Source: Intrasporangiaceae bacterium URHB0013
Lineage (GTDB): Bacteria; Actinomycetota; Actinomycetes; Actinomycetales; Dermatophilaceae
Assembly: GCA_000620545.1 (NCBI GenBank)
Contig: KK211150.1
Location: 415,423 to 479,422 of the forward strand
DNA length: 64,000 nucleotides
Direction of reading: 5' to 3'
The translations under genes were made by a program, and so were the position numbers. Positions 1 to 64,000 of this stretch are shown one piece after another (within the stretch, counting starts at the first letter, position 1; the number at the start of each line of letters is the position of its first letter). Below the pieces are notes generated by a model. The model saw nothing but the letters and a program-made list of their open reading frames with translations. It ran no database searches and was not told the DNA's origin.

Positions 1-107
1 AACCGACGGACGAGCCGACGACCACTGCGATCCCGACGGCACCCACGGGCACGCCCGTGCCGCAGACCTCGGGAACCGTGGAGCCGAGCCAGACCGTCGT
101 GCCCTGA
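1..107 (+). CDS. C-terminal tail of an unidentified Pro/Thr-rich protein (partial)
   Basis: A frame open from the window edge (codons from position 3) ends at TGA 105-107. The 34 visible residues are dominated by Thr, Pro and Val with a few Ser, Gln and Glu, and contain no recognisable domain. Such Thr/Pro-rich ends are common in actinobacterial cell-surface proteins and in linkers of membrane kinases, but the family cannot be told from this piece. It converges on the carboxylase gene at 159-5696, with a strong hairpin between them. Confidence 0.5.
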   Translation, partial: PTDEPTTTAIPTAPTGTPVPQTSGTVEPSQTVVP

Positions 108-125
108 CACCGGGGAGGGTGTGCG

Positions 126-150
126 CGTGTGCCGAGGGTCTCGGCACACG
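126..150. terminator. Bidirectional hairpin between convergent genes
   Basis: Perfect 11-bp stem (126-136 with 140-150, CGTGTGCCGAG/CTCGGCACACG) and a 3-base loop, placed exactly between the convergent stops at 107 and 159. There is no clear U-tract, as is usual for actinobacterial terminators. Confidence 0.75.
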
Positions 151-158
151 CCCACGGG

Positions 159-3100
159 TCACCCCTGCAGGCCCGCCTCGATGGCGGCGATGATGCGTGG
201 ACGCAGGTCGCGGGCTTCGATGACGGCGTCGACCGAGCCCACCGAGACCGCACGGTGGATGCTGTGCACCGCGTCGAACTCGGAGGCGACCTGGCCGAGC
301 TTCTCGGCGCGCACCGAGGTGCGCAGCTCGGCGAGCTCGGTGGCGAGCCGCGCGCGCTCGACGCCCGAGGCGGCCGCCACCTGGCTCTCGAGCTCCGTGA
401 CGCGCGGGTCGGACGCCGTGCGGGCGTCGACGTCGCGGGAGAAGACGACGGCCGCAGCAGGTGCACCGCCGAGGACCGACGCGAACGACCCCTCGACGGC
501 GAGCACCGTCATGCGCGGGTTGAGCGTCTTGGAGAAGACGACGAAGGCGCCACCGTGGTAGCGGGAGACGACGGTGAAGACGATCGGCCCGTCGAAGTTG
601 ACGATGGCCCGGCCGATCTCGGCGCCGTACTCGAGCTGGAGGCTGCGCATCGACTCGGGCGACCCGTCGAAGCCGGACAGGTTCGCCAGGACGACGACCG
701 GGCGGTTGCCGCTCGCCGCGTTGAGGGCGCGCGCCACCTTCTTGCTCGACCGTGGGAAGAGCGTGCCGGCCGTGTAGGCATCGGGGCCGTCGGTGGGCGG
801 GAACCCGCGGCGCGGCACCGACTTCGACTCGATCCCGATGAGGCACACGGGGATACCACCGACGTGAGCATCCTGCACGACGGCCGTCTCGGCGTCGGCC
901 ATGCCGGCCCAGCGCTCGAGCGGCTCGTGATCCTGGTCGGACACCGCGCGCATCACCGTGCGGATGTCGAACGCCTTCTTGCGGTCCGGGTTGGTCAGGG
1001 CCGAGAAGATGTCGCCGACCGTCGTGAAGCCGGAGTCGGCGGGGTCGTGCGGGTAGAGCGCCACGTCGCGGTCCGTCGGGTCGCTCGTCGCGACGCGGCG
1101 CGGACCGGGCTCGCCCGGGCTGACGTACGCGTGGTCGTAGTGCGCCATGAGGATGTCCCGGGCGCCCGCGAGGTCCTTGGCCCAGTACTGCGCCTGCCCG
1201 TTCGGGCCCATGACGCGGTCGTAGCCACCGATGCCGAAGTTGTCCTCGGCCGAGACGCCCCCGGAGAAGTCGAGGGACTGCTTGCCGGTGAGGACCATGG
1301 CGCTGTCGGGCGTCATGACGAGGATGCCCTTGGTGTGCATGAGCATCGTGGCCTCCGCGTTCCAGTAGGGCTGGGCGCCGACGTTGATGCCCGCGACGAC
1401 GATGTTGATCTCACCGCCCGCCTGGGTGAACTCGATGATCCGCTTGAGCGCGCGGGCCACCCAGTCCATGTTCTCGGTGCCGGAGTCCATCGAGATGCGG
1501 GCGCCGGCCGAGAGGGAGTACCACTCGAGCGGCACCTGCATGCGTTCCGCGAGGTCGATGGCGGCGATGATGCGTGCGCATTCCGCCTCGGCCACGGATC
1601 CCAACGAACGCAGCGGGTCGCCCGAGAGGACGACCCGCGTGACGCCCTCCGGGTGGCGCGCCGTCGGCGAGCTGACGACGGCGACGATGATGCCGGCCTT
1701 GTTGAGGCCCTGCGGACGGTCGACGGCCACGAGGGCGCCCGTGTCGTCGAGGTCGTGCTCGACGACGGTGCCTCCGTCGCCGGCGATCATGGACTGCAGC
1801 TCGTAGGGGTAGACGAGACCACGGCGACGGGCTCGGACGACCTTGGAGGTGTAGTCGTCGAGCGGCTTGAGCGGCTCGGTGGGCGGTGCTCCGAGGGTGC
1901 TGGTGACCCCCGCTCCCGGCTGGTAGAAGAAGCGGCCGGCGATCGGCAGCGGGGCCTCACCGCGGGCGCCGGCCACCTTGGCCTGGACGAGCACCTCCTC
2001 GATGCCTGCGCCGGCGGTGATGGGGGCGATCTTGTTCTGCAGGGCCGTCAGCTGCCCGACGTCGGCCTCGATGGTCGGCCAGATCTGCACCCACACGTGG
2101 TTCATGTCGAGCTTGGAGGCCCGCAGGCCGCGGCTCGCGCGGACGCTGCGGATCGCCTCCAGGCAGTTCGCGATCGCACGCTCCACGTGCGGCAGACCGG
2201 TCACCTGTCCCGACTCGTCCCGCACGACGACGATCTGGCGCACCTGCGCCAGCGCGACGAGACGGTGGTCCTCGGGGTTGTCCCTCGCCACGCACTCGTA
2301 GAGCAGCACGTCCTCGGGGCCGGCGAGCCGCTTGACGTCGAACGCCGTCAAGCGCCACAGGTTGAGCCGGCGCCCCACCATGGGGTGGACGCCACGGACC
2401 AGCCGGTCCTCCACGAGCGTGCCACCGGACGGGCGGAAGGTGAAGTAGCCGACCGGACCCCCCTGGCCGGCGCTGACTGCGACGGCCACCCGGCGGACGT
2501 CCTGGGCGAAGGGCAGCTGCTGCAGGAGGGCCGCGAGCTGCTCGCTGGCGGCGTCGGGCGACTCCGGCTCCTGCGGCCAGCGCAGGTAGAGGTCGACGAC
2601 TGACTGGTGTCGCTCGGGGCGCGCCCAGACGTCGTTGGACACCGCGGCGTCGAGCGGGCTGCCGGGGGCGAGCTCGTCGACGGCGCCGATGGTCGAGGTG
2701 AGGTGCGTCGGTCGGTCGTCGAGGGTGTAGTCGGCTGTCGCGAACGGCCGGCCGCCCTCGGTGAACGTGTGCAGGCCGTGCAGCTCGTGCTCGCGGTAGT
2801 GCCGCTTGATGAGGATCTCGAGCATCGGCTCGTGCTCGGGAAGGCGCTCGGGCGCCTCCTCGTGCAGCCGTTCGGCGAGGAAACGGACGATCTGCTCCGG
2901 GATGGCGGCGAGCTCGTCGACCCGCGCGGCGTGGTCCCCGGCGTCCGGCTCGACCGCGAGCGCGGCGAGCTTGTCGCGCACCCCGGCCAGGACGCTCTCG
3001 CGCTCCTCGTCGACGAGCGGCTGGTCGAACCACCGGAAGCGGACGCTGCGCGCGAGGTCCCCGATGACGGGGAAGCGCAGCTGGGTCGCGACCACGAGAC

Positions 3101-5696
3101 GGTCGAGCGCGTCGCGGGCCTGGGCATCCAGAGGAGACGCCGGGATCGGCTCCCCGAGCCAGCGCTGCAGGATCGAGGTCGCGATCTGCACCTCCGGCGC
3201 CGTCCGCTGCTGGGCCAGGAAGATGCGGAAGACCGCCTCCTCGAGGTCGGGCGTCCGCTCGAAGTCAGCCACCCCGTAGTGGCCCAGCACCCGGGCGAGC
3301 TTGTCGCGGAACTCTGCCGACAGGCCGGCCCGCTCGACGTCCAGGCTCTGGAGGTAGGAGTGGAAGTGCTCGCGAGGGCTGTGCACGAGCAGCTCGGTGT
3401 GGCGCTCCTCGGCGGCAGGGCGGTTGCGGCTCAGCTCGGCGAAGTCGGTGAGCAGCTCGAGGATCGCGATCTCCTCCTCGAGGGGGATCGTTCCGCCGGT
3501 GGCGAGCTCGTCGCGAGCGGTCAGGTAGCCGGTGAGCACCTGCCGGTCGCCGCTCGGGTCCCCGTCGAAGCCGAGGACGCTCGCGGAGAGGTCCTCGATG
3601 CCGCGGTCGACGCGCTCGCGCACGCTCGCGTCGCCGGCGCTCGGGTCGGGCAGGTCGAGGTCGACCGTCGCGGTGGCCGCGGCCTCGACGACCGCGGCCT
3701 CGTCGCCGGTCGGCTCGAGGCGCACGAGCGGTGCCCCGGTCTCGACCTGGCTGCCGACGGACACGAGGAGCTCCCGGACCCGCGCGGCGAAGGGAGCCGG
3801 CAGGACGGTCTCCATCTTCATCGACTCGAGGACGAGCACCGGGGCACCGGCGGCCACCTCGTCGCCCACCTGGGCGGGCGTCGCGACCACGAGCGCGGGC
3901 GCGGGCGAGCGCACGACGCCGCCTTCGTCGCGGGACACGCGGTGGGTGACTCCGTCGACCTCGACGAGGTGGATCGGTCCGTGCGTGGCGGTGACGAGGC
4001 GGTGCGCGCGGCCCTCGACCACGATGCGGCCGGCATACTCGTCGATGCGGTCGAGCGTCGCGTCGACGACGTGCTCGTCGCCGCCGTTCGTGATCGAGAC
4101 GCGATAGCGGTGCGACGCCGTGCGCAGCACCATGACCTTGTATGCCGTGCCGCGCAGCTTGAGGTCGATGGCGCGGCCCACCGTGTGCTGCACCTGCGGG
4201 CGGCCACCACGCGCCGACTCGAGCAGGCGCGCGCGTTCGATGGCCTCGGCGTCCTCGTAGGCCTCGATGCCCGCGGCGACCAGCGCGACGCCGGAGTGGC
4301 GGTGGGAGACCAGGCGCCCTTCGGCGCGCACGCGATCGATCCAGCCGGTGTCGGCGGAGCCGTCGATGATCTCCGGCTGCTCGAGCAGGTCGAGGATGAA
4401 GCTCTTGTTCGTCGAGCCGCCGTCGATGACGACGGTCGTCTCGGCCATCGCGCGGCGCAGGCGGGCGAGGGCCTCGTCGCGGTCGCGGCCGTGGGCGATG
4501 ATCTTGGCGATCATCGAGTCGAAGTCGGCGGGGATCGAGTCGCCCTCCCCGACGCCGGTGTCGACCCGGATGCCGGGACCGGCGGGGAAGGTCAGCAGGG
4601 TGATGCGCCCGGGGGACGGGGCGAAGTCGCGGTCGGGGTCCTCGGCGTTGAGCCGGGCCTCGACGGCGTGCCCGCGCTGGGTGGGACGGCCGCCGGGCAG
4701 GTCGTCGAGTCGTCCGCCGTCGGCGACGTGGATCTGGAGCTTGACGAGGTCGGTGTCGGTCACGACCTCGGTGATCGGGTGCTCGACCTGCAGGCGGGTG
4801 TTGACCTCGAGGAAGGCGAAGAACCGTTCGCCCGGGTGGTAGAGGAACTCGACGGTGCCGGCGCCGACATAGCCGACGGCGACGGCGAGGCGCTCGGCGC
4901 TCGCCCGCACCTCGTCGGCCTGCTCGGGGGTGAGCACCGGGGAGGCGGACTCCTCGATGACCTTCTGGTTGCGGCGCTGCACCGAGCAGTCGCGCACGCC
5001 GACGGCCCACGCCCTGCCGTGCGTGTCGGCGATGACCTGGACCTCGATGTGCCGGGCGCCCGTGACGAGCTTCTCGAGGAAGACGACGCCCGAGCCGAAG
5101 GCGCGCTGCGCCTCGTCGCGGGTGCGCTCGTAGGCGTCGGTGAGGTCGGCGTCGGAGTCGACGCGACGGATGCCGCGGCCACCGCCGCCGGCCGTCGCCT
5201 TGAGCATGAGCGGGTAGCCGATGCGCGCGGCCGCGGCCTTCGCGTCCTCGAGGGTGTCGACGCCGCCACGGCTCCACGGCGCGACGGGGACGCCCACCTC
5301 CTCGGCGATGAGCTTGCTGCCGATCTTGTCGCCGAGCTTGCGCATGGCATCCGGGCTCGGACCGATGAAGGTGACGCCGATGCGCTCGCACAGCTCGGCG
5401 AAGGCGGGGTCCTCGGCGACGAAGCCCCAGCCGACCCACGCCGCGTCCGCCTCGGTCTCGCGCAGGGCGCGCTCGAGGAGGGCGAGGTCGAGGTAGGGGC
5501 GCGCCGATGCCGGTCCGAGGTCGTAGGCGTGGTCGCTCTCGCGCACGAACATCGCGCGCCGCTCTCCCTCGGTGTGCAGGGCGATCGTCTCGATCCGGTG
5601 GCCTCCGGCGCCCGCAGCGGCGTTGAGGTCGCGTACGGCGTGGATGAGGCGCATGGCTGCCTCGCCGCGGTTGACGATCGCGATCCGCGAGATCAT
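159..5696 (-). CDS. Fused biotin-dependent acyl-CoA carboxylase (biotin carboxylase + BCCP + carboxyltransferase)
   Basis: An 1845-residue single-chain carboxylase that should carboxylate a short acyl-CoA (acetyl- or propionyl-CoA) in the cytoplasm using ATP and bicarbonate. The biotin carboxylase domain fills about residues 1-455, with the Gly-rich ATP loop GGGGRG near 170-175 and the EVNTRLQVEHP segment near 297-307. The biotinyl domain carries ESMKMET with the acceptor Lys at 627. A middle region (about 700-1150) resembles the central part of long fused carboxylases, and the C-terminal 650 residues form the carboxyltransferase. This is the eukaryote-like one-chain arrangement, unlike the usual separate AccA and PccB subunits of actinobacteria, and it is found in only some of them. 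Start ATG 5696 has an AAGGAG site about 9 bases upstream. Substrate preference cannot be read from the sequence. Confidence 0.93.
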   Translation of the reverse strand: MISRIAIVNRGEAAMRLIHAVRDLNAAAGAGGHRIETIALHTEGERRAMFVRESDHAYDLGPASARPYLDLALLERALRETEADAAWVGWGFVAEDPAFAELCERIGVTFIGPSPDAMRKLGDKIGSKLIAEEVGVPVAPWSRGGVDTLEDAKAAAARIGYPLMLKATAGGGGRGIRRVDSDADLTDAYERTRDEAQRAFGSGVVFLEKLVTGARHIEVQVIADTHGRAWAVGVRDCSVQRRNQKVIEESASPVLTPEQADEVRASAERLAVAVGYVGAGTVEFLYHPGERFFAFLEVNTRLQVEHPITEVVTDTDLVKLQIHVADGGRLDDLPGGRPTQRGHAVEARLNAEDPDRDFAPSPGRITLLTFPAGPGIRVDTGVGEGDSIPADFDSMIAKIIAHGRDRDEALARLRRAMAETTVVIDGGSTNKSFILDLLEQPEIIDGSADTGWIDRVRAEGRLVSHRHSGVALVAAGIEAYEDAEAIERARLLESARGGRPQVQHTVGRAIDLKLRGTAYKVMVLRTASHRYRVSITNGGDEHVVDATLDRIDEYAGRIVVEGRAHRLVTATHGPIHLVEVDGVTHRVSRDEGGVVRSPAPALVVATPAQVGDEVAAGAPVLVLESMKMETVLPAPFAARVRELLVSVGSQVETGAPLVRLEPTGDEAAVVEAAATATVDLDLPDPSAGDASVRERVDRGIEDLSASVLGFDGDPSGDRQVLTGYLTARDELATGGTIPLEEEIAILELLTDFAELSRNRPAAEERHTELLVHSPREHFHSYLQSLDVERAGLSAEFRDKLARVLGHYGVADFERTPDLEEAVFRIFLAQQRTAPEVQIATSILQRWLGEPIPASPLDAQARDALDRLVVATQLRFPVIGDLARSVRFRWFDQPLVDEERESVLAGVRDKLAALAVEPDAGDHAARVDELAAIPEQIVRFLAERLHEEAPERLPEHEPMLEILIKRHYREHELHGLHTFTEGGRPFATADYTLDDRPTHLTSTIGAVDELAPGSPLDAAVSNDVWARPERHQSVVDLYLRWPQEPESPDAASEQLAALLQQLPFAQDVRRVAVAVSAGQGGPVGYFTFRPSGGTLVEDRLVRGVHPMVGRRLNLWRLTAFDVKRLAGPEDVLLYECVARDNPEDHRLVALAQVRQIVVVRDESGQVTGLPHVERAIANCLEAIRSVRASRGLRASKLDMNHVWVQIWPTIEADVGQLTALQNKIAPITAGAGIEEVLVQAKVAGARGEAPLPIAGRFFYQPGAGVTSTLGAPPTEPLKPLDDYTSKVVRARRRGLVYPYELQSMIAGDGGTVVEHDLDDTGALVAVDRPQGLNKAGIIVAVVSSPTARHPEGVTRVVLSGDPLRSLGSVAEAECARIIAAIDLAERMQVPLEWYSLSAGARISMDSGTENMDWVARALKRIIEFTQAGGEINIVVAGINVGAQPYWNAEATMLMHTKGILVMTPDSAMVLTGKQSLDFSGGVSAEDNFGIGGYDRVMGPNGQAQYWAKDLAGARDILMAHYDHAYVSPGEPGPRRVATSDPTDRDVALYPHDPADSGFTTVGDIFSALTNPDRKKAFDIRTVMRAVSDQDHEPLERWAGMADAETAVVQDAHVGGIPVCLIGIESKSVPRRGFPPTDGPDAYTAGTLFPRSSKKVARALNAASGNRPVVVLANLSGFDGSPESMRSLQLEYGAEIGRAIVNFDGPIVFTVVSRYHGGAFVVFSKTLNPRMTVLAVEGSFASVLGGAPAAAVVFSRDVDARTASDPRVTELESQVAAASGVERARLATELAELRTSVRAEKLGQVASEFDAVHSIHRAVSVGSVDAVIEARDLRPRIIAAIEAGLQG

Positions 5697-5996
5697 CGAG
5701 CAGGTCTCCTTCGTCGTGCTGACGCCCGGTAGGGCGAGTGGCGCTCGTCACGCCACACCCGCAGCCTTCCACTCATCGGTGGGAACCCGCGAGTAGACAT
5801 GGCGCTCGATTGGTGCCGGCGTGGCTCGAGGCCCACCTGCTGGTGCGCTCCATCCGTGCAGAGCCCACGCTCCGGCGGGGCCGGTGGCCACCTCCCCAGA
5901 CGACGGCGTGTACGGCGCGGCCGCCCGGGGTAGGGCTCTAGGTGACGCGTGGCGGGACACGCCCGTCGCGTCAGGACCGAGAGGACGAGCAGAACA
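5697..5996. other. 300-bp divergent intergenic region, no gene seen
   Basis: Separates the divergent carboxylase and SRPBCC genes. It must hold both promoters, but I see no convincing -35/-10 pair. A TAGGG/CTAGG-containing patch near 5930-5942 is a weak candidate for the rightward promoter. Open frames here lack coding character and starts with ribosome-binding sites. Confidence 0.4.
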
Positions 5997-6449
5997 ATGA
6001 GCACGGTCACCAAGGCCATCGAGGTCGACGTCCCGGTGCGGACGGCATACGACCAGTGGACGCAGTTCGAGTCCTTCCCCGAGTTCATGGACGGCGTCGA
6101 GTCGATCACGCAGACCACTGACACGCACACGCACTGGGTGGTCAAGGTCGGTGGCGTCCAGCGCGAGTTCGACACGGAGATCATCGAGCAGGTGCCGGAC
6201 CAGGTCATCGCGTGGCGCAGCACCGGCGGCGACACCGGCGGCCACACCGGGCGCGTCACGTTCGAGGCGCTCGGGCCCGACCGCACCCGCGTGGACATCG
6301 CCCTTGGGTGGGAGCCGTCCGATGTCGTAGAGAAGGCCGGCGCCGCTGTCGGCATCGACCAGCGTCAGGTCGACGCGTCGGCCAAGGACTTCAAGCGGTT
6401 CATCGAGGAGCGCGGCGCCGAGACCGGCGCTTGGCGCGGGGAGGTCTGA
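5997..6449 (+). CDS. SRPBCC / polyketide cyclase-like protein
   Basis: 150 residues with the START/Bet v1-like pattern of the SRPBCC superfamily: an N-terminal strand (VTKAIEVDVPV), a helix with the YDQWTQFESFPEFM signature near residues 18-31, then alternating strands and a long C-terminal helix. Members bind small hydrophobic ligands or act as ligand-binding chaperones; the actual ligand is unknown. ATG 5997 is chosen because the conserved N-terminus begins there and a GAGAGGA motif lies about 12 bases upstream. It is monocistronic, closed by the hairpin at 6478-6514. A second SRPBCC gene (46391-46846) lies in the light/B12 regulon, but the two differ clearly in sequence. Confidence 0.85.
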   Translation: MSTVTKAIEVDVPVRTAYDQWTQFESFPEFMDGVESITQTTDTHTHWVVKVGGVQREFDTEIIEQVPDQVIAWRSTGGDTGGHTGRVTFEALGPDRTRVDIALGWEPSDVVEKAGAAVGIDQRQVDASAKDFKRFIEERGAETGAWRGEV

Positions 6450-6477
6450 GCGCGCCCGACGCATCGTCGAACCAGCC

Positions 6478-6514
6478 GTCGTGCCCGCCGGGTCGCTGAC
6501 CCGGTGGGCACGAC
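6478..6514 (+). terminator. Long hairpin terminator after SRPBCC gene
   Basis: 17-bp stem (6478-6494 with 6498-6514; one G-U pair in the RNA) and a 3-base loop, 29 bases after the SRPBCC stop. There is no T-run. Confidence 0.8.
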
Positions 6515-6611
6515 GCGTGTCCCGCTGCTACGAGTGCGCCGACGCTGCCATCCGCGGCGCCAACGGCTACGGGCGATGACCGGGGCCGCCCGGCCTGACA
6601 CCGGCGGACGA

Positions 6612-6617
6612 TAGCGT
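6612..6617 (+). promoter_or_regulatory. -10 box for tdk, near-leaderless
   Basis: TAGCGT ends 8 bases before GTG 6626, so transcription should begin at or just before the start codon. No Shine-Dalgarno sequence is present, which fits leaderless translation. Confidence 0.55.
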
Positions 6618-6625
6618 TGCCACCC

Positions 6626-7258
6626 GTGACCACGATCGACGACGTCAGACCAGTCGCCCGCACCGCCTCGCAGGTCTCGCTCGACGTCGTCCTCGGCCCG
6701 ATGAAGTCGGGCAAGAGCCTCACCCTCATCTCCATGCTGTCGCCGCTGCAGTTCACACGGGTGCGCCACCGCGTCTACCAGTCCGAGCGGCACGTGCGTG
6801 ACACCGGCGTCACCTCCCGCAGCGGCGGCGAGCTCGCGACGACGAAGGTTGCCAGCCTGCGTGCCGCCCTCGACGAGCAGCTCGACGTCGTGGCCGTCGA
6901 CGAGGTCCACATGTTCGGGCTCGACGACATCCGCGTGGTGGAGCAGCTGCTGCGCCGCGGCACCCGAGTGGTGCTGGCCGGTATCGACCTCGACCACCGC
7001 GGTGAGCTCTTCGCGACGGTCCGCGCCCTGCTCGAGCTCGGACCCGACACCGTGAGCTACCGGCGCGCGGTCTGCGACCAGTGCCGTGACTTCAGTGCCA
7101 CGCACACGCAGGTGCTCCGCGCGGGCGAGCCGTTCCTCGAGCACCTCGGAGGCTCCGAGGCGCTGCCCGACGACGGCACCTTCACCTACGAGGCGCGCTG
7201 CCGATCCTGCTTCGTGCGGCCCGGAGCCGGGACCGCCTCTGCCACGACTCGCGGATGA
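6626..7258 (+). CDS. tdk: Thymidine kinase (type II)
   Basis: 210 residues; phosphorylates thymidine to dTMP in the pyrimidine salvage pathway. The P-loop GPMKSGKS is at residues 24-31, the DEVHMF segment with the presumed catalytic Glu is at 92-97, and the C-terminal half has two Cys pairs (CDQC and CRSC) for the structural zinc of the tetrameric family. I chose GTG 6626 rather than TTG 6617 because the -10 box TAGCGT sits where a leaderless start is expected and TTG would lie inside it. The stop overlaps the next start by 4 bases (ATGA), so the DinB-like gene is translationally coupled. Length matches bacterial Tdk proteins. Confidence 0.93.
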   Translation: MTTIDDVRPVARTASQVSLDVVLGPMKSGKSLTLISMLSPLQFTRVRHRVYQSERHVRDTGVTSRSGGELATTKVASLRAALDEQLDVVAVDEVHMFGLDDIRVVEQLLRRGTRVVLAGIDLDHRGELFATVRALLELGPDTVSYRRAVCDQCRDFSATHTQVLRAGEPFLEHLGGSEALPDDGTFTYEARCRSCFVRPGAGTASATTRG

Positions 7259-7761
7259 CGCACTCTGCAACGCCCGACGTCGAGGCGGTGATCGACGCAT
7301 CGGCGAAGGTGCAGTTCGAGGCCTTCCTCGACGAGCACCGCATCGCGCTGGGCGACTCCCTGGAGGGGCTGACCGAGGAGCAGGTCCGCCGCTCTCTCGT
7401 GCCGTCGAAGACCACGCTGCTCGGGCTGGTCAAGCACGCCACGTTCGTCGAGCGGGTCTGGTTCGACGAGGCCATCACGTGCCGCTCTCGGGAGGAGCTG
7501 GGCCTGGTGGTGAGTCCCGACGAGTCGTTCGACCTGGACGACCACGACACGATCGCCTCCGTCCGGGCGGCTCACGCGCAGGCGTGCGAGGCTTCCCGCC
7601 AGGCCGTTTCGGCCCTGGACCTCGACGACCTGCTGTACGGCAACCGCCGTGGTCCCCTTCCGCTGCGCTGGGTCTACCTGCACGTCCTGCGCGAGCTCGC
7701 CCAGCACTGCGGGCAAGCCGACATCCTTCGCGAGCAGATCGTCAGCGGCGAAACGTCCTGA
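7255..7761 (+). CDS. DinB/DUF664-family protein
   Basis: 168 residues resembling the DinB/YfiT four-helix-bundle superfamily: an N-terminal helix with LTEEQVRRSLVPSKTTLLG, the LVKHATFVERVWF helix supplying the first metal-binding His, and a C-terminal LRWVYLHVLRELAQHCGQAD segment with two further His residues. Family members are metal-dependent and include thiol transferases (for mycothiol or bacillithiol), but most are uncharacterised. ATG 7255 overlaps the tdk stop. The 3' end overlaps the convergent kinase gene by 20 bp (7742-7761). Confidence 0.88.
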   Translation: MTHSATPDVEAVIDASAKVQFEAFLDEHRIALGDSLEGLTEEQVRRSLVPSKTTLLGLVKHATFVERVWFDEAITCRSREELGLVVSPDESFDLDDHDTIASVRAAHAQACEASRQAVSALDLDDLLYGNRRGPLPLRWVYLHVLRELAQHCGQADILREQIVSGETS

Positions 7762-8401
7762 CCGCCGGGCCGGGGGCCACCGTCGTGCACCCCGGCGCCC
7801 GGACTGCCTGGCTAGAGCCCACGACCAGGTCTGCCCGCTCCCACGGGCGGTCCTGCGCGAGGAAGGGCTCCTCGGTGATCATCCACTCGTCCCAGAACCG
7901 CACCGCCTCCTCGGGGGTGCGGCCCAGCTCGACGTCCCGCCGCAGCCCGCGCTCGCGAGCCTCATCGCGGTCCGACTGCACCCACACCACCACGTCTGCG
8001 TGGGCGGCGAGCGACGCCCGGCCGGCGCCGACGCCCTCGAGGACGAGGACGCGTACGCCGGCGCGCACTCGGACGGCGCCGTCACGACCCCGCTCGACCC
8101 ACGCGGGTGGGCGGAACTCCACCGCCTCGCCGCGGCGCCACGGCTGGATCACGTGGGCGACGGCGAGGTCGTCCCACGCGACCGCGTCGTGGTTCCACGA
8201 CAGGTCGTCGCTGTGCACGACGGCGCCGTCGAGCAGGTCGGCCACCCGCGCGGCGAAGGTGGTCTTCCCGCTGCCCGACCTCCCGTCCACGAGCACCACG
8301 CCGCGTCCGTCCGGCAGCAGTCGGCGCAGGAACGCCGTCAGCTCGCCGTCGTCCACGAGGCGCCACGGGCCGGCCTCGGGCTCCTCGGGGTGCAGTCGCA
8401 T
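7742..8401 (-). CDS. Uridine kinase-like P-loop NTPase
   Basis: 219 residues with a P-loop (GRSGSGKT, residues 40-47) followed by VVHSDDLSWNHDAV and a WxQSDRDEARERG segment. This is the layout of the uridine kinase/phosphoribulokinase-type small-molecule kinases found in many actinobacteria. The phosphorylated substrate is unknown. The in-frame extension upstream of ATG 8401 has shadow-like composition, and similarity to the family begins just after MRLHPEE. The sequence CATACT lies 6 bases before ATG, a possible leaderless -10. It converges on the DinB-like gene with a 20-bp overlap. Confidence 0.85.
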   Translation of the reverse strand: MRLHPEEPEAGPWRLVDDGELTAFLRRLLPDGRGVVLVDGRSGSGKTTFAARVADLLDGAVVHSDDLSWNHDAVAWDDLAVAHVIQPWRRGEAVEFRPPAWVERGRDGAVRVRAGVRVLVLEGVGAGRASLAAHADVVVWVQSDRDEARERGLRRDVELGRTPEEAVRFWDEWMITEEPFLAQDRPWERADLVVGSSQAVRAPGCTTVAPGPAVRTFRR

Positions 8402-8462
8402 GGCGTGAGTATGCCGTCCGGCCGGGCAGCGGACTGGGAGGGCGGATCGGCGGGGCCTGGCG

Positions 8463-11400
8463 TCAGAAGCGGCGCGCAGCCACCGCGTCGACCCTTGCCG
8501 GCGCGGTGGACACGGAGCGGACTCGGAGGGTCGCGTCGGTGAAGAAGATGCCGCTGAGGTAGATGACCTCGCGTCGCCAGGTCGGCGCACTCAAGGAGTA
8601 GCGACCATAGACGTGCTTGGCCATCGTGACCTCCACGGTCCCCTGGCCGGGCCCCTTGAGCACCACGAGAGCGACCTGGTCTCCCCAGAGGACGCTGCGG
8701 CTCACCGAAGCGCCGTAGCCGTTGAGCCGCGTGACCGTACCGCCGAGCGCGAGGCTGCTCGTGATCCGGCTCGTTGACCCGCTCGTCGTCATGGAGCGGT
8801 CGTCGATGGGCACGACGGCACAGCGCTGGGACGACCAGGCCGAGACATTGCCGATCACGTCCCGGGCACGTACGGCGAAGCACACCTGAGCGCCGGGCGA
8901 CACCGACAGGCTGGCCGACGTCGCGGTCGTGCCCTGCCAGGAGGCTTGGTAGACGAAGGCGCTCAGGGGTCTCCCAGACGCGGCGTAGCGGTAGGCGACG
9001 TCGTAGTTCTTGACGCCGAGGTTGTCGGTCGCACGGTACGAGAAGGTGACCTTCGAGGTGGAGATGCTCGGCACGACCAGGGGTCCCACCGACGCGGACG
9101 TGAGCGACGGTGCAGTCCCGTCAGGCGACGAGCAACGGCTGGCGGACCAGGCCGACGTCCGGCTCGCGCGGTCGCGGGCGCGGACCTGGAAGCACGCATC
9201 CTGACCCTTCTTCATCGTCAGGGCGACTGACGTGCCCGTGATGCCCTGCCAGTCGGATCGGTTGTTCCAGGCCTCATAGGGGCCGCCGACCTTCTGAGCC
9301 CCTTGCACACGAACGTCGTAGGACGCCACGCCAGAACCGGGTACGCCGACTCCCTCCGCAGGATCGACGAAGGACCACCCGAACCTCACGGTCGTCGAGG
9401 TCGAGACGCGTGGGGTGCCGGACGTGGACGTGAGCGTCGGCGCGCGGCCGTCGCGGACCGAGCACTTCGGGGCGCTCCAGGAGGTGAGGTTGCCGAGAGC
9501 GTCCCGAGCGCGAACCGAGAAGCACGTGTCGACTCCGGGAACCGGCGAGAGCGAGAGCGACGGTGTGGTCGTGGCCGACACCTGTGTCCACGCCCCGTAG
9601 GCCCCGCCGACTGGTCCCTGCTGGTAGCGGACGTCGTACGACCGCACGCCGGCAGGGCGCTCGCCCAGGACGTCGGTCGCGTCGGAGTAGGCCCACGTGG
9701 CGGAGACGGTCGAGCCGGTCGCGACCCTGGGGCTCGTCGTGAACGAGGTCAGGTCCGGGGCCCTCGTGTCGGCGATCGCGGTCGGGGGAGTCGCGAGCCA
9801 GTCGAGGTCGACCACCCTCAGCTGGTAGCCCTCGTCGATGTACCCCAGGCGACGTGCTCCCGACTCGTCGGCGGCGGCATCCGGGGTGCCGAACCCGCCG
9901 ACACCGAGGGGGCCGTAGACGTGCTCCGCACGACCGGGCACCAGGTCGCGCACTCGGAGCACGGCATACGGCTGCCCGGACGCGTCCTCACGCTGTTCCC
10001 GGAACGCCACGAAGCCGTTGCCCATCGCGCTCGGGAACTCGGTGAGTCGCTGGTCGACCAGGACGCCGTCGACGTCGTGGACGGTGAGCCAGGCGCCGCA
10101 GTCGAGGTAGGCCCAGCGGCCGAGCACTTCGCGCAGGGAGGTGCACGACGGGTCGACCTTGACGCTGCGCACGAGGGCACCGCTGTGAAGGTCGGTCTGC
10201 GTGATCTGGCCATCGGTGGGACCGCGCCAGACGGTCGACTGCGTGACGACGACGTTCGAGTCGGCTCGGGCCAGCTCCGCTCCCGTCCGCGGGTCCTCGA
10301 CCAGGAGGGCACCAGCCTGCAGCCGCACGACTGCTTGACCGCCGTGACCGACGACGGGTTCGTTGTCGGCCGTGATGGTCCGCTCCCCACCCGGCCAGGT
10401 GACGCGGTAGGTGTCCCATCCCGGCACCTTCGTCACCACGACGTCGCCCGAGGCGCTCACCAGGCCGCCTGAGATCGGTGAGGACTCCGGCGACACCCCC
10501 TCCCGCCAGGAGGACGACCCGGACACGTCGGTGACCCAGGTCGGACCCACGGTGCTGCCACGGCCGTAGTAGTTGAAGTCTGCGACGACGCGTTCGCCGG
10601 ACAGAGCGAACGACCCCACGGGCCTCGGTGGTCCGGTGAGCCCGCCGACTCGTCGCGGGGGCGCCGTCATGCTGTCCGCCACCAGGACCGAGCCGGTCGT
10701 CGGCGAGTCGACCGTGACGACGACAGCGCTCCCTGGCCCTGCCTGTGCGGGGAAGGCGTCCGGAAGATGCGTGGCGATGGGCGCACCCAGCTGTCCCGTG
10801 GCCGGGTCGAACGGGACGAGAGCACCCTCTTTGGCATCGAAGTCCCAAGCGCGAGCGGCGAGCCCGTCGCCGACCGAGACCCACCCCCGGGCCCACAGCG
10901 TTTCCGGGATCGCCACGGAACCGGCGCCCGAGCCGTCGGGCGCCGACCAGTGGAGCCAGGCGTCCTGCCGATAGGAGGTCCAGTAGATCCGGTCGCGCTG
11001 GACGACGACCTCCTCGATGGTCTCCCCGGGCGGCGCGGGGAGGACGGTGACCTCACCCGAGGAGAGGTCCACCGTGAAGATGCCCTCCCCCGACGAGGTG
11101 CGTCGCACCAGCAGGTCTCCCGACCGTCCCAGGGGCGTCGACCATGCCGGCACGGCCACGGCGCCGTCGGAGCCGTCCGGCCGATGGACGTGCAGGACGT
11201 CGCACGCGTCCCGGCAGGTGACGACGAAGGTTGCTGCGGCAGCGGTCACCTGGTCGAGCAGGTCCGGTTGGAAGCTCCACGTCAGGGTGTTCGACTCCAC
11301 GTCACGCACGGTGACCCGCTTGCTCCAGGCGTCGGGATCGACGAGCACGGAGGAGGGCCCGTCGAAGCTCAGACCGGCAGAGTCCGACACCGTCCGGACG

Positions 11401-11648
11401 ATGCTGTTGTCGACGAGGCGACGAATCCGGACGTCCGAGGGCGCATAGGGGTCGCGCGTCGGGTCGACGTAGTAGTCGGTGCCCACCACGAGAGGCCCGG
11501 GATGGGGGCGGTCGGGAAAGGCGGGAAGGCGGGTCCCCGCGACGACGCCAGCGGGAACCTCGGCCGCATCGGCGGAAGGGCCAGCGGATGCCGAGACGGC
11601 AGCCGTGGCGAGCAGGGCTGCCGCGAGGGCAGCACGGAGGACGCGCAT
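8463..11648 (-). CDS. Large secreted repeat protein: N-terminal beta-propeller-like region plus three fibronectin-like repeats
   Basis: 1061 residues beginning with a classical signal peptide (basic MRVLRAAL, an Ala/Leu core, and a cleavage region near residue 28). Residues about 60-620 are rich in Trp and short beta-strand motifs (TWSFQPD, AYLDCGAWLTVHD), as in beta-propellers. Three repeats of about 105 residues follow, starting near 630, 736 and 848. Each contains a LTS..P.V..ST motif, a YDVRYQ-like strand and a C(F)xVRARDxxGNxSxW...C motif, whose paired Cys probably form a disulphide. A separate C-terminal beta domain starts near 955. It was not recognised as an enzyme; an extracellular binding or structural role is inferred. 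The TACGAT -10 box lies at 11696-11701. Confidence 0.85.
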   Translation of the reverse strand: MRVLRAALAAALLATAAVSASAGPSADAAEVPAGVVAGTRLPAFPDRPHPGPLVVGTDYYVDPTRDPYAPSDVRIRRLVDNSIVRTVSDSAGLSFDGPSSVLVDPDAWSKRVTVRDVESNTLTWSFQPDLLDQVTAAAATFVVTCRDACDVLHVHRPDGSDGAVAVPAWSTPLGRSGDLLVRRTSSGEGIFTVDLSSGEVTVLPAPPGETIEEVVVQRDRIYWTSYRQDAWLHWSAPDGSGAGSVAIPETLWARGWVSVGDGLAARAWDFDAKEGALVPFDPATGQLGAPIATHLPDAFPAQAGPGSAVVVTVDSPTTGSVLVADSMTAPPRRVGGLTGPPRPVGSFALSGERVVADFNYYGRGSTVGPTWVTDVSGSSSWREGVSPESSPISGGLVSASGDVVVTKVPGWDTYRVTWPGGERTITADNEPVVGHGGQAVVRLQAGALLVEDPRTGAELARADSNVVVTQSTVWRGPTDGQITQTDLHSGALVRSVKVDPSCTSLREVLGRWAYLDCGAWLTVHDVDGVLVDQRLTEFPSAMGNGFVAFREQREDASGQPYAVLRVRDLVPGRAEHVYGPLGVGGFGTPDAAADESGARRLGYIDEGYQLRVVDLDWLATPPTAIADTRAPDLTSFTTSPRVATGSTVSATWAYSDATDVLGERPAGVRSYDVRYQQGPVGGAYGAWTQVSATTTPSLSLSPVPGVDTCFSVRARDALGNLTSWSAPKCSVRDGRAPTLTSTSGTPRVSTSTTVRFGWSFVDPAEGVGVPGSGVASYDVRVQGAQKVGGPYEAWNNRSDWQGITGTSVALTMKKGQDACFQVRARDRASRTSAWSASRCSSPDGTAPSLTSASVGPLVVPSISTSKVTFSYRATDNLGVKNYDVAYRYAASGRPLSAFVYQASWQGTTATSASLSVSPGAQVCFAVRARDVIGNVSAWSSQRCAVVPIDDRSMTTSGSTSRITSSLALGGTVTRLNGYGASVSRSVLWGDQVALVVLKGPGQGTVEVTMAKHVYGRYSLSAPTWRREVIYLSGIFFTDATLRVRSVSTAPARVDAVAARRF

Positions 11649-11695
11649 CAGTCAGTGACCCTTCCGGGCCCCTGTCGTACGCCCGTCCGGACGTC

Positions 11696-11701
11696 ATCGT
11701 A
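11696..11701 (-). promoter_or_regulatory. -10 box for the secreted repeat protein gene
   Basis: TACGAT on the minus strand, about 48 bases upstream of ATG 11648. This leaves a normal leader with a GGAAGGG ribosome-binding site about 11 bases before the start. Confidence 0.4.
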
Positions 11702-11749
11702 GGTGCCCGCCGGCCGCCATCGGGACGAAACGGGCGACCGGGTGACCCG

Positions 11750-12916
11750 TCACCGTGAGGGGTCGGCCTCGTGGGTCGTGACGATGTCGTTCGCGGCGGC
11801 CCACGCGGTGATGTCGCGCTTCTCGATGGCGGTCGCCATGAGGTCGGGGAACCGGTCCGGCGTGCAGGCGAAGGCGGGCACGCCGACGGCGGCGAGAGCC
11901 GCCGCGTGGTTCGCGTCGAAGCTCGGGCGACCCGAGTCGCTGAGCGCGAGGAGGGCGACCATCGTCGCGCCGGACGCGACGACGGACGATGCCCGGCGCA
12001 CCATCTCCTCGGCGATGCCGCCCTCGTAGAGGTCGCTGATGAGCACGAGGATCGTCTCAGCGGGCTGCTCGATGAGCCCTTCGCAGTAGGCGAGCGCCTG
12101 GTTGATGTCGGTGCCGCCGCCGAGCTGCACCCCGAAGAGCACGTCGACGGGGTCGTCGAGGTCGTCGGTGAGGTCGACGACGGCGGTGTCGAAGACGACG
12201 AGCCTCGTCTCGACCGATCGCAACGAGGCGAGCACGGCACCGAAGACGCTCGAGTAGACCACCGACTCGGCCATCGAGCCGGACTGGTCGATGCAGAGGA
12301 TGATCCTCCGTTCGACGCGGTGCGCCCGCCGGGCATGGCCGACGAGACGCTCGGGCACGACCGTGCCGTGGTCGGGCTGGTAGTGCTTGAGGTTGGCCGC
12401 GATCGTGCGGTTCCAGTCGATGTCGGCCGCGCGCGGCCGCCGGGTGCGGGACGCCCGGTTGAGCGCCCCCGTGACCGCTTGGACGGTCTCGGCCCGGAGC
12501 CGCTCCTCGAGCTCGTCGGTGACGACGCGGACCACTGCACGCGCGGTCGCGCGCGAGCGCTCGGGGATGACGCGGCCCAGGCCGACGAGCGTGGTGACGA
12601 GGTTGATGTCCGGCTGCACGGCTTCCATGAGCTCGGGCTCGAGGAGCAGCTGGGTCAGCCCGAGGCGGTCCATCGCGTCGTGCTGCATGACCTGGACGAC
12701 GGAGGAGGGGAAGTAGCCGCGGATGTCGCCGAGCCACCGGGCGACGCGCGGCGCCGAGGCGCCGAGACCGCTGCGGCGTTCACCGTCGTAGAGGTCGCGC
12801 AGCGCCTCGTCGCGCCTGAGGTCGTCGGCCTCGAGGCTCGCGGCCTCGCCGATGCCGTCGGACTGCTCGCCGCCGAGGACGAGCCGCCATCGGGTGAGCC
12901 GGTCGCGTCCGGTCAT
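11750..12916 (-). CDS. VWA domain protein of the SWIM-MoxR operon
   Basis: 388 residues. A poorly conserved N-terminal half leads into a von Willebrand factor A domain, with the metal-ion-dependent adhesion site DQSGS at residues 210-214, a GGGTDI motif downstream and ISDLYEGG near the end. VWA proteins encoded beside MoxR ATPases are generally substrate or adaptor partners of the ATPase. ATG 12916 overlaps the stop of the DUF5682 gene (ATGA), making this the last gene of the five-gene operon. It corresponds in type to E. coli YehP, which sits in the yehLMPQ locus. No signal peptide is visible, so the complex should be cytoplasmic. Confidence 0.88.
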   Translation of the reverse strand: MTGRDRLTRWRLVLGGEQSDGIGEAASLEADDLRRDEALRDLYDGERRSGLGASAPRVARWLGDIRGYFPSSVVQVMQHDAMDRLGLTQLLLEPELMEAVQPDINLVTTLVGLGRVIPERSRATARAVVRVVTDELEERLRAETVQAVTGALNRASRTRRPRAADIDWNRTIAANLKHYQPDHGTVVPERLVGHARRAHRVERRIILCIDQSGSMAESVVYSSVFGAVLASLRSVETRLVVFDTAVVDLTDDLDDPVDVLFGVQLGGGTDINQALAYCEGLIEQPAETILVLISDLYEGGIAEEMVRRASSVVASGATMVALLALSDSGRPSFDANHAAALAAVGVPAFACTPDRFPDLMATAIEKRDITAWAAANDIVTTHEADPSR

Positions 12917-15126
12917 GACGCTACCTCCAGCCCGAGGAGCCGTGCCACCGCGGCGATGGCGGGGGCCGCGCGGTCGAGGTCGAGCGAGCCGGTGGTGGGT
13001 GCGGGCGTGTGCGTGCCGCTCGCGAGGTCTCGCAGGTGCGTCCCGATGAGGCGGCGTTCCGCCGGCTGGAAGCGGGAGAAGGTGCGGCGAACGAGCGGAA
13101 GGAGGTCCTCGAAGGCCTCCTCGGAGGCGTCGACGAGCCACTCGTCGATGATCGGGAGCAGGTCGTCACCGTGGACGAGCAAAAGCGCCTCGCCGGTGAG
13201 GAAGCCGTCGAGCCAGGCCGCTGCTGCCGGTGCGGGGGTGCCCGGTGAGAGGCGCCGGCTCAGGCGCGCTGCGGCCTCCTCGTGCGTGAGCAGCCCACCG
13301 TCGAGCAGGAGGCGGCTGACGCGTCCGGCGACGGAGCCGTGGATCGCCTCGTCGCGTCCGACGGCCACGAGCGCCTCGGTCCACGGGTCGCGCAGGTCGT
13401 GGCGGTCGACCAGCGCGATGCCGCGGTGGGCCGCCTCGACGGCCGAACGCATCGCGGCCGCGCTGTCGTCATCGAGGCTGGAGCACGCTGCACGCAGTCC
13501 CACGGACGCGCGCACGACGACGGTCTGGAGCACGTGCGTGACGTCCGCGACGTCGACGCCGCGCACGTCGCCGTAGCGGCAGGTGCGGGCCAGCGGCTCG
13601 ACGGTCTCGAGCAGGGCCCTGGTGTCGTGCTGGCGTGCCGTTCGCTCGGCGAGGGCGGCGACGACGGCCCGCAGCCCGTCGGGCAGGTCGGCGAGCAGGC
13701 ACTCCTCGATGAGCCTCCCGAGCACGCCCAGGTCGGCAGCCTCGTGGGCCTCCTCGGCGATGCGCGACTCGGCGGCGCTCCGCACGGTCGTGCCGTGGAG
13801 GCTCGCCTCGACCACGGCGACCGCGAGCTCGGGCGTCCACTCGAGCTCCCACGCCTCCTTGAAGGTCCCCATGGTGCGGCCCGCCTCGACCTGGGTGCCC
13901 CACGGCACCTCGAGCACCGCGAGCCGGTGCAGCAGCACCGAGCGTGCGAGCTGCGACTCGCGGCGCAGGTCGACCTGGATGACGGTCCGGGTGGCGGATG
14001 CCTTGAGCCGCAAGGACTTCTGCTGCTTGGCGAGGTCCGCGGCGAGCGGCACCATCGGCGTCGACTCGGGCACCCGGCCGAGCTCCTCGCCGATGACGAG
14101 CGTGCGGTCGATGAGCCGCAGGGGCAGGTCGGCGCCTTCGGTGAGCACCGCGCGGGCGGCATCCGTCAGCTCGGCGAGCCCGACGGAGGGGCGACCGCGT
14201 ACGGCGGCCAGGGCGCTCGCCAGTCGCGTGGCCTCGACGACGGTCGCCGTCGAGGCGTCGAGGTTCTCTCCACGCAGCGCGCGCGCCACCCGGACGAACC
14301 AGGCCGGGACGACCTCGTCGTCGGGTGTGACGAAGAGGTGGTCGTACCACCCCGGCGAGCGGACTCCGGCGCCGTAGCCACTGGCATACGACAGCCGCTC
14401 CGAGCTCCACGGCGCCCACGTGGCGGCGACCTTGATCCTGGGCAGCCTGCTCAGCAGAGCGTTGTCGCGGCTCGCCGGCGGGAACGACGCGGGGACGAGC
14501 GCGGGCGCGTGGTAGGCCCCGCAGACGACGGCGATGCGCTCGCGTCCAGTGCGCAGCTCGGCACGGACCACCTTGCGCATGAAGGCTTCCCGCCTCGCAT
14601 CGTCGTCGACATCAAGGCTCCCGCGGACGCCGGCCATGGCCTCGCGCAGCTGGGCGAAGTGCTCGAGCGAGGACGTGCGACGGTGCTCGACGGCGTCCTC
14701 CCACCAGCGCTCGGGGTCGTCGTAGCCCGCGGCGGATGCGAGCGCGGAGATCGGGTCGATGCGCGAGCCGGTCCGGCGGAGGGCGGTCGACGCGTCGTCG
14801 TCGGCCAGCTGGTGCGTCGCGGGCAGGTCGGCGAAGCGGACGTCGACGCCGTGCTCGAGGGACCAGCGCAGCGCCACCCACTCGGGAGAGAAGGCGGCGA
14901 AGGGATAGAACGCCGCCCTCCTCGGCTCGTCGACGGCATAGACGAGTCCCGCGACCGGTGGTACGAGCTCGGGGTCGGCGGCCAGCGGGATGATCGCGTC
15001 GAGCTCGGGCGGCCCCTCGATGATGACGACGTCGGGCAGCAGCTCGTCGAGCGCGCGCACGACGGAGCGCGCGGACCCGGGACCGTGGTGCCGGACGCCG
15101 AGCACCTCGACGCGGGAGCTGCTCAC
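12913..15126 (-). CDS. DUF5682 family protein of the SWIM-MoxR operon
   Basis: 737 residues. The N-terminus carries GVRHHGPGSARS (residues 10-21) followed by IIEGPPE (35-41), a pattern that recalls His-containing motifs of ChaN/TraB/EreA-like proteins (inference by eye). The DUF5682 assignment rests on the motif and on the neighbours. The remainder is long, largely helical and without other motifs I recognise. GTG 15126 starts two bases after the upstream gene stop. The very long upstream extension of this frame is a shadow of the AAA gene. In E. coli the protein in the equivalent position is YehM. Confidence 0.8.
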   Translation of the reverse strand: MSSSRVEVLGVRHHGPGSARSVVRALDELLPDVVIIEGPPELDAIIPLAADPELVPPVAGLVYAVDEPRRAAFYPFAAFSPEWVALRWSLEHGVDVRFADLPATHQLADDDASTALRRTGSRIDPISALASAAGYDDPERWWEDAVEHRRTSSLEHFAQLREAMAGVRGSLDVDDDARREAFMRKVVRAELRTGRERIAVVCGAYHAPALVPASFPPASRDNALLSRLPRIKVAATWAPWSSERLSYASGYGAGVRSPGWYDHLFVTPDDEVVPAWFVRVARALRGENLDASTATVVEATRLASALAAVRGRPSVGLAELTDAARAVLTEGADLPLRLIDRTLVIGEELGRVPESTPMVPLAADLAKQQKSLRLKASATRTVIQVDLRRESQLARSVLLHRLAVLEVPWGTQVEAGRTMGTFKEAWELEWTPELAVAVVEASLHGTTVRSAAESRIAEEAHEAADLGVLGRLIEECLLADLPDGLRAVVAALAERTARQHDTRALLETVEPLARTCRYGDVRGVDVADVTHVLQTVVVRASVGLRAACSSLDDDSAAAMRSAVEAAHRGIALVDRHDLRDPWTEALVAVGRDEAIHGSVAGRVSRLLLDGGLLTHEEAAARLSRRLSPGTPAPAAAAWLDGFLTGEALLLVHGDDLLPIIDEWLVDASEEAFEDLLPLVRRTFSRFQPAERRLIGTHLRDLASGTHTPAPTTGSLDLDRAAPAIAAVARLLGLEVAS

Positions 15127-15128
15127 CC

Positions 15129-16226
15129 TCAGCCCAGCTCGCGGCACGCGCGGTAGAGGTCGGTCCACCCGGTGCGGTCCTTGACGACGGTCTCGAGATA
15201 CTCCTGCCACACGATCCGGTCCTGGACGGGGTCCTTGACCACGGCCCCGACGAGGCCGGCCGCGACGTCGTCGGCCCGGACCACGCCGTCGCCGAAGTGC
15301 GCGGCGAGCGAGAGGCCGTTGGTCATGACCGAGATCGCCTCGGCGGTCGAGAGCGTCGCTGACGGGGACTTCACGGTCGTTCGCTGGTCGGCGGTGACGC
15401 CCGAGCGCAGCTCGCGGAAGACCGTGACGACGCGCTCGATCTCCGCCAGCGACTCGAGACCAGGCGGCAGCTCGAGCGAGCGGCCGAGCGCGTCGACGCG
15501 GGTGCGGACGATCTCGACCTCCTGCGCGAGGGTGTCCGGCAGCGGCAGCACGAGCGTGTTGAAGCGCCGCTTGAGGGCCGACGACAGGTCGTTGACCCCC
15601 TTGTCGCGGCTGTTCGCGGTCGCGATGACGTTGAAGCCCTGCTGGGCCTGCACCTCGGAGTCGAGCTCGGGGATGGGCAGGTGCTTCTCCGACAGGATCG
15701 TGATGAGGGCGTCCTGCACGTCGGCCGGGATGCGAGTCAGCTCCTCGATGCGCACGAGCGTGCCGGTCTCCATGGCGCGCATCACCGGGCTGGGCACGAG
15801 TGCGCCGCGGGTCGGGCCCTCGGCGAGGAGCCGAGCGTAGTTCCACCCGTAGCGCAGCGACTCCTCGGGTGTGCCCGCCGTGCCCTGCACGACGAGGGTC
15901 GACGAGCCGCTGACCGCCGCTGCCAGGTGCTCGCTCACCCAGGTCTTCGCCGTGCCGGGCACGCCGAGGAGCAGCAGGGCGCGGTCCGTCGCGAGGGAGG
16001 CGACGGCCACCTCCATGAGCCGGCGCGACCCGAGGTACTTGGGCGTGATCACGGTGCCGTCGTCGAGCGTGCCGCCGAGCAGGTAGGTGGTGACCGCCCA
16101 CGGCGACAGCCGCCAGCGTGGGGGACGGGGCCGGTCGTCGGAGGCCGCGATCGCAGCCAGCTCCGCGGCATGCGCATCCTCGGCGTGGGCCCGCAGGACC
16201 GTCGTGGGAGAGGGGGACTGACTCAT
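15129..16226 (-). CDS. MoxR-type AAA+ ATPase
   Basis: 365 residues with a Walker A motif GVPGTAKT (88-95), a Walker B-like LVRIEEL near 157-163, sensor 1 ATANSRD, and an arginine-finger segment (SSALKRRFNTL). This is the MoxR branch of AAA+ ATPases, which act as chaperone-like remodelling machines and usually pair with a VWA partner, supplied here by 11750-12916. ATG 16226 overlaps the stop of the DUF5691 gene (ATGA). It corresponds in type to E. coli YehL. It is probably the motor of the five-protein assembly. Confidence 0.9.
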   Translation of the reverse strand: MSQSPSPTTVLRAHAEDAHAAELAAIAASDDRPRPPRWRLSPWAVTTYLLGGTLDDGTVITPKYLGSRRLMEVAVASLATDRALLLLGVPGTAKTWVSEHLAAAVSGSSTLVVQGTAGTPEESLRYGWNYARLLAEGPTRGALVPSPVMRAMETGTLVRIEELTRIPADVQDALITILSEKHLPIPELDSEVQAQQGFNVIATANSRDKGVNDLSSALKRRFNTLVLPLPDTLAQEVEIVRTRVDALGRSLELPPGLESLAEIERVVTVFRELRSGVTADQRTTVKSPSATLSTAEAISVMTNGLSLAAHFGDGVVRADDVAAGLVGAVVKDPVQDRIVWQEYLETVVKDRTGWTDLYRACRELG

Positions 16227-17743
16227 CGGAACGCCTCGGTGATCGATCGCTTGACGGAGTGGAACTGGAGCAGGTTGCGCAGGTTCGTGGCGAGGGTCTG
16301 GTCCGCGCCGGTCGACTCGATCCACCGCTCGAGCGGGTCGAGCGCCATGGGGTGCAGGCCGGCGAGCAGGTGCGGCATCGTCGCCAGCACCATGGCCGAA
16401 CCGACCTTCGACGCGCGCAGCCGGGACACGAGCGCGACGCTGAAGTCTGCCGACCACGGCGGGTCGACGGAGCCGACGACGGCACCGAGCTCGTGCACCC
16501 GGTCGGTCGTCGCGTCGACGCGGGTGAGCACGACCCGCTCGCGGGTCTCGCGGGGCAGGGCGGGCACGAGGCTGGCGTCCCAGCCGCGGTCGAGCAGCGC
16601 CGCCGCCCAGTCCGGGTCACGACGGGCCCGCACGGCACGGCGTATGCCGGACAGCGCGTCCGGTGCGTGCGCCTCGGTGAGGCGCTTGACCGTTGCCGAG
16701 GGGTCGACGCCGGTCAGCTCGGACCAGATGGCCAGCGGGGCGCCGGCGCAGATCTGCTCCAGCCACCATCCACGGGCCGAGCGACTGGGCGGAGGGCGGC
16801 CGAGACCGTCTCGCGCACCGGCCGGGTCTGGCTCGTCGGGGAGGGTCACCTCGACGCCGCGGCCGAGCAGACCGGTGCGCCGGACGAGGGGGCGGAGCCG
16901 TTCGGCCATCCGGGCGGCCCGAGCCGAGCCGGGGAGGCTGTCGAGCAGCTCGGCCGCCACCTCGCGCACCGTCCCGGCCCGGTCGTCGAGCCCGCGCTCG
17001 AGGAGGGCCTCGTCGCCGGGTCCCAGCCGGATGCGCAGGACGTCGAGGTGGGCGCGGCGGTCCCGCGCGGCGTCGGTGGTCCACGTCGAGAGCACGAGCT
17101 CGCGGCCCGCGGCCGGGTCGTGGGCCCGCACGCCGGCCAGCACGGCCACCCGGTCGGTCGAGGGCAGCCGGGCCCACTCGTCGGCGGTCGGAACGATGCC
17201 CTCGGTGCGCGACCCGGTGCGTGCCTCCGCGCCCGCCGCCGCCTCGGTCACCCAGGACCAGTCCTCGCGCAGCTCGGCGAGCCACCGCCCACGCTCTCCG
17301 AGCACCGCAGCCGTCGGTCGGCGCAGCTCCCGGGCCCCGGAGGCCAGCTCGAGCAGGGTCGGCAGGAGGACGGGAGGAACCCGACAGCCGGCCGTGTCGG
17401 CGGCCTGCAACCAGTGGACGAGCAGGGCGGTGCGCTGCTGGGCCCCGGCCGGCGGCTGGGTGATGACCAGCTCCAGCAGCTGGACGGCCCGCCGCGGGGC
17501 CACCGGTCGGCCGTCGTCGGGCGCCGCGTCCGGGGGCTCGGCGTGGTCGAGCCGTCGACCGGCCCGGATCGCGGCCCCGCCCAGGGCAGCCGCGTCGAGC
17601 AGCGCCTCCTCACGCGGTGCGCCCGGGGGCCGGTCACGCACGCCGGCGCGGCCGAGGTCGGGCAGGGGCGGGACCGGGCGCCGCGCCGTGCCCACCAGGG
17701 CGGCGTTGCCGACGTCGCGCCACCACGTGTCGACCTCGCTCAC
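16223..17743 (-). CDS. DUF5691 family protein of the SWIM-MoxR operon
   Basis: 506 residues, Ala/Arg/Leu-rich and predicted helical, without enzymatic motifs. The N-terminus (VDTWWRDVGNAALVGTAR) and a repeated helical pattern (RLPSTDRVAVLAGVRAHDP, DDRAGTVREVAAELLDSLPGS) suggest a HEAT-like scaffold. The DUF5691 name follows from its fixed position between SWIM and MoxR genes, and I am less sure of the family than of the gene. GTG 17743 overlaps the stop of the SWIM gene (GTGA). No signal peptide or membrane segment. Confidence 0.8.
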   Translation of the reverse strand: MSEVDTWWRDVGNAALVGTARRPVPPLPDLGRAGVRDRPPGAPREEALLDAAALGGAAIRAGRRLDHAEPPDAAPDDGRPVAPRRAVQLLELVITQPPAGAQQRTALLVHWLQAADTAGCRVPPVLLPTLLELASGARELRRPTAAVLGERGRWLAELREDWSWVTEAAAGAEARTGSRTEGIVPTADEWARLPSTDRVAVLAGVRAHDPAAGRELVLSTWTTDAARDRRAHLDVLRIRLGPGDEALLERGLDDRAGTVREVAAELLDSLPGSARAARMAERLRPLVRRTGLLGRGVEVTLPDEPDPAGARDGLGRPPPSRSARGWWLEQICAGAPLAIWSELTGVDPSATVKRLTEAHAPDALSGIRRAVRARRDPDWAAALLDRGWDASLVPALPRETRERVVLTRVDATTDRVHELGAVVGSVDPPWSADFSVALVSRLRASKVGSAMVLATMPHLLAGLHPMALDPLERWIESTGADQTLATNLRNLLQFHSVKRSITEAFR

Positions 17744-19047
17744 AGGCCCACGACCTCGTCGTCGAGCACGACGGTGAGGGGTCGCAGCCGCGACTCCTCG
17801 AGCTCGCCGAAGACGCGCGCCGGCCGTCCACCGGTCAGTGCGAGGAGCGTCCAGACGTCGGCGTCCTCGGTGAGGGACACCCTCGCGCCCTCGGCATCGA
17901 CGACGCGGTCGACGCCGACACGCACGTCCGCGAGCACGACGGGCACCCGTCGGGCCCATGGGTTGAGGCCCCACGTCCGGGCCGCAGCGGACCGCGCGTC
18001 CTCCAGTGCCACGCCGGACGGCATACGCACGCTCTCGTCGGCCACCGCGGGCTCGTCGACGAAGAGGGCGCGCCGGACGGCAGCACCGGGGTAGCGCGCG
18101 ACCGTCGCCTCGAGGCTCGAGCCGACGACGCGGGCGACGGGCAGCACCTGGCCGCCGGCCGCGAAGTCGAGCACCTGGACCGTCTCGCCGGTCGCGCTGC
18201 CGAGCAGCCAGGTGCGCTGCTGCTGCAGGCGCCCGTCGTCGCTGCGGTGCGCGCCGAGCACGACCCAGCGGTCCGTCACGGCATCGGCCCGGCGGACCGA
18301 GTCGGTGCTCGTCGACCAGCCGAGATAGGCCCGAAGGTCACCCATCTGCCCCTCATCGAGGGACTCGCGGGCCGCCCACGCCCGCGTGGCCGTCCACCAC
18401 CGGCCGATGGCCAGGAGTAGACGCTCGGCCCAGTCGGGTCGACCGCTCACGGCGCCCCCGACCGAGCGCACGTCGTCGGCGAGGCCGGGCAGGTGCGCGT
18501 CGACGAGGCGCGCGGCCGCGCCGTCCCACCACACGTAGGACTGCTGCCGCGCCGACGCCGTGCCGCTGCGGGCGAGGTCGGTGAGCCAGCGGGCGAAGTC
18601 GTCCATGCCTCCGTCCATGAGCGCGAGCCGCTCCTCGAGCCGCTTCGCCGCCGCTGCCGGGTCGGGCGTACGGGTCTGGCGCGCGGCGTCCCCCGCGGCC
18701 CTTGCTCCGCCTCGGGCCGACCGCTCCGCGGCCCACTCCTGCGCGAAACCGGCTGCCTCCGCGCTCTCGGCCACGCCACCCGAACCGTCCACCCAGAGCA
18801 GCAGGAGCGCGAGGCCGTGCTTGCACGGGAGCTTGCGGCTGGGGCACGAGCACCGGAACGCCGGCCCGGTCAGGTCGATGCTCACCTGGTAGGGCGTCTT
18901 GCCCGACCCCTGGCACTTCCCCCAGAGCAGGGTCTCGGTGGACCCCGTGTCGGACCACGGGCCCGGACGGGCGAGCCTGCGGGCAGCCGTCAGCGACGAG
19001 GCGTCGGGGGCCAGGCCGGCCACCTGGGTGGGGGTCCATCGCGTCAT
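17740..19047 (-). CDS. SWIM zinc-finger protein, first gene of the five-gene operon
   Basis: 435 residues. The SWIM finger C-x-C-x6-C-x-H is complete (Cys66, Cys68, Cys75, His77), preceded by a strand-rich stretch containing GKCQGSGKTPYQVSIDL. SWIM domains bind nucleic acid or protein. The rest is uncharacterised, with several Trp-rich motifs (YVWWDGAAARL). ATG 19047 is chosen because the conserved MTRWTPTQV start is there. No clear ribosome-binding site is seen, so leaderless initiation is possible. It corresponds in type to E. coli YehQ. The next gene upstream is a BldC-like regulator on the same strand, 117 bp away. Confidence 0.88.
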   Translation of the reverse strand: MTRWTPTQVAGLAPDASSLTAARRLARPGPWSDTGSTETLLWGKCQGSGKTPYQVSIDLTGPAFRCSCPSRKLPCKHGLALLLLWVDGSGGVAESAEAAGFAQEWAAERSARGGARAAGDAARQTRTPDPAAAAKRLEERLALMDGGMDDFARWLTDLARSGTASARQQSYVWWDGAAARLVDAHLPGLADDVRSVGGAVSGRPDWAERLLLAIGRWWTATRAWAARESLDEGQMGDLRAYLGWSTSTDSVRRADAVTDRWVVLGAHRSDDGRLQQQRTWLLGSATGETVQVLDFAAGGQVLPVARVVGSSLEATVARYPGAAVRRALFVDEPAVADESVRMPSGVALEDARSAAARTWGLNPWARRVPVVLADVRVGVDRVVDAEGARVSLTEDADVWTLLALTGGRPARVFGELEESRLRPLTVVLDDEVVGL

Positions 19048-19139
19048 GACTCGCCCATCATGACCGACACCTCCCACAACCCGCGGGCGGACGGGCGGAT
19101 GCCGTGTCTGCGTCGGTGGGCACAGCGCCGGCGCGACAG

Positions 19140-19157
19140 CGGCCGGCAGTCCGGCCG
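19140..19157 (-). terminator. Short hairpin after the BldC-like gene
   Basis: 7-bp GC stem (19140-19146 with 19151-19157) and loop CAGT, 7 bases past the stop of the BldC-like gene. A weak terminator candidate that would separate it from the SWIM operon. Confidence 0.4.
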
Positions 19158-19164
19158 GGCGTGG

Positions 19165-19407
19165 TCAGCCCTCGGTCGAGCTCCGCGCGCGGTCGGCGTC
19201 GCCCTCGCGGACCAGCCGCTCCAGGTGCGCCAGCACGTGGCTGCGCTCGAAGCGACGGTGCCCGCCCGCGGTCAGGGTGTGCGGCAGGAGACCGACGCGC
19301 GCCCAGCGCGTGATGGTGGCCGGTGACACGCGGAAGATCCGAGCGACCTCGTGCGGCGCCATGAGCTCCGGATCTCGGCCGGCGTCGGCTGAATGGCTTG
19401 TGGGCAT
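19165..19407 (-). CDS. BldC-like MerR-type helix-turn-helix regulator
   Basis: 80 residues containing only a winged MerR-type DNA-binding domain: the HTH VSPATITRWARVGLLP (residues 28-43) and the wing GGHRRF (48-53), matching the one-domain BldC family of actinobacteria. BldC proteins bind head-to-tail on direct repeats and control development or other transitions. ATG 19407 has a strong GGGGGAA site 6 bases upstream; the in-frame extension to 19449 lacks one. It lies just upstream of the SWIM-MoxR operon on the same strand, so it may regulate that operon, though nothing in the sequence proves it. Confidence 0.88.
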   Translation of the reverse strand: MPTSHSADAGRDPELMAPHEVARIFRVSPATITRWARVGLLPHTLTAGGHRRFERSHVLAHLERLVREGDADRARSSTEG

Positions 19408-19541
19408 GATGTCTTCCCCCGTGTTCCCCTGTGTCCCCTGTGCGCGCACCCGGCGCGGTGGTCATCAACCTACGCGCCGCAAGGGCCCAGGGGCACCAAA
19501 TCGGGGCTCTCCCGACCCCGGACCGCCCGGCGTCCCGGCGC

Positions 19542-19718
19542 TCAGCCGGCCATCCTGAGGACGACGACGATGAGCGCGCCGACGAGGAGGGCGGCGAGCG
19601 CGATGCCCCCGAGGACGAGCCCGATCCGCTGGTCCCGCTTCACGCGGCCCGAGCCTTCCACGGGCTCCGACCCGACCTGCTCGACGAGGTGCTCGGGGCC
19701 GGTCGGTCCTGGGTTCAT
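19542..19718 (-). CDS. Small single-pass membrane protein
   Basis: 58 residues: a polar, acidic N-terminal half (MNPGPTGPEHLVEQVGSEPV), a short basic stretch (RVKRDQR) and one hydrophobic helix at about 32-54 ending RMAG. Probably N-in or N-out single-pass; no family recognised. ATG 19718 has GGAG 5 bases upstream. It is on the same strand as, but about 130 bp upstream of, the BldC-like gene. The in-frame extension upstream has the composition of antisense sequence. Confidence 0.7.
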   Translation of the reverse strand: MNPGPTGPEHLVEQVGSEPVEGSGRVKRDQRIGLVLGGIALAALLVGALIVVVLRMAG

Positions 19719-19869
19719 CGGAGCTCCATCGGTCGGGTCCTGCGGGTCACGGTGGCTGGACCCGGCAAACGAGCCTGGTGCCGTATGGGTCACGCGAGGG
19801 GGTGAGACCCGGATCGTGCCGTCGGCAAAGTCGCTTGGCGCGGCTGACTCCCGCGCACAGGATGGGGGT

Positions 19870-20913
19870 ATGCCGCCCTCCGCGCCGACGCGCCCCACCG
19901 CCCTCCTCGAGGTGGCGTGCGACGAGTCGGGCTCGGAGGGCGAGAAGCTCGTCCACGGCAGCACCGACACCTTCGCGCACGCGAGCGTCGACGTGACGAG
20001 GTCGGCGGCGCTCGCCACCATCGAGCGGGTGCGTGTCGAGGCCCGGTCGCCCGCGACGGAGGTCAAGGCCAGCGTCGTCCTCCGGCCGCAGAACCGCCGT
20101 CTCCTCGAGTGGTTGCTCGGTGAGGACGGCCCGCTCCTCGGTCACGCCCACGTCCACCTCACCGACAAGGCGTTGCACCTGACGGGTCGCATGGTCGTCC
20201 TCCTCGACGGCGCTTCACGTTCAGGCCCCGAGCTGGGGCGCCTGGCGGAGGTGCTGCACCGGACGGCGACCCGACGCCTGGGCCGGGAGGGCTGGGAGGC
20301 CGTGCTCGCCGACTTCAACGACGTCGTGCGCGCCCGCTCGCTCGACGAGGCTGCGGTGAGTGCGCGCGCGCTGCAGCGTGGGCTGGCCGACCTGGTCGAC
20401 GTCGCACCGGCCCTGTCGGCCGGTGTTCCCACCGAACCTGTGGGCCTGCTCGCGCTCGTGGCGCGGGGGCGTGGCGTCCTCGACCCGATCGTGCCGGCTC
20501 TCGCCGAGGTCCTGCGTCACTGGGGTGCAGCGGGTCGTCCGCTGTGGGTGGTCCACGACGTGCAGGCGACGCTCACCGACGCGGCGATCCGGACGGCGGT
20601 CGGGTCGAGCGCCGATGGCGCCTCGGAGACGCTCGAGGGCATCAGCTTCGTCGACTCGCAGGACGACCCGCGCGTGCAGCTGGCCGACTTCCTCGCCGGC
20701 GCCGCGCGCCGGATCGCCTCACAGGCCCTGTCGGGCCAGGCGGATCCGGGGCTCGTGCAGCTCATCGCTCCCTACGTGAGCGCTCGCTCGACGTGGCTCG
20801 ACGCGTGGCCCCAGGTCCTAGAGGTCGTTCATCATCGCCACGTCGCAGGACCCGGCCCGGGTCACGACGTGCTGCGGGGTCGACGCCGACGGCAGGCGGA
20901 CGTCGGCGAGTGA
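19870..20913 (+). CDS. DUF3800-like protein
   Basis: 347 residues. The N-terminal acidic DESG motif (residues 18-21) and the C-terminal QLADFLAG motif (about 270-277) are the two hallmarks of DUF3800, a family with an RNase H-like fold that is often found near mobile or defence loci and whose function is unknown. ATG 19870 has CAGGAT ending exactly 6 bases before it, a degenerate leaderless -10 arrangement. The last 32 codons (20818-20913) run antisense over the 3' end of the small secreted-protein gene and are Arg/Gly-rich, so the natural end may be an extension of an older, shorter frame. Confidence 0.8.
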   Translation: MPPSAPTRPTALLEVACDESGSEGEKLVHGSTDTFAHASVDVTRSAALATIERVRVEARSPATEVKASVVLRPQNRRLLEWLLGEDGPLLGHAHVHLTDKALHLTGRMVVLLDGASRSGPELGRLAEVLHRTATRRLGREGWEAVLADFNDVVRARSLDEAAVSARALQRGLADLVDVAPALSAGVPTEPVGLLALVARGRGVLDPIVPALAEVLRHWGAAGRPLWVVHDVQATLTDAAIRTAVGSSADGASETLEGISFVDSQDDPRVQLADFLAGAARRIASQALSGQADPGLVQLIAPYVSARSTWLDAWPQVLEVVHHRHVAGPGPGHDVLRGRRRRQADVGE

Positions 20914-21060
20914 CGTCATGACGACGGGTGCCGCAGGAGTCACCGCCCGGGGAGCGGCGACGGCCGACGATCCGGCCAGGGCCGTGAGAGCAACGAGTGC
21001 CGATCCCGCGACGGCGGTCAGGGCGCTCCGACGGGTCAACCTGCTGCGGCGCGTGTCCAT
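20818..21060 (-). CDS. Small exported protein with a Tat-like signal
   Basis: 80 residues. TRRSALT near the start followed by a hydrophobic Ala/Leu/Val core and an AxA-type cleavage region (about residue 36) looks like a twin-arginine or Sec signal. That leaves a mature peptide of roughly 44 residues containing one Cys. No family is recognised. The start could be ATG 21060 or the in-frame ATG at 21108; the signal peptide fits 21060 better. Its 3' end overlaps the DUF3800 gene by 96 bp on the opposite strand. Confidence 0.62.
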   Translation of the reverse strand: MDTRRSRLTRRSALTAVAGSALVALTALAGSSAVAAPRAVTPAAPVVMTSLADVRLPSASTPQHVVTRAGSCDVAMMNDL

Positions 21061-21150
21061 CCATCCAGTGTGCGCCTGTGGGGCCGCCGGGTCCATGGTC
21101 TCGTGCACCCTCGCACGATCGCTCCATGGACCCGACGGCAGGCGCGGGCC

Positions 21151-22170
21151 TCAGACGGTGGGAAGCCGGGTGATCGAGTACGACGCCGTCGCCGGCGAGG
21201 GGGTCCCGAAGCGGGCGTTGACGACCCAGAGCGACCCGAGGGCGGCGGTGGCCGTCGAAGGCACGTCGAGCGAGGCGTCGGTCAGCGTGGCGATCCACCT
21301 CGCCCGCACCGTGCCGCCGTCCCGGCGCAGCCGCACGACGCTCACGTCCTTGGGGCCGCTGCCGCGCACGTTGTACAACGTCCGGCCCACGAGCTCCAGG
21401 CCGTCGCCACTCGTGATGGGTGGCCCGCCCGCGACGGGGATGCGACGGGTGACGCCCGAGCCCGGGTCGACCTGCCAGAGACCGCCCACCCTGCTGTTGT
21501 TGAGCACGATCGGACCGTGGGGGAGCTTGCGGATGCCGTTGGCGTTGAAGGTGTCCGGAGGGCTGGCCGGCCAGTCCCCGGTGAGGTCCACGAACTCGGG
21601 CACGGCTCCCAGGGGGCGACCGTGCCGGTTCAGGTGGACGACCGTGAGGCGGTCGACGCTCGAGTCGGTGGCCCACACCGCACGACGGGTGACGACGAGG
21701 TCGTTGAGGAACACCGCGTCGGGCACGACGATGTCGGCGACGACCCTTCCGGACCTCGCCCTGACGGCCCAGATGTGTCCGACGGTGTCCGTCGAGCCGA
21801 CGATGCCGACCGAGCCGACGGCCCAGACGAGTCCCGTGCGGTGGTCGAAGTACAGGCCGCGCAGGGACCTGCCGTCTTCGCCGGGTACGCCGGGGAGCAG
21901 GGTGCGGACCGGCCCGCCGCGGAGGCTTCCGGTGACGATGCGTCCGTCCGCGACGGAGCCGACGTAGAAGGTGGCACCGGGACCGGAGGTGATGCCCTCG
22001 GGTTGGGTCCCGTTCGGGAGGGCGACGCTGGCGGGGAGGCGACCGCCGTTGCGGCGCTGCCCTGCAGTGGCGACGGGACCGGTCAGTGCAGTGACGGCGA
22101 CGGCAGCAGCCGAACCGAGGACGAGGCGACGTGTGGGAGTGCCATGGGGCACCGCGTTGTGGTTGTCCAT
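21151..22170 (-). CDS. Tat-exported SMP-30/NHL-like beta-propeller protein
   Basis: 339 residues. The TRRLVLGS motif (13-20) with a following hydrophobic stretch is a twin-arginine signal. The mature part has repeated blades such as TFYVGSVADGRIVTG, LYFDHRTGLVWAVGS and AVWATDSSVDRLTVVH, the pattern of six-bladed SMP-30/gluconolactonase-like propellers. Enzyme activity cannot be assigned. ATG 22170 is directly preceded by GGAGG with no spacer, so leaderless initiation from CAGCAT (5 bases upstream) is more likely than SD-led initiation. The neighbouring 80-aa exported protein lies downstream on the same strand. Confidence 0.82.
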   Translation of the reverse strand: MDNHNAVPHGTPTRRLVLGSAAAVAVTALTGPVATAGQRRNGGRLPASVALPNGTQPEGITSGPGATFYVGSVADGRIVTGSLRGGPVRTLLPGVPGEDGRSLRGLYFDHRTGLVWAVGSVGIVGSTDTVGHIWAVRARSGRVVADIVVPDAVFLNDLVVTRRAVWATDSSVDRLTVVHLNRHGRPLGAVPEFVDLTGDWPASPPDTFNANGIRKLPHGPIVLNNSRVGGLWQVDPGSGVTRRIPVAGGPPITSGDGLELVGRTLYNVRGSGPKDVSVVRLRRDGGTVRARWIATLTDASLDVPSTATAALGSLWVVNARFGTPSPATASYSITRLPTV

Positions 22171-22290
22171 CCTCCATGCTGGACCGATCGTTGGGCAGAA
22201 ATCGAGAGTCGGACGGTGAACCTTTGACTCGCGGGTGCCGTTACAGCGGCCCCGACCGGACGCACCGTCGACGGTGAGGCCGAGGCGGGG

Positions 22291-23277
22291 TCAGCCGCGC
22301 GGTCGCGCCGGCGCGCGCTCCGGCCCCGACGCGACGAGGGCATCGCCGAGCGCGGTGCGCCAGTAGAGCACCTCGCGTCCCGACCGTCGGCGCAGGACGC
22401 AGCCGGCCGCGAGGAGCACCTTGAGGTGGTCGCCGACCGACCCCAGCGGCATACCCGTGCGAGCGACGAGGGCGCTCGTGCTCGACGGCCCGTCCAGGGT
22501 GCGCAGCAGGCGGGCACGTGGCCCCCCGACGAGCCGCTCCAGCCCGTCGTCGGCCTGGCCGTCGACCTCGGCGAGTGCGCCGGTCACGGGGTAGTAGATG
22601 GCGTACCGGCGCGGCAGGTCCCAGCCCACCCACGTCGCGGTCCCGTGCGCGGGCACGAAGTAGAGGTCGGCATCGGCGTCGAGCACGCGTGAGGGCAGGT
22701 CGAACCGGTTGATCCGGAGCTGGCCGTCGCCGAGCCACTCGCGGTCACGGCCGAGGTCGCGCAGCACGGCCGCCCAGCCGTGAGTGGCGAGCCGGGCCGT
22801 ACGCGAGACGATGTCTGCCCGCAGGATGCGTTCGCGACGCGCCCAGTCGGTGGCCAGGGCGTGGGTCCACACCCACTCGAGCAGCTGGGCCGCCTGCTCG
22901 GCCGTGCCCGGTCGGCTGAGGAGGCGCGGCAAGGCAGCCTCGGGGGTGCTCTCGCGCAGGAAGGCGCGAACTCGCTTGTCCCCCAAGGCTCGCACGTCAT
23001 TGACCTCCTCGGCGAAGCTCCGGCCCGGACCGTGGGGCGGTAGCGCGAGCCAGTCGGAGATCCACCCCGGCCGCCAGCTGTGCTCGAGGATCGCGCGTCG
23101 CACCGGGTGCTCGGCGAGCATCGCCTCGAAGGACTCGCGGTGCGCCGCGGCGAAGGCGCGCCCTGCCGCGTCGGTCGGGCGCACGAGGTCGTTGAGCGCG
23201 GCGACGGTCTCGACGCTCGGGGAGACGACGAAGCGACTCCTCGCCAGCAGGTCGGCCGAGATCCGCCACGTCCCCAT
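22291..23277 (-). CDS. ArsR-like winged-helix regulator with DUF5937-type N-terminus
   Basis: 328 residues. The C-terminal third holds a winged helix (LLRTLDGPSSTSALVARTGMPLGSVGDHLKVLLAAG) typical of ArsR regulators. The long N-terminal part (RISADLLARSRFVVSPSVETVAAL) matches the arrangement of actinobacterial DUF5937-HTH proteins. It is divergent from an MFS exporter 49 bp away and most likely represses it. ATG 23277 has GGAGG six bases upstream and a TAACCT -10 box at 23296-23301. No metal-binding Cys cluster is visible, so it may respond to an organic ligand. Confidence 0.87.
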   Translation of the reverse strand: MGTWRISADLLARSRFVVSPSVETVAALNDLVRPTDAAGRAFAAAHRESFEAMLAEHPVRRAILEHSWRPGWISDWLALPPHGPGRSFAEEVNDVRALGDKRVRAFLRESTPEAALPRLLSRPGTAEQAAQLLEWVWTHALATDWARRERILRADIVSRTARLATHGWAAVLRDLGRDREWLGDGQLRINRFDLPSRVLDADADLYFVPAHGTATWVGWDLPRRYAIYYPVTGALAEVDGQADDGLERLVGGPRARLLRTLDGPSSTSALVARTGMPLGSVGDHLKVLLAAGCVLRRRSGREVLYWRTALGDALVASGPERAPARPRG

Positions 23278-23295
23278 GTTTCGCCTCCGTCCGAA

Positions 23296-23301
23296 AGGTT
23301 A
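23296..23301 (-). promoter_or_regulatory. -10 box of the ArsR-like gene in the divergent promoter region
   Basis: TAACCT on the minus strand, 18 bases before ATG 23277, with a GGAGG site between. The 49-bp gap means any regulator bound here would act on both this gene and the MFS gene. Confidence 0.45.
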
Positions 23302-23326
23302 GCGCGCCGCCTCACGAGCCGTCAGG

Positions 23327-24544
23327 GTGGAGCGAGTGAAGACCTACCGCCAGCTGTTCGCGATCCGTGAGTTCCGCGTCCTCTTCCTGGTCCAGTGCAT
23401 CAACATCGGGTCGTATGCCGTCGCGTCCCTCGCGCTCGGCACCATCACCTTCGCGGCCACCGGGTCACCGGTCCTGACGGCGCTCGCCATGTTCGGTGCA
23501 CCGCTCATGCGGATCGTCGGCCAGACGCTGTTCGGCTCGGGTTCCGACCTCGTGCGCCCGCGTACCGCCCTGGTGCTCGTCTTCACGACGACGATGGTCA
23601 CCGACCTCCTCCAAGCGCTCCCGGGGCTGGGGTGGGGCTGGCGGTTCGCCCTGCTGGCGGTCGGACCGCTCATCACCTCAGCGCTAGGCGGCAGCATGAT
23701 GGCGCTCGTCTCCGACATCCTCCCGCCGGACGGCTTCATCCTCGGCCGCGCGACGATGAACATCGCGGTCGGCGGGATGCAGATCGTCGGCTACGGCGTC
23801 GGTGGTCTGCTCCTCATCACGTTCACGACGACCGAGCTCTTCCTCGGCTCGGCGGGGGCCCTTCTCGTCGCGGTGGCGCTGCTCCGCCTCGGTCTGTCCG
23901 ACCACCCCCCGCGCCATGCGGGTGCATCCCTCGTGCGGCGCACCCGCGAGGTGAACCGGTCCCTGCTCGGCTCGCGCGTCATCCGTCCCCTCTACCTGAC
24001 GATGTGGGTGCCCAACGGCCTCATCGTCGGCTGCGAGGCGCTCTTCGTGCCCTTCGCGGGCGAGCGGGCGGGCTACCTCTTCGCCGTCACGGCCGCCGGC
24101 ATGCTGCTCGGCGACGTCGTCGTCGGACGGTTCCTCGCTGTCGCCGTGCGCGACCGACTCATCGGTCCGCTGCGCCTCCTGCTCGCCGTGCCCTACCTCG
24201 CCTTCTTCGCCGTGCCGTCCCTGCCCTGGGCCGCCGCACTGGCGTTCGTGGCATCCGTCGGCTACTCCGCCAGCCTGCCCCTGCAGGAGAGGTTGGTGAC
24301 GCACACCGACGAGCGCGCGCGGGGCCAGGTCTTCGGGCTGCAGGGGACGGGGCTCATGGTGGGGCAGGCCCTCGGCGCGCTGCTCGGCGGCGCGGTGGCG
24401 AGCGCCCTGGGGTTGGGACCCACCGCGGCCGCGCACGCCATGGGAGTCATGGCCGTCGCCTCGGTGGTCGTCTCGATCGCCCTCACCCCGGGCCTGCGCC
24501 GGTCGCGGCCGGGGGTCGACGTGCTCGAGAGCGCACCGGTCTGA
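23327..24544 (+). CDS. MFS transporter
   Basis: 405 residues with about 12 hydrophobic segments and an MFS-like loop between TM2 and TM3 (GSGSDLVRPRTALVLV). It begins YRQLFAIREFRVLFLVQCINIGSY, an exporter-like N-terminus. Probably a drug or metabolite effluxer controlled by the divergent ArsR-like protein. GTG 23327 and GTG 23336 are both possible starts; the second has GGAG close upstream but only 4 bases away. It ends 22 bp from the convergent LuxR gene. Confidence 0.88.
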   Translation: MERVKTYRQLFAIREFRVLFLVQCINIGSYAVASLALGTITFAATGSPVLTALAMFGAPLMRIVGQTLFGSGSDLVRPRTALVLVFTTTMVTDLLQALPGLGWGWRFALLAVGPLITSALGGSMMALVSDILPPDGFILGRATMNIAVGGMQIVGYGVGGLLLITFTTTELFLGSAGALLVAVALLRLGLSDHPPRHAGASLVRRTREVNRSLLGSRVIRPLYLTMWVPNGLIVGCEALFVPFAGERAGYLFAVTAAGMLLGDVVVGRFLAVAVRDRLIGPLRLLLAVPYLAFFAVPSLPWAAALAFVASVGYSASLPLQERLVTHTDERARGQVFGLQGTGLMVGQALGALLGGAVASALGLGPTAAAHAMGVMAVASVVVSIALTPGLRRSRPGVDVLESAPV

Positions 24545-24566
24545 CCCGACCAGCGGCTGCGAGGGC

Positions 24567-27500
24567 TCACGGCACCTGGCCGCGGCGCCGCGCGATGGCC
24601 ACGGCCTCGGTCCGGCCCGAGGCGCCGAGCTTGGCGAGCAGGTTGGAGACGTGGACGCTCACCGTCTTGGTGCTGATGTAGAGCTGCTTGCCGATCTGGC
24701 CGTTGGTCAGGCCCTGTGCCAGCAGCGCCAGCACCTCGAGCTCGCGCGGGGTGAGGTCCGGCGACCGCTCCCCGCCGGAGCCGCTCCCACCCGAGCCCGG
24801 GCTTGCCCCGTCGAGCTCGGCGAGCAGCGGCTTGGCCTCCAGCCGGACCGCGACCTCCCGGGCCAGCTCGGCCACCTGGCGGGAGCCGGCGTCGTCGCCC
24901 GCCGCCCGCAACGCCTCGGCCAGCCGCGCCCGCGACCGGGCGGTCTCGAAGACGTGCCCGTAGCGCTCGAACGCCGCCACGCTCTCGCGCCACGCGTCGA
25001 CGAGGTCCGCCACGGGTGGCGGGTCCTCGACCCGGGCCACCCGCTGGAGGCGCAGCACCTCGGCCTCGAGCCGCGCCGTCCACGCCCAGGTCTCGCGGCT
25101 CGTGTCCTCGAGCGACTCGGCCGCCGAGCGCTCGAACTTCGGGCGGCTCGCCTTCTCGGCCGCGGGGCGCAGCTCGCTGATGCGTCGTCCACGGTGGGCG
25201 AGCTCGTCGACCAGGGCGACGGCCCGAGCCCGCAGCGCCGGGTCGACGTTCGCCACGAGGGCTGCCGCCTGCCCGGCCACGAGCGCAGCCAGCCGCACGA
25301 CGGCGTGGTACTCGCCCCACGCCGCGTCGAGGACCCGCACGGCATCCTCGGTCAGGTCGAGCATCCCGGTGAGGTCGCCCGCCTCGCCGAGCACGTCGAC
25401 CGCGGGCATGGTCGTCAGCACGACGCAGAGACCGTCGACGGGCCACCACTCCCGGAGGGCACCGATGAGGTCACGGTCGACCGGCTCGCCCCGGCCGGCC
25501 TGCACGAGCATGGCGGCGCCCGTGAAGATCGTCCGGCCCGGCTGCGGGGCCGGGCGTCCGGCGAGGTCGAGGCGACGGGCCGCACCCTCCCAGTCCCCGA
25601 GCTCGTAGGCCGTGAGCCCGCCGAGGAGGCGGCACTCCTGGCCCCAGGGCGCCCACTCGCGGTGCATCCGGCGAGCGACCCCGGCACCGCGGTCGTAGAG
25701 CGCGAGCGACCCCGGCAGGTCTCCTCGGCGGTGCGCGAGCGACGCGAGCTGGTGCAGCGCACGGAGCAGCAGGGGGTCGTCGGGGGCGATGTCGGCGACG
25801 ACGGACTGCAGGTGCGTCTCGACCGAGTCGAGGTCCTCCTGGGCCTCGAGAACACGAGCCATGATGGTGCGCACCTCGGCGAGGGCCCCGCCCAGGCCGA
25901 GACGCTCGGCGAGCAGGGAGACCTCGTTGCCCACGACGGCGGCCTCGACGAACGAGCCGTGGTCGACCAGGGCCTGCACCCGGGCGACGAGCACGCGAAC
26001 CCGCCGCTCGTCGGCCTCCTCGCCGATGAGCGCCAGTGCCTCGTCGGTCAGCGCGATGGAGTCGACGGGCAGGTCGAGGATCCGGGAGCGGATGACGAGG
26101 GTCGCGAGCAGGTCGGCCCGTGCCTCGGGCTGCTGGGCCGTGCCGGGGTGGTCGAGCCGGTCGCGCAGCAGGTCCATCGCACGGATCGGCTCACCGGCGA
26201 CCATCGCCGCGCGCGAGGCCCCGAGGGTCACCACGTCGCGTTCCGGATCGTCCTCGTCGAGCCAGGTGAGGGCGCGCTCGAAGTGGAGCAGGGCCTCCTG
26301 GGGACCACCCACGGCCATGGCGGCCTCGGCGGCGGCACGGCTCGCGCGGACCGCCGTGGGCAGGTCGCCGACGGCGGCGGCGTGGCGGGCGAGCTCGGAG
26401 GCGGGCGCCAGGTCGGGGCGCTCGGCCAGCACGGCGGCATACGCCCGGTGGAGGCGGAGGCGCTCGCCCGGGAGGAGCCCGTCCGCCACGGTCTCCCCGA
26501 GCAGGGCATGGCGGAAGGTGTAGGCCGGGGGCCAACGCGCCTCGAGGACATGGTGCTCGACAGCGGTGGCCAGCGCGGCCTCGAGCACCTCGTCGGGGAG
26601 GTTGACGACGCGGGACAGCAGGTCGTGGCCGATGAACTGGCCGCCCTTGAGAGCGATGGCTCGCAGCACGCGCTGCGCGGTGTCGTCGAGCTGCTCGACA
26701 CGGGCACGGAGCACGCGGCTCAGGCCGCCGCTCAGGGCTTGGCCCGCCGCGGCGCTCGCGACGAGCTCCTCGGCGAAGAAGGGGTTGCCGGCAGAGCGGC
26801 GGGTGATCTCTGCGGCGGTGTCGGCGTCGGTGGGCGCGCCCTCGAGGCTGGCGACGAGCTCTCGGACGGCGTCGTCGGGGAGCGGGGCGAGCTCGACGTG
26901 CTCGAGCCCCGCGATGCGCGCCCACACGGCGAGCGTCTCGTGGAGGGGGTGGCGGCGGTAGAGGTCGTCGGAGCGGTAGGTCACGACGAGGCCGACCGCC
27001 CGGGTGAAGCCGCGGGTCAGCAGGAGGGTGATGAGGTCACGCGACGAGTGGTCGGCCCAGTGCACGTCCTCGATGACGACGAGGCAGGGCTGGGCGGCGC
27101 CGAGCGCGGACAGGAGGGCGTGGACGGCCTCGGCCACCTGGCCGGGATCGGTCGCCCGTCCGGCGTGCTCGGGGTCGGGGGCGTCTGCTCGCCCGGGCAG
27201 CAGGTGCCCGAGGCTGGGGTGCGTCTCGAGCACCCGCTCGACGACGTCGGGCCGGCCCGCGTCGATCGTGCCGACGAGCTCGACGAAGGGCAGGTAGGCG
27301 AGGCTGCTGCCGGCCTGGCCGACGCAGTGACCGACCGCCGTGAACCACTCGGCCGCGGTGGCGTCGGCCAGGAGGTGACCGACCATCCGCGACTTGCCGA
27401 TGCCGGCGTCGCCGGACAGCACGACGACGCCACCGGGCTGGGCACCCGGGGTCGGGCGCAGTCCGATGGCGTCGGCGAGACGGGACAGGTCGGCTTCCCT

Positions 27501-27602
27501 CCCGATGAGGGGGCCGGTGCTGAGCGGCATACGCGGAATCATCGCGTACTCCGCCGACGTGAGCGGGACGGTCGGCGACACGGGTCGCGTCGCGGTCGTC
27601 AC
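24567..27602 (-). CDS. LuxR-family transcriptional activator with N-terminal AAA/STAND ATPase (LAL type)
   Basis: 1011 residues. The P-loop is GDAGIGKS (64-71), the Walker B-like CLVVIEDVHWAD follows near 170, a long helical TPR-like middle occupies about 450-920, and the C-terminal LuxR helix-turn-helix (LTPRELEVLALLAQGLTNGQIGKQ) fills the last 65 residues. This is the LAL architecture (MalT-like): ATP and an inducer drive oligomerisation and activation. GTG 27602 overlaps the stop of a 52-aa ORF by 4 bases, so that start is preferred over the far upstream frame and over ATG near 27540. The target genes are unknown; three TGAGGTAGCC repeats lie upstream. Confidence 0.88.
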   Translation of the reverse strand: MTTATRPVSPTVPLTSAEYAMIPRMPLSTGPLIGREADLSRLADAIGLRPTPGAQPGGVVVLSGDAGIGKSRMVGHLLADATAAEWFTAVGHCVGQAGSSLAYLPFVELVGTIDAGRPDVVERVLETHPSLGHLLPGRADAPDPEHAGRATDPGQVAEAVHALLSALGAAQPCLVVIEDVHWADHSSRDLITLLLTRGFTRAVGLVVTYRSDDLYRRHPLHETLAVWARIAGLEHVELAPLPDDAVRELVASLEGAPTDADTAAEITRRSAGNPFFAEELVASAAAGQALSGGLSRVLRARVEQLDDTAQRVLRAIALKGGQFIGHDLLSRVVNLPDEVLEAALATAVEHHVLEARWPPAYTFRHALLGETVADGLLPGERLRLHRAYAAVLAERPDLAPASELARHAAAVGDLPTAVRASRAAAEAAMAVGGPQEALLHFERALTWLDEDDPERDVVTLGASRAAMVAGEPIRAMDLLRDRLDHPGTAQQPEARADLLATLVIRSRILDLPVDSIALTDEALALIGEEADERRVRVLVARVQALVDHGSFVEAAVVGNEVSLLAERLGLGGALAEVRTIMARVLEAQEDLDSVETHLQSVVADIAPDDPLLLRALHQLASLAHRRGDLPGSLALYDRGAGVARRMHREWAPWGQECRLLGGLTAYELGDWEGAARRLDLAGRPAPQPGRTIFTGAAMLVQAGRGEPVDRDLIGALREWWPVDGLCVVLTTMPAVDVLGEAGDLTGMLDLTEDAVRVLDAAWGEYHAVVRLAALVAGQAAALVANVDPALRARAVALVDELAHRGRRISELRPAAEKASRPKFERSAAESLEDTSRETWAWTARLEAEVLRLQRVARVEDPPPVADLVDAWRESVAAFERYGHVFETARSRARLAEALRAAGDDAGSRQVAELAREVAVRLEAKPLLAELDGASPGSGGSGSGGERSPDLTPRELEVLALLAQGLTNGQIGKQLYISTKTVSVHVSNLLAKLGASGRTEAVAIARRRGQVP

Positions 27603-27757
27603 CGCGCGCGGCCCGGGTCGTTCTCCTCTCGGGAGTGGCGCGCCATGGTGCGGCGCATGATCTCGAGCGACGAGTCGCGGCGGACGCGACGTCGCTGCGG
27701 GTAGCGGGACTCGATCTCGACCTGGACGGTGCGGAAGTCGACGTGCTGGGTGATCAT
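27599..27757 (-). CDS. 52-aa basic protein coupled to the LuxR regulator
   Basis: 52 residues, very rich in Arg (13 of 52) with a helical C-terminal half (SSLEIMRRTMARHSREEN) and no recognised family. ATG 27757 has a strong GAGGAAA site 6 bases upstream, and its TGA lies within the GTGA overlap with the LuxR gene, so translation is coupled. The conserved-looking layout suggests a partner or leader of the regulator. It could alternatively be a leader ORF that only tunes LuxR synthesis. Confidence 0.68.
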   Translation of the reverse strand: MITQHVDFRTVQVEIESRYPQRRRVRRDSSLEIMRRTMARHSREENDPGRAR

Positions 27758-27805
27758 GGTCTTTCCTCTGTTCGTGCCGTTCTGGACTCCTCCAGACTCG
27801 GCCGA

Positions 27806-27900
27806 TGAGGTAGCCGCCCACATCGGACGACCTCCCTATCCCCGCTCGCCGGCTACCTCAGATCCCATGGCGTTGCCGTGTGTACCCGTCTGAGGTAGCC
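27806..27900. repeat. Three copies of TGAGGTAGCC around the LuxR operon promoter
   Basis: Identical 10-mers at 27806-27815 (+), 27851-27860 (-) and 27891-27900 (+), 45 and 40 bp apart, in a 172-bp intergenic region. The second and third form an inverted pair. A further 6-bp palindrome (TCTGGA-ctcc-TCCAGA, 27781-27796) lies next to them. These are likely operator sites, with autoregulation by the LuxR protein the first guess. Confidence 0.6.
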
Positions 27901-27929
27901 CTCCTCCTGCCGTGTGCGGGGCGGAGCGG

Positions 27930-28526
27930 TCAGCCGACGACGAGCGAGGCGGCGATGACGAACATGACGAGCGCGATCGCGACGTCGAGGACCCGCCACG
28001 TGGCGGGCCGGGCGAAGAGGGGCGCGAGCAGCCGGGCGCCGTAGCCCAGCGCCGCGAACCACGCGACGCTGGCCGCAGCAGCGCCGGCGGCGAACCACCA
28101 GCGACCATCGGGGCCGTGCCGGTTGGCGAGCGACCCCACCAGCAGCACCGTGTCGAGGTAGACGTGCGGGTTGAGCCACGTCAGCGCGAGGACGGTCGCC
28201 AGCACGCCGCTGCGTGATCTCCGGGTGCCCTCGGCCTCGAGGCCCTTGGGGTGGCGGGCGTTGCGCAGGCACAGCACGCCGTAGCCGACGAGGTAGGCCG
28301 CGCCGACCCATCGGATGACCGTCAGCAGCCCCGGGTGGGCGGCCACCAGTCCGCCGACGCCGAGCACGCCGGCGGCGACGAGGAGCGCGTCGCTGAGCGC
28401 GCACACGGCGACGACGAGGCCGACGTGGTGGCGCAGCAGACCGGTACGGAGCACGTAGGCGTTCTGGGCGCCGATGGCCACGATGAGCGAGGCCATGGTG
28501 AGGAAGCCGGGAATCAGGGAGGTCAC
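27930..28526 (-). CDS. argO: LysE/ArgO-type basic amino-acid exporter
   Basis: 198 residues, six hydrophobic segments, with the LysE-family N-terminus FLTMASLIVAIGAQNAYVLRTGL and the loop LTWLNPHVYLDTVLL. Exports lysine and/or arginine (or an analogue) across the membrane. It is divergent from an ArgP/LysG-type LysR regulator, the classical pairing. GTG 28526 has TACCGT ending 7 bases upstream, so it is leaderless. Substrate choice is by family and context only. Confidence 0.92.
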   Translation of the reverse strand: MTSLIPGFLTMASLIVAIGAQNAYVLRTGLLRHHVGLVVAVCALSDALLVAAGVLGVGGLVAAHPGLLTVIRWVGAAYLVGYGVLCLRNARHPKGLEAEGTRRSRSGVLATVLALTWLNPHVYLDTVLLVGSLANRHGPDGRWWFAAGAAAASVAWFAALGYGARLLAPLFARPATWRVLDVAIALVMFVIAASLVVG

Positions 28527-28533
28527 ACCCTCG

Positions 28534-28539
28534 ACGGTA
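28534..28539 (-). promoter_or_regulatory. -10 box of argO, leaderless
   Basis: TACCGT on the minus strand, ending 7 bases from GTG 28526. Confidence 0.6.
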
Positions 28540-28558
28540 GGGCGCGTGTCCGCATCAG

Positions 28559-28577
28559 TGAAGCGAAGGTTTCTTCA
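28559..28577. promoter_or_regulatory. Putative LysR-type operator between argO and argP
   Basis: TGAAG-N9-CTTCA dyad in the 70-bp divergent gap, centred about 40 bp upstream of argO. The half-site spacing suits a LysR-family activator, so it is the likely ArgP site. Confidence 0.55.
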
Positions 28578-28584
28578 TCATCAT

Positions 28585-28590
28585 TAGCAT
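28585..28590 (+). promoter_or_regulatory. -10 box of argP, leaderless
   Basis: TAGCAT ends 6 bases before ATG 28597, placing the transcript start on the A of the start codon. Confidence 0.65.
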
Positions 28591-28596
28591 TGCTTC

Positions 28597-29487
28597 ATGC
28601 GCCTCCAGCCCGAGCACCTCGCGACCCTGCTCGCGATCGTCGACACCGGGACCTTCGACGCAGCAGCGCGACGGCTCCATGTGACGCCGTCGGCCGTGAG
28701 CCAGCGGGTCAAGGCGCTCGAGGCCGAGGTGGGCCAGGTCGTCGTCGTACGCACCGCGCCGTGCCGTGCGACGTCGGCGGGGGAGGCCCTCGTCCGGCTC
28801 GCCCGGCAGCAGAGCCTGCTCGAGTCCGAGGCGCTCGCGGGCCTTGCCCACGACGACCGGGTTCGCGTCGACCTGCCGATCGTCGTCAGCGCGGACTCGA
28901 TGTCGACGTGGTTCGGCGCCGTGCTGACCGAGGCCGCGTCGTGGGACGACGTCGTGCTGCGCCTCCGGGTGGAGGACCAGGACCACTCGGCCCGACTGCT
29001 CCGTTCGGGTGAGGTGCTCGGCGCGGTGACGTCGGACCCTACTCCGGTCCAGGGTTGCTCGACCGAGACGCTGGTGACGATGCGCTACCTGCCCGTGGCC
29101 ACGCCCCAGCTCCTCGAGCGCCACCGCTCCGGACGCCGGATCGACTGGGGCGGCATGCCGCTCGTGCGTTTCAACGACAAGGACGACATCCAGCAGCGCA
29201 TCCTCGACCGGCACGGCGTGACCAGCGGGCCGCCGACCCACGAGGTGCCCGACGGTGGCGGCTTCGTGACCGCCGTCCGCTCCGGGCTGGGCTGGGGCGC
29301 GCTGCTGACGACCCAGCTCGCGCCACTCCTGCAGACTGGCGAGCTCGTGCGACTCGGGTCGCGTGACCACGTCGACGTCCAGCTCTACTGGCAGCGATGG
29401 CGGCTGCCGTCCGCGCACCTCGACCGGCTGAGCGACACCGTGCGACGCGCGTCGGCCCGCGGCGGCATCCGTCCGAGTGGGACGTGA
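28597..29487 (+). CDS. argP: LysR-family regulator, ArgP/LysG type
   Basis: 296 residues. The N-terminal HTH (HLATLLAIVDTGTFDAAARRLHVTPSAVSQRVKALE) is the LysR signature, and the remainder is a periplasmic-binding-protein-like effector domain with FSADSM-like ArgP motifs (VVSADSMSTWF). ArgP senses lysine/arginine and activates the exporter gene divergent to it (argO). ATG 28597 is exact for a leaderless transcript from TAGCAT. The operator dyad is at 28559-28577. Confidence 0.92.
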   Translation: MRLQPEHLATLLAIVDTGTFDAAARRLHVTPSAVSQRVKALEAEVGQVVVVRTAPCRATSAGEALVRLARQQSLLESEALAGLAHDDRVRVDLPIVVSADSMSTWFGAVLTEAASWDDVVLRLRVEDQDHSARLLRSGEVLGAVTSDPTPVQGCSTETLVTMRYLPVATPQLLERHRSGRRIDWGGMPLVRFNDKDDIQQRILDRHGVTSGPPTHEVPDGGGFVTAVRSGLGWGALLTTQLAPLLQTGELVRLGSRDHVDVQLYWQRWRLPSAHLDRLSDTVRRASARGGIRPSGT

Positions 29488-29488
29488 C

Positions 29489-29514
29489 GCCGGGCCGCGC
29501 GATCGCAGCCCGGC
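29489..29514 (+). terminator. Candidate terminator after argP
   Basis: GCCGGGC (29489-29495) pairs with GCCCGGC (29508-29514), and the 12-base loop can form a small inner stem. It starts 2 bases after the argP stop. Confidence 0.4.
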
Positions 29515-29630
29515 CGACGCGGTCCGTGCGATCGTCGGCGCGCGGCCCGGGAACGGGACTAGGTTGGTCCGCACGTACGTCCCGCACGTCCCGCCCGAGC
29601 GCGGGACCCCGCGCGAGGAGGCAGACCGAG

Positions 29631-31061
29631 GTGACTCACGCGGCTGCACCACCCGGCTCACCGACGGGCCTCGACCCGGCGACCGTGGTCCGGTCGAGGG
29701 CCTACCTGTCGGCCCTGCTGCTCGCGGCGCTGCTCGGCATCCCGATCTCGGCCGCGGCCTACGGCTTCCTCGCGCTCACCGGGGCGCTGCAGACCTACCT
29801 CTTCGACGACCTTCCGTCGGACCTCTTCGACGGTGGCGCCCCCGCCTGGTGGCCGGTGCCCTGGCTGGGGCTGTGCGGACTCCTGGTGTCCCTCACCATC
29901 AGCCGTCTGCCGGGCACGGCGGGGCACTCACCGGCCCTCGGCTTCACGACCGGCTCGGGCCCGGCGCCGAGCCACGACCTCCCGGGCATCGTGCTCGCCT
30001 CGCTCGCCACGCTCAGCCTCGGCGCGGTGCTCGGCCCGGAGGCGCCGCTCATCGCGATCGGCGGTGGGCTGGCGGCCCTCACGGTGCGGTTGGCGAAGAG
30101 GGATGCCCCCCCGATGGCCGTCACCATCATGGCGTCGGCCGGCAGCTTCGCAGCGGTGAGCACGTTGCTGGGGTCGCCGCTGCTGGGCGCCTTCCTCATC
30201 ATGGAGGCGGCCGGCATCGCCGGAGCGGCCCTCAGCCTCATCGCGCTGCCGGGGCTGCTCGCGTCGGGGATCGGGGCCTTGGTCTTCTTGGGATTGGATG
30301 CCTGGACGGGGCTCGGCACCTTCTCGCTCGCCCTGACGACCGTGCCGCCGGCGATCCCGCCCACCATCGCGTCGCTGCTCTGGGCGGTGCCCGTGGGCGT
30401 CCTCGGGGCCCTGCTCGGCTGGGCCATCCGATGGCTCGGACTGACCGTGCGCCCCCGCGTGCATCGCAACCGAGTGCCGGTGACCGTGGTCCTGGGCCTG
30501 CTCATCGGCCTGTGTGCCACCGCCTACCAGCTGGCCACCGGTCGGGCGTTCACCCAGGTGCTGTTCTCCGGCCAGGACGCCCTGCCCGAGCTCGTGGCGG
30601 ACGCTGGCGGTTACTCCTTGGGCGTGCTCCTGCTGCTCGGGCTCTTCAAGGCACTGGCCTACGGTCTCTCGCTCAGCGCCTTCCGCGGTGGCCCGGTGTT
30701 CCCGGCGATGTTCATCGGGGCCGTGCTCGGCATCGCTGTGAGTGGCCTGCCGGGCATGGACCTCGCCCCGGCCATCGGCATGGGTATCGGCGCGCTGTCG
30801 TGCGCCATGCTCCGGCTGCCCCTCACCTCCGTGCTCCTCGCAACCCTGCTCATGGGCGCCGACGGCCTCACGGTCACCCCCCAGGTGATCGTCGCCGTGG
30901 TCGTCGCCTTCGTGGTCACCACGGTGCTCCCCACACCGGGGCCACCCGAGGCCGTGGTGCCGGCGCAGCCCGCCACCCCGGCCGCCGCAACCGCTCCGGC
31001 CACCGGGACAGCTCCGGACGGAACGGCATCGAGCGGCACTGCCGCGGCCGGACCTGCGTGA
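29631..31061 (+). CDS. ClC-family chloride channel/antiporter
   Basis: 476 residues, hydrophobic throughout except the last 40 (Pro/Ala/Thr-rich tail). The ion-path motif GPEAPL carries the gating Glu at residue 137, and the later GPVFPAMFIGAVLG matches the GxFxP motif. Bacterial ClCs exchange chloride for protons or pass chloride. GTG 29631 has GAGGAGG about 9 bases upstream, and TAGGTT near 29559 may be the -10 box. A bipartite hairpin at 31070-31116 ends the transcript. Glutamate decarboxylase lies just downstream, which recalls the shunt role of ClC in amino-acid-dependent acid resistance. Confidence 0.9.
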   Translation: MTHAAAPPGSPTGLDPATVVRSRAYLSALLLAALLGIPISAAAYGFLALTGALQTYLFDDLPSDLFDGGAPAWWPVPWLGLCGLLVSLTISRLPGTAGHSPALGFTTGSGPAPSHDLPGIVLASLATLSLGAVLGPEAPLIAIGGGLAALTVRLAKRDAPPMAVTIMASAGSFAAVSTLLGSPLLGAFLIMEAAGIAGAALSLIALPGLLASGIGALVFLGLDAWTGLGTFSLALTTVPPAIPPTIASLLWAVPVGVLGALLGWAIRWLGLTVRPRVHRNRVPVTVVLGLLIGLCATAYQLATGRAFTQVLFSGQDALPELVADAGGYSLGVLLLLGLFKALAYGLSLSAFRGGPVFPAMFIGAVLGIAVSGLPGMDLAPAIGMGIGALSCAMLRLPLTSVLLATLLMGADGLTVTPQVIVAVVVAFVVTTVLPTPGPPEAVVPAQPATPAAATAPATGTAPDGTASSGTAAAGPA

Positions 31062-31069
31062 TCACGGCG

Positions 31070-31116
31070 GTCGCCGCAGCCCTGGGAGTCACCCGAAAGG
31101 GGTGACCCGCGGCGAC
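31070..31116 (+). terminator. Two-tier hairpin terminator after the ClC gene
   Basis: Outer stem GTCGCCGC (31070-31077)/GCGGCGAC (31109-31116) and inner stem GTCACCC (31088-31094)/GGGTGAC (31100-31106) with a 5-base loop. Confidence 0.7.
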
Positions 31117-31167
31117 GAGGGTCGGTCGATAGTGGAGTCATCGACCTGACGAGGGAGGGAGCTGCGG

Positions 31168-31866
31168 ATGAGCGTCCGACCCGAACGCCTGAACGCGGTG
31201 ATCGCCTGGCTCTTCATGGTCGGTTCGGCATGTTTCGTCCTCGGCTCCGTGCCCGCCTACCTGAACGCCGTGGGGGGATGGGTCGACGGCATCACCTATG
31301 TCGTCGGCTCGATCTTCTTCACGAGTGCCTCGGTGTGCCAGCTCGTGCAGGCGCAGAGCCCGGCCACGACCGCCGTCGACGAGGTGACCCAGCACGAATC
31401 CGCGCCGGTGCACCTCTGGCGGTGGCTGCCGCATGACCGCAACTGGCTGGCTGCAGCCGTCCAGTTCCCGGGCACCGTCTTCTTCAACATCAGCACCATC
31501 GCCGCCCTGACCCACAACGCGACGGCCGCCGAGTCCGACCGCTACGTGTGGCGCCCGGACCTCTACGGGTCGGTGCTCTTCCTCGTGTCGAGCACGTTCG
31601 CCGTGCTCGCCGTCTCGAAACACTTCCTCAGCGTCGAGCCGCACTCGTTGCCGTGGCGGATCGCGTGGGTCAACATGCTCGGTTCCGTGCTCTTCATGGC
31701 GTCGGGAGTCGCGAGCTACGTCCTGCCGAGCACCGATGCCGAGCTCGGCGCGCGTGTGGCCGTCGCCGGGACCCTGTGGGGCGCCGTGTGCTTCCTCGTC
31801 GGCGCCGCACTCACGCTCCCGGCCTGGCGCCGCGCCGTCTCCATGGCCACCGTTGCCAGCCCCTAG
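31168..31866 (+). CDS. Multi-pass membrane protein beside gadB (YrhK-like?)
   Basis: 232 residues with about six hydrophobic segments. The GSACFVLGSVPAYLNAVGG and GSIFFTSASVCQL patterns recall YrhK-like membrane proteins, and an HDRNWLAAAVQFPGTVFFNIS segment lies between TM3 and TM4. The function is unknown. A strong GGGAGGGAG site precedes ATG 31168, GATAGT at 31129-31134 is a plausible -10 box, and gadB follows 34 bp later, so the two are very likely co-transcribed. No GABA/glutamate antiporter signature is seen, so it is not an obvious GadC substitute. Confidence 0.8.
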   Translation: MSVRPERLNAVIAWLFMVGSACFVLGSVPAYLNAVGGWVDGITYVVGSIFFTSASVCQLVQAQSPATTAVDEVTQHESAPVHLWRWLPHDRNWLAAAVQFPGTVFFNISTIAALTHNATAAESDRYVWRPDLYGSVLFLVSSTFAVLAVSKHFLSVEPHSLPWRIAWVNMLGSVLFMASGVASYVLPSTDAELGARVAVAGTLWGAVCFLVGAALTLPAWRRAVSMATVASP

Positions 31867-31900
31867 ACCCCACACCGCAGTCCGACCCAAGGAGAAGCGC

Positions 31901-33277
31901 ATGTCCGCACCGCCCGAGATCAACGCCGTGGCAACGCTCTACGGCAACCGCTTCGTGACCGAGGAGGTGCCCAGTCGTGAGTTCCCGGCTGCGGGCATGA
32001 GCGCGGTGGACGCGATGCGACTGGTGGCCGAGGACCTCGCCCTCGAGGGGGACCCGGGGCGAAACCTCGCCACCTTCGTCACCACGTGGATGGAGCCGGA
32101 GGCGCAGCAGATCATCGCGGAGAACCTCCACCGCAACTTCATCGACCACGCGGAGTACCCGCGGACGGCAGAGATCGAGCAGCGCTGCATCCGGATGCTC
32201 GCCGACCTCTTCCACGCCCCCGGCGAGACCACCGGAGCGCGGACCCAGGGGTCGTCCGAGGCGATCATGCTCGGCGGGCTGTCGCTGAAGTGGAACTGGC
32301 GCACCCGTCGCCGGGCCGAGGGCGGCTCGACGGAGCGCCCGAACCTCGTCTTCGGCGGCGACGTGCACGTCGTGTGGGAGAAGTTCTGCCGCTACTTCGA
32401 CGTGGAGGCGCGGATCGTGCCCCTCCAGCCGGGCAAGTACACGATCGGTCCGGACGACGTCGCCGCGCACGTCGACGAGAACACCATCGGCGTCGCGGCC
32501 GTGCTCGGCACGACCTTCACGGGGCACAAGGACGACATCGTCGGCATCAACGACCTGCTCGTCCGCCTGAAGCAGGAGCGTGGCCTCGACGTGCCGCTCC
32601 ACGTCGACGGGGCCAGCGGCGGTTTCGTCTGGCCGTTCCTCTACCCCGACTCGCCGTGGGACTTCCGGCTCGAGCAGGTGCGGTCGATCAACGTCTCGGG
32701 CCACAAGTTCGGCCTGGTCTATCCGGGCATCGGCTGGCTGATCTTCCGGGAGGTCGCCGACCTGGCCCCGGACCTCGTCTTCAAGGAGAACTACCTCGGC
32801 AAGACCGACTCGACCTTCACCCTGAACTTCTCGACGGGTTCGTCGATGGTGCTGGCGCAGTACTACAACTTCGTGCGCTTCGGCCGTGAGGGCTACTCCT
32901 ACATCATGCACAACATGCAGACGAACGCCCGGATGCTCGGCGACAAGCTCGAGGAGATGGGGCGCTTCGAGCTGATCGGCCGGGACAAGGAGCAGCTCCC
33001 GCTCGTGGCCTTCATGCTGTCCGGCGATCACGGGTACAACGAGTTCGACGTCGCCTGGCAGCTGTCGGCCGAGCGTGGCTGGATGGTGCCGGCCTACACG
33101 CTGCCGCCCGACGCCCAGGACATCACGATCATGCGTGCCCTGGTCAAGGAGACGATGAGCCGTGAGCACGTCGACACCCTGGCCCGCGACATCGAGGACG
33201 CCTGCACGACGCTCGCGGCCAAGGGCGGGGCCCACGAGTCGGAGCGAGCCAAGATGGTCATCGGTCCGGGTCACTGA
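31901..33277 (+). CDS. gadB: Glutamate decarboxylase
   Basis: 458 residues; converts glutamate to GABA with uptake of one proton, using pyridoxal phosphate. The PLP-binding Lys is Lys269 in SINVSGHKFGLVYPG, the HVDGASGGF motif precedes it near 237, and the TQGSSEAIMLGGLSLKWNWR segment near 118 is typical of GadA/GadB. Length and motifs match the E. coli enzyme (466 aa). ATG 31901 has AAGGAG 6 bases upstream. The stop codon overlaps the first unit of a 17-bp tandem repeat. Confidence 0.96.
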   Translation: MSAPPEINAVATLYGNRFVTEEVPSREFPAAGMSAVDAMRLVAEDLALEGDPGRNLATFVTTWMEPEAQQIIAENLHRNFIDHAEYPRTAEIEQRCIRMLADLFHAPGETTGARTQGSSEAIMLGGLSLKWNWRTRRRAEGGSTERPNLVFGGDVHVVWEKFCRYFDVEARIVPLQPGKYTIGPDDVAAHVDENTIGVAAVLGTTFTGHKDDIVGINDLLVRLKQERGLDVPLHVDGASGGFVWPFLYPDSPWDFRLEQVRSINVSGHKFGLVYPGIGWLIFREVADLAPDLVFKENYLGKTDSTFTLNFSTGSSMVLAQYYNFVRFGREGYSYIMHNMQTNARMLGDKLEEMGRFELIGRDKEQLPLVAFMLSGDHGYNEFDVAWQLSAERGWMVPAYTLPPDAQDITIMRALVKETMSREHVDTLARDIEDACTTLAAKGGAHESERAKMVIGPGH

Positions 33278-33326
33278 GCGCACTGCCGGGTCGAGCGCCT
33301 TGCAGGGTCGAGCGCACTGCCGGGTC
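33276..33326. repeat. Three tandem 17-bp repeats filling the gadB-rhodanese gap
   Basis: Units at 33276-33292, 33293-33309 and 33310-33326. The first and third are identical (GAGCGCACTGCCGGGTC) and the middle one differs at three positions. The array begins in the gadB stop codon and ends in the rhodanese stop codon. Confidence 0.9.
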
Positions 33327-33729
33327 AGCGACCGTCCTCGGCGTTCGCCTGCTCGGCGGAACCGTGCCACTCGCGCCACGCGGCATACCCCCCGATGACG
33401 TCGGTGGCGCGGTGGATGCCGAGGTCCTGCAGCGCGGCCGCCGCGAGGCTCGAGGTGTAGCCCTCCTGGCAGAGGACGACCACCTCGAGGTCGTGGCTCG
33501 CCATCGGCAGGGACGCGTCGCTCGCCGGGTCGAAGCGCCACTCGAGCACGTTGCGCTCGACGACGACCGCGAACGGAAGGCTCCCGTTGGCCTCGCGCTG
33601 CGCAGCAGGTCGGATGTCGACGATGACGCCGCCTCGCCGGCGAGCCGCGTCCGCCTCGGCGGGCGTGAGCCGGTTCAGGCGTCCACGCGCCCGGGCCAGC
33701 ACCTCCTCGATGGTGCGGGGGCGGGTCAC
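33325..33729 (-). CDS. Rhodanese-like sulfurtransferase domain protein
   Basis: 134 residues forming one rhodanese domain: VIVDIRPAAQR near residues 35-45, and the active-site loop CQEGYTSS with Cys87, followed by GGYAAWREWHG. It should carry a persulfide on Cys87. GTG 33729 overlaps the cysteine dioxygenase stop (GTGA), so the two are coupled, which suggests a joint job in sulfur-amino-acid breakdown. The physiological acceptor is unknown. Confidence 0.9.
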   Translation of the reverse strand: MTRPRTIEEVLARARGRLNRLTPAEADAARRRGGVIVDIRPAAQREANGSLPFAVVVERNVLEWRFDPASDASLPMASHDLEVVVLCQEGYTSSLAAAALQDLGIHRATDVIGGYAAWREWHGSAEQANAEDGR

Positions 33730-34223
33730 CAGTCCACCCCGACCTGCGCCTGCTCCTCGACCTCCAGAACGCCGTCCACCTGGCGGTAGTTCGTCATGGA
33801 GGTGAGCTTGGGGGCGTAGACGTGCAGGCTGACGGCCGGATCGGAGCCGGCGTTGGTCACCCGGTGCAGGTGGCGCGTGCCGAACGTCCTCTGGTCGCCC
33901 GGCGTGAGCGGCAACCCGGGCCCGGCTGCCCGCCGGATGTCGTGGAGGTCGACGGCACGGCGGTAGCCGGCCACCTCCTCCGTCAGGACGCCCTGGAGCA
34001 CGACGAAGGAGCCGGCGCTGCCGCCGTGGTCGTGCCACGGCGTGCCCTGTCCCGGGAGCCAGGTGAGCAGCCACGCCTCGTGGTCATGGTCGGCGAGCAG
34101 GCGGGCGTAGTAGCGGGTGATCGGGTCGAAGTCGACGAGACCCTGCCAGAGGGTGCGCTGGCGAGCGAGTCGACGGGCGGTGTCGGCGAGGTCGACGGAG
34201 GTGCGCTGGGCGCCGCGGGACAT
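33726..34223 (-). CDS. Cysteine dioxygenase-family thiol dioxygenase
   Basis: 165 residues, a small cupin. The iron ligands are visible as HDH (His64, His66) in TPWHDHGGSAGSFVVL and a third His in TRHLHRVTN (118 or 120). Family members oxidise cysteine to cysteine sulfinate, or a related thiol such as 3-mercaptopropionate. The Cys-Tyr cross-link pair of mammalian enzymes is not evident, as in most bacterial members. ATG 34223 has AAAGG 7 bases upstream. It is preceded by a leader of about 117 nt holding a 13-bp hairpin, with promoter TTGGTT-N16-TATGTT at 34348-34375. Confidence 0.9.
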   Translation of the reverse strand: MSRGAQRTSVDLADTARRLARQRTLWQGLVDFDPITRYYARLLADHDHEAWLLTWLPGQGTPWHDHGGSAGSFVVLQGVLTEEVAGYRRAVDLHDIRRAAGPGLPLTPGDQRTFGTRHLHRVTNAGSDPAVSLHVYAPKLTSMTNYRQVDGVLEVEEQAQVGVDW

Positions 34224-34263
34224 GGTGGTGCCTTTCGGGACGAAGGAGGTGGGCGGGGCGGGG

Positions 34264-34325
34264 CGCTCGGGAGCCGCTGGTGGCGGCGTGGCGTGCGGCT
34301 CAACGCCCCTGCCGGCTCCCGAGCG
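34264..34325 (-). promoter_or_regulatory. Structured 5' leader hairpin before cysteine dioxygenase
   Basis: Perfect 13-bp inverted repeat (34264-34276 with 34313-34325; CGCTCGGGAGCCG/CGGCTCCCGAGCG) enclosing 36 bases that can form a smaller inner stem. It lies entirely inside the predicted mRNA leader. Possible attenuator or unknown riboswitch-like element; no known family recognised. Confidence 0.55.
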
Positions 34326-34347
34326 GACGACAGAGGCCCGTCCCCGC

Positions 34348-34375
34348 AACATAACCATGTCTTGCCATGAACCAA
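34348..34375 (-). promoter_or_regulatory. Promoter of the cysteine dioxygenase-rhodanese operon
   Basis: On the minus strand TTGGTT (34370-34375), 16-base spacer, TATGTT (34348-34353). The spacer carries CATG repeats (CATGGCAAGACATG). This is an unusually AT-rich patch for this genome. Confidence 0.55.
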
Positions 34376-34477
34376 ACGCTAACTTATGGACGTCGAGACG
34401 TGCAAGGACCTCGCGGGTGGCGGGATGTCGGGGACATGTGACCGGAAATGCGGGGGCGCACTGTCGGTGCTCCCGCC

Positions 34478-34483
34478 TACGGT
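34478..34483 (+). promoter_or_regulatory. -10 box of the EamA transporter gene, leaderless
   Basis: TACGGT ends 6 bases before GTG 34490, so the transcript begins at the start codon. Confidence 0.65.
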
Positions 34484-34489
34484 CGGTGG

Positions 34490-35422
34490 GTGACCGTGGA
34501 CTCCCGCACCGCATCCGAGGTCCCGACGGAGGGGCGCCGCACCAGATGGCTCGTCCTCGCCGCCGTGGCCGTGACGCTCCTGCTGTGGGCGTCGGCCTTC
34601 GTCGCGATCCGGCACCTCGGGCGAGACGTGCCGCCGGGTGCGCTGTCGCTCGGACGCCTTCTCGTCGCATCGCTCGCGCTGGGGGTGCTCGTCTTCCGTC
34701 GACCGCGCACCTGGCCCGCCAGGCGCGACTGGCCCCTGCTACTCCTCTGCGGGGTGGGGTGGTTCGGCATCTACAACCTCGCCCTCAACGAGGCCGAGCG
34801 TCGCATCGACGCCGGAACCTCCGCGCTCATCGTGCAGATCGGGCCGATCATCGTGGCACTGCTCGCCACGGTCTTCCTCGGCGAGAAGATGACCCGTTGG
34901 CTGCTCATCGGCATGGCCGTCGGTTTCGCGGGCGTGGTCGTCATCGCACGGGGTTTCTCCTCGGGGGACTCCGGCGACATGGTGGGCGTCTGGCTCGCGG
35001 TCCTGGCGGCGGTCACGTATGCCGTCGGCGTCCTCGCGCAGAAACCCCTCCTCGGGCGACTCCCGGGCCCCGAGGTCACCTGGCTCGCCTGCGTCATCGG
35101 GGCGGTCGTCTGCCTGCCGTGGGCCGGTGAGCTCGTCACGGTCGTCCGCGACAGCGATGCGAGCACCCTGTGGTGGATCGCCTACCTGGGGATCTTCCCG
35201 ACCGCCATCGCGTTCTCGACGTGGGCCTACGTCCTGGCGCGCAGCGATGCCGGCACGTTGACCCTGACGACGTTCCTCGTGCCCTTCATCGCGACACTCA
35301 TCGCCTGGGCACTGCTGTCCGAGGTCCCGCCGCCGCTGACCTTCGTCGGTGGCGCGCTGTGCATCGTGGGCGTGCTGCTGACCCGCCGCAAGCCGCGAAC
35401 CCGCGTTCTCGCCGAGGAGTGA
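34490..35422 (+). CDS. EamA/DMT-family transporter
   Basis: 310 residues, ten hydrophobic segments in two EamA repeats (LLLWASAFVAIRHLG and GVWLAVLAAVTYAVGVLAQKPLL). The end of TM4 has LNEAERRIDAGTSALIVQIGPII, a family hallmark. It transports a small metabolite, direction and substrate unknown. GTG 34490 is chosen because TACGGT places the transcript start exactly there; the frame upstream is not conserved-looking. It is divergent from cysteine dioxygenase. Confidence 0.9.
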   Translation: MTVDSRTASEVPTEGRRTRWLVLAAVAVTLLLWASAFVAIRHLGRDVPPGALSLGRLLVASLALGVLVFRRPRTWPARRDWPLLLLCGVGWFGIYNLALNEAERRIDAGTSALIVQIGPIIVALLATVFLGEKMTRWLLIGMAVGFAGVVVIARGFSSGDSGDMVGVWLAVLAAVTYAVGVLAQKPLLGRLPGPEVTWLACVIGAVVCLPWAGELVTVVRDSDASTLWWIAYLGIFPTAIAFSTWAYVLARSDAGTLTLTTFLVPFIATLIAWALLSEVPPPLTFVGGALCIVGVLLTRRKPRTRVLAEE

Positions 35423-35493
35423 TCGCCGACCAGTTCGTCTGCGCTGCAGGCTGACCCGGTCGCGGCCCCCTGTGGAGAACCGCCCACCCTGAG

Positions 35494-35509
35494 TCGAACG
35501 TATGTTCTA
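35494..35509. promoter_or_regulatory. LexA (SOS) box before the DUF222/HNH locus
   Basis: TCGAACGTATGTTCTA matches the actinobacterial LexA consensus (TCGAAC-N4-GTTCGA) except for the second-last base. It sits 39 bp upstream of GTG 35548, where a SOS promoter would be repressed. Confidence 0.82.
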
Positions 35510-35547
35510 ATGGAGGAGTCGGCGACCCGGGTGAGAGGAGTGAGTTC

Positions 35548-37125
35548 GTGCCATTCCTCGACACCGGGCGTCCGGCTGCAGAAGCAGCCGGTGGCAGCGG
35601 CGTCAACCGCCGGATCGCGCGCGGCTGTTGGCCAGGGGCAAGGCCGACGCCGAGCGCGCTCAAGAGCGGCGCGCGTCGCGCTCCCTGCACGACGAAGCCG
35701 ACGCGGTGCTGGCGCAGATCGAGCGGCTCGAGGCCCAGAAGGCTCGGCTCGAGGGGCGGCTCGTCGACGCCTATGCGGCGCTGCACACGGTGGAGGAGCA
35801 GCAGCTCTCACGGATGGTGACGAGCGCCCCGGTCCCCATCACGGCTGAGCAGTTCACGTCGCAGGAGATCGCGTGCGCGACCGGGGTCGGCGCAGGCGAG
35901 GTTGCCCGACGGCTCGAGCTCGCCACAGCGCCGCGCCGTCACCGGGTGCTGCGTGAGCGGCTGCGGGCCGGTGCGGTGGGCCTGCAGCGCGCGCTTCGGG
36001 TCATGGTCGAGACGCGCCACCTGCCCGACGACGTCCTCCCGGACCTCGAGACCACCGTGCTCGCGCCGGCCCCGGACGGCTCGGTCTCCTCGCAGCGCCT
36101 CTTCGCCACCCGCCTGCAGCGGTGTGTCCGCTCGGCGGACTCCCGTGGCGCCGACGAGCGCCGTCGTGCCTCGAGGGCCCGCCGCACGGTCTACGGCCGT
36201 CTCGTCGAGGACGGCATGGGGATGTTCACCGTCGTGGCACCGGCCGAGCGCGTCGTCGGGGTGCTCGATCGCGCCGACGCGCTGGCCCGCGCCGCTCGGA
36301 CGGCGGGTGACGAGCGCAGCCTCGACCAGCTGCGCAGCGACCTCCTGTGTGACCTCGCCCTCTTCGGCGTCGTCCCACGTCGTGCCGAGCTCGGCGCCGA
36401 CGCCGGTGTCTCACCGGCTGCTGCAGGGGCGCCGCCCACCGCGGACCCTCGTGCAGCGAGTCGTGCGGTGTCGCACAGCCCGCCTGCCCCGACCTGCTCG
36501 CGGCTGCGGCGCCGGCGACCGTGCGCATCGTGGTGCCGTTCGAGGTGGCCGTCGGCCTGTCCGACGCCGCGTGCGAGCTGCCCGGCCACGGCTGGGTGAC
36601 AGCGCCCCACGCCCGCGAGATCATGACCGCTCCCGGCTCGGTGTGGCAGCGCCTTGCCGTCGACGTCGTCACCGGCCGCGCTCTCGAGCTCTCGACCGAC
36701 GCCTACCGGCCACTGCTGCGATGGTCGAGCACGTCAAGGCCGTCGACGGCGTGTGCCGCGGGCCTGGCTGCCAGGTGCCGGCCGACCGCTGCGACGTCGA
36801 CCACCTGGTTCCTTGGCCTTTTGGCCCGACCCACGTCTCCAACCTCGATGCCTTGAGCCGCGGCTGCCACAACGGCAAGACCGCAGGGGTCTGGCACGTC
36901 GAGCGAGTCGACGACGACGGCATCTCGTGGACATCGCTCGCCGGTCGCGACTACATCACCTATCCGAAGGACTGGCGCGAAGCGCTCCGAGACCCCGGTT
37001 CGGGCCCTCCGGGCGCGTGCCCTGATCCGGACGGCGCACCGGACGGCGCACCGTGCCACGAGTCTGGCGAGGACGTGGGTGACTCGCCGGCGCGCTCACC
37101 GTTCGATCCCCCACCGCCCTTCTGA
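35548..37125 (+). pseudogene. DUF222/HNH endonuclease (13E12-type), disrupted by frameshifts
   Basis: The protein signal moves through all three frames. GTG 35548 begins VPFLDTGRP and runs to about 35618. The DUF222 domain continues in the next frame (RGKADAERAQERRASRSL to about 36450). A third frame carries VRIVVPFEVAVGLSDA (36521 to about 36710). The last part (MVEHVKAVDGVCRGPG to the stop at 37123-37125) returns to the first frame with the HNH core CDVDHLVPW and CHNGKT. At least three frameshifts are needed, so either the gene is decayed or the assembly has indels in GC-rich tracts. Intact relatives (13E12 family) are LexA-regulated nuclease-like proteins in mycobacteria. A ribosome-binding site (AGGAG) and a SOS box are still present. 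Confidence 0.85.
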
Positions 37126-37220
37126 TCCGTGCCCTGATCGTTCTCGCGAGGCATCGTGCTCGGAGGCCGAGCTCCTGCCACTCCGTACGTCGGTGAGCCG
37201 TCACAGCGCGCCGCGTGCCA

Positions 37221-37226
37221 TAGCGT
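37221..37226 (+). promoter_or_regulatory. -10 box of the PHP gene, leaderless
   Basis: TAGCGT ends 6 bases before ATG 37233. Confidence 0.65.
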
Positions 37227-37232
37227 GGCTGG

Positions 37233-38078
37233 ATGACGCTCCCGTCGGACAGTCATGTGCACACGGAGTGGTCGTGGGACGCCTCACGGGGGTCGATGGA
37301 GCGGACGTGCGCACGGGCTGTCGCGCTGGGTCTTCCGGCGGTCGCCTTCACCGAGCATGTCGACCACACCGTCTGGCGGCTCGACCGGACCCATGTCGAC
37401 GAGGGCGCGCACCTGCTGAGCTTCACGTCGCCCGACGGGCTGGTCACGCCTGCGCCGTTCGACGTGGCGGGTTACCTCGATGAGCTGGGCTCCTGTCGTG
37501 AGCGCTACCCGGGTCTGCGGATCCTCAGCGGTCTCGAGCTCGGCGAGCCGCACCTGCACGCCGAGGCTGTCGCCCGGGTGCTCGGGGCGGGGACCTTTGA
37601 CCGGGTCCTCGGCTCACTGCACTGCCTTCCCGACGGCGACGGCTGGACCGAGCCAGGTGAGCTCGTCGGCCGCAGGCCCTCGGCGGAGATCGTCCGCACC
37701 TACCTGCGCGAGGTCGCTGCGATGGTGGCCGCCGACGACACGTTCTCGGTGCTGGCCCACATCGACTATCCCGTCCGTTCCTGGGACGAGCGCGTCGACG
37801 GTCCGTTCGACCCCGCGCCCTTCGAGGTGGAGTTCCGCCATGCCCTCGAGGCCACGGCGAATGCCGGCAAGGCCCTCGAGATCAACACGGTGCTCCCGCT
37901 GCACCCGACGGTCGTGCGCTGGTGGCACGAGGTGGGCGGCGACGCCATCAGCTTCGGCAGCGACGCCCACGAGCCGGAGGCACTCGCTCGCGGGTTGCGT
38001 GAGGCCGCTGACCTGGCCGAGGCGTGTGGTTACCGGCCGGGGCGAGACCCGCACGACCTGTGGGGCCGCGTCGACTGA
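37233..38078 (+). CDS. PHP-domain phosphoesterase (histidinol-phosphatase-like)
   Basis: 281 residues with the metal motifs of the PHP superfamily: SHVHTEW near residues 7-13, TEHVDH (40-45), GLELGEPHLHAE, GSLHCLP, AHIDYP and the C-terminal GSDAHEP. This is the HisK-type layout, but no his genes are nearby, so the substrate is open. ATG 37233 fits a leaderless transcript from TAGCGT. It is monocistronic and meets a small membrane-protein gene head-on. Confidence 0.88.
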   Translation: MTLPSDSHVHTEWSWDASRGSMERTCARAVALGLPAVAFTEHVDHTVWRLDRTHVDEGAHLLSFTSPDGLVTPAPFDVAGYLDELGSCRERYPGLRILSGLELGEPHLHAEAVARVLGAGTFDRVLGSLHCLPDGDGWTEPGELVGRRPSAEIVRTYLREVAAMVAADDTFSVLAHIDYPVRSWDERVDGPFDPAPFEVEFRHALEATANAGKALEINTVLPLHPTVVRWWHEVGGDAISFGSDAHEPEALARGLREAADLAEACGYRPGRDPHDLWGRVD

Positions 38079-38084
38079 GCAGCG

Positions 38085-38246
38085 TCACGGTGTGGGCGGC
38101 ACGTCGTGGAGCACGCGGTCGAGGTCGCGGTCGACGGCAGCGTCGGCGCCGAAGGGGCTGCGCGGCAGCGAGAACGTGCGGCGGTGGTGGGGCTCGAGGG
38201 CCGCGATGAGAGCGATGATCATGACGATGAAGAAGATGATGTCCAT
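38085..38246 (-). CDS. Small N-terminally hydrophobic protein
   Basis: 53 residues: a very hydrophobic first 17 (MDIIFFIVMIIALIAAL), then a polar tail with EPHHRRTFSLPRSP. Could be a single-pass membrane peptide. There is no ribosome-binding site, but CAGACT lies 7 bases before ATG, compatible with leaderless synthesis. It is divergent from the GlxA-type regulator and shares its operator region, and it ends 7 bp from the convergent PHP gene. Not recognised elsewhere; the gene call is moderate. Confidence 0.5.
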   Translation of the reverse strand: MDIIFFIVMIIALIAALEPHHRRTFSLPRSPFGADAAVDRDLDRVLHDVPPTP

Positions 38247-38283
38247 GGCAAAAAGTCTGCGCTCACCGTGATCCAGCCACGAG

Positions 38284-38318
38284 TGGCAGAACAGTCGATG
38301 TTCGACAAGATCCTGCCA
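38284..38318. promoter_or_regulatory. Nested palindrome operator upstream of the GlxA/FtrA-type gene
   Basis: Outer TGGCAG (38284-38289) and CTGCCA (38313-38318), 23 bp apart, enclose a perfect GTCGA-tgt-TCGAC palindrome (38294-38306). It ends 19 bp before ATG 38338 and lies in a 91-bp divergent gap. Confidence 0.6.
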
Positions 38319-38337
38319 TTGGTGCCATGATGGCCCC

Positions 38338-39300
38338 ATGTTGCGCACCATCGCCGTCATCGTCCAGGAGCCCGTGGCCATGTTCGAGCTCGGCGTCCTC
38401 AGTGAGGTCTTCGGCATCGACCGCACCGACGACGGCGTCCCCGCCTTCGACTTCCGCGTGTGCTCGTCGCGACCCGGGGAGGCGCTCCGCACGACGAGCG
38501 GCCTGAGCATCGTCGCGCCCTTCCCTCTCGAGGCCGCCCGAGGCGCCGACCTCGTGGCCATCCCGGGCGGCGCGGTCGACGGCCCGTACGACGTCGAGGT
38601 CCTCGACATCCTGCGCGAGACCGCAGCCGACGGCGGCCGCGTCCTCTCCGTGTGCTCCGGCGCCTTCCAGCTCGGTGCCGCCGGCCTGCTCGACGGACGA
38701 GAGTGCGCCACCCACTGGCGCTATGCCGCCCGGTTGGCCGACGAGTACCCGCGAGCGTGCGTCGACCTCGACGTGCTCTACGTCGAGGACGGTCCGGTCC
38801 TGACAAGCGCCGGCACGGCGGCCGGCATCGACGCGTGTCTCCACCTCGTGCGCACGGAGCTCGGCTCGGAGGTCGCGACCCGCATCGCCCGCCGCATGGT
38901 GGTCCCACCGCACCGCTCCGGCGGCCAGCGCCAGTTCGTCGAGACCCCCCTTCCCTCCGAGCCCTGCGAGGGCCTGCAGGACGTCATGGAGTGGGTCACC
39001 GAGCGCCTCGACGAAGAGCACTCGATCCCGTCGCTGGCCAGGCGAGCGGCCATGTCCGAGCGCACCTTCGCCCGGCGGTTCACCGCAGAGGTCGGCACGA
39101 CGCCGCACAAGTGGCTCACGAGCCAGCGGGTGCTCCGCGCTCGGCACCTGCTCGAGTCCACGGACCTCGACATCGAGCGGATCGCGCGCGAGAGCGGTTT
39201 CGCGACGGCCGCCGTGCTGCGACACCACTTCCAGCGCCAGATCGGCATCCCGCCCGTCGCCTACCGCCGCGCCTACACGAAGCAGCCCGTCTCGGCCTGA
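38338..39300 (+). CDS. GlxA/FtrA-type AraC-family transcriptional regulator
   Basis: 320 residues: an N-terminal DJ-1/PfpI-like domain (about 1-190, with the nucleophile-elbow-like VCSGAFQLGAAGLL), then a double AraC helix-turn-helix (about 215-315; SIPSLARRAAMSERTFARRF and IERIARESGFATAAVLRHHF). These regulators respond to unknown metabolites and often act on themselves. ATG 38338 is preceded by CATGAT ending 6 bases upstream, a leaderless pattern with a degenerate -10. The nested operator lies directly upstream. Confidence 0.9.
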   Translation: MLRTIAVIVQEPVAMFELGVLSEVFGIDRTDDGVPAFDFRVCSSRPGEALRTTSGLSIVAPFPLEAARGADLVAIPGGAVDGPYDVEVLDILRETAADGGRVLSVCSGAFQLGAAGLLDGRECATHWRYAARLADEYPRACVDLDVLYVEDGPVLTSAGTAAGIDACLHLVRTELGSEVATRIARRMVVPPHRSGGQRQFVETPLPSEPCEGLQDVMEWVTERLDEEHSIPSLARRAAMSERTFARRFTAEVGTTPHKWLTSQRVLRARHLLESTDLDIERIARESGFATAAVLRHHFQRQIGIPPVAYRRAYTKQPVSA

Positions 39301-39329
39301 CTGCCCGCCGGGACCGGGTGACGGACCTT

Positions 39330-39358
39330 GGCTGCGCTGCCCCCAGGGGCGTGCAGCC
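39330..39358. terminator. Hairpin between convergent FtrA-type and SDR-TspO genes
   Basis: GGCTGC (39330-39335) pairs with GCAGCC (39353-39358), with an inner CCCC/GGGG pairing. It lies in the 64-bp gap between convergent stops. Confidence 0.6.
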
Positions 39359-39364
39359 GACCGC

Positions 39365-40765
39365 TCAGCCGTTGCGGCGCGCGATGGCGGTCGAGAGTGC
39401 GGTCGCGAACCCGCACCACGCGGCATACGGCGACAGGGCGACCCCGGCCCCCTTGCTGACGGTGCCCGTGCGCCGGGCGAGCTCGGCCGAGCTCGCGGTG
39501 AGCAGGGCGGCCTCGGCGGCGGCCACCCACGGCTTGCGCACGCGCCAGAAGAGGAGGCTCCACGCCGCGTTGAGGGCGAGGTTGGTGCCGAACGCCTTGA
39601 GGTAGGCGTTGCGGCCCGCCCTGTCGCCGGCCTGGTCGTACGCGTTGAGCGCGGTGGCCGAGGTGGCGGCGATGTCGGCGTAGAGCGCGGTCCACACGAC
39701 CGGGAAGGCGAGCGTCGGCGGCTGCCAGTCCGGGAGGTCCAGCGAGCGGTACCACCTCGAGTTCGGCTGGGTGGCAAGCGAACCCACGACCGCGCTCGCG
39801 ACCGTGGCCGCACTCGTCAGGGCGAGGTTGCGCATCGCCGTGTCGGGACCCACGGTGCGCATCGCCGCACGCACGGCGGTGTCGAAGTCGGTGAGGCCAC
39901 CGGGCACCTCCACGTGGTCGAGCAGGTCGTTCTCCTTGGCGACGACCTCGTGGACGAGGCTGCCGACGAGGGGCTTGGCAAGGCCTGCCGAGATGGGGGT
40001 GACGAGCCCCACCCAGTGGCTCGCGAGGCGCGGTGTCAGCACGGGCACGGTGACGACGAACGGGCGCCGTCGGCCCGTGGCGTCGGAGAAGCGCGCGATC
40101 ATCTCGCGGTAGGTCAGCACCTCGGGGCCGCCGATGTCGAAGGTGCGGTTGACCTCCGGTGGGAGGCTCCCCGCGCCCACGAGCAACGTCACGACGTCGT
40201 CGATCGCGATCGGCTGGATCCTGTTCTCGAGCCACTTCGGCGCGACCATCGCCGGCAGGCGCGTCGTCAGGTAGCGCAGCATGTCGAACGACGCCGACCC
40301 GTCGCCGAGCACGACAGCCGCCTGGAGCACCGCTGTGGGAACCCCCGAGTCGAGCAGGATGCGGCCGACCTCGACACGCGAGGCGAGGTGGGGCGAGAGC
40401 AGCTCGTCGTCCGGGTGCAGCCCGCCGAGGTAGACGATGCGCGAGACGCCGGTCTCCTTGGCCGCATCCGAGAAGTGCGTCGCGGCCTCCCGGTCCCTCT
40501 CCTGGAAGTCGGGCTGGTCGTCCATCGAGTGCACGAGGTACCAGGCGGCGTCCACGCCGTCGAGAGCCCGACGCATGTCGTCCACGGACGCGACGTCACC
40601 CTCGGCGACCTCGACCCGGTCGACCCACGGCCTGCCGTCCATCGAGCCGCGGTGGCGGGTCAGCACGCGCACGGTCCAGCCCTCGTCGAGCAGTCGGGGC
40701 ACGACCTGGCCCCCGACGTAGCCGGAGGCCCCGGTCACGAGGGCGGTGCGGGAGGAGGAGGTCAT
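39365..40765 (-). CDS. SDR NAD(P)-binding protein fused to a TspO/MBR membrane domain
   Basis: 466 residues in two parts. Residues 1 to about 320 form an NmrA/SDR-like Rossmann protein (VTGASGYVGGQV at 9-20, HSMDDQPDF, RIVYLGGLHPDDELLSPHL). Residues about 335-460 are a TspO/MBR translocator with the family's WYRSLDLPDWQPP start, FPVVWTALY and NAAWSLLFWR motifs. TspO proteins bind tetrapyrroles and are linked to light and stress responses in bacteria. The fusion suggests redox action on a pigment or lipid. ATG 40765 follows the CPBP stop by 4 bp, with AGGTGA as ribosome-binding site. It is the last gene of the LitR-controlled leftward operon. Confidence 0.88.
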   Translation of the reverse strand: MTSSSRTALVTGASGYVGGQVVPRLLDEGWTVRVLTRHRGSMDGRPWVDRVEVAEGDVASVDDMRRALDGVDAAWYLVHSMDDQPDFQERDREAATHFSDAAKETGVSRIVYLGGLHPDDELLSPHLASRVEVGRILLDSGVPTAVLQAAVVLGDGSASFDMLRYLTTRLPAMVAPKWLENRIQPIAIDDVVTLLVGAGSLPPEVNRTFDIGGPEVLTYREMIARFSDATGRRRPFVVTVPVLTPRLASHWVGLVTPISAGLAKPLVGSLVHEVVAKENDLLDHVEVPGGLTDFDTAVRAAMRTVGPDTAMRNLALTSAATVASAVVGSLATQPNSRWYRSLDLPDWQPPTLAFPVVWTALYADIAATSATALNAYDQAGDRAGRNAYLKAFGTNLALNAAWSLLFWRVRKPWVAAAEAALLTASSAELARRTGTVSKGAGVALSPYAAWCGFATALSTAIARRNG

Positions 40766-40769
40766 GGAA

Positions 40770-41492
40770 TCACCTGGTCAGCTCGAGGGCGGGCGGGAGG
40801 AGCAGGAGCATCCCGGTCGACCACGTGACGTGCGTGATGATCGGGCCGAGGATGCCGCCCGTGACCCGTCGCTGCAGCGCGGTGACGAGTCCGAGGATGG
40901 CAGCGGCGAGCACGAGGAGCGGGATGCCGCTGCCCACCGTCGTGAGGGCGTAGAGCACGGTGGTGATGGCGACCGCGTGGGACGGGAGGGCGGCATACAG
41001 CGCCCCACGGAAGTAGAGCTCCTCGACGACACCGTTGAGCATCGTGATGGCGAGGACCACCGGCAGGGAGCCGAACCGCGCGTGGTCGAGCAGCTCGTCG
41101 ACGGGCTCGCGCAGGAACGGGATGCGTGCCACGACGAGCGCGGCGCCGAGGAAGATGACGAGGAGCAGCGCCCCGAGGACGAGCGACTGCACCACGGGGC
41201 GCGACTCGTGCTCGCCGGAGCGGGTGTGCCCGCGGCCGACATGAAGTGGTCCCGAGGCCACCGCGCCGACGCCCCACACGGCCGCCAGTGCGATCGAGGC
41301 CGGGTAGAAGACGGGGTCGCCCGGTGGGATGCGCAGTGCCCAGGCCAGCACGGCGGATCCCACGAGGAGCGTGACGGCGACGACGACGCGACGGCGGGTG
41401 CGCGCCTCCGGCGGGTCGACGTGCTGGCCCCGGACGGGCACGAGCAGGGCTGCGTCGAGGAAGGCGCGCAGCTCGGCGACCGGTCCTCTCAC
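40770..41492 (-). CDS. CPBP-family intramembrane metalloprotease
   Basis: 240 residues, about six hydrophobic segments, with the CPBP motif EELYFRG (Glu157, Glu158 and Arg162) and a downstream THVTWS motif (His221), the metal-binding set of CAAX-processing-like proteases. The target is unknown. GTG 41492 is preferred over upstream starts because an AGGAGGAG site ends about 7 bases before it. It lies 16 bp after the photolyase stop. CPBP and TspO genes together are a common tail of LitR-linked clusters (inference). Confidence 0.85.
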   Translation of the reverse strand: MRGPVAELRAFLDAALLVPVRGQHVDPPEARTRRRVVVAVTLLVGSAVLAWALRIPPGDPVFYPASIALAAVWGVGAVASGPLHVGRGHTRSGEHESRPVVQSLVLGALLLVIFLGAALVVARIPFLREPVDELLDHARFGSLPVVLAITMLNGVVEELYFRGALYAALPSHAVAITTVLYALTTVGSGIPLLVLAAAILGLVTALQRRVTGGILGPIITHVTWSTGMLLLLPPALELTR

Positions 41493-41508
41493 CTGCTCTC
41501 CTCCTGCA

Positions 41509-42867
41509 TCAGCGACGGGCATGGTCGTAGCGGGCCAAGGTCTCCTTGCGCTCGTCGTCGTGGTCGATGACCGGCCGGGGATACTCGTCGTCGTACCCGT
41601 TGTCATGCTTCCACGGCTCGTGGACCGCCCGGCCGGGCAGGTGCCGCAGCTCGGGGACCCAGCGCCGGACGTACTCGCCGTCGGGGTCGAACCTTTTGCC
41701 CTGCGTCACCGGGTTGAAGACCCGGACGTAGGGCGAGGCATCGGTGCCGGTGCCCGCGACCCACTGCCAGCTATGGTTGTTCGAGGCGATGTCGCCGTCG
41801 ACGAGGTGGTCGAGGAAGTGCTGCGCCCCGACCGGCCACCACACGTGGAGGTCCTTCGTGAGGAAGCTGGCCGTGATCATCCGCACCCGGTTGTGCATCC
41901 AGCCCTCCTCGAGGAGCTGGCGCATGCCCGCGTCGACGATGGGGTAGCCGGTGCGCCCCTCGCGCCACGCGTCGACGAGGCGGTCGGTCTCGTCACCCGA
42001 GTCGTAGGGGAGCCTCGCGAGCTCGGGCCGCAGGTCATGCCAGGCCGAGTCGGGCCGGTGCCACAGCACGTCGGCGTAGAACTCGCGCCAGACCAGCTCG
42101 GTGACGTAGGTGCGAGCGGCCTCTGAGCGCCCGGCCGAGTGGGTCGCGATGTCGGCGAGGATCGTGCGCGGGTGGATCTCGCCGTACTTGAGGGGAGCCG
42201 ACAGTCGGCTCGTCGTGTCGAGGTCGGGTCGGTCGCGTTCGTCGTCGTATGCCGTCAGCCCGTTGTGGAGGAAGGTCTCCCAGCGCTTGAGCGCGGCCGC
42301 CTCGCCGGCCTCCATGGCAGGCGCCTCGGGAAGCGGGTCGCCGCGGACATCGTCGCGCAGCCACGGGATGCGCTCCGGACGTGCTGCCGGAGCGGGCCGC
42401 CCGTGCTCGTGCCAGGCTTTCGCGAACGGCGTGAAGACCTGGTAGGGCGAGCCCGACCGGTTGACGATGCGACCGGGCCCGACGGCATACGGCGTGCCGG
42501 TCGCGACGAGCTCGCGTCCGTCCGCGGCCAGGGCGGTCTCGACGGCCTCGTCACGGCGGCGGCCGTAGGGCGTCGTCTCTCGCGAGACGTGCACCTGCTG
42601 CGCCCCGACCTGGGCGGCGAGCCGCGGGATGACGTCGGCGGGGTGGCCGTGCCGGATGACGAGAGCGCCACCGGTGTCCTTCGACAGCGACCTGAGGGAC
42701 GCGAGCAGGCGTCGGCTCCGTGGCGTGTCCGTGGCGAGCAGGCGCGGGTCGAGGACGAAGACCGGCAGCACCTGGCTGGCGGCGTCCATGGCCGCGAGCA
42801 GTGCCGGGTGGTCGCCCAGCCGCAGGTCCCGCCGGAACCAGAGGATCGACCGCGTCGCCGGTGCCAT
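41509..42867 (-). CDS. phr: Deoxyribodipyrimidine photolyase
   Basis: 452 residues of the class I CPD photolyase/cryptochrome family. The N-terminal antenna domain begins ILWFRRDLRLGDHPAL, and the FAD-binding C-terminal half has TYVTELVWREFYADVLW, GYPIVDAGMRQLLEEGWMHNRVRM and SNNHSWQWVAGTGTDASPY, all hallmarks of light-driven repair of UV dimers. ATG 42867 overlaps the cfa stop by one base (TGATG); GTG 42870 is possible. It is part of the leftward LitR regulon, which makes functional sense because light induces it. Confidence 0.95.
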   Translation of the reverse strand: MAPATRSILWFRRDLRLGDHPALLAAMDAASQVLPVFVLDPRLLATDTPRSRRLLASLRSLSKDTGGALVIRHGHPADVIPRLAAQVGAQQVHVSRETTPYGRRRDEAVETALAADGRELVATGTPYAVGPGRIVNRSGSPYQVFTPFAKAWHEHGRPAPAARPERIPWLRDDVRGDPLPEAPAMEAGEAAALKRWETFLHNGLTAYDDERDRPDLDTTSRLSAPLKYGEIHPRTILADIATHSAGRSEAARTYVTELVWREFYADVLWHRPDSAWHDLRPELARLPYDSGDETDRLVDAWREGRTGYPIVDAGMRQLLEEGWMHNRVRMITASFLTKDLHVWWPVGAQHFLDHLVDGDIASNNHSWQWVAGTGTDASPYVRVFNPVTQGKRFDPDGEYVRRWVPELRHLPGRAVHEPWKHDNGYDDEYPRPVIDHDDERKETLARYDHARR

Positions 42868-44144
42868 CACGCGGCCGCGGCCGCGGCGCCCTCCCGCTCA
42901 AAGCGCACCTGGGCGACGTCGAGGTAGCCCGTCGCGAATCCCGCCTCGCAGTAGGCGAGGTAGAACTCCCACTTGCGGCGGAAGGTCTCGTCGAAGCCGA
43001 GCGCGTGGACCTCGGGCCAGCGGCCCAGGAAGGTCTCGCGCCAGCGGCGCAGGGTCTCGGCGTAGTCGGCGCCGAAGCTCTCGACGGCCGACATGCGCAG
43101 CGTCGTGGCGGCCTCGGTCGTCTCGCTCATCGCCTGCAGGCTCGGGATGAGGCCGCCGGGGAAGATGTGCTTCTGGATCCAGCCGTAGGAGTGCCTCGTC
43201 GCCATGAGCCGCTCGTGCGACATGAGGATCGCCTGGACCGCGGCGATGCCGCCCGGGGCCAGTCGCTCGTCGATGGAGCGGAAGTAGGTCTCCCAGTACT
43301 CCTCGCCGACGGCCTCGATCATCTCGACGCTGACGACGGCGTCGTAGACGCCTTCGACCTCGCGGTAGTCCTGGAGGCGGATGTCGACGGCGTGGGTGAG
43401 GCCGGCCTGCTCCACCCGCTGTCGGGCGAGAGCCGCCTGCTCCCTGGACAGTGTCACGCTCGTGACCGTCGCACCGCGGCGCGCTGCCTCGAGGGCCAGG
43501 GTGCCCCAGCCGGTGCCGATCTCGAGGAGGCGGGTGTGCTGGCCGACCTTCGCCATGTCGAGGATGGCGTGCACCTTTCGCAGCTGCGCGTCCTCGAAGG
43601 ACTGCGTCCGCAGCGGCTGGTCCTCGTCGAAGATCGCCGAGCTGTAGCTCATCGTCCTGTCGAGGAACGTCGCGAAGAGGTCGTTGGACAGGTCGTAGTG
43701 CGCCTCGATGTTGCGGCGCGAGCCGAGCAGCGAGTTGTTCTGGATGCTCGGGATGCGCCGGTCGACGAAGCCACGCAGCCGCAGCCATCCCTCGGGGACT
43801 GCCGTCGTCATGCGCTCGGCGAACGGCACGAGCAGCTCGGCGAGGTCGGTGCCCTCGGCAGCCTTCCAGTCACCGGCCATGTAGGCCTCCCCGATACCGA
43901 TCTTCGGGTGGTGGGCGAGACGCTCGAAGACCGCGGTCGGGCGCACGATCTCGAGCCCCGGGCGATCAGCGCGGCGTGTACCGCCGGCGAGGAGCGAGCC
44001 GTCCGGCAGGATGACGTCGACCGGCACGCGCTTGGCGACCTCGGCGAGGATGCTGCGGGCCAGGCGCGCGCGCAGGCACAGCACGCGCAGGGTGGGTCGG
44101 CGCAGGCACAGCGGCTGCGTCATGGTGGGCGACTGGGCGGTCAT
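42867..44144 (-). CDS. cfa: Cyclopropane-fatty-acyl-phospholipid synthase family methyltransferase
   Basis: 425 residues. The SAM-binding motif LLEIGTGWGTLALEAA is near 208-222. The CFA signature HYDLSNDLF and YSSAIF precede it, and IEAVGEEYWETYF (acid/Glu motif) and MSHERLMATRHSYGWIQKHIFPGG follow. Transfers a methylene or methyl group from S-adenosylmethionine to unsaturated acyl chains of membrane lipids. ATG 44144 overlaps the DUF1365 stop (ATGA). In light-inducible clusters these enzymes probably remodel membrane lipids against photo-oxidation (inference). Confidence 0.93.
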   Translation of the reverse strand: MTAQSPTMTQPLCLRRPTLRVLCLRARLARSILAEVAKRVPVDVILPDGSLLAGGTRRADRPGLEIVRPTAVFERLAHHPKIGIGEAYMAGDWKAAEGTDLAELLVPFAERMTTAVPEGWLRLRGFVDRRIPSIQNNSLLGSRRNIEAHYDLSNDLFATFLDRTMSYSSAIFDEDQPLRTQSFEDAQLRKVHAILDMAKVGQHTRLLEIGTGWGTLALEAARRGATVTSVTLSREQAALARQRVEQAGLTHAVDIRLQDYREVEGVYDAVVSVEMIEAVGEEYWETYFRSIDERLAPGGIAAVQAILMSHERLMATRHSYGWIQKHIFPGGLIPSLQAMSETTEAATTLRMSAVESFGADYAETLRRWRETFLGRWPEVHALGFDETFRRKWEFYLAYCEAGFATGYLDVAQVRFEREGAAAAAA

Positions 44145-44896
44145 CGGACGACCTCCTCGAGGTGGCGGGGGCGGGGCATGACGGGCAGACGGCGCAACCA
44201 CAGTCGTATGCCGTGTACCCGGATGAGGGCCGTCACTCGCTGCGTGACGAGGCCGTGACGACGGACGAGGCGGAGGAGCGCGCGGGCCGTGGCCGGTTCT
44301 GGGGTGCCGCGGGTGACGGCGGTCAGGACGCGCTCGCCGTCGCGGTCGAGGCCCACCGTCACGGAGACCGCGCCGGGCTCGAGGACGAGCCGGACGGCAT
44401 ACTCCCCGCGGGTGTCGTTGAAGGGTGAGACGTAGAACGCCTTGTCCACGGTCGCGGTGCCGTCGTCATGGACGTCGAGGAGGTACGCGTGCCGCTCGCC
44501 GTAGGTGTTGTGCACCTCGAAGACGACGGCCAGCAGCGAGCCGTCCGGTCGTAGGCACCAGAAGACCGACAGCGGGTCGAACGTGTGGCCGAGGACGCGC
44601 GCGTTGGCGAGCATGAGCACCCGGTCGTCGGAGGCGAGCCGCACGTCACGGGCGGCGAGGAAGCGCTCGACGTCACCGCGGATGCCGCCGCCGAGCGCGC
44701 CACCGTCGAGGTGGTCACGAACGTCGAACTTCGCGAGCAGCCTTGTCGGCCAAGGAAGTCGGGGGAGTCGATCGATGTCGACGAGCCACTGGTAGTGGCC
44801 GTGGGTGAAGCCGTGGTGCAACGGCGTGCGGCGCGAGTGGGAGACGGTGCCGTCGACCAGCGCGGGCACCTTCGGCGGCGTCAGGACGATGGTCAC
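44141..44896 (-). CDS. DUF1365 family protein
   Basis: 251 residues with the N-terminal RTPLHHGFTHGHYQWLVDID block and the central DPLSVFWCLRPDGSLLAVVFEVHNTYGERHAY block typical of DUF1365, a family of unknown function almost always placed between an FAD oxidoreductase and a cyclopropane synthase, as here. GTG 44896 overlaps the oxidoreductase stop (GTGA). A role in fatty-acid modification with its neighbours (furan or related ring formation) is suggested by context, not by motif. Confidence 0.93.
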   Translation of the reverse strand: MTIVLTPPKVPALVDGTVSHSRRTPLHHGFTHGHYQWLVDIDRLPRLPWPTRLLAKFDVRDHLDGGALGGGIRGDVERFLAARDVRLASDDRVLMLANARVLGHTFDPLSVFWCLRPDGSLLAVVFEVHNTYGERHAYLLDVHDDGTATVDKAFYVSPFNDTRGEYAVRLVLEPGAVSVTVGLDRDGERVLTAVTRGTPEPATARALLRLVRRHGLVTQRVTALIRVHGIRLWLRRLPVMPRPRHLEEVVR

Positions 44897-46221
44897 CAGC
44901 GCACCCCGAAGGACTCTGCGGCCTCCACGCCGGAGCGGCAGCCGTCCTCGTGGAAGCCCCAGCCGAGGTGCGCGCCCGCGAAGGCCAGGCGCTCGCCGCC
45001 GCCCTCGCGCAGTCGGGTCGCGGCCTCGACGGCCTCGCGGGTGAAGACCGGGTGGTCGTAGGACATCCGCGCCGTGACGAGCGACTCGTCGACGGAGCCG
45101 GCCGGGTTGAGCGTCACGACGTGGTCCTCGGCGTCGGTGATGCCCTGCAGGCGGTTCATCCAGTAGCTGACGGTGACGTCGGGGGCCGGCGCGTCACACG
45201 TGCGCATGCGGTAGTTCCAGGAGGCCTTGGCCTGGCGCGGTTCCGGCAGGACCGAGGAGTCGCGGTGCAACCAGGTCTCGTTGCGGGAGTAGCGGATTGC
45301 CGAGAGGTCGCGCTTCTCGTCGGGCGTCGCGTCGGCGAGCAGGTCGAGCGCCTGGTCGGCGTGGGTGGCGACGACGGCTCGGTCGAACGTCGTCAGCTGC
45401 CCGCCGCGCACGCGCACGTCGACGCCGTCGTCGTGCCTCGTCACGGCCGTCACCGGGCTCTGGCTGCGCACGTCGGGCAGGCGCTCGACGAGCCGGCCGA
45501 CGTAGGTCGCCGATCCGCCGGTGACGGTGCGCCAGGTGGGCGACCCCGTCACCGTGAGCATGCCGTGGTGGTCGAGGAACCGGAAGAGGTGGCGCGCCGG
45601 GTAGGACGACGCGTCGAGGTCGCCGCACGACCAGACGCAGGCCACGAGCGGGATGGCGAAATGGCGCACGAAGTAGTCGGAGAAGCGCTGTGCAGCAAGG
45701 AACTCGCCCCATGTCGGGTCCTGCGACCCGTCGGCCAGCAGGGCACGCGCCGCCGCGTGGAAGCGCGGCACCTCACGGAGCATCCGGACGAAGCGCGGGT
45801 CGGCCAGGCGGCGCTTCTGGGCGAACATGCCCTTGGGGCCGCGCCCTCCGGCATACGACAGGCCGCAGCCCTCGCACGTGATGCTCATGCTCATCTCGGT
45901 GGGCTGGGTGGGCACGTCGAGCTCGCTGAAGAGGCGCAGCAGGTGCGGGTAGGTCCGCTCGTTGTGCACGATGAAGCCGCTGTCGATGCGCAGCGTCCCG
46001 TCGCGCCCCGGGACGTCGTGGGTGTGCGCGTGCCCGCCGAGGCGCGAGTCGCTCTCGAAGAGGGTCACGTCGTGCGTCGTGCTGAGCACGTGGGCGGCGG
46101 TCAGGCCGGAGACTCCCGCACCGATGACGGCGGCGGTGGGACGGGGCGTGCTGGTGGTGCGGGCCGTGCTGGCCGTGCTGCTCGTGCTGGCCGTGCTGAC
46201 GGATCGGTTCGGTCGAGTCAC
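44893..46221 (-). CDS. FAD-dependent amine-oxidase-like oxidoreductase, first gene of the leftward light operon
   Basis: 442 residues. After a low-complexity Ser/Thr/Ala stretch (residues 9-25, encoded by a GTGCTG-like repeat) comes the FAD Rossmann motif VIGAGVSGL (32-40) and the DSRLGGHAHT segment, then RIDSGFIVHNERTYPHLLRL typical of the NAD(P)/FAD proteins paired with DUF1365. Probably desaturates or oxidises an acyl chain together with Cfa and DUF1365. GTG 46221 has AGGAGG 6 bases upstream and begins the LitR-regulated leftward operon with promoter TTGACA-N18-TACAGT (46347-46376). Confidence 0.92.
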   Translation of the reverse strand: MTRPNRSVSTASTSSTASTARTTSTPRPTAAVIGAGVSGLTAAHVLSTTHDVTLFESDSRLGGHAHTHDVPGRDGTLRIDSGFIVHNERTYPHLLRLFSELDVPTQPTEMSMSITCEGCGLSYAGGRGPKGMFAQKRRLADPRFVRMLREVPRFHAAARALLADGSQDPTWGEFLAAQRFSDYFVRHFAIPLVACVWSCGDLDASSYPARHLFRFLDHHGMLTVTGSPTWRTVTGGSATYVGRLVERLPDVRSQSPVTAVTRHDDGVDVRVRGGQLTTFDRAVVATHADQALDLLADATPDEKRDLSAIRYSRNETWLHRDSSVLPEPRQAKASWNYRMRTCDAPAPDVTVSYWMNRLQGITDAEDHVVTLNPAGSVDESLVTARMSYDHPVFTREAVEAATRLREGGGERLAFAGAHLGWGFHEDGCRSGVEAAESFGVRW

Positions 46222-46327
46222 CGAGGCCTCCTGGCTGATGTGGTCCCGGGTGGTTCGGCGCGGAGCCCCGACCGGATGGTGCGACCATGGTTCGCACTGT
46301 CGAAACGGATGGTTCTGGAGTGGTGCG

Positions 46328-46356
46328 TTGTCCATCCTTCGGCCAGACTGTAGAGT
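46328..46356 (+). promoter_or_regulatory. Rightward promoter of the SRPBCC-litR-cobK operon
   Basis: TTGTCC (46328-46333), 17-base spacer, TAGAGT (46351-46356). The -10 box lies inside the first 11-bp operator repeat. The leader is about 28 nt with a GGAG site. Confidence 0.6.
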
Positions 46357-46376
46357 GTCTGTTCAACGTCTGTCAA
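46347..46376 (-). promoter_or_regulatory. Leftward promoter of the light-inducible operon
   Basis: TTGACA (46371-46376), 18-base spacer, TACAGT (46347-46352) on the minus strand, the best sigma-A-like promoter in the window. It is fully covered by the three operator repeats, as expected for dark repression. Confidence 0.75.
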
Positions 46377-46380
46377 AGGT
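46348..46380. promoter_or_regulatory. LitR/CarH operator: three 11-bp direct repeats
   Basis: Contiguous units CTGTAGAGTGT (46348-46358), CTGTTCAACGT (46359-46369), CTGTCAAAGGT (46370-46380). On the minus strand each reads ACnnTnnACAG, which contains TnnACA, the element recognised by B12-dependent CarH proteins, at the same 11-bp spacing. The array spans the leftward -35 to -10 and the rightward -10 box. Confidence 0.8.
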
Positions 46381-46390
46381 TGGAGAAGGC

Positions 46391-46846
46391 ATGGACATCG
46401 AGCGAAGCGTCACCGTGGGTCACCCGATCGACCGCGTCTTCGCCTACCTCAGCGACTTCACCACCACGACGGAGTGGGACCCCGGCACCGTCCGCACCGA
46501 GCTCGTCTCGGGGGACGGCGGGGTCGGCACGCGCTACCACAACGTGTCGAAGTTCCTCGGCCGCGAGACGGATCTCGAGTACCTCGTCGTCGAGAACGTG
46601 CCGGGCGAGAGGTTCGCCCTCCGCGGCGAGAACGCCACGGTCGTCGCGAAGGACACGATGACCTTCGTGCGCACGGTGACGGGGTCGGGCGCCACCCTCG
46701 GCGAGGGCACGACAGTGACCTACCGGGCGGACTTCGAGTTCAAGGGTGTGGCCAGGTTCGTCGCCCCGCTGCTCGCGCCGGCCTTCAAGAAGCTCGGCGA
46801 CGAGGCCGAGCAGGGCATGCGGGAAGCCCTGAGCAGGTTGGCGTAG
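46391..46846 (+). CDS. SRPBCC-family protein in the litR operon
   Basis: 151 residues with a Bet v1/START-like pattern: ERSVTVGHPIDRVFAYLSDFTTTTEWDPG, several strands, and a C-terminal helix (LLAPAFKKLGDEAEQGMREALSRL). Such proteins bind lipids or pigments; in this setting it may carry a product of the leftward enzymes (inference). ATG 46391 has GGAG 5 bases upstream. It is followed 3 bp later by the litR start. It sits directly under the LitR operator. Confidence 0.87.
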   Translation: MDIERSVTVGHPIDRVFAYLSDFTTTTEWDPGTVRTELVSGDGGVGTRYHNVSKFLGRETDLEYLVVENVPGERFALRGENATVVAKDTMTFVRTVTGSGATLGEGTTVTYRADFEFKGVARFVAPLLAPAFKKLGDEAEQGMREALSRLA

Positions 46847-46849
46847 TCG

Positions 46850-47785
46850 ATGTACACCATCAAGCGTGCCGCCGAGCTGACCGGGATCAGCGTCGCCACC
46901 CTGCGCGCCTGGGAGCGCCGCTACGCCGTCGTCAGCCCCCAGCGGTCGGACGGCGGCTACCGCCTCTACGGACCCGAGGACGTCCGCGCCCTGGCCATCA
47001 TGAACTCCCTCGTCAACGAGGGCTGGTCGGCCCGCGAGGCCGCCGCCGAGACGACCCGCCGGCTCGCCAGCCGTGACGCCGGCGGCCGTCAGGCCGGGTC
47101 CGGCCGGGCTGACCGCGACCGCCGCGGTGCCGGCGTCGCACCGCTGCGCCCGGGGGGTCGCTACCAGTCGGAGGACGCCGAGGCCTTCGTCCGCGCGGCC
47201 GAGCGCCTCGACTCCGCGTCGGCGACCGCCGTCCTCGACGCTCGCTTCGCGCTCGGCACCTTCGAGCACGTCGTCGACGACTGGCTCATGCCGACCCTCC
47301 AGCTCGTCGGTGAGGAGTGGGCGCACGGCCGCCTCACCGTCGCTGGTGAGCACCTCGTGTCGTATGCCGTGCAGCGCCGTCTCGCCGCCGCCTACGAGGC
47401 CGCGTCGGGCCGGGTCGACGGTCCGACCCTGCTCATCGGGCTGCCGCCCGGTTCCCGTCACGAGCTGGGCCTGCTCGCCTTCGCCGTGGCGGCGCGACGT
47501 GCCGGGTTCGCGACGGTCTACGTCGGTGCCGACCTCCCGGTGGAGGACTGGCTGCGTGCCATCGAGGCCCGTCGGGCGGCCGGGATGGTCATGGCCGTGC
47601 CGCGCGACATCGACATCGACGCGGCGCAGGCGATCGTCGACACCGTCACCCAGGTCCACCCGGAGGTCGTCATCGGCCTCGGCGGCAGCCAGCAGAACGA
47701 GATCACCGGTTCCTGCGTGCACCTCGGCCACTCGATCACCGTCGCCGTCGGTGAGATGACCCGCCGGCTACGCGTCCCGGCCTGA
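46850..47785 (+). CDS. litR: LitR/CarH-type B12-dependent photoreceptor repressor
   Basis: 311 residues. N-terminal MerR HTH (YTIKRAAELTGISVATLRAW, wing GGYRLY), a linker of about 35 residues, then a helical bundle with W157...E167-H168 (the W-x9-EH motif that covers the upper face of cobalamin) and a Rossmann B12 domain with the lower-ligand His204 in GSRHELG. Adenosylcobalamin holds the tetramer on DNA in the dark, and light breaks the Co-C bond and releases it. The residue aligned with Thermus CarH His132 is Ala158, with a His one position later, so the photolysed adduct may differ. ATG 46850 lies 3 bp after the SRPBCC stop; cobK follows after 2 bp. Confidence 0.93.
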   Translation: MYTIKRAAELTGISVATLRAWERRYAVVSPQRSDGGYRLYGPEDVRALAIMNSLVNEGWSAREAAAETTRRLASRDAGGRQAGSGRADRDRRGAGVAPLRPGGRYQSEDAEAFVRAAERLDSASATAVLDARFALGTFEHVVDDWLMPTLQLVGEEWAHGRLTVAGEHLVSYAVQRRLAAAYEAASGRVDGPTLLIGLPPGSRHELGLLAFAVAARRAGFATVYVGADLPVEDWLRAIEARRAAGMVMAVPRDIDIDAAQAIVDTVTQVHPEVVIGLGGSQQNEITGSCVHLGHSITVAVGEMTRRLRVPA

Positions 47786-47787
47786 CC

Positions 47788-48546
47788 GTGCGTGTCCTCG
47801 TCCTCGGTGGCACGGGAGAGGCTCGAGACCTCGCCGCCCGCCTCGTCGGTCGTGGCGACGCCGTCGTGTCGAGCCTCGCCGGGCGGGTCGGCGCGCCCGC
47901 CCTGCCGGTCGGCGAGGTGCGCACCGGGGGCTTCGGCGGCGTCGACGGCCTGGCCGACCACATCGTCGGGGAGCGCTACGAGGCGGTCGTCGACGCGACA
48001 CACCCGTTCGCGGCGCAGATCACCCGCAACGCCGTCGCCGCCTGCGCCCGCATCGGGGTCCCTCTCGTGCGCCTCCAGCGACCGGGGTGGTCGCAGCACC
48101 CCCTCGCTCGTGGCTTCACCTGGGTGCACGACGTCGAGGCCGCGCGGGTCGCGGCTGAGCAGCTCGGGGTCCGGCCCTTCCTCACGACCGGGCGCCAGCA
48201 GCTCGACAGCTTCGCCGCGTGGGACGACCGCTACGTCCTGGCCCGCGTCGTGGACCCGCCCGACTGGGACGTCCCGGTCAGCTGGGAGCTCCTGCGTGCA
48301 CGTGGGCCCTATTCGTATGCCGCCGAGCGCGACCTCATCGCGAGCCGGGCCGTCGACGTGCTCCTCACCAAGGACTCCGGCGGCGCCCTCACGGAGGCCA
48401 AGCTGGCGGCCGCGCACGACCTGGGAGTGCCGGTCGTCGTCGTGCGCCGGCCGCCCGTCCCCGAGGGCCTGCCCGTGGTCGAGTCGGTGGGCGAGGCGCT
48501 CGACGTCCTCGACGGTCTAAAGCCAGCCGACCCCCGCGCGCGGTAA
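47788..48546 (+). CDS. cobK: Precorrin-6A/cobalt-precorrin-6A reductase
   Basis: 252 residues with the N-terminal nucleotide motif VLVLGGTGEARDLA and the family motifs VDATHPFAAQITRNA (near 68-82) and LTKDSGGALTEAKLAAA near 196-212. Reduces precorrin-6A with NADPH in the aerobic-type cobalamin pathway. It starts 2 bp after litR, so the gene that makes B12 is in the same operon as the B12-dependent repressor, giving a direct link between cofactor supply and light response. Confidence 0.94.
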   Translation: MRVLVLGGTGEARDLAARLVGRGDAVVSSLAGRVGAPALPVGEVRTGGFGGVDGLADHIVGERYEAVVDATHPFAAQITRNAVAACARIGVPLVRLQRPGWSQHPLARGFTWVHDVEAARVAAEQLGVRPFLTTGRQQLDSFAAWDDRYVLARVVDPPDWDVPVSWELLRARGPYSYAAERDLIASRAVDVLLTKDSGGALTEAKLAAAHDLGVPVVVVRRPPVPEGLPVVESVGEALDVLDGLKPADPRAR

Positions 48547-48563
48547 CGGTCTGACGGCACGCC

Positions 48564-48569
48564 TAGCCT
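48564..48569 (+). promoter_or_regulatory. -10 box upstream of the MOSC gene
   Basis: TAGCCT ends 6 bases before ATG 48576, which starts a seven-codon ORF (MSRDLPS). The ORF stop overlaps the MOSC start. Confidence 0.55.
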
Positions 48570-48575
48570 TGCGAC

Positions 48576-48599
48576 ATGAGTAGGGACCTCCCGTCGTGA
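48576..48599 (+). other. Seven-codon leaderless ORF coupled to the MOSC gene
   Basis: ATG 48576 to TGA 48597-48599 encodes MSRDLPS. The TGA overlaps the MOSC GTG (48596-48598) by 3 bases. No Shine-Dalgarno precedes the MOSC start, so its translation may depend on termination of this short ORF. Confidence 0.4.
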
Positions 48600-49054
48600 C
48601 CCCCACCGTCCTGGCGATCCACGTCGCGAAGGGGCGCCGGCTGCCGACGCGCTCGGTGGCGAGTGTGGTGGCCGAGGCCGGGGCCGGCCTCGTCGGCGAC
48701 CGCTACCACGGCAGCAAGCACCGGCACGTGACGATCCAGTCCCTTCCGGACCTCGAGGCGGCCGCTGCCGAGCTCGGCCGCCCGATCGACCCGGCGCTGA
48801 CGCGCCGCAACCTGACGATCTCCGGCGGGTCGATCCCGACGAGGCCCGGCAGCCGGGTCATGATCGGCGACGTCGAGCTCGAGGTCGTGCGGATCGCGGC
48901 CCCGTGCCGGCTGCTCGACGACGGCCTCGGCCCGGGTGCGGCGCGGGCGTTGCACGCTCGGGGCGGCACGGTCTTCCGACTCCTCGCGTCCGGGACGATC
49001 GGCGTCGGCGACGAGGTGGACCTCAGCCCGGCAGAGCCGCCGGCGTCCGACTGA
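48596..49054 (+). CDS. MOSC-domain protein
   Basis: 152 residues, a free-standing MOSC domain (AKGRRLPTRSVASVVAEAGAG, GDRYHGSKHRHVTIQS, then a conserved Cys in RIAAPCRLLDD). MOSC proteins move sulfur or bind molybdenum cofactor. The neighbours give no clue to the substrate. GTG 48596 overlaps the TGA of a seven-codon upstream ORF. Its last 32 bp overlap the convergent ATP-grasp gene. Confidence 0.85.
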   Translation: MTPTVLAIHVAKGRRLPTRSVASVVAEAGAGLVGDRYHGSKHRHVTIQSLPDLEAAAAELGRPIDPALTRRNLTISGGSIPTRPGSRVMIGDVELEVVRIAAPCRLLDDGLGPGAARALHARGGTVFRLLASGTIGVGDEVDLSPAEPPASD

Positions 49055-49994
49055 CCGCGAGCTCCTCCGCGACGAACCTCGCGAACGCGGCCCCGAGCGG
49101 CATGTCCGACATCCCCTCGACGAAGAGGAACTGTCCCTGGGGGTTCACCTCGAGGAAGACGGGGTGCCCGTCGGGACGGACCTTGAGGTCGAAGACGCCC
49201 ATCCGCAGGCCGAGCCGCCGCGTCACGGCGCGCAGGCTTTCGGCCAGGCGGTCATCGAGCAGGAGCGGCTCGACCACCATGTCGTTGGCGAGCCGCCAGT
49301 CGAGCTCGGCGCTGCTGATCCGAGCCGCGTGGACGTGGTCGCCGAAGACCATGACGCGCAGGTGGTCGGTGCCGGGGACCTCCTCCTGGTACACGGTCGC
49401 CGCGACGGCGATCTCGGCGTCATCGTCGAGGGAGTCCAGCGTGACGCGGCCTGCCTGGAGCGAGGTGCCGAGCAACCCCGTGAGGGTCTTCGCGATGACG
49501 GTCCCGCCGAGGGCACGCGTGAAGTCGCGCACGTCACCCGGGTCGCTGCTGACGAGCGTGCGCGGCACCGTCAGCCCGAGGCTGCGGGCCACGCTGAGCT
49601 GGAGCAGCTTGTTCTGGGCCCGCTCGGTGGCATAGGGGTCGCTGATCCAGGTCCCGGAGAACCCGGCCAACAAGGCCCCGCGCAGCGCCGCGCGGTTGTC
49701 CTTGACGACGAGCTTGCGCAGCTGGGGGTCCGTCACGGCGTCGGGCACGGTCGGGCGACCGTGGCAGCGCCGCCACCAGACGAGGTCGAGGTCCCCGACC
49801 GACACCGTGCCGCCGTCCTCGGTCGGCAGCGTGTGCTCCGGCCCGTCGACGTTGGCCCAGGTGAGGCCCCCGGCGGCCGAGAGAGCGTCGGAGGCGATGA
49901 TGGCCGCGTCGATGTCGTGCGCCTCGCGCAGGTGCTTGCGGATCACGTACGCGTGCAGGTCACCTGCGAGGGTGACGATCGCAACTCTGGTCAT
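49023..49994 (-). CDS. MvdC/MvdD-like ATP-grasp peptide ligase (graspetide maturase)
   Basis: 323 residues. The family block DPYATERAQNKLLQLSVARS (near 120-139) followed by GLTVPRTLVSSDPGDVRDF, and the C-terminal metal/ATP-grasp motif LRMGVFDLKVRPDGHPVFLEVNPQGQFLF, match the ATP-grasp ligases that form side-chain ester or amide bonds in microviridin-type and other omega-linked RiPPs. The N-terminus has VWWRRC, also typical. ATG 49994 has AAGGAG 7 bases upstream. The 58-aa candidate substrate gene ends 47 bp upstream on the same strand. Confidence 0.88.
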   Translation of the reverse strand: MTRVAIVTLAGDLHAYVIRKHLREAHDIDAAIIASDALSAAGGLTWANVDGPEHTLPTEDGGTVSVGDLDLVWWRRCHGRPTVPDAVTDPQLRKLVVKDNRAALRGALLAGFSGTWISDPYATERAQNKLLQLSVARSLGLTVPRTLVSSDPGDVRDFTRALGGTVIAKTLTGLLGTSLQAGRVTLDSLDDDAEIAVAATVYQEEVPGTDHLRVMVFGDHVHAARISSAELDWRLANDMVVEPLLLDDRLAESLRAVTRRLGLRMGVFDLKVRPDGHPVFLEVNPQGQFLFVEGMSDMPLGAAFARFVAEELAVSRTPAALPG

Positions 49995-50041
49995 GGTGAT
50001 GCTCCTTCGTCCTTCGGTCGCCGGGGTCTCGGGGTGGTCGG

Positions 50042-50218
50042 TCACTCGTCGCAGTCGTCCCAGCCGTCGTCGCAGCCGGAGATCGAGCCACCCGGCCAGG
50101 CGATGCGGGCGGACTCGGGGCCGACCACGGTCTGCTCCCAGGCGTCGAGCTTGGGCGGGTGGCTGTAGCCCTCGTGGCTGCGGGTGAAGCGGGCCGACAT
50201 GGGTGAGAGCGCCTTCAT
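50042..50218 (-). CDS. Candidate graspetide precursor peptide
   Basis: 58 residues starting at ATG 50218 with a very strong GAGGAGGAG site 2-3 bases before the spacer. A neutral, basic-to-hydrophobic leader (MKALSPMSARFTRSHEGY) is followed by a C-terminal stretch SISGCDDGWDDCDE (46-58, two Cys, six Asp/Glu), the acid-rich tail expected of an ATP-grasp substrate. Ser46 and Ser48 (or Lys23) could be donors for ester/amide links to Asp or Glu side chains. It does not clearly match known core repeats (for example TxRxPSDxD or TTxxxEE types), so it may define a new class. It is transcribed with the ligase 47 bp downstream. Confidence 0.75.
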   Translation of the reverse strand: MKALSPMSARFTRSHEGYSHPPKLDAWEQTVVGPESARIAWPGGSISGCDDGWDDCDE

Positions 50219-50237
50219 GGCTCCTCCTCGGTTCTGG

Positions 50238-50277
50238 CCGGGCCTCTGTCACCCGGCACCGACCGTCAGAGGCCCGG
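50238..50277 (-). terminator. Hairpin between cbiB and the graspetide precursor
   Basis: 11-bp stem CCGGGCCTCTG (50238-50248)/CAGAGGCCCGG (50267-50277) with an 18-base loop, 45 bp past the cbiB stop and 20 bp before the precursor start. It could terminate the cob operon or fold in the precursor leader. Confidence 0.5.
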
Positions 50278-50285
50278 ACCGCAGG

Positions 50286-50321
50286 AGGGATACGAGTCCG
50301 GGTGCAGTTGAGTAGGGATAC
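50286..50321. repeat. Direct repeat AGGGATAC upstream of the graspetide genes
   Basis: Identical 8-mers at 50286-50293 and 50314-50321, 28 bp apart. On the minus strand GTATCCCT. Candidate activator or promoter element for the RiPP genes. Confidence 0.4.
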
Positions 50322-51284
50322 CTAGCGGCTTCGCGCGAGGCGCCCGCCGGCCGGCAGGGCGGCGGCGACGGAGAGGGCGATGGCGACGGAGAGGGCGACG
50401 GCCCCGGCACCGACCCGGCGGGCGAGGTGGGCCGCGCGGCGGATGTCGGCGGCTCCGGCCGGGTGGCCGGTGCCGAGCGTGCCGCGGTCCTCGACCTGGC
50501 CGTCGTAGACGTTCGAGCCGCCGAGGCGCACACCGAGCACGCCGGCGAAGGCCGCCTCGACGACGCCGCCGTTCGGGCTCGGATGGGCCGGTGCGTCGCG
50601 GCGAACCGCGGCCCGGCCCCGGCGCGCACTCTCACGTGAGCCGCTGCCGGCGAGGGCCAGAGCGGCTGCCACCCGGGCGGGGATCCAGTTGACGATGTCG
50701 TCGAGTCTCGCTGCCGCCCAGCCGAACTCGCGGTAGCGGTCGTTCCGGTGGCCCACCATGGCGTCGAGGGTGTTGATGGCCCGGTAGGCGAGCAGCCCCG
50801 GTACGCCGAGCACGCTGCCCCAGAGCAGGGGGGCGACCACCGCGTCCGACGTGTTCTCGGCGAGCGACTCGATGCATGCCCGGGCGACCTCGTCGGCGTC
50901 GAGCCGCACGGTCTCCCGGCCGACGAGGTTGCGCACCTGTACGCGGGCGCCCTCGAGGTCGCCGCGCCGCAGCTGGTCGTCGATGGCGGACGCCTCGCGG
51001 GTCAGTGAACGACCCCCCACCACGGCCCACGTGGCGGCGGCGGTCACGAGGGTGTGTGCGACGACGCTGCGCCGCGTCGACCGCTCAGCGAGCACGCCGA
51101 GGGCGCCTGTCGCTGCCACGAGCAGCGCGACGTGGGCGACTCCGTCAGCCCGCCGGACGGCATACGTCCGCTTCTCGAGAGCGGTGGCGACGGCGCCGAA
51201 CCCGGCCACGGGGTGCCAGCGACGTGGGTCCCCGACGGCCTGGTCGAGGGCCCAGCCGAGGACGAGCCCCGCGGCGCGGCTCAT
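50322..51284 (-). CDS. cbiB: Adenosylcobinamide-phosphate synthase
   Basis: 320 residues, membrane protein with about six segments and the CbiB/CobD motifs LDQAVGDPRRWHPV, SLAENTSDAVVAPLLWG (near 137-153) and YRAINTLDAMVGHRNDRYREFGWAAARLDDIVNWIP. Attaches the aminopropanol arm to adenosylcobyric acid. ATG 51284 overlaps the cobA stop (ATGA). It is the last gene of the riboswitch-controlled cob operon, and the graspetide genes follow on the same strand. Confidence 0.95.
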   Translation of the reverse strand: MSRAAGLVLGWALDQAVGDPRRWHPVAGFGAVATALEKRTYAVRRADGVAHVALLVAATGALGVLAERSTRRSVVAHTLVTAAATWAVVGGRSLTREASAIDDQLRRGDLEGARVQVRNLVGRETVRLDADEVARACIESLAENTSDAVVAPLLWGSVLGVPGLLAYRAINTLDAMVGHRNDRYREFGWAAARLDDIVNWIPARVAAALALAGSGSRESARRGRAAVRRDAPAHPSPNGGVVEAAFAGVLGVRLGGSNVYDGQVEDRGTLGTGHPAGAADIRRAAHLARRVGAGAVALSVAIALSVAAALPAGGRLARSR

Positions 51285-52291
51285 CGGAGGACGTCGAGCG
51301 CGGCGACGTCACCGATGACGACGACGGCCGGTGCCCCGAGCCGGTGGCGCCGTGCCGTCCCATCGATCTCCGAGAGCGCGGCCCGGGCAGTCCGCATGCT
51401 CGGCAGGCCGGCGTCCGCGACCACGGCGGCCGGGGTCGTCGGCGGCAGGCCCTCGGTGATGAGGGTCTCGGCGACGGCTCCGAGCGTCGCGACGCCCATG
51501 AGCACGACGATCGTCGTGCGACTCCGGGCGATGGCTCCCCAGTCGAGCGTGCTGCGTGGGTCCCCCGGCGGCACGTGGGCGCTCACGACGGTGAAGCCCT
51601 GCACCAGGGTGCGGTGCGTCACGGGAATGCCGGCGAGCGCCGGTGCGGCGATGCTCGACGAGATCCCGGGGATGACGACGACGGGGATGCCGTGAGCCGT
51701 ACAGGCCTCGGCCTCCTCGCCGCCCCGACCGAAGACGAAGTTGTCGCCGCCCTTGAGGCGCAGGACATCACGGCCCGCCAGGGCGTGCTCGACGAGGAGG
51801 CCGTTGATCTGCTCCTGCGGCGTGAAGTCGCCGCGCGGGATCTTGCCGACGTCGACGACGTGCACGTCGTCGCGGGCGTGGCGCAGCGCACTGAGCGGCG
51901 CGAGACGGTCGTGGACGATGACGTCGGCCTGTCGGATGGCCTCGATGCCGGCTACGGTCAGCAGCCCGGGGTCGCCGAGTCCGCCCCCGAGGAGCGTCAC
52001 GGTGCCGATTCCCGGACTGCCTTCTGGCACAGCACTTTTGACGAGTGGTGCTGGCGACGTCGACGGCTCGCCGCGGAGGACGACGTCGAAGGCGGCTGGG
52101 TCGGCGTCCGGGGCGAGAGCCACGAGCCCGCGCTCGACGAGGTCGCGCAGCGAGGTGGGCAGGTCCTCGAGGGGCGTGGCGACGCTCACGCGGGCCCCGT
52201 CGCGCAGGAGGGCATGAACGGTCGCGACCGAGTGCGGGGCGACGCGCGCGAGGAGGACCGACAGGCCGGAGAAGCTCAGCTCAAGCGACAT
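51281..52291 (-). CDS. cobA: Uroporphyrinogen-III C-methyltransferase with N-terminal extension
   Basis: 336 residues. From residue about 93 it is a standard SUMT: VTLLGGGLGDPGLLTVAG, VIVHDRL, RLKGGDNFVFGRGGEEAEA, and the GISSSIAAPALAGIPVTHR motif. It methylates uroporphyrinogen III at C2 and C7, the first committed step to B12 and siroheme. The first 85 residues are unusual and resemble half of a Rossmann unit (SVATVHALLRDGARVSVATP), perhaps a remnant of a CysG-like dehydrogenase domain. It overlaps cbiB and the cobC-like gene (11 bp). Confidence 0.93.
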   Translation of the reverse strand: MSLELSFSGLSVLLARVAPHSVATVHALLRDGARVSVATPLEDLPTSLRDLVERGLVALAPDADPAAFDVVLRGEPSTSPAPLVKSAVPEGSPGIGTVTLLGGGLGDPGLLTVAGIEAIRQADVIVHDRLAPLSALRHARDDVHVVDVGKIPRGDFTPQEQINGLLVEHALAGRDVLRLKGGDNFVFGRGGEEAEACTAHGIPVVVIPGISSSIAAPALAGIPVTHRTLVQGFTVVSAHVPPGDPRSTLDWGAIARSRTTIVVLMGVATLGAVAETLITEGLPPTTPAAVVADAGLPSMRTARAALSEIDGTARRHRLGAPAVVVIGDVAALDVLR

Positions 52292-53351
52292 GGCGCAGTC
52301 TCCTCAGGTCGTCGAGCGCCGCAGCGACGGCGCGCGAGGTCTCGGGGTCGCGGACGGCGAGCCGGATCCACGTCGGTCCGAGTCCGGGGAAGCTCTCGCC
52401 CCGGCGCACGGCGAAGCCGAGACGCGCCAGGGCGGCACGGACCGACACGTCGCCGAGGGAGCTCGTGTCGACCAGGACGAACGGTGCGGCCGACGGCGCC
52501 GCCGTGGTGAGTCCCACCGCGGAGAGCTCGCGCAGGAGGACCGCCCGGTCGGTGGCGAGGGCGAGGGCGGCAGCCTCGGCCTCGGCGACCCCGCGCTCGG
52601 ACAGGCAGGCGACGGTCGCGGCGACCGCCGGGCTCGAGACCGACCAGGGCGGCTGCACCCCCCGCAGGGCAGAGACGAGCTCGGGGTCGCCGACGACATA
52701 GCCCGCGCGCAGGCCGGCGAGGCCCCAGGTCTTCGTCAGCGACCGAATGACGAGCAGGCCGTGCAGGTCCGGTCCGATGAGCGACTCCGGCTCACCCGGG
52801 ACGGCGTCCATGAAGGCCTCGTCGACGACGACGACGCGGTCTCTCCGGCGCAGCACCCGCAGGTCATCCGCCCGGTGGAGCACGCCCGTCGGGTTCGTCG
52901 GGTTGCCGACGACGACGAGGTCGGACCCACCGTGCTCGCCGGGCCGCGCGAAGACCCGTGGGTCGAGGCGGAATCCTTCCTCGCGCCTGAGCACGCACCG
53001 GTCGACGGCTCGCCCGGCAGCGACCAGGGCAGCCTCGGGCTCGGTGAACTGGGGGTGCACGACGACGGGGCGTTCACCGGGGACGGCGCGAGCGACGAGG
53101 GTGAAGGCCTCGGCGCCGCCTGCGGTCGGAAGCACGCACTCGGGGTCGACGCCGTGCCGTGTCGAGATGGCCTCGATTGCGGGGGTCGGATCGGGGTACC
53201 TGCCCAGGTCCCGCAGCGAGTCCGCGAGGACGTCGGCCAACCAGGGCGGCGGCGCGGGAAGCCTCACGTTGACGGCGAGGTCGACGAGGCCGGGCGCGAC
53301 GTCGCGGTCGCCGTGGTGGTGCAGGTCGACCGAGCCGGACCCGTCGCTCAC
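52281..53351 (-). CDS. cobC: CobC/CobD-type aminotransferase (L-threonine-O-3-phosphate decarboxylase-like)
   Basis: 356 residues of the PLP fold-type I class: DLAVNVRLPAPPPWL at the N-terminus, GGAEAFTLVA, VGNPTNPTGVL (near 170), VVVDEAFMD and the PLP Lys in SLTKTWGLAGLRAGY. In cobalamin operons this family makes the (R)-1-amino-2-propanol phosphate arm. GTG 53351 overlaps the cobB stop (GTGA). Aminotransferase family membership is certain; the decarboxylase role rests on context. Confidence 0.88.
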   Translation of the reverse strand: MSDGSGSVDLHHHGDRDVAPGLVDLAVNVRLPAPPPWLADVLADSLRDLGRYPDPTPAIEAISTRHGVDPECVLPTAGGAEAFTLVARAVPGERPVVVHPQFTEPEAALVAAGRAVDRCVLRREEGFRLDPRVFARPGEHGGSDLVVVGNPTNPTGVLHRADDLRVLRRRDRVVVVDEAFMDAVPGEPESLIGPDLHGLLVIRSLTKTWGLAGLRAGYVVGDPELVSALRGVQPPWSVSSPAVAATVACLSERGVAEAEAAALALATDRAVLLRELSAVGLTTAAPSAAPFVLVDTSSLGDVSVRAALARLGFAVRRGESFPGLGPTWIRLAVRDPETSRAVAAALDDLRRLRHVA

Positions 53352-54787
53352 GACGCCCTCCTGCGCGAGCCGGCGCTGCCGGCATACGCGTGGACGGCGT
53401 CGGCGAAGCGCGCGGCGAGCCGGGGGTGACCCGCCCAGTGGGTGTGGAGGTAGGAGGCGTGGATGGTGGCCCGACCCGTGCCGGCCGGGTCGAGGGCGTA
53501 GCCGTCTGGCGTCCCGTCTAGCAGCCACGCCGCGGTGCTCGCGCGCCCGTCACCGCTGACGGTCGTGCGGTGGAACTCGTGGCCCGTCACGCGGGTGCCG
53601 TGCGTCCCGAGCACCGACTCGCTCGGCGCGATGCCCGTGCGATAGCCGAGCGTGAGGCGGGGACCCATCGACCCGACCGCCGGGATGACGCCGACCATGT
53701 CGTGACCGTCGACCGACTCGGAGAGGTAGAGCATCCCGGCGCACTCGGCGACGGTCGGCAGCCCGGCCTGAACCGCGGCCAGAATGTCTTGTCTCAGAAC
53801 GGAGTTCGCGGACAGGTCCGCGGCGTGCACCTCGGGGAAGCCGCCCCCGAGGTAGAGCCCGGCGGTGCCCACGGGGAGCGACCTCGCGTGGAGGGGGTCG
53901 AACACGACGGGTTCGAGGCCCGCGGCCCGGAGCAGCTCGTCGGTCTCGGCGTAGCGGAAGGTGAAGGCGCGACCGCCCGCCACCGCCACGACCCGACGTC
54001 GGCCGCCGGCAGAAGGAGCCGCTGCTTCGCCGAGGGCAGCGGTCGGGTCCCACGGCGGCCCGTCCAGCTCGGGAGCGGACCGGGCGATCGACAGCACCGC
54101 GTCCAGGTCGATGTGCTCGGCCACGCGGTCGGCGAGAAGGCGGACGGACCGGGCTGCCTCCTCGCGCTCGGCTGCGGGCACGAGGCCGAGGTGTCGTGAC
54201 GGCGCCTCGATGCCGGAGTCGCGGGGCAGCACGCCCAGCACCGGGACGCCGGTGGCCTCGAGCGCCGAGCACACCTCGCGCGTGTGCCGACCGGAGGCGG
54301 CCTTGTTGAGCACGACCCCGGCGACGCGGACCCCGGGCTCGAACGTCGCGAGCCCGTGGACGATCGCAGCAGCGGTGCGTGTCATGTGGCTGACGTCCAG
54401 GGCGAGCACGACGGGCGTGCGCGTCAGGGTCGCCACGTGCGCCGTCGACGCGTAGCCGTCACCGCCGATGCGCCCGTCGAAGAGGCCCATGACCCCCTCG
54501 ATGACGGCGACGTCGGTCGGGCCACTCGTGGCCGCGCCGTGCGCGAGCAATGGGACCATGAGGTCCTGCCCGCACAGGAAGGGGTCGAGGTTGCGACCGG
54601 GCCGGCCCGTGGCCAGCGCGTGGTAGCCGGGGTCGATGTAGTCCGGCCCCACCTTGAACCCGGACACGCCCAGCCCCAGGCCGCGCAGGGCGGCCATGAG
54701 CCCGGTGGCCACCGTCGTCTTGCCGTGGCCCGAACCCGGGGCGGCGACGACGACCCGGGGAAGCCTGACGCCGTGCGGCCCGCTCAC
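53348..54787 (-). CDS. cobB: Cobyrinate a,c-diamide synthase
   Basis: 479 residues: an N-terminal P-loop domain (GSGHGKTT, 18-25; the FKVGPDYIDPGYH and EGVMGLFDG motifs follow) and a C-terminal glutamine amidotransferase with nucleophile Cys349 in AECAGMLYL and the GHEFHRTTV motif. It amidates cobyrinic (or hydrogenobyrinic) acid at positions a and c. GTG 54787 overlaps the cobO stop (GTGA). Length and motifs match the family. Confidence 0.95.
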   Translation of the reverse strand: MSGPHGVRLPRVVVAAPGSGHGKTTVATGLMAALRGLGLGVSGFKVGPDYIDPGYHALATGRPGRNLDPFLCGQDLMVPLLAHGAATSGPTDVAVIEGVMGLFDGRIGGDGYASTAHVATLTRTPVVLALDVSHMTRTAAAIVHGLATFEPGVRVAGVVLNKAASGRHTREVCSALEATGVPVLGVLPRDSGIEAPSRHLGLVPAAEREEAARSVRLLADRVAEHIDLDAVLSIARSAPELDGPPWDPTAALGEAAAPSAGGRRRVVAVAGGRAFTFRYAETDELLRAAGLEPVVFDPLHARSLPVGTAGLYLGGGFPEVHAADLSANSVLRQDILAAVQAGLPTVAECAGMLYLSESVDGHDMVGVIPAVGSMGPRLTLGYRTGIAPSESVLGTHGTRVTGHEFHRTTVSGDGRASTAAWLLDGTPDGYALDPAGTGRATIHASYLHTHWAGHPRLAARFADAVHAYAGSAGSRRRAS

Positions 54788-55395
54788 CACTCGATCCCCC
54801 GCTGTCCCTTCTGGCCCGCGTCGAACGGGTGCTTCACCTTCGTCATCTCGGTGACGAGGTCCGCGAGCTCGAGGACGGCCTCGGGACACCGGCGGCCCGT
54901 GACGACGACGTGCTGGGAACCGGGCCGGTCGCGCAGGGAGGTCACGACATCGTCGACGTCGATCCAGCCCCACGCCATCGGGTAGGTGAACTCGTCGAGG
55001 ACGTAGAGCCCGTGGACCTCGGCGGCGAGCCGGCGCTTGATCTCGGCCCAGCCCTCGCGAGCGGCCGCGGCGTGGTCCTCCTCGGTGCCCTCCTTGCGGG
55101 TCCACGACCAGCCGGCGCCCATCTTGTGCCACTCCATCGGCCCGCCCCTGCCGGTGTCGCGGTGGAGCTCGGCAAGGGTCTCGACGGCGGTCTGCTCGCC
55201 GATGCGCCACTTCGCGCTCTTGACGAACTGGAAGACCCCCACCGACCAGCCCTGGTTCCAACCGCGCAGGGCCAAGCCGAAGGCCGCCGTCGACTTCCCC
55301 TTGCCGTCACCGGTGTTGACGATGAGAAGCGGTCGGTTGCGCCGCTGCCGCGTGGTGAGGCCGTCGGTGGGGACCGTGGCCGGCTGGCCGCGCAT
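54784..55395 (-). CDS. cobO: Cob(I)alamin/cob(I)yrinate adenosyltransferase, CobO type
   Basis: 203 residues with the P-loop TGDGKGKST (28-36), the downstream FVKSAKWRIGE and MGAGWSWTRKEGTEEDHAAA motifs, and VLDEFTYPMAWGWI. Transfers the 5'-deoxyadenosyl group to the cobalt, so it makes the coenzyme form sensed by both the riboswitches and LitR. ATG 55395 overlaps the chlID stop by one base (TGATG). Confidence 0.95.
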   Translation of the reverse strand: MRGQPATVPTDGLTTRQRRNRPLLIVNTGDGKGKSTAAFGLALRGWNQGWSVGVFQFVKSAKWRIGEQTAVETLAELHRDTGRGGPMEWHKMGAGWSWTRKEGTEEDHAAAAREGWAEIKRRLAAEVHGLYVLDEFTYPMAWGWIDVDDVVTSLRDRPGSQHVVVTGRRCPEAVLELADLVTEMTKVKHPFDAGQKGQRGIEW

Positions 55396-57563
55396 CAGGC
55401 GGCCCGCTCGCGGATGGCACGGCTGGCACCGATGGCACGGGTCGCGTGAGCGCTGCGGGCCGCGCCGACGATGGCTGACGCGGCGAGCTCGCCGACCGGC
55501 AGGTGCTCCGCCCCGAGCTGCTCGGCGAGCAGGGCGGCCAGGCCCATCCGGAACCGTCCCGCCTCGCAGTCGAGGACAACGCTCTCGACCCCCTCTTGGC
55601 GCAGCCGCCCGGCGGCGCGCGCGGCACGGCCCAGTGCGTCCGTGCCGCTCGTCGCCCGGCCGTCGGTGACGACGACGAGCAGCGGGCGCCGGTGCGGGTC
55701 GCGCAGCCGCTCGACGCGCAACGTGTCGTATGCCGTCTCGAGCCCTTCCGCGAGCGGCGTCCGTCCGCCGTGCGGCAGCTCCCGCAGCCGGCGGGCCGCG
55801 ATGTCGACCGAACCGGTGGGCGGGAGCGTGAGCTCGGCGCCCGCCCCGCGGAACGTCACGAGGCCGACCTTGTCGCGGCGCTGGTACGCGTCGAGGAGCA
55901 GGGAGAGCACCGCCGACTTCACCGCCTCCATGCGCTTGCGGGCGGCCATCGACCCCGACGCGTCGACGCACAGGAGCACGAGGTTGGACTCGCGTCCCTG
56001 CAGCACCGAACGGCGCAGGTCGCTCGGCGCCACCCGCAGGCGCCCCGTCCCGGCGCCCCGAGCGGCCGCGGCACGGATGGTGGCAGGGACGTGGACGGGA
56101 CCGGTGCGCGCGTTCGTCGACCCGACCCGGCGTCCGGTGCTGGTGTGGGCCGCCGAACGCCGACCGGGGTCGCCCTGCCCGATTCCCTTGGCGCGCAGGA
56201 GCTTCGCGCGGTAGGGCTCGTCGGACGTGCTGACCCCCGAGCCGGCCACACTGCCGGCACTCGTGGACGTCCGGTCCGGCTCGCCGCAGTCGCCGTCGCC
56301 GGGGTGGTTCTCGGCGCGCTGCGGCTCCGCCTCACGTTCCGTCTCATGTCCCGGCTCGCGCGAGGCCGCCGACTCCGGCTCGGAGGGCGTGCCCGGCTGC
56401 GCCGGGTCGTCGTCCGGCGTCCCTGGCTCGTCGCCGTCCCTGTCGCCGTCTCCCCGACCGGGATCCGGCTCTGGGTCCGGCTCGGGGTCCGGCTCGTCGT
56501 CGCCGAGCAGCCGGTCGAGGAGGTCCTCGTCGAGGCCGGGGGAGTCGAACGGGTTGCGGCGCCGTCGGTGCGGGAGGGCCAGCCGGGCGGCAGCCCGCAC
56601 GTCGGCGACGCCCACCGTGGTCCGGCCCGACCACGCCGCGTGTGCGACGGCGGCGCGCGCCGTGACGATGTCGGCACGCAAGCCGTCGACCTCGAACGCG
56701 GCACACACCGTCGCGATCCTCGTCAGCATGGCGTCCGTCAGCGTCACCGTGCGGACACGCGCCCGCGCGTCGGCGATGCGTCCGCGCAACGCCTCCTGGT
56801 CCTTCTCGAACCGCGCCACGAAAGCGGCCGGCTCGACGTCGAAGGCCAGGCGGCGGCGTACGACCTCGGCGCGCAGCGCGGGCTCCCGTGGAGCGGCGAC
56901 CTCGACGGTCAGCCCGAAGCGGTCGAGCAGCTGCGGTCGCAGCTCGCCCTCCTCGGGGTTCATCGTGCCGACGAGAACGATCCGTGCGGCGTGCGAGACC
57001 GAGACCCCGTCGCGCTCGACGGTGTTGCGCCCCATCGCCGCCGCGTCGAGCAGGAGGTCGACGAGGTGGTCGTGGAGGAGGTTCACCTCGTCGACGTAGA
57101 GGATGCCGCGGTTGGCCGCGGCGAGCAGGCCTGGCTGGTAGGCCGTCTCGCCGCGTCCCAGCGCCCGTTCCAGGTCGAGCGAACCGATGACGCGGTCCTC
57201 GGTCGCACCGATCGGCAGCTCGACGAGACGGGCGGCGCGCGTGGAGGCCTCGGCGCCGGCGTCGTGCGGCCCGTCGGGGCACCCCGCGCCGTCACCGGGG
57301 GCGCAGCCGAAGCGGCAGCCGGCGACGACGGACTGGCGCGGCAGCACGGCGGCGAGGCCACGCACCATCGTCGACTTCGCGGTGCCCTTCTCGCCGCGAA
57401 CGAGCACGCCGCCCACCTCGGGCGAGACGGCCGTGAGGACGAGCGCCAGGGCGAGGTCGTCGGAGCCCACGACGGCCGAGAAGGGAAAGATGTCGGGCGG
57501 GGACCCGTGCTGGTCGGGGTCGTTGGAGCCGTCGTTCGAGCCGTCGTTCGAGCCGTCGCGCAT
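55395..57563 (-). CDS. Fused ChlI-ChlD-type chelatase ATPase subunit (probable cobaltochelatase partner)
   Basis: 722 residues. An AAA+ ChlI/BchI part (Walker A GEKGTAKST, 57-65; Walker B ILYVDEVNLLHDHLVDLLLDAA; sensor VGTMNPEEGELRPQLLDRFGL) is joined through an acidic Asp/Glu/Pro-rich linker to a ChlD-like VWA domain with MIDAS DASGSM. Fused forms serve the CobN-type cobaltochelatase in actinobacteria. No cobN lies in this window. The N-terminus holds three GSND repeats from 12-bp tandem DNA repeats, probably of no importance. The gene is first behind a cobalamin riboswitch. Confidence 0.92.
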   Translation of the reverse strand: MRDGSNDGSNDGSNDPDQHGSPPDIFPFSAVVGSDDLALALVLTAVSPEVGGVLVRGEKGTAKSTMVRGLAAVLPRQSVVAGCRFGCAPGDGAGCPDGPHDAGAEASTRAARLVELPIGATEDRVIGSLDLERALGRGETAYQPGLLAAANRGILYVDEVNLLHDHLVDLLLDAAAMGRNTVERDGVSVSHAARIVLVGTMNPEEGELRPQLLDRFGLTVEVAAPREPALRAEVVRRRLAFDVEPAAFVARFEKDQEALRGRIADARARVRTVTLTDAMLTRIATVCAAFEVDGLRADIVTARAAVAHAAWSGRTTVGVADVRAAARLALPHRRRRNPFDSPGLDEDLLDRLLGDDEPDPEPDPEPDPGRGDGDRDGDEPGTPDDDPAQPGTPSEPESAASREPGHETEREAEPQRAENHPGDGDCGEPDRTSTSAGSVAGSGVSTSDEPYRAKLLRAKGIGQGDPGRRSAAHTSTGRRVGSTNARTGPVHVPATIRAAAARGAGTGRLRVAPSDLRRSVLQGRESNLVLLCVDASGSMAARKRMEAVKSAVLSLLLDAYQRRDKVGLVTFRGAGAELTLPPTGSVDIAARRLRELPHGGRTPLAEGLETAYDTLRVERLRDPHRRPLLVVVTDGRATSGTDALGRAARAAGRLRQEGVESVVLDCEAGRFRMGLAALLAEQLGAEHLPVGELAASAIVGAARSAHATRAIGASRAIRERAA

Positions 57564-57624
57564 GTGACTGGAGCCTCCTGCGGGTGCCGCGCCCGCGTCG
57601 GTGGACCGGACGCGCCCGGCGGGC

Positions 57625-57755
57625 GCGACCAGCGACGGGAGATGCCCTGGCTTCCGCCCGACCGCGTGGTCGGGCGTTCACAGTGGCGGGACCGCTCCGG
57701 ATTCGCACCGGATTCCTCTCCCAGTCGCCAGCGGCAGTCTGCCACGTCGCCGGGG
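57625..57755 (-). ncRNA. Cobalamin riboswitch upstream of chlID-cobO-cobB-cobC-cobA-cbiB
   Basis: On the minus strand the core GGTGCGAATCC (57699-57709) with flanking GAATCCGG...CGGTCCCGCCACTGTGA is the conserved cobalamin-riboswitch heart, and the B12 box GCCAGGGCATCTCCC is at 57637-57651. A following GCGCCCG/CGGGCGC hairpin (57611-57626 region) may be the expression platform. It ends about 60 bp before ATG 57563. Confidence 0.9.
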
Positions 57756-57771
57756 TCCGGCGCCCGGCGGC

Positions 57772-58512
57772 TCAGGCCGACTGCGCCACGGTGCCCGTCT
57801 CGGCATCGGTCGGCAGGATCGAGACGACCGCCCGCCAGAGGGCCGTCGACGTCGTCGGCACCAGCGTCGGCCCGTGCTCGTCGGCCTCGACCCGGAGCAG
57901 CCCGGCGTCCACGTCGACCCAGGCGAGTCGCCGCACGACGGTGCGTCCCCGCGCCGGGAAGGCGATGTCGACGACCGACAGCTGCCACAGGCCGGCGCGG
58001 ACGGCCGAGGAGGCTCTGGGCCACGGGGCGAGCAGGTCGGCGAGGGCCTCACTGCCCGCCTGGCGAGCCGGTGCCGAGTTGGAGGCGAGGTCGTCGAGCA
58101 GCGACTCGTCGACGACGGCCGACGCCGCAGCGAGGCGGGGCCGGGCCTGCAGCCCGGTGAGCCGCGCGATCGAGGTGGGCACGAACTCCGTGCTCACGGC
58201 CGCGAAGTCATACGTGCCGTCGGCGAGGTCGGTCAGCATCGCACTGACGAACGCGACCCAGGCCTGGTGGAGGCGTACGCCGTCGGGCCCGGTGACGAGC
58301 ACCTGGAGCGAGCCGAGCGAGCTCGTCACGGCGGCGAGCGCGTTGCGCAACGCCGGGTGGGGGGCGCCGCCGGCGACCGCTCCGGCCTCCCCGAGCCGTG
58401 CGACGACGTCCTCGCAGGCGCCCTCCGGGTCGCTGGCGTACTCGACGAGCGTGATGAAGGCGTCCGCGTCGACGCGGAGGTGGCCGGTGACGGGGTCGAA
58501 CGCCACGCTCAT
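57772..58512 (-). CDS. Uncharacterised protein upstream of the cob operon
   Basis: 246 residues, no recognised family: SVAFDPVTGHLRVDADAFITLVEY at the start, Ala-rich helices in the middle, and a strand-rich end (RRLAWVDVDAGLLRVEADEHGP). The linker-like start and ATGA overlap with the LpqN-like gene upstream (58509-58512) show a two-gene operon. It ends 17 bp before the cobalamin riboswitch region, so readthrough into the cob operon is possible. Resembles secretion-accessory proteins only vaguely; no assignment made. Confidence 0.7.
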   Translation of the reverse strand: MSVAFDPVTGHLRVDADAFITLVEYASDPEGACEDVVARLGEAGAVAGGAPHPALRNALAAVTSSLGSLQVLVTGPDGVRLHQAWVAFVSAMLTDLADGTYDFAAVSTEFVPTSIARLTGLQARPRLAAASAVVDESLLDDLASNSAPARQAGSEALADLLAPWPRASSAVRAGLWQLSVVDIAFPARGRTVVRRLAWVDVDAGLLRVEADEHGPTLVPTTSTALWRAVVSILPTDAETGTVAQSA

Positions 58513-59018
58513 GCGGGCACCAGTCCGTCGGCGTGCAGGCTGAGGCTCGCCGCGACGGCGTCGATGACGGGGGCCATGTCGCCGAGGCGCAAGGTGCTCA
58601 CCCGCGCGGTCAGCGTCACGCCCGTGCCGTCGACGAGGGTCGTCCACGACTCGGTGGTCACGGACTCCTGGGCGGGCGTCGAGTGGGTCGTGAGCCGGCG
58701 CAGACCGAGCCGACCGCCCACCGCGAGCTCCTCGTGGTCGAGCAGGAGGTAGCCGTCGAGCTCCTGCGCCTCGTGGTGCTGGGTCGTGCGGTGCCAGTCG
58801 CCGAGCGACCCCTGCACCTCGGTGATCGTGAGGACGACGTTGGTCCGGAAGCGGTCGGCGTCGTCGGGCTCGACGGCCGCCACGACGCCGCTGCCCGGTG
58901 GCAGCTCGATCGTGTCCCAGTCCGCGGGCACGTCGAACGACACGCTGCCCCCACGCGTGCGCAGCGTGGTGAGTCTGGGCGTCGGGAATCGCCCCGGCGC
59001 CGGGTCGACATCGCTCAT
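58509..59018 (-). CDS. LpqN/LpqT-like small protein
   Basis: 169 residues with VSFDVPADWDTIELPPGSGVVAAVEPDD, then RTNVVLTITEVQG and a closing strand-helix pair, similar in pattern to the cytoplasmic relatives of LpqN/PsbP-like lipoproteins (no signal peptide or lipobox here). The role is unknown. ATG 59018 has GGAGGAAG 5 bases upstream. Its stop overlaps the next gene (ATGA). It is divergent from cobL. Confidence 0.72.
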   Translation of the reverse strand: MSDVDPAPGRFPTPRLTTLRTRGGSVSFDVPADWDTIELPPGSGVVAAVEPDDADRFRTNVVLTITEVQGSLGDWHRTTQHHEAQELDGYLLLDHEELAVGGRLGLRRLTTHSTPAQESVTTESWTTLVDGTGVTLTARVSTLRLGDMAPVIDAVAASLSLHADGLVPA

Positions 59019-59148
59019 CTCGGTCTTCCTCCCCTGTGTGGCTCGTGGCCGCGCGCCGTCCCCCGACGGCGTGCGTTAGACATCATGGGGCCGAGGGCGG
59101 ACGTATCGGAGCGGAACGGGCATAACGGATGCCATCGGATCCTCGCGC

Positions 59149-59154
59149 TAGGGT
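59149..59154 (+). promoter_or_regulatory. -10 box of cobL, near-leaderless
   Basis: TAGGGT ends 7 bases before GTG 59162, a leaderless layout with one base of slack. Confidence 0.6.
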
Positions 59155-59161
59155 CGCCGCT

Positions 59162-60391
59162 GTGATCGAGGTGGTCGGCGTGGGTGCGTCCGGGCTGGAG
59201 TCCCTCGGCCCAGACGGCCGCCGGCTGGTCGACGAGGCCGAGGTCGTCGTCGGCGGCGATCGCCATCTCGCCATGCTCGAGTCCCGCCCCGGCCGCCGCC
59301 ACGTGTCGTGGCCGTCACCGCTGCTGCCCGCTCTCGACCGTCTCCTCGACGACGTCGGCACGGAGCGCGTCGTCGTGCTCGCGAGCGGCGACCCGCTCGT
59401 CTCGGGGATCGGGTCGACCCTCGTGCGCCGGCTGGGTGCCGACGCGGTGCGGATCCATCCGGGCGTGTCCTCGGTCGCGCTGGCCCGGGCGCGGATGCGC
59501 TGGGCCGCGGAGGACTCCGACGTCGTGACTCTCGTGGGTCGTGACGTCGACCGGCTGCGCCGGCACCTCGCTCCACGGGCCAGGCTCGTCGTGCTGACGT
59601 CGGGTGACGAGGCCCCGTCGCGGATCGCGTCACTGCTCGTCGAGGAGGGGTATGCCGGCAGCCGCCTCACCGTGCTCGGTGACCTCGGCTCCACGGCGGA
59701 GTCCCGGACCGAGGCGGTGGCCGCAGCGTGGGACGGCCGTCCCACCCCTCGGCTGCACGTCGTCTGCATCGAGTGCGACGCGCATCCGAGCCGTGGTGCA
59801 AGGTCGCTCGCGCCCGGGCTGCCGGACACGGCATACGAGCACGACGGCCAGCTGACCAAGCGTCTCGTGCGAGCCGCCGCGCTGGCCCACCTCGCCCCCT
59901 GCCCGGGCGACGTGCTCTGGGACCTGGGGGCCGGCGCCGGGTCGGTCGGGATCGAGTTCGCGCGGCAGCACCCGCGCAACGAGGTGCATGCCGTCGAGCG
60001 CGACCCGCAGCGGGCCGAGCGGGTGCGGCGCAACGCCCGCGCGCTGGGGGTGCCGGGCCTGCGTGTCGTCGAGGCGTCGTCGGCCGAGGCGGTCGCGTCG
60101 TTGCCGCGTCCGGACGCGGTCTTCGTCGGCGGCGGCGCCACTGCGGCGCTCCTCGACGCATGCTGGGCGGCGCTGGCCCCTGGCGGTCGGCTGGTCGCCC
60201 ACGGCGTCACCGTCGAGACCGAGGTGCTCCTGCACGAGGTCCGCGGCCGGCTCGGCGGGTCGATGACCCGGATCGCCGTCGAGGACCTCGACGCCATCGG
60301 GTCGCTCCACGGCTGGAAGCCCGCGCGATCGATCGTTCAGTGGTCCGTGGAGAAGCCTGTGCCACAAGAGCATTCGGAGGCAGAGCTGTGA
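59162..60391 (+). CDS. cobL: Precorrin-6Y C5,15-methyltransferase (decarboxylating), CbiE-CbiT fusion
   Basis: 409 residues. The N-terminal CbiE domain (IEVVGVGASGLESLG, then VVLASGDPLVSGIGSTL) is a tetrapyrrole methylase, and the C-terminal CbiT half has the SAM motif VLWDLGAGAGSVGIEFAR (near 251-268). The fusion methylates C5 and C15 and decarboxylates the acetate at C12. GTG 59162 is set by the TAGGGT -10 box; the stop overlaps cobM (GTGA). No riboswitch precedes it. Confidence 0.95.
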   Translation: MIEVVGVGASGLESLGPDGRRLVDEAEVVVGGDRHLAMLESRPGRRHVSWPSPLLPALDRLLDDVGTERVVVLASGDPLVSGIGSTLVRRLGADAVRIHPGVSSVALARARMRWAAEDSDVVTLVGRDVDRLRRHLAPRARLVVLTSGDEAPSRIASLLVEEGYAGSRLTVLGDLGSTAESRTEAVAAAWDGRPTPRLHVVCIECDAHPSRGARSLAPGLPDTAYEHDGQLTKRLVRAAALAHLAPCPGDVLWDLGAGAGSVGIEFARQHPRNEVHAVERDPQRAERVRRNARALGVPGLRVVEASSAEAVASLPRPDAVFVGGGATAALLDACWAALAPGGRLVAHGVTVETEVLLHEVRGRLGGSMTRIAVEDLDAIGSLHGWKPARSIVQWSVEKPVPQEHSEAEL

Positions 60392-61170
60392 CCGTCCACT
60401 TCATCGGCGCGGGCCCAGGTGCCGCGGACCTGCTCACGCTCCGAGCCGTGCGGCTCGTCGGTGAGTCGCCGGTGTGCCTCTATGCCGGCACCTACATCGG
60501 GCCCGAGGTCCTCGCGCACTGTCCCGAGGGAGTTGACCTCGTCGACACCCAGCACCTCGACCTCGATGCCATCACCGAACACTGCGTCCGAGCGCACGCG
60601 GCCGGTCGCGACGTGGCCCGGCTGTGCTCGGGTGACCCATCGATCTACTCGGCCATCGCCGAGCAGACCCGTCGCCTCGACCGGGCGGGCGTGCCGTGGG
60701 ACGTGACGCCGGGCGTGCCGGCGTATGCCGCCGCTGCAGCCCTCATCGGCCGTGAGCTCACGGTGCCCGAGGTGGCGCAGTCGGTCGTGCTGACCAGGGC
60801 CCACCGCGACTCGACGCAGATGCCCGAGGCCGAGTCGCTCGCCCACTTCGCGCGGTCACGGGCCACGCTCGTGCTCCACCTCGCGATCCGCCGCACGCGC
60901 GAGCTCATGGCCTCGCTCGTCGGCGACTACGGCGACGACTGCCCGGTGGTCGTCGTCGCCAACGCCGAGCAGCCCGACCAGCTCGTCCTGCGCGGCACCC
61001 TGGCCGACATCGCCGACCAGGTCGAGGCAGCCGGGCTGCGGCAGGCCGCGGTGATCCTCGTCGGTCGAGCACTGGCGGCCCGCGACACCGACGACTTCGT
61101 CGAGTCGCACCTCTACGGCACGCGGATCACCCGAGACACGCCGGGCTGCGCTGTCCCCCATGGCGCGTGA
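60388..61170 (+). CDS. cobM: Precorrin-4 C11-methyltransferase
   Basis: 260 residues with VHFIGAGPGAADLLTLRAVRL at the start, CLYAGTYIGPEVL, the VARLCSGDPSIYSAIAEQ motif (near 77-94) and TPGVPAYAAAAALIGRELTVPE, all typical of CobM/CbiF. Methylates precorrin-4 at C11 using S-adenosylmethionine. GTG 60388 overlaps the cobL stop; a GGAGG site lies 8 bases upstream. It ends just before the second cobalamin riboswitch. Confidence 0.95.
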   Translation: MTVHFIGAGPGAADLLTLRAVRLVGESPVCLYAGTYIGPEVLAHCPEGVDLVDTQHLDLDAITEHCVRAHAAGRDVARLCSGDPSIYSAIAEQTRRLDRAGVPWDVTPGVPAYAAAAALIGRELTVPEVAQSVVLTRAHRDSTQMPEAESLAHFARSRATLVLHLAIRRTRELMASLVGDYGDDCPVVVVANAEQPDQLVLRGTLADIADQVEAAGLRQAAVILVGRALAARDTDDFVESHLYGTRITRDTPGCAVPHGA

Positions 61171-61184
61171 CGACGGCCCTGTGT

Positions 61185-61355
61185 CAGGATGCGCGTGCCG
61201 CAGTGCACGGGAAGTCGGTGTGATTCCGACGTGGTCCTCGCCACTGTGACCAGGGAGCAAGTCCCCACCATTCGCCACTGGTGACCTCGGTTTGACGCCG
61301 GGTCGCTGGGAAGGCTGGGGAGGCGTGACGATCTGGAAGCCAGGAGACCGGCTGC
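61185..61355 (+). ncRNA. Cobalamin riboswitch upstream of cbtBA
   Basis: Core GGGAAGTCGGTGTGATTCC followed by GACGTGGTCCTCGCCACTGTGACC (about 61219-61250), and the B12 box GCCAGGAGACCGGC at 61339-61352. A large variable insert lies between. It ends about 45 bp before the cbtB start ATG 61401. Confidence 0.92.
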
Positions 61356-61400
61356 GGCGTGATCTGTCCACGAGGCATGGAAAGAAAGGGTCAATCTGCC

Positions 61401-61613
61401 ATGGCCACTGCTGCATCGGCGTCCGCCGCCGTCCCGTCCACCACCACGAGCGTCCGCGTCCCCCTCTGGGCGTGGGCCCTGCTCGGCTTCGCGGTGTTCG
61501 CGCTCTACTTCGTCTCGCAGGAGAACGGCGCGCTGCTCAGCTCGCCCGCTGCGCAGATGCTCCACGAGCTGACGCACGACGCGCGTCACGCTCTCGGCGT
61601 CCCCTGCCACTGA
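61401..61613 (+). CDS. cbtB: CbtB, small cobalt-transporter subunit
   Basis: 70 residues with one hydrophobic segment (VPLWAWALLGFAVFALYFVSQ) and a C-terminal His-rich tail (HELTHDARHALGVPCH) that should bind metal, the usual form of CbtB. It works with CbtA, which follows after 1 bp. Both are under a cobalamin riboswitch, a classic arrangement for cobalt uptake. ATG 61401 is chosen because the hydrophobic protein begins there and the upstream codons belong to the riboswitch. Confidence 0.9.
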   Translation: MATAASASAAVPSTTTSVRVPLWAWALLGFAVFALYFVSQENGALLSSPAAQMLHELTHDARHALGVPCH

Positions 61614-61614
61614 G

Positions 61615-62388
61615 GTGGGGACGACCTTCGGCTCCGTGCTTCGGCGCGGGGTCCTGGCCGGCGTGTCCGCAGGTGTCGCGGCCGCCGTCGTCATCTGGCT
61701 CGTCGTCGAGCCCGTCATCCGTCGCGCGCTCGTGGTCGAGGACTCCCGCTCCCTGCACGGCGGCCGTTCCGCGCCGTCCCGCCTGCCCGCCCACGGTGGG
61801 GACGAGCCGCTCGTGTCGCGCGCGGCGCAGGTCGTCGGCGGCGCGGTCACGGCGGTCCTCGTCGGCGTCGCCGTCGGGGTCATCTTCGCGGTCGTCTTCG
61901 CCCGGTGCCGTGGCCGTCTCCCCGGGCGAGGCGACTTCGGCCGCTCGATGGCGCTCGCGGCGGTCGGCTTCGCGGCCGTGAGTCTGCTTCCGGCACTGAA
62001 GATCCCGTCGAACCCGCCCGCAGTGGGCGACCCAGCCACCGTCGGACGACGCACGATGCTGTATGCCGTCGTCCTCCTCCTCGGCGTCGCCATCGCCATC
62101 GTCGTGCCGGTGCTCGACCGGCGGCTCGCGTCACGCGGCACGGTGCCCTCGACGCGGTGGGCCATCGACGTCGCCGTGACAGCTGCGCTCGTCGTGCTCG
62201 TGCTGGTGCTCGTGCCGGGCTCGCCCGACGCGGTGCCGGCCGACGTGCCCGCGTCCCTGCTGTGGGACTTCCGGCTCGCGTCGCTGGCGCAGCTCGCGAC
62301 GATGTGGCTGACCCTCGGCCTCGTCTTCGGACTGCTCATGGAACGGGCCGACGCTCCCCAGCGGGCGCTCGAGCCCGTGGCGGCGTGA
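61615..62388 (+). CDS. cbtA: CbtA, predicted cobalt transporter
   Basis: 257 residues, five or six hydrophobic segments, with the N-terminal LRRGVLAGVSAGVAAAVVIWLVVEP and a SLLPALKIPSNPPAVG loop typical of CbtA. It brings in cobalt for corrin synthesis. GTG 61615 follows the cbtB stop by one base; the stop overlaps the ferredoxin-like gene (GTGA). Function is by family, from riboswitch linkage. Confidence 0.9.
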   Translation: MGTTFGSVLRRGVLAGVSAGVAAAVVIWLVVEPVIRRALVVEDSRSLHGGRSAPSRLPAHGGDEPLVSRAAQVVGGAVTAVLVGVAVGVIFAVVFARCRGRLPGRGDFGRSMALAAVGFAAVSLLPALKIPSNPPAVGDPATVGRRTMLYAVVLLLGVAIAIVVPVLDRRLASRGTVPSTRWAIDVAVTAALVVLVLVLVPGSPDAVPADVPASLLWDFRLASLAQLATMWLTLGLVFGLLMERADAPQRALEPVAA

Positions 62389-62777
62389 CGGCATACGGCC
62401 GCCCTCGCGATCACACCTGCATCGTCCGCGTCTGCCGCGACTGCTGCTGCGGCAGCGAGCGCAAGCACCCCGGGGTCGACCACGACGGCCTGCTCGCCCG
62501 GCTCGAGGTCGGCACCCGGGGTCACGCGCGGGTGCTGCGCAGCGCTTGCCTGCTCGCTTGCGACGAGTCGAACGTGGTGGTCGTGACGCCATCCGCGCCC
62601 GGTCGCCGGGCCGGGGGGCGGCCCGTGTGGTTGCGCGCCGTGCTCGACGACGACACGGTCGACGACGTCAGCGAGTGGGTCGCGCTCGGGGGTCCGGGCG
62701 TCGCGGCCGTGCCTGCGGCGCTGGCCCGGCGCGTCTTCGCTCCGAACGCGCTGTCACTGAGGTGGTCGGCGGTCTGA
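62385..62777 (+). CDS. (2Fe-2S) ferredoxin-like protein of the cobalt operon
   Basis: 130 residues. CIVRVCRDCCCGSERKHPGVDH near 12-33 and later RSACLLACDESNVV provide the Cys set of a thioredoxin-like 2Fe-2S ferredoxin. Such proteins often sit beside CbtA in actinobacteria and may feed electrons to cobalt reduction, though this is inferred from place. GTG 62385 overlaps the cbtA stop. It ends 17 bp from a convergent gene. Confidence 0.82.
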   Translation: MTAYGRPRDHTCIVRVCRDCCCGSERKHPGVDHDGLLARLEVGTRGHARVLRSACLLACDESNVVVVTPSAPGRRAGGRPVWLRAVLDDDTVDDVSEWVALGGPGVAAVPAALARRVFAPNALSLRWSAV

Positions 62778-62794
62778 GGCGGCCACCGTGCTGC

Positions 62795-63247
62795 TCAGAC
62801 GAACGACTCGAGGTCGTCGCGCATGCGACTCAGCTCCGGCTGCTCGCCGTAGAAGCTCACGAGCGCCGCGAGCGCGCGCAGCACGACCGCGCGACCCTCG
62901 TCGTCGATCTGGCCCGTCAGGCGCAGCAACGTGAAGCCGGCTCCCACCACGGTCGTCGCGGCGTCCACCCCGTCCTCGTCGTCGATCTCGGCGATCAGGC
63001 TGTCGACGTCGGCGGGGTCCTCGAACGCGTCGGCGAGGAGGTCGCGGACGGTCGAGCTGGGGCCGAGCTCGTCCGTGCGCGCGGCCCACTCGGCCAGGAG
63101 GTCCGACCCCTCGTCGGTCCCGAAGGGCGCGAACTCGCCGGCAGGGTCGTCGTAGATGGGGCTGGTGAAGTGGTCGGTGAACGCGTCGTCCGCAGGCGCG
63201 TCGATGCCCTCGCGGATGCCGTCGTCCACCGGGTGCTCGTCATCCAT
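62795..63247 (-). CDS. Uncharacterised acidic protein (DUF4259-like?)
   Basis: 150 residues, strongly acidic (many Asp/Glu), with an APFGTDEGSDLLAEWAAR segment that recalls the FxNDxAxDW pattern of DUF4259 proteins and a helical C-terminal half. No enzyme motif. ATG 63247 is chosen over ATG 63259 because CATGCT lies 7 bases before it (possible leaderless -10); neither has a ribosome-binding site. It converges on the ferredoxin-like gene. Confidence 0.72.
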   Translation of the reverse strand: MDDEHPVDDGIREGIDAPADDAFTDHFTSPIYDDPAGEFAPFGTDEGSDLLAEWAARTDELGPSSTVRDLLADAFEDPADVDSLIAEIDDEDGVDAATTVVGAGFTLLRLTGQIDDEGRAVVLRALAALVSFYGEQPELSRMRDDLESFV

Positions 63248-63259
63248 GACATCCAGCAT

Positions 63260-63470
63260 GCCGCGTCAGGCGCCGGCGTGGAGCGACGTGGTCCACCCCG
63301 AGAGCCGGATATGCGCTGTCGCCGGGGCCGTCCCCCCAGCGTGGCCGACGTCCGCGCCATCAGGGAGGTATTAGTACTTTTGTCCCACTTTCGCCTAGTA
63401 CCGGTGATCCGGTTTGCTCGTCCCGTCGCACCACAGGGGTGCGCACGAGCACCCACCAAGGGGCCACCAC
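63260..63470. other. Intergenic region before the last gene
   Basis: 211 bp. Two copies of TAGTAC (63372-63377 and 63396-63401) in an unusually AT-rich stretch (TTAGTACTTTTG) look like a promoter or operator, but no clean -35/-10 pair could be fixed. Confidence 0.35.
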
Positions 63471-64000
63471 ATGCGCAAGACCACCCAGGGACTGCTGCGC
63501 GGGACCGCCATCCTCGCCGCCGGCACGCTCCTCGGCCTGACACTGACCGGCGTCGCCACCGCCAAGGGCGGCGAGCCCGGCGACGACAACACCGCCGGGA
63601 CGACGACAGGCAGCTCCATCGGCAACTACGCCGTCACCATCAACGGGACGACCTACGACCCGGCACCCGGCAAGGACGCCAAGGTCCAGGACCTCAGGGT
63701 CCAGGGTGTGGTGAAGGTGACCGGCGTGCACACCACCTTCACCCTCGACCCGGCGACGCTGGGCGTCTACGACTACACCCTGACTGGGGCGCCCTCACCG
63801 GAGCGGATGGTCACCGGCCCGACGGTGGTCTTCGCGAGCAAGGTCCCCAGCCTCTCCGCCTCCCAGCTCACCAGCCCGGTGCTCGAGCTGCAGGTCCGGG
63901 ACGACACGCTGGTCGCGCTGTTCCGGACCGCTGCCGGCAAGCTCAAGATCCAGGCCAAGGACGCCCCGCAGGGTGGCATCTTCCAGATGGAGCCCGAGTT
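63471..64000 (+). CDS. Secreted protein, 5' part (gene runs off the window)
   Basis: At least 176 residues. A Sec-type signal (MRKTTQGLLRGTAILAAGTL, cleavage near residue 31, LTGVATA) is followed by a Gly/Thr/Asp-rich linker (GEPGDDNTAGTTTGSS) and then a strand-rich domain (YAVTINGTTYDP, VVKVTGVHTTFTLDPATLGVYDYTLTG). It looks like an extracellular or wall-associated domain of no recognised family. ATG 63471 has AAGGGG 8 bases upstream. The stop lies beyond 64000. Confidence 0.85.
   Translation, partial: MRKTTQGLLRGTAILAAGTLLGLTLTGVATAKGGEPGDDNTAGTTTGSSIGNYAVTINGTTYDPAPGKDAKVQDLRVQGVVKVTGVHTTFTLDPATLGVYDYTLTGAPSPERMVTGPTVVFASKVPSLSASQLTSPVLELQVRDDTLVALFRTAAGKLKIQAKDAPQGGIFQMEPE

Follow-up and report, generated by a model that had tools for sequence, protein, structure and literature searches.

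A candidate CarH-type LitR operator spanning two divergent promoters near photolyase and lipid-related genes in a soil actinobacterium

Introduction

In the genome of Intrasporangiaceae bacterium URHB0013, a short region separates a rightward gene group encoding the MerR-family regulator LitR from a leftward group that includes a DNA photolyase, and promoter-like sequences for both directions are interlaced with three short repeat units. Is this region an operator of the neighbouring LitR, and if so, what might it control? We addressed this question in a window of 64,000 nucleotides (the whole stretch of DNA analysed), following up an earlier note that had proposed a single B12- and light-dependent switch for nine genes. 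Our preferred reading, to which we assign a probability of roughly 0.85, is that positions 46348-46380 are the predicted operator of LitR, from which adenosylcobalamin (AdoCbl)-bound LitR would repress both divergent promoters in the dark, with light or a lack of AdoCbl relieving the repression. We identify the operator by comparison, take the light and B12 steps from knowledge of the protein family, and infer the dark binding, repression and release. By its sequence the putative operator is a further example of an established CarH/LitR type in a soil actinobacterium, and it gives Terrabacter and neighbouring genera a conserved, testable CarH-type candidate with ACCTTnnACA units; B12-based light sensing in these genera would be tied to photolyase and lipid-related genes. 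The locus also directs attention to naturally occurring LitR proteins that lack His132; whether light release requires this residue is a point on which published studies differ, as recounted in PMC10442372.

Results and discussion

Pfam assignments agreed with the names previously given to the nine flanking proteins (Table 1), and no carotenoid gene was found among the nine by this means. The rightward genes are closely packed, with gaps of 3 bases between the SRPBCC gene and litR and of 2 bases between litR and cobK, and the leftward open frames adjoin or overlap one another. An ATG at 46335 was considered as the start of the FAD oxidoreductase and rejected in favour of the GTG at 46221, since an AGGAGG-like site and the GTG recur in the relatives shown.

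Table 1. Features of the litR locus, numbered by position in the window.
Feature	Position	Strand	Basis or remark
SDR-TspO fusion	39365..40765	-	Pfam
CPBP / Rce1-like membrane protein	40770..41606	-	Pfam; start uncertain
DNA photolyase	41509..42870	-	Pfam
Cyclopropane-fatty-acid-synthase-like methyltransferase (cfa)	42867..44201	-	Pfam; start uncertain
DUF1365 protein	44141..44896	-	Pfam
FAD-dependent oxidoreductase	44893..46221	-	Pfam; GTG start at 46221
Rightward promoter candidate TTGTCC-N17-TAGAGT	46328..46356	+	Consensus only; TTGTCC 46328-46333, TAGAGT 46351-46356
Isolated TGGACA	46329..46334	-	Two bases out of register, on rightward -35; kept in 15/20 stacked operators
Leftward promoter candidate TTGACA-N18-TACAGT	46347..46376	-	Consensus only; TTGACA 46376-46371, TACAGT 46352-46347
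Unit 1, CarH-type ACACTCTACAG (plus strand CTGTAGAGTGT)	46348..46358	-	Over both -10s
Unit 2, CarH-type ACGTTGAACAG (plus strand CTGTTCAACGT)	46359..46369	-	Overlaps none of the four promoter hexamers; kept as ACCTTnnACA
Unit 3, CarH-type ACCTTTGACAG (plus strand CTGTCAAAGGT)	46370..46380	-	Contains leftward -35 TTGACA
SRPBCC (polyketide cyclase-like) protein	46391..46846	+	Pfam
litR: MerR DNA-binding, B12-binding_2, B12-binding (below cut-off)	46850..47785	+	Domains, PDB match
cobK, precorrin-6A reductase	47788..48546	+	Sole copy in genome
Cobalamin riboswitch match	57643-57715	-	Precedes leftward cobaltochelatase gene 55395-57563
Cobalamin riboswitch match	61184-61370	+	

Positions 46348-46380 consist of three contiguous 11-bp units, the minus strand reading ACACTCTACAG-ACGTTGAACAG-ACCTTTGACAG. 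The earlier note had described them as contiguous CTGTNNARNGT units carrying the TnnACA element of CarH sites on the other strand; the sequence is exactly so, and all three minus-strand units fit the CarH repeat nnnnTnnACAn as printed in PMC9304148. Its description of three perfect repeats holds for their number and contiguity but not for their perfection, as the units are non-identical and agree with a single consensus at 8 of 11 positions. CTGTNNARNGT occurs three times in the window, exclusively as these contiguous copies, against 1.35 expected, and 13 of 100 shuffles reach three, so that single units are unremarkable and it is their adjacency that stands out. Two adjacent units are found at this sole site in the 4.57-Mb genome, with no match for the reversed control, a uniqueness to be read in light of the pattern having been derived from 46348-46380 itself. 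In dinucleotide shuffles of 46336-46390, tandem TnnACA at 11-bp spacing arose as a triple in 0 and as a pair in 46 of 20,000 cases (0 and 70 of 20,000 for 46222-46390); these tests overstate the case, because the promoter hexamers contribute part of the periodicity. The TnnACA triple has one match and no reversed-control match in this genome, while the search of related genomes for the three-unit array that had been proposed as a check came out unfavourably, with two matches against three reversed-control matches over nine genomes of the genus, and the idea that the three-unit motif could mark such sites genome-wide was therefore rejected. The case for a putative operator is thus built on location and conservation, the triple alone not being decisive.

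With respect to location, the promoter hexamers and spacings claimed for both directions were borne out on reading the sequence, as was the overlap of the array with both promoters from the coordinates of these consensus matches. The two -10 elements overlap by two bases, and the final T of the leftward -10 (46347) falls one base beyond the array edge. CarH operators described elsewhere likewise overlap -35 and -10 elements (PMC9304148).

With respect to conservation, relatives of LitR were collected from named records as 35 loci (36 with the window), comprising eight same-genus loci (six Terrabacter, one Terracoccus and one Dermatophilaceae MAG; 85-93% identical), the remainder coming from Humibacillus, Intrasporangium, Knoellia, Janibacter, Nocardioides and a few MAGs. 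The divergent order of FAD oxidoreductase and SRPBCC-litR recurs in 27 of the 35. A tandem TnnACA pair was present at -200 to +15 of the litR operon start in 34 of the 36 loci, which are related by descent, and across all 36 this interval contained 46 pairs in a total of 7,740 bp versus 6 in the 493,720 bp of the remaining parts of these loci; when the inner bounds were widened somewhat, the outside pairs numbered five, each of them ahead of a gene for a secreted protein in Knoellia L048 or L052. No such pair was found in this interval in L057, where one unit reads TACG, or in L067, a partial LitR match with 29% identity and an uncertain start. In three of the 34 loci (L048, L049 and L052, the last at 6990-7012), the pair extends over the start codon of litR, which suggests either autoregulation or a coding coincidence. 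Seven Janibacter loci carry a second full pair 42-43 bp away from the first, and the space separating litR from a fasciclin gene in Chloroflexi L066 contains four pairs. Relatives' sites were also scored in one exploratory analysis, with weights picked after the relatives had been viewed. Because the array is common to related bacteria, the operator is probably real, and its original reading as a LitR/CarH operator is supported by the published motif, the promoter position, the CarH-matching neighbouring product and its recurrence at 34 of 36 loci.

A gapless stack anchored on unit 3 was assembled from 20 of the 36 loci (the window, L033-L047, L050, L053, L054 and L056), with Knoellia, Janibacter, L051, L057, L062 and L065-L067 outside it owing to their differing layout. 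The stack consensus is ACCTTTGACA followed by ACCTTnnACA. Conservation of unit 3 within the stack is circular, given its use as the search anchor; unit 2 is kept as ACCTTnnACA at 90% or more in each column. The TnnACA of unit 1 is intact in 2 of the 20 operators (the window and L047), and in the other eight same-genus loci its position is occupied by a pseudorepeat, CCACTCTACGG. On this alignment the conserved core of the putative operator is two units, and three perfect repeats were rejected as a conserved design. The isolated TGGACA on the rightward -35 may be either an operator element or a mere promoter element.

Among PDB entries, the litR product matches that of CarH, 5c8d (E=2.8e-30). 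Its best NCBIfam family is the CarH equivalog NF052513, at 128.8 bits far under the cut-off of 400, and its Pfam B12-binding match of 28.0 bits is below the cut-off of 32.1. The RxWERRY feature of MerR-type DNA-binding domains is present as RAWERRY, and the Wx9EH motif that contacts the adenosyl group as WAHGRLTVAGEH. For the B12 motif D/ExHx2G...SxT/V...GG, the His, the following G and the GG are present, with Ser at the D/E position and Ala-Val-Pro at SxT/V. The four light signatures given by PMC11796333 (GxxW, EH, GxxH and GxxxP) occur as GEEW, EH, GSRH and GADLP, and the equivalents of Trp131, Glu141, His142 and His177 are kept in the window LitR and in 35 of 35 relatives. The position of His132, the upper ligand in Thermus thermophilus CarH (TtCarH), is Ala in LitR; His occurs there in none of the 35 relatives, and it is absent from 28 of the 30 loci retrieved by searching across the phylum. 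According to PMC9304148, His132 is found in many but not all CarH homologues. Judged from these residues, light sensing by LitR is plausible, and release must differ from that of TtCarH or be weaker.

The absence of an upper His ligand raises an alternative that we consider unlikely, yet the best placed of those weighed here, namely that LitR binds at this site but reports mainly the level of AdoCbl and not light. Besides the Ala itself, the presence of a B12 gene in the operon and the report that H132A TtCarH stays mostly tetrameric under light (PMC10442372) speak for this view; the same paper, however, cites an earlier study in which H132A did disassemble, and CtMerR, with Arg at this position, is light-responsive (PMC11796333). 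The four light signatures of LitR and the photolyase in the operon also argue against it.

Under the preferred reading, of dark repression relieved by light, AdoCbl-loaded LitR would bind the tandem units as an oligomer in the dark, occupying the two conserved units together with the third that this genome has intact across the -10s, and would so block RNA polymerase at both divergent promoters. Light, or a lack of AdoCbl, would free LitR from the operator and allow expression of the leftward FAD oxidoreductase, DUF1365, cfa, photolyase, CPBP and SDR-TspO genes and of the rightward SRPBCC, litR and cobK genes. As litR would lie within an operon repressed by its own product, we propose that LitR limits its own synthesis.

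A further alternative, which we regard as improbable, retains LitR as the binder but has it activate in light in place of repressing in the dark, as is described for Streptomyces LitR, said to promote transcription of litS (PMC12705666). In this genome, an array-like site with just one intact TnnACA does precede a sigma-factor-like gene (L069; a 130-aa frame at 1551-1943 on the plus strand, with sigma-70 region 2 only), but an array lying over -35 and -10 elements is in a repressing position. It is still harder to credit that the main binder is a related MerR-B12 paralogue in place of this LitR: weaker LitR matches exist elsewhere in the genome (e.g. C13:152155-152934, 33% identity), but the array accompanies litR across genera. 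The least probable account, that there is no operator and that overlapping promoter hexamers 22 bp apart mimic repeats by chance, with TTGACA and TACAGT making up most of units 3 and 1, fares poorly against the conservation of unit 2 outside the hexamers and the occurrence of arrays in other layouts (e.g. Knoellia L052 and Chloroflexi L066).

The predicted LitR operator may be compared with several described systems. It resembles the TtCarH operator, reported as three tandem nnnnTnnACAn units of which one contains the -35 (PMC9304148), and the proteins match at the E=2.8e-30 given above; unlike that system, one array here would serve two divergent promoters, Ala replaces His132, and the putative targets are photolyase and lipid-related genes, whereas carotenoid genes are described as targets in Thermus (PMC9304148). 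As with myxobacterial CarH operators, relatives of the present site combine intact 11-bp units with degenerate ones over promoter elements, although those operators belong to another phylum and to carotenoid gene targets (PMC9304148). Pseudomonas class II LitR is likewise described near photolyase, SDR, FAD oxidoreductase and UfaM fatty-acid enzyme genes (PMC9758184), and such a gene set under a LitR is therefore not new; its sites, however, are TGTACA-N12-TGTACA as opposed to the 11-bp direct repeats seen here, and its relief by a LOV protein is a further difference. Streptomyces LitR-LitS is also an actinobacterial B12-based LitR system, but there control of crtE is reported to pass through the sigma factor LitS (PMC12705666), and none of the nine genes here is a carotenoid gene. 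A literature search joining LitR, light, DUF1365 and cyclopropane found no paper; among the matches listed, Terrabacter with LitR gave only unrelated titles, and CarH with four genus names gave none concerning CarH.

The position of cobK raises the question of chromophore supply. The gene is the only match to its family in the genome, and convergent to it are genes for CobD/CbiB, uroporphyrinogen-III methyltransferase, CobC and cobaltochelatase. It directly follows litR in 11 of 35 loci, and the same cob genes follow in nine of these, the other two (L039 and L046) being on contigs that stop too early; in L047, CobD is present but litR has no cobK next to it. Since the cob genes recur beside cobK, it may sit there because the cob cluster is its neighbour. 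More tentatively, the photoreceptor could govern its own chromophore supply, in that AdoCbl-LitR would repress the sole precorrin-6A reductase, with the convergent cob genes behind a cobalamin riboswitch, and light destroying the chromophore would switch on both photoprotection and the making of new chromophore, by way of a LitR able to release DNA without the His132 ligand. We consider this possible but doubtful.

Additional candidate sites were identified with a pattern derived from the operator. At up to two mismatches, 25 matches were distributed across all nine genomes of the genus, nine of them being the litR operator, with none for the reversed pattern; at three mismatches, this genome gave four matches against one for the control. 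Besides the litR operator, the matches with up to two mismatches in this genome include the L069 site before the sigma-70 region-2 frame and a site on another contig (L068, at 1501-1522). At L068, two CarH-type tandem pairs lie upstream of a gene for a 104-aa secreted protein (1161-1475, minus strand) that ends in YPWC and has no Pfam match. Homologues of this protein adjoin litR in Knoellia L048 and L052, and among the fetched loci a tandem pair lies upstream in seven of nine distinct homologue loci, being absent in L026 and L047/L019; no homologue was found beside the site in L079, L081, L082 or L083. Together, these comparisons suggest that the small secreted protein is probably a further, unlinked LitR target, missing from the nine genes originally proposed.

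Other matches had a different character. Near 1501-1522 in L084, L086 and L087, array-like sites occur intermingled with the inverted repeat TGTCCACA/TGTGGACA, with a luciferase-like oxidoreductase gene nearby, and these sites may belong to another regulator. In L090, an array-like site (1501-1522) precedes a MarR-family regulator gene.
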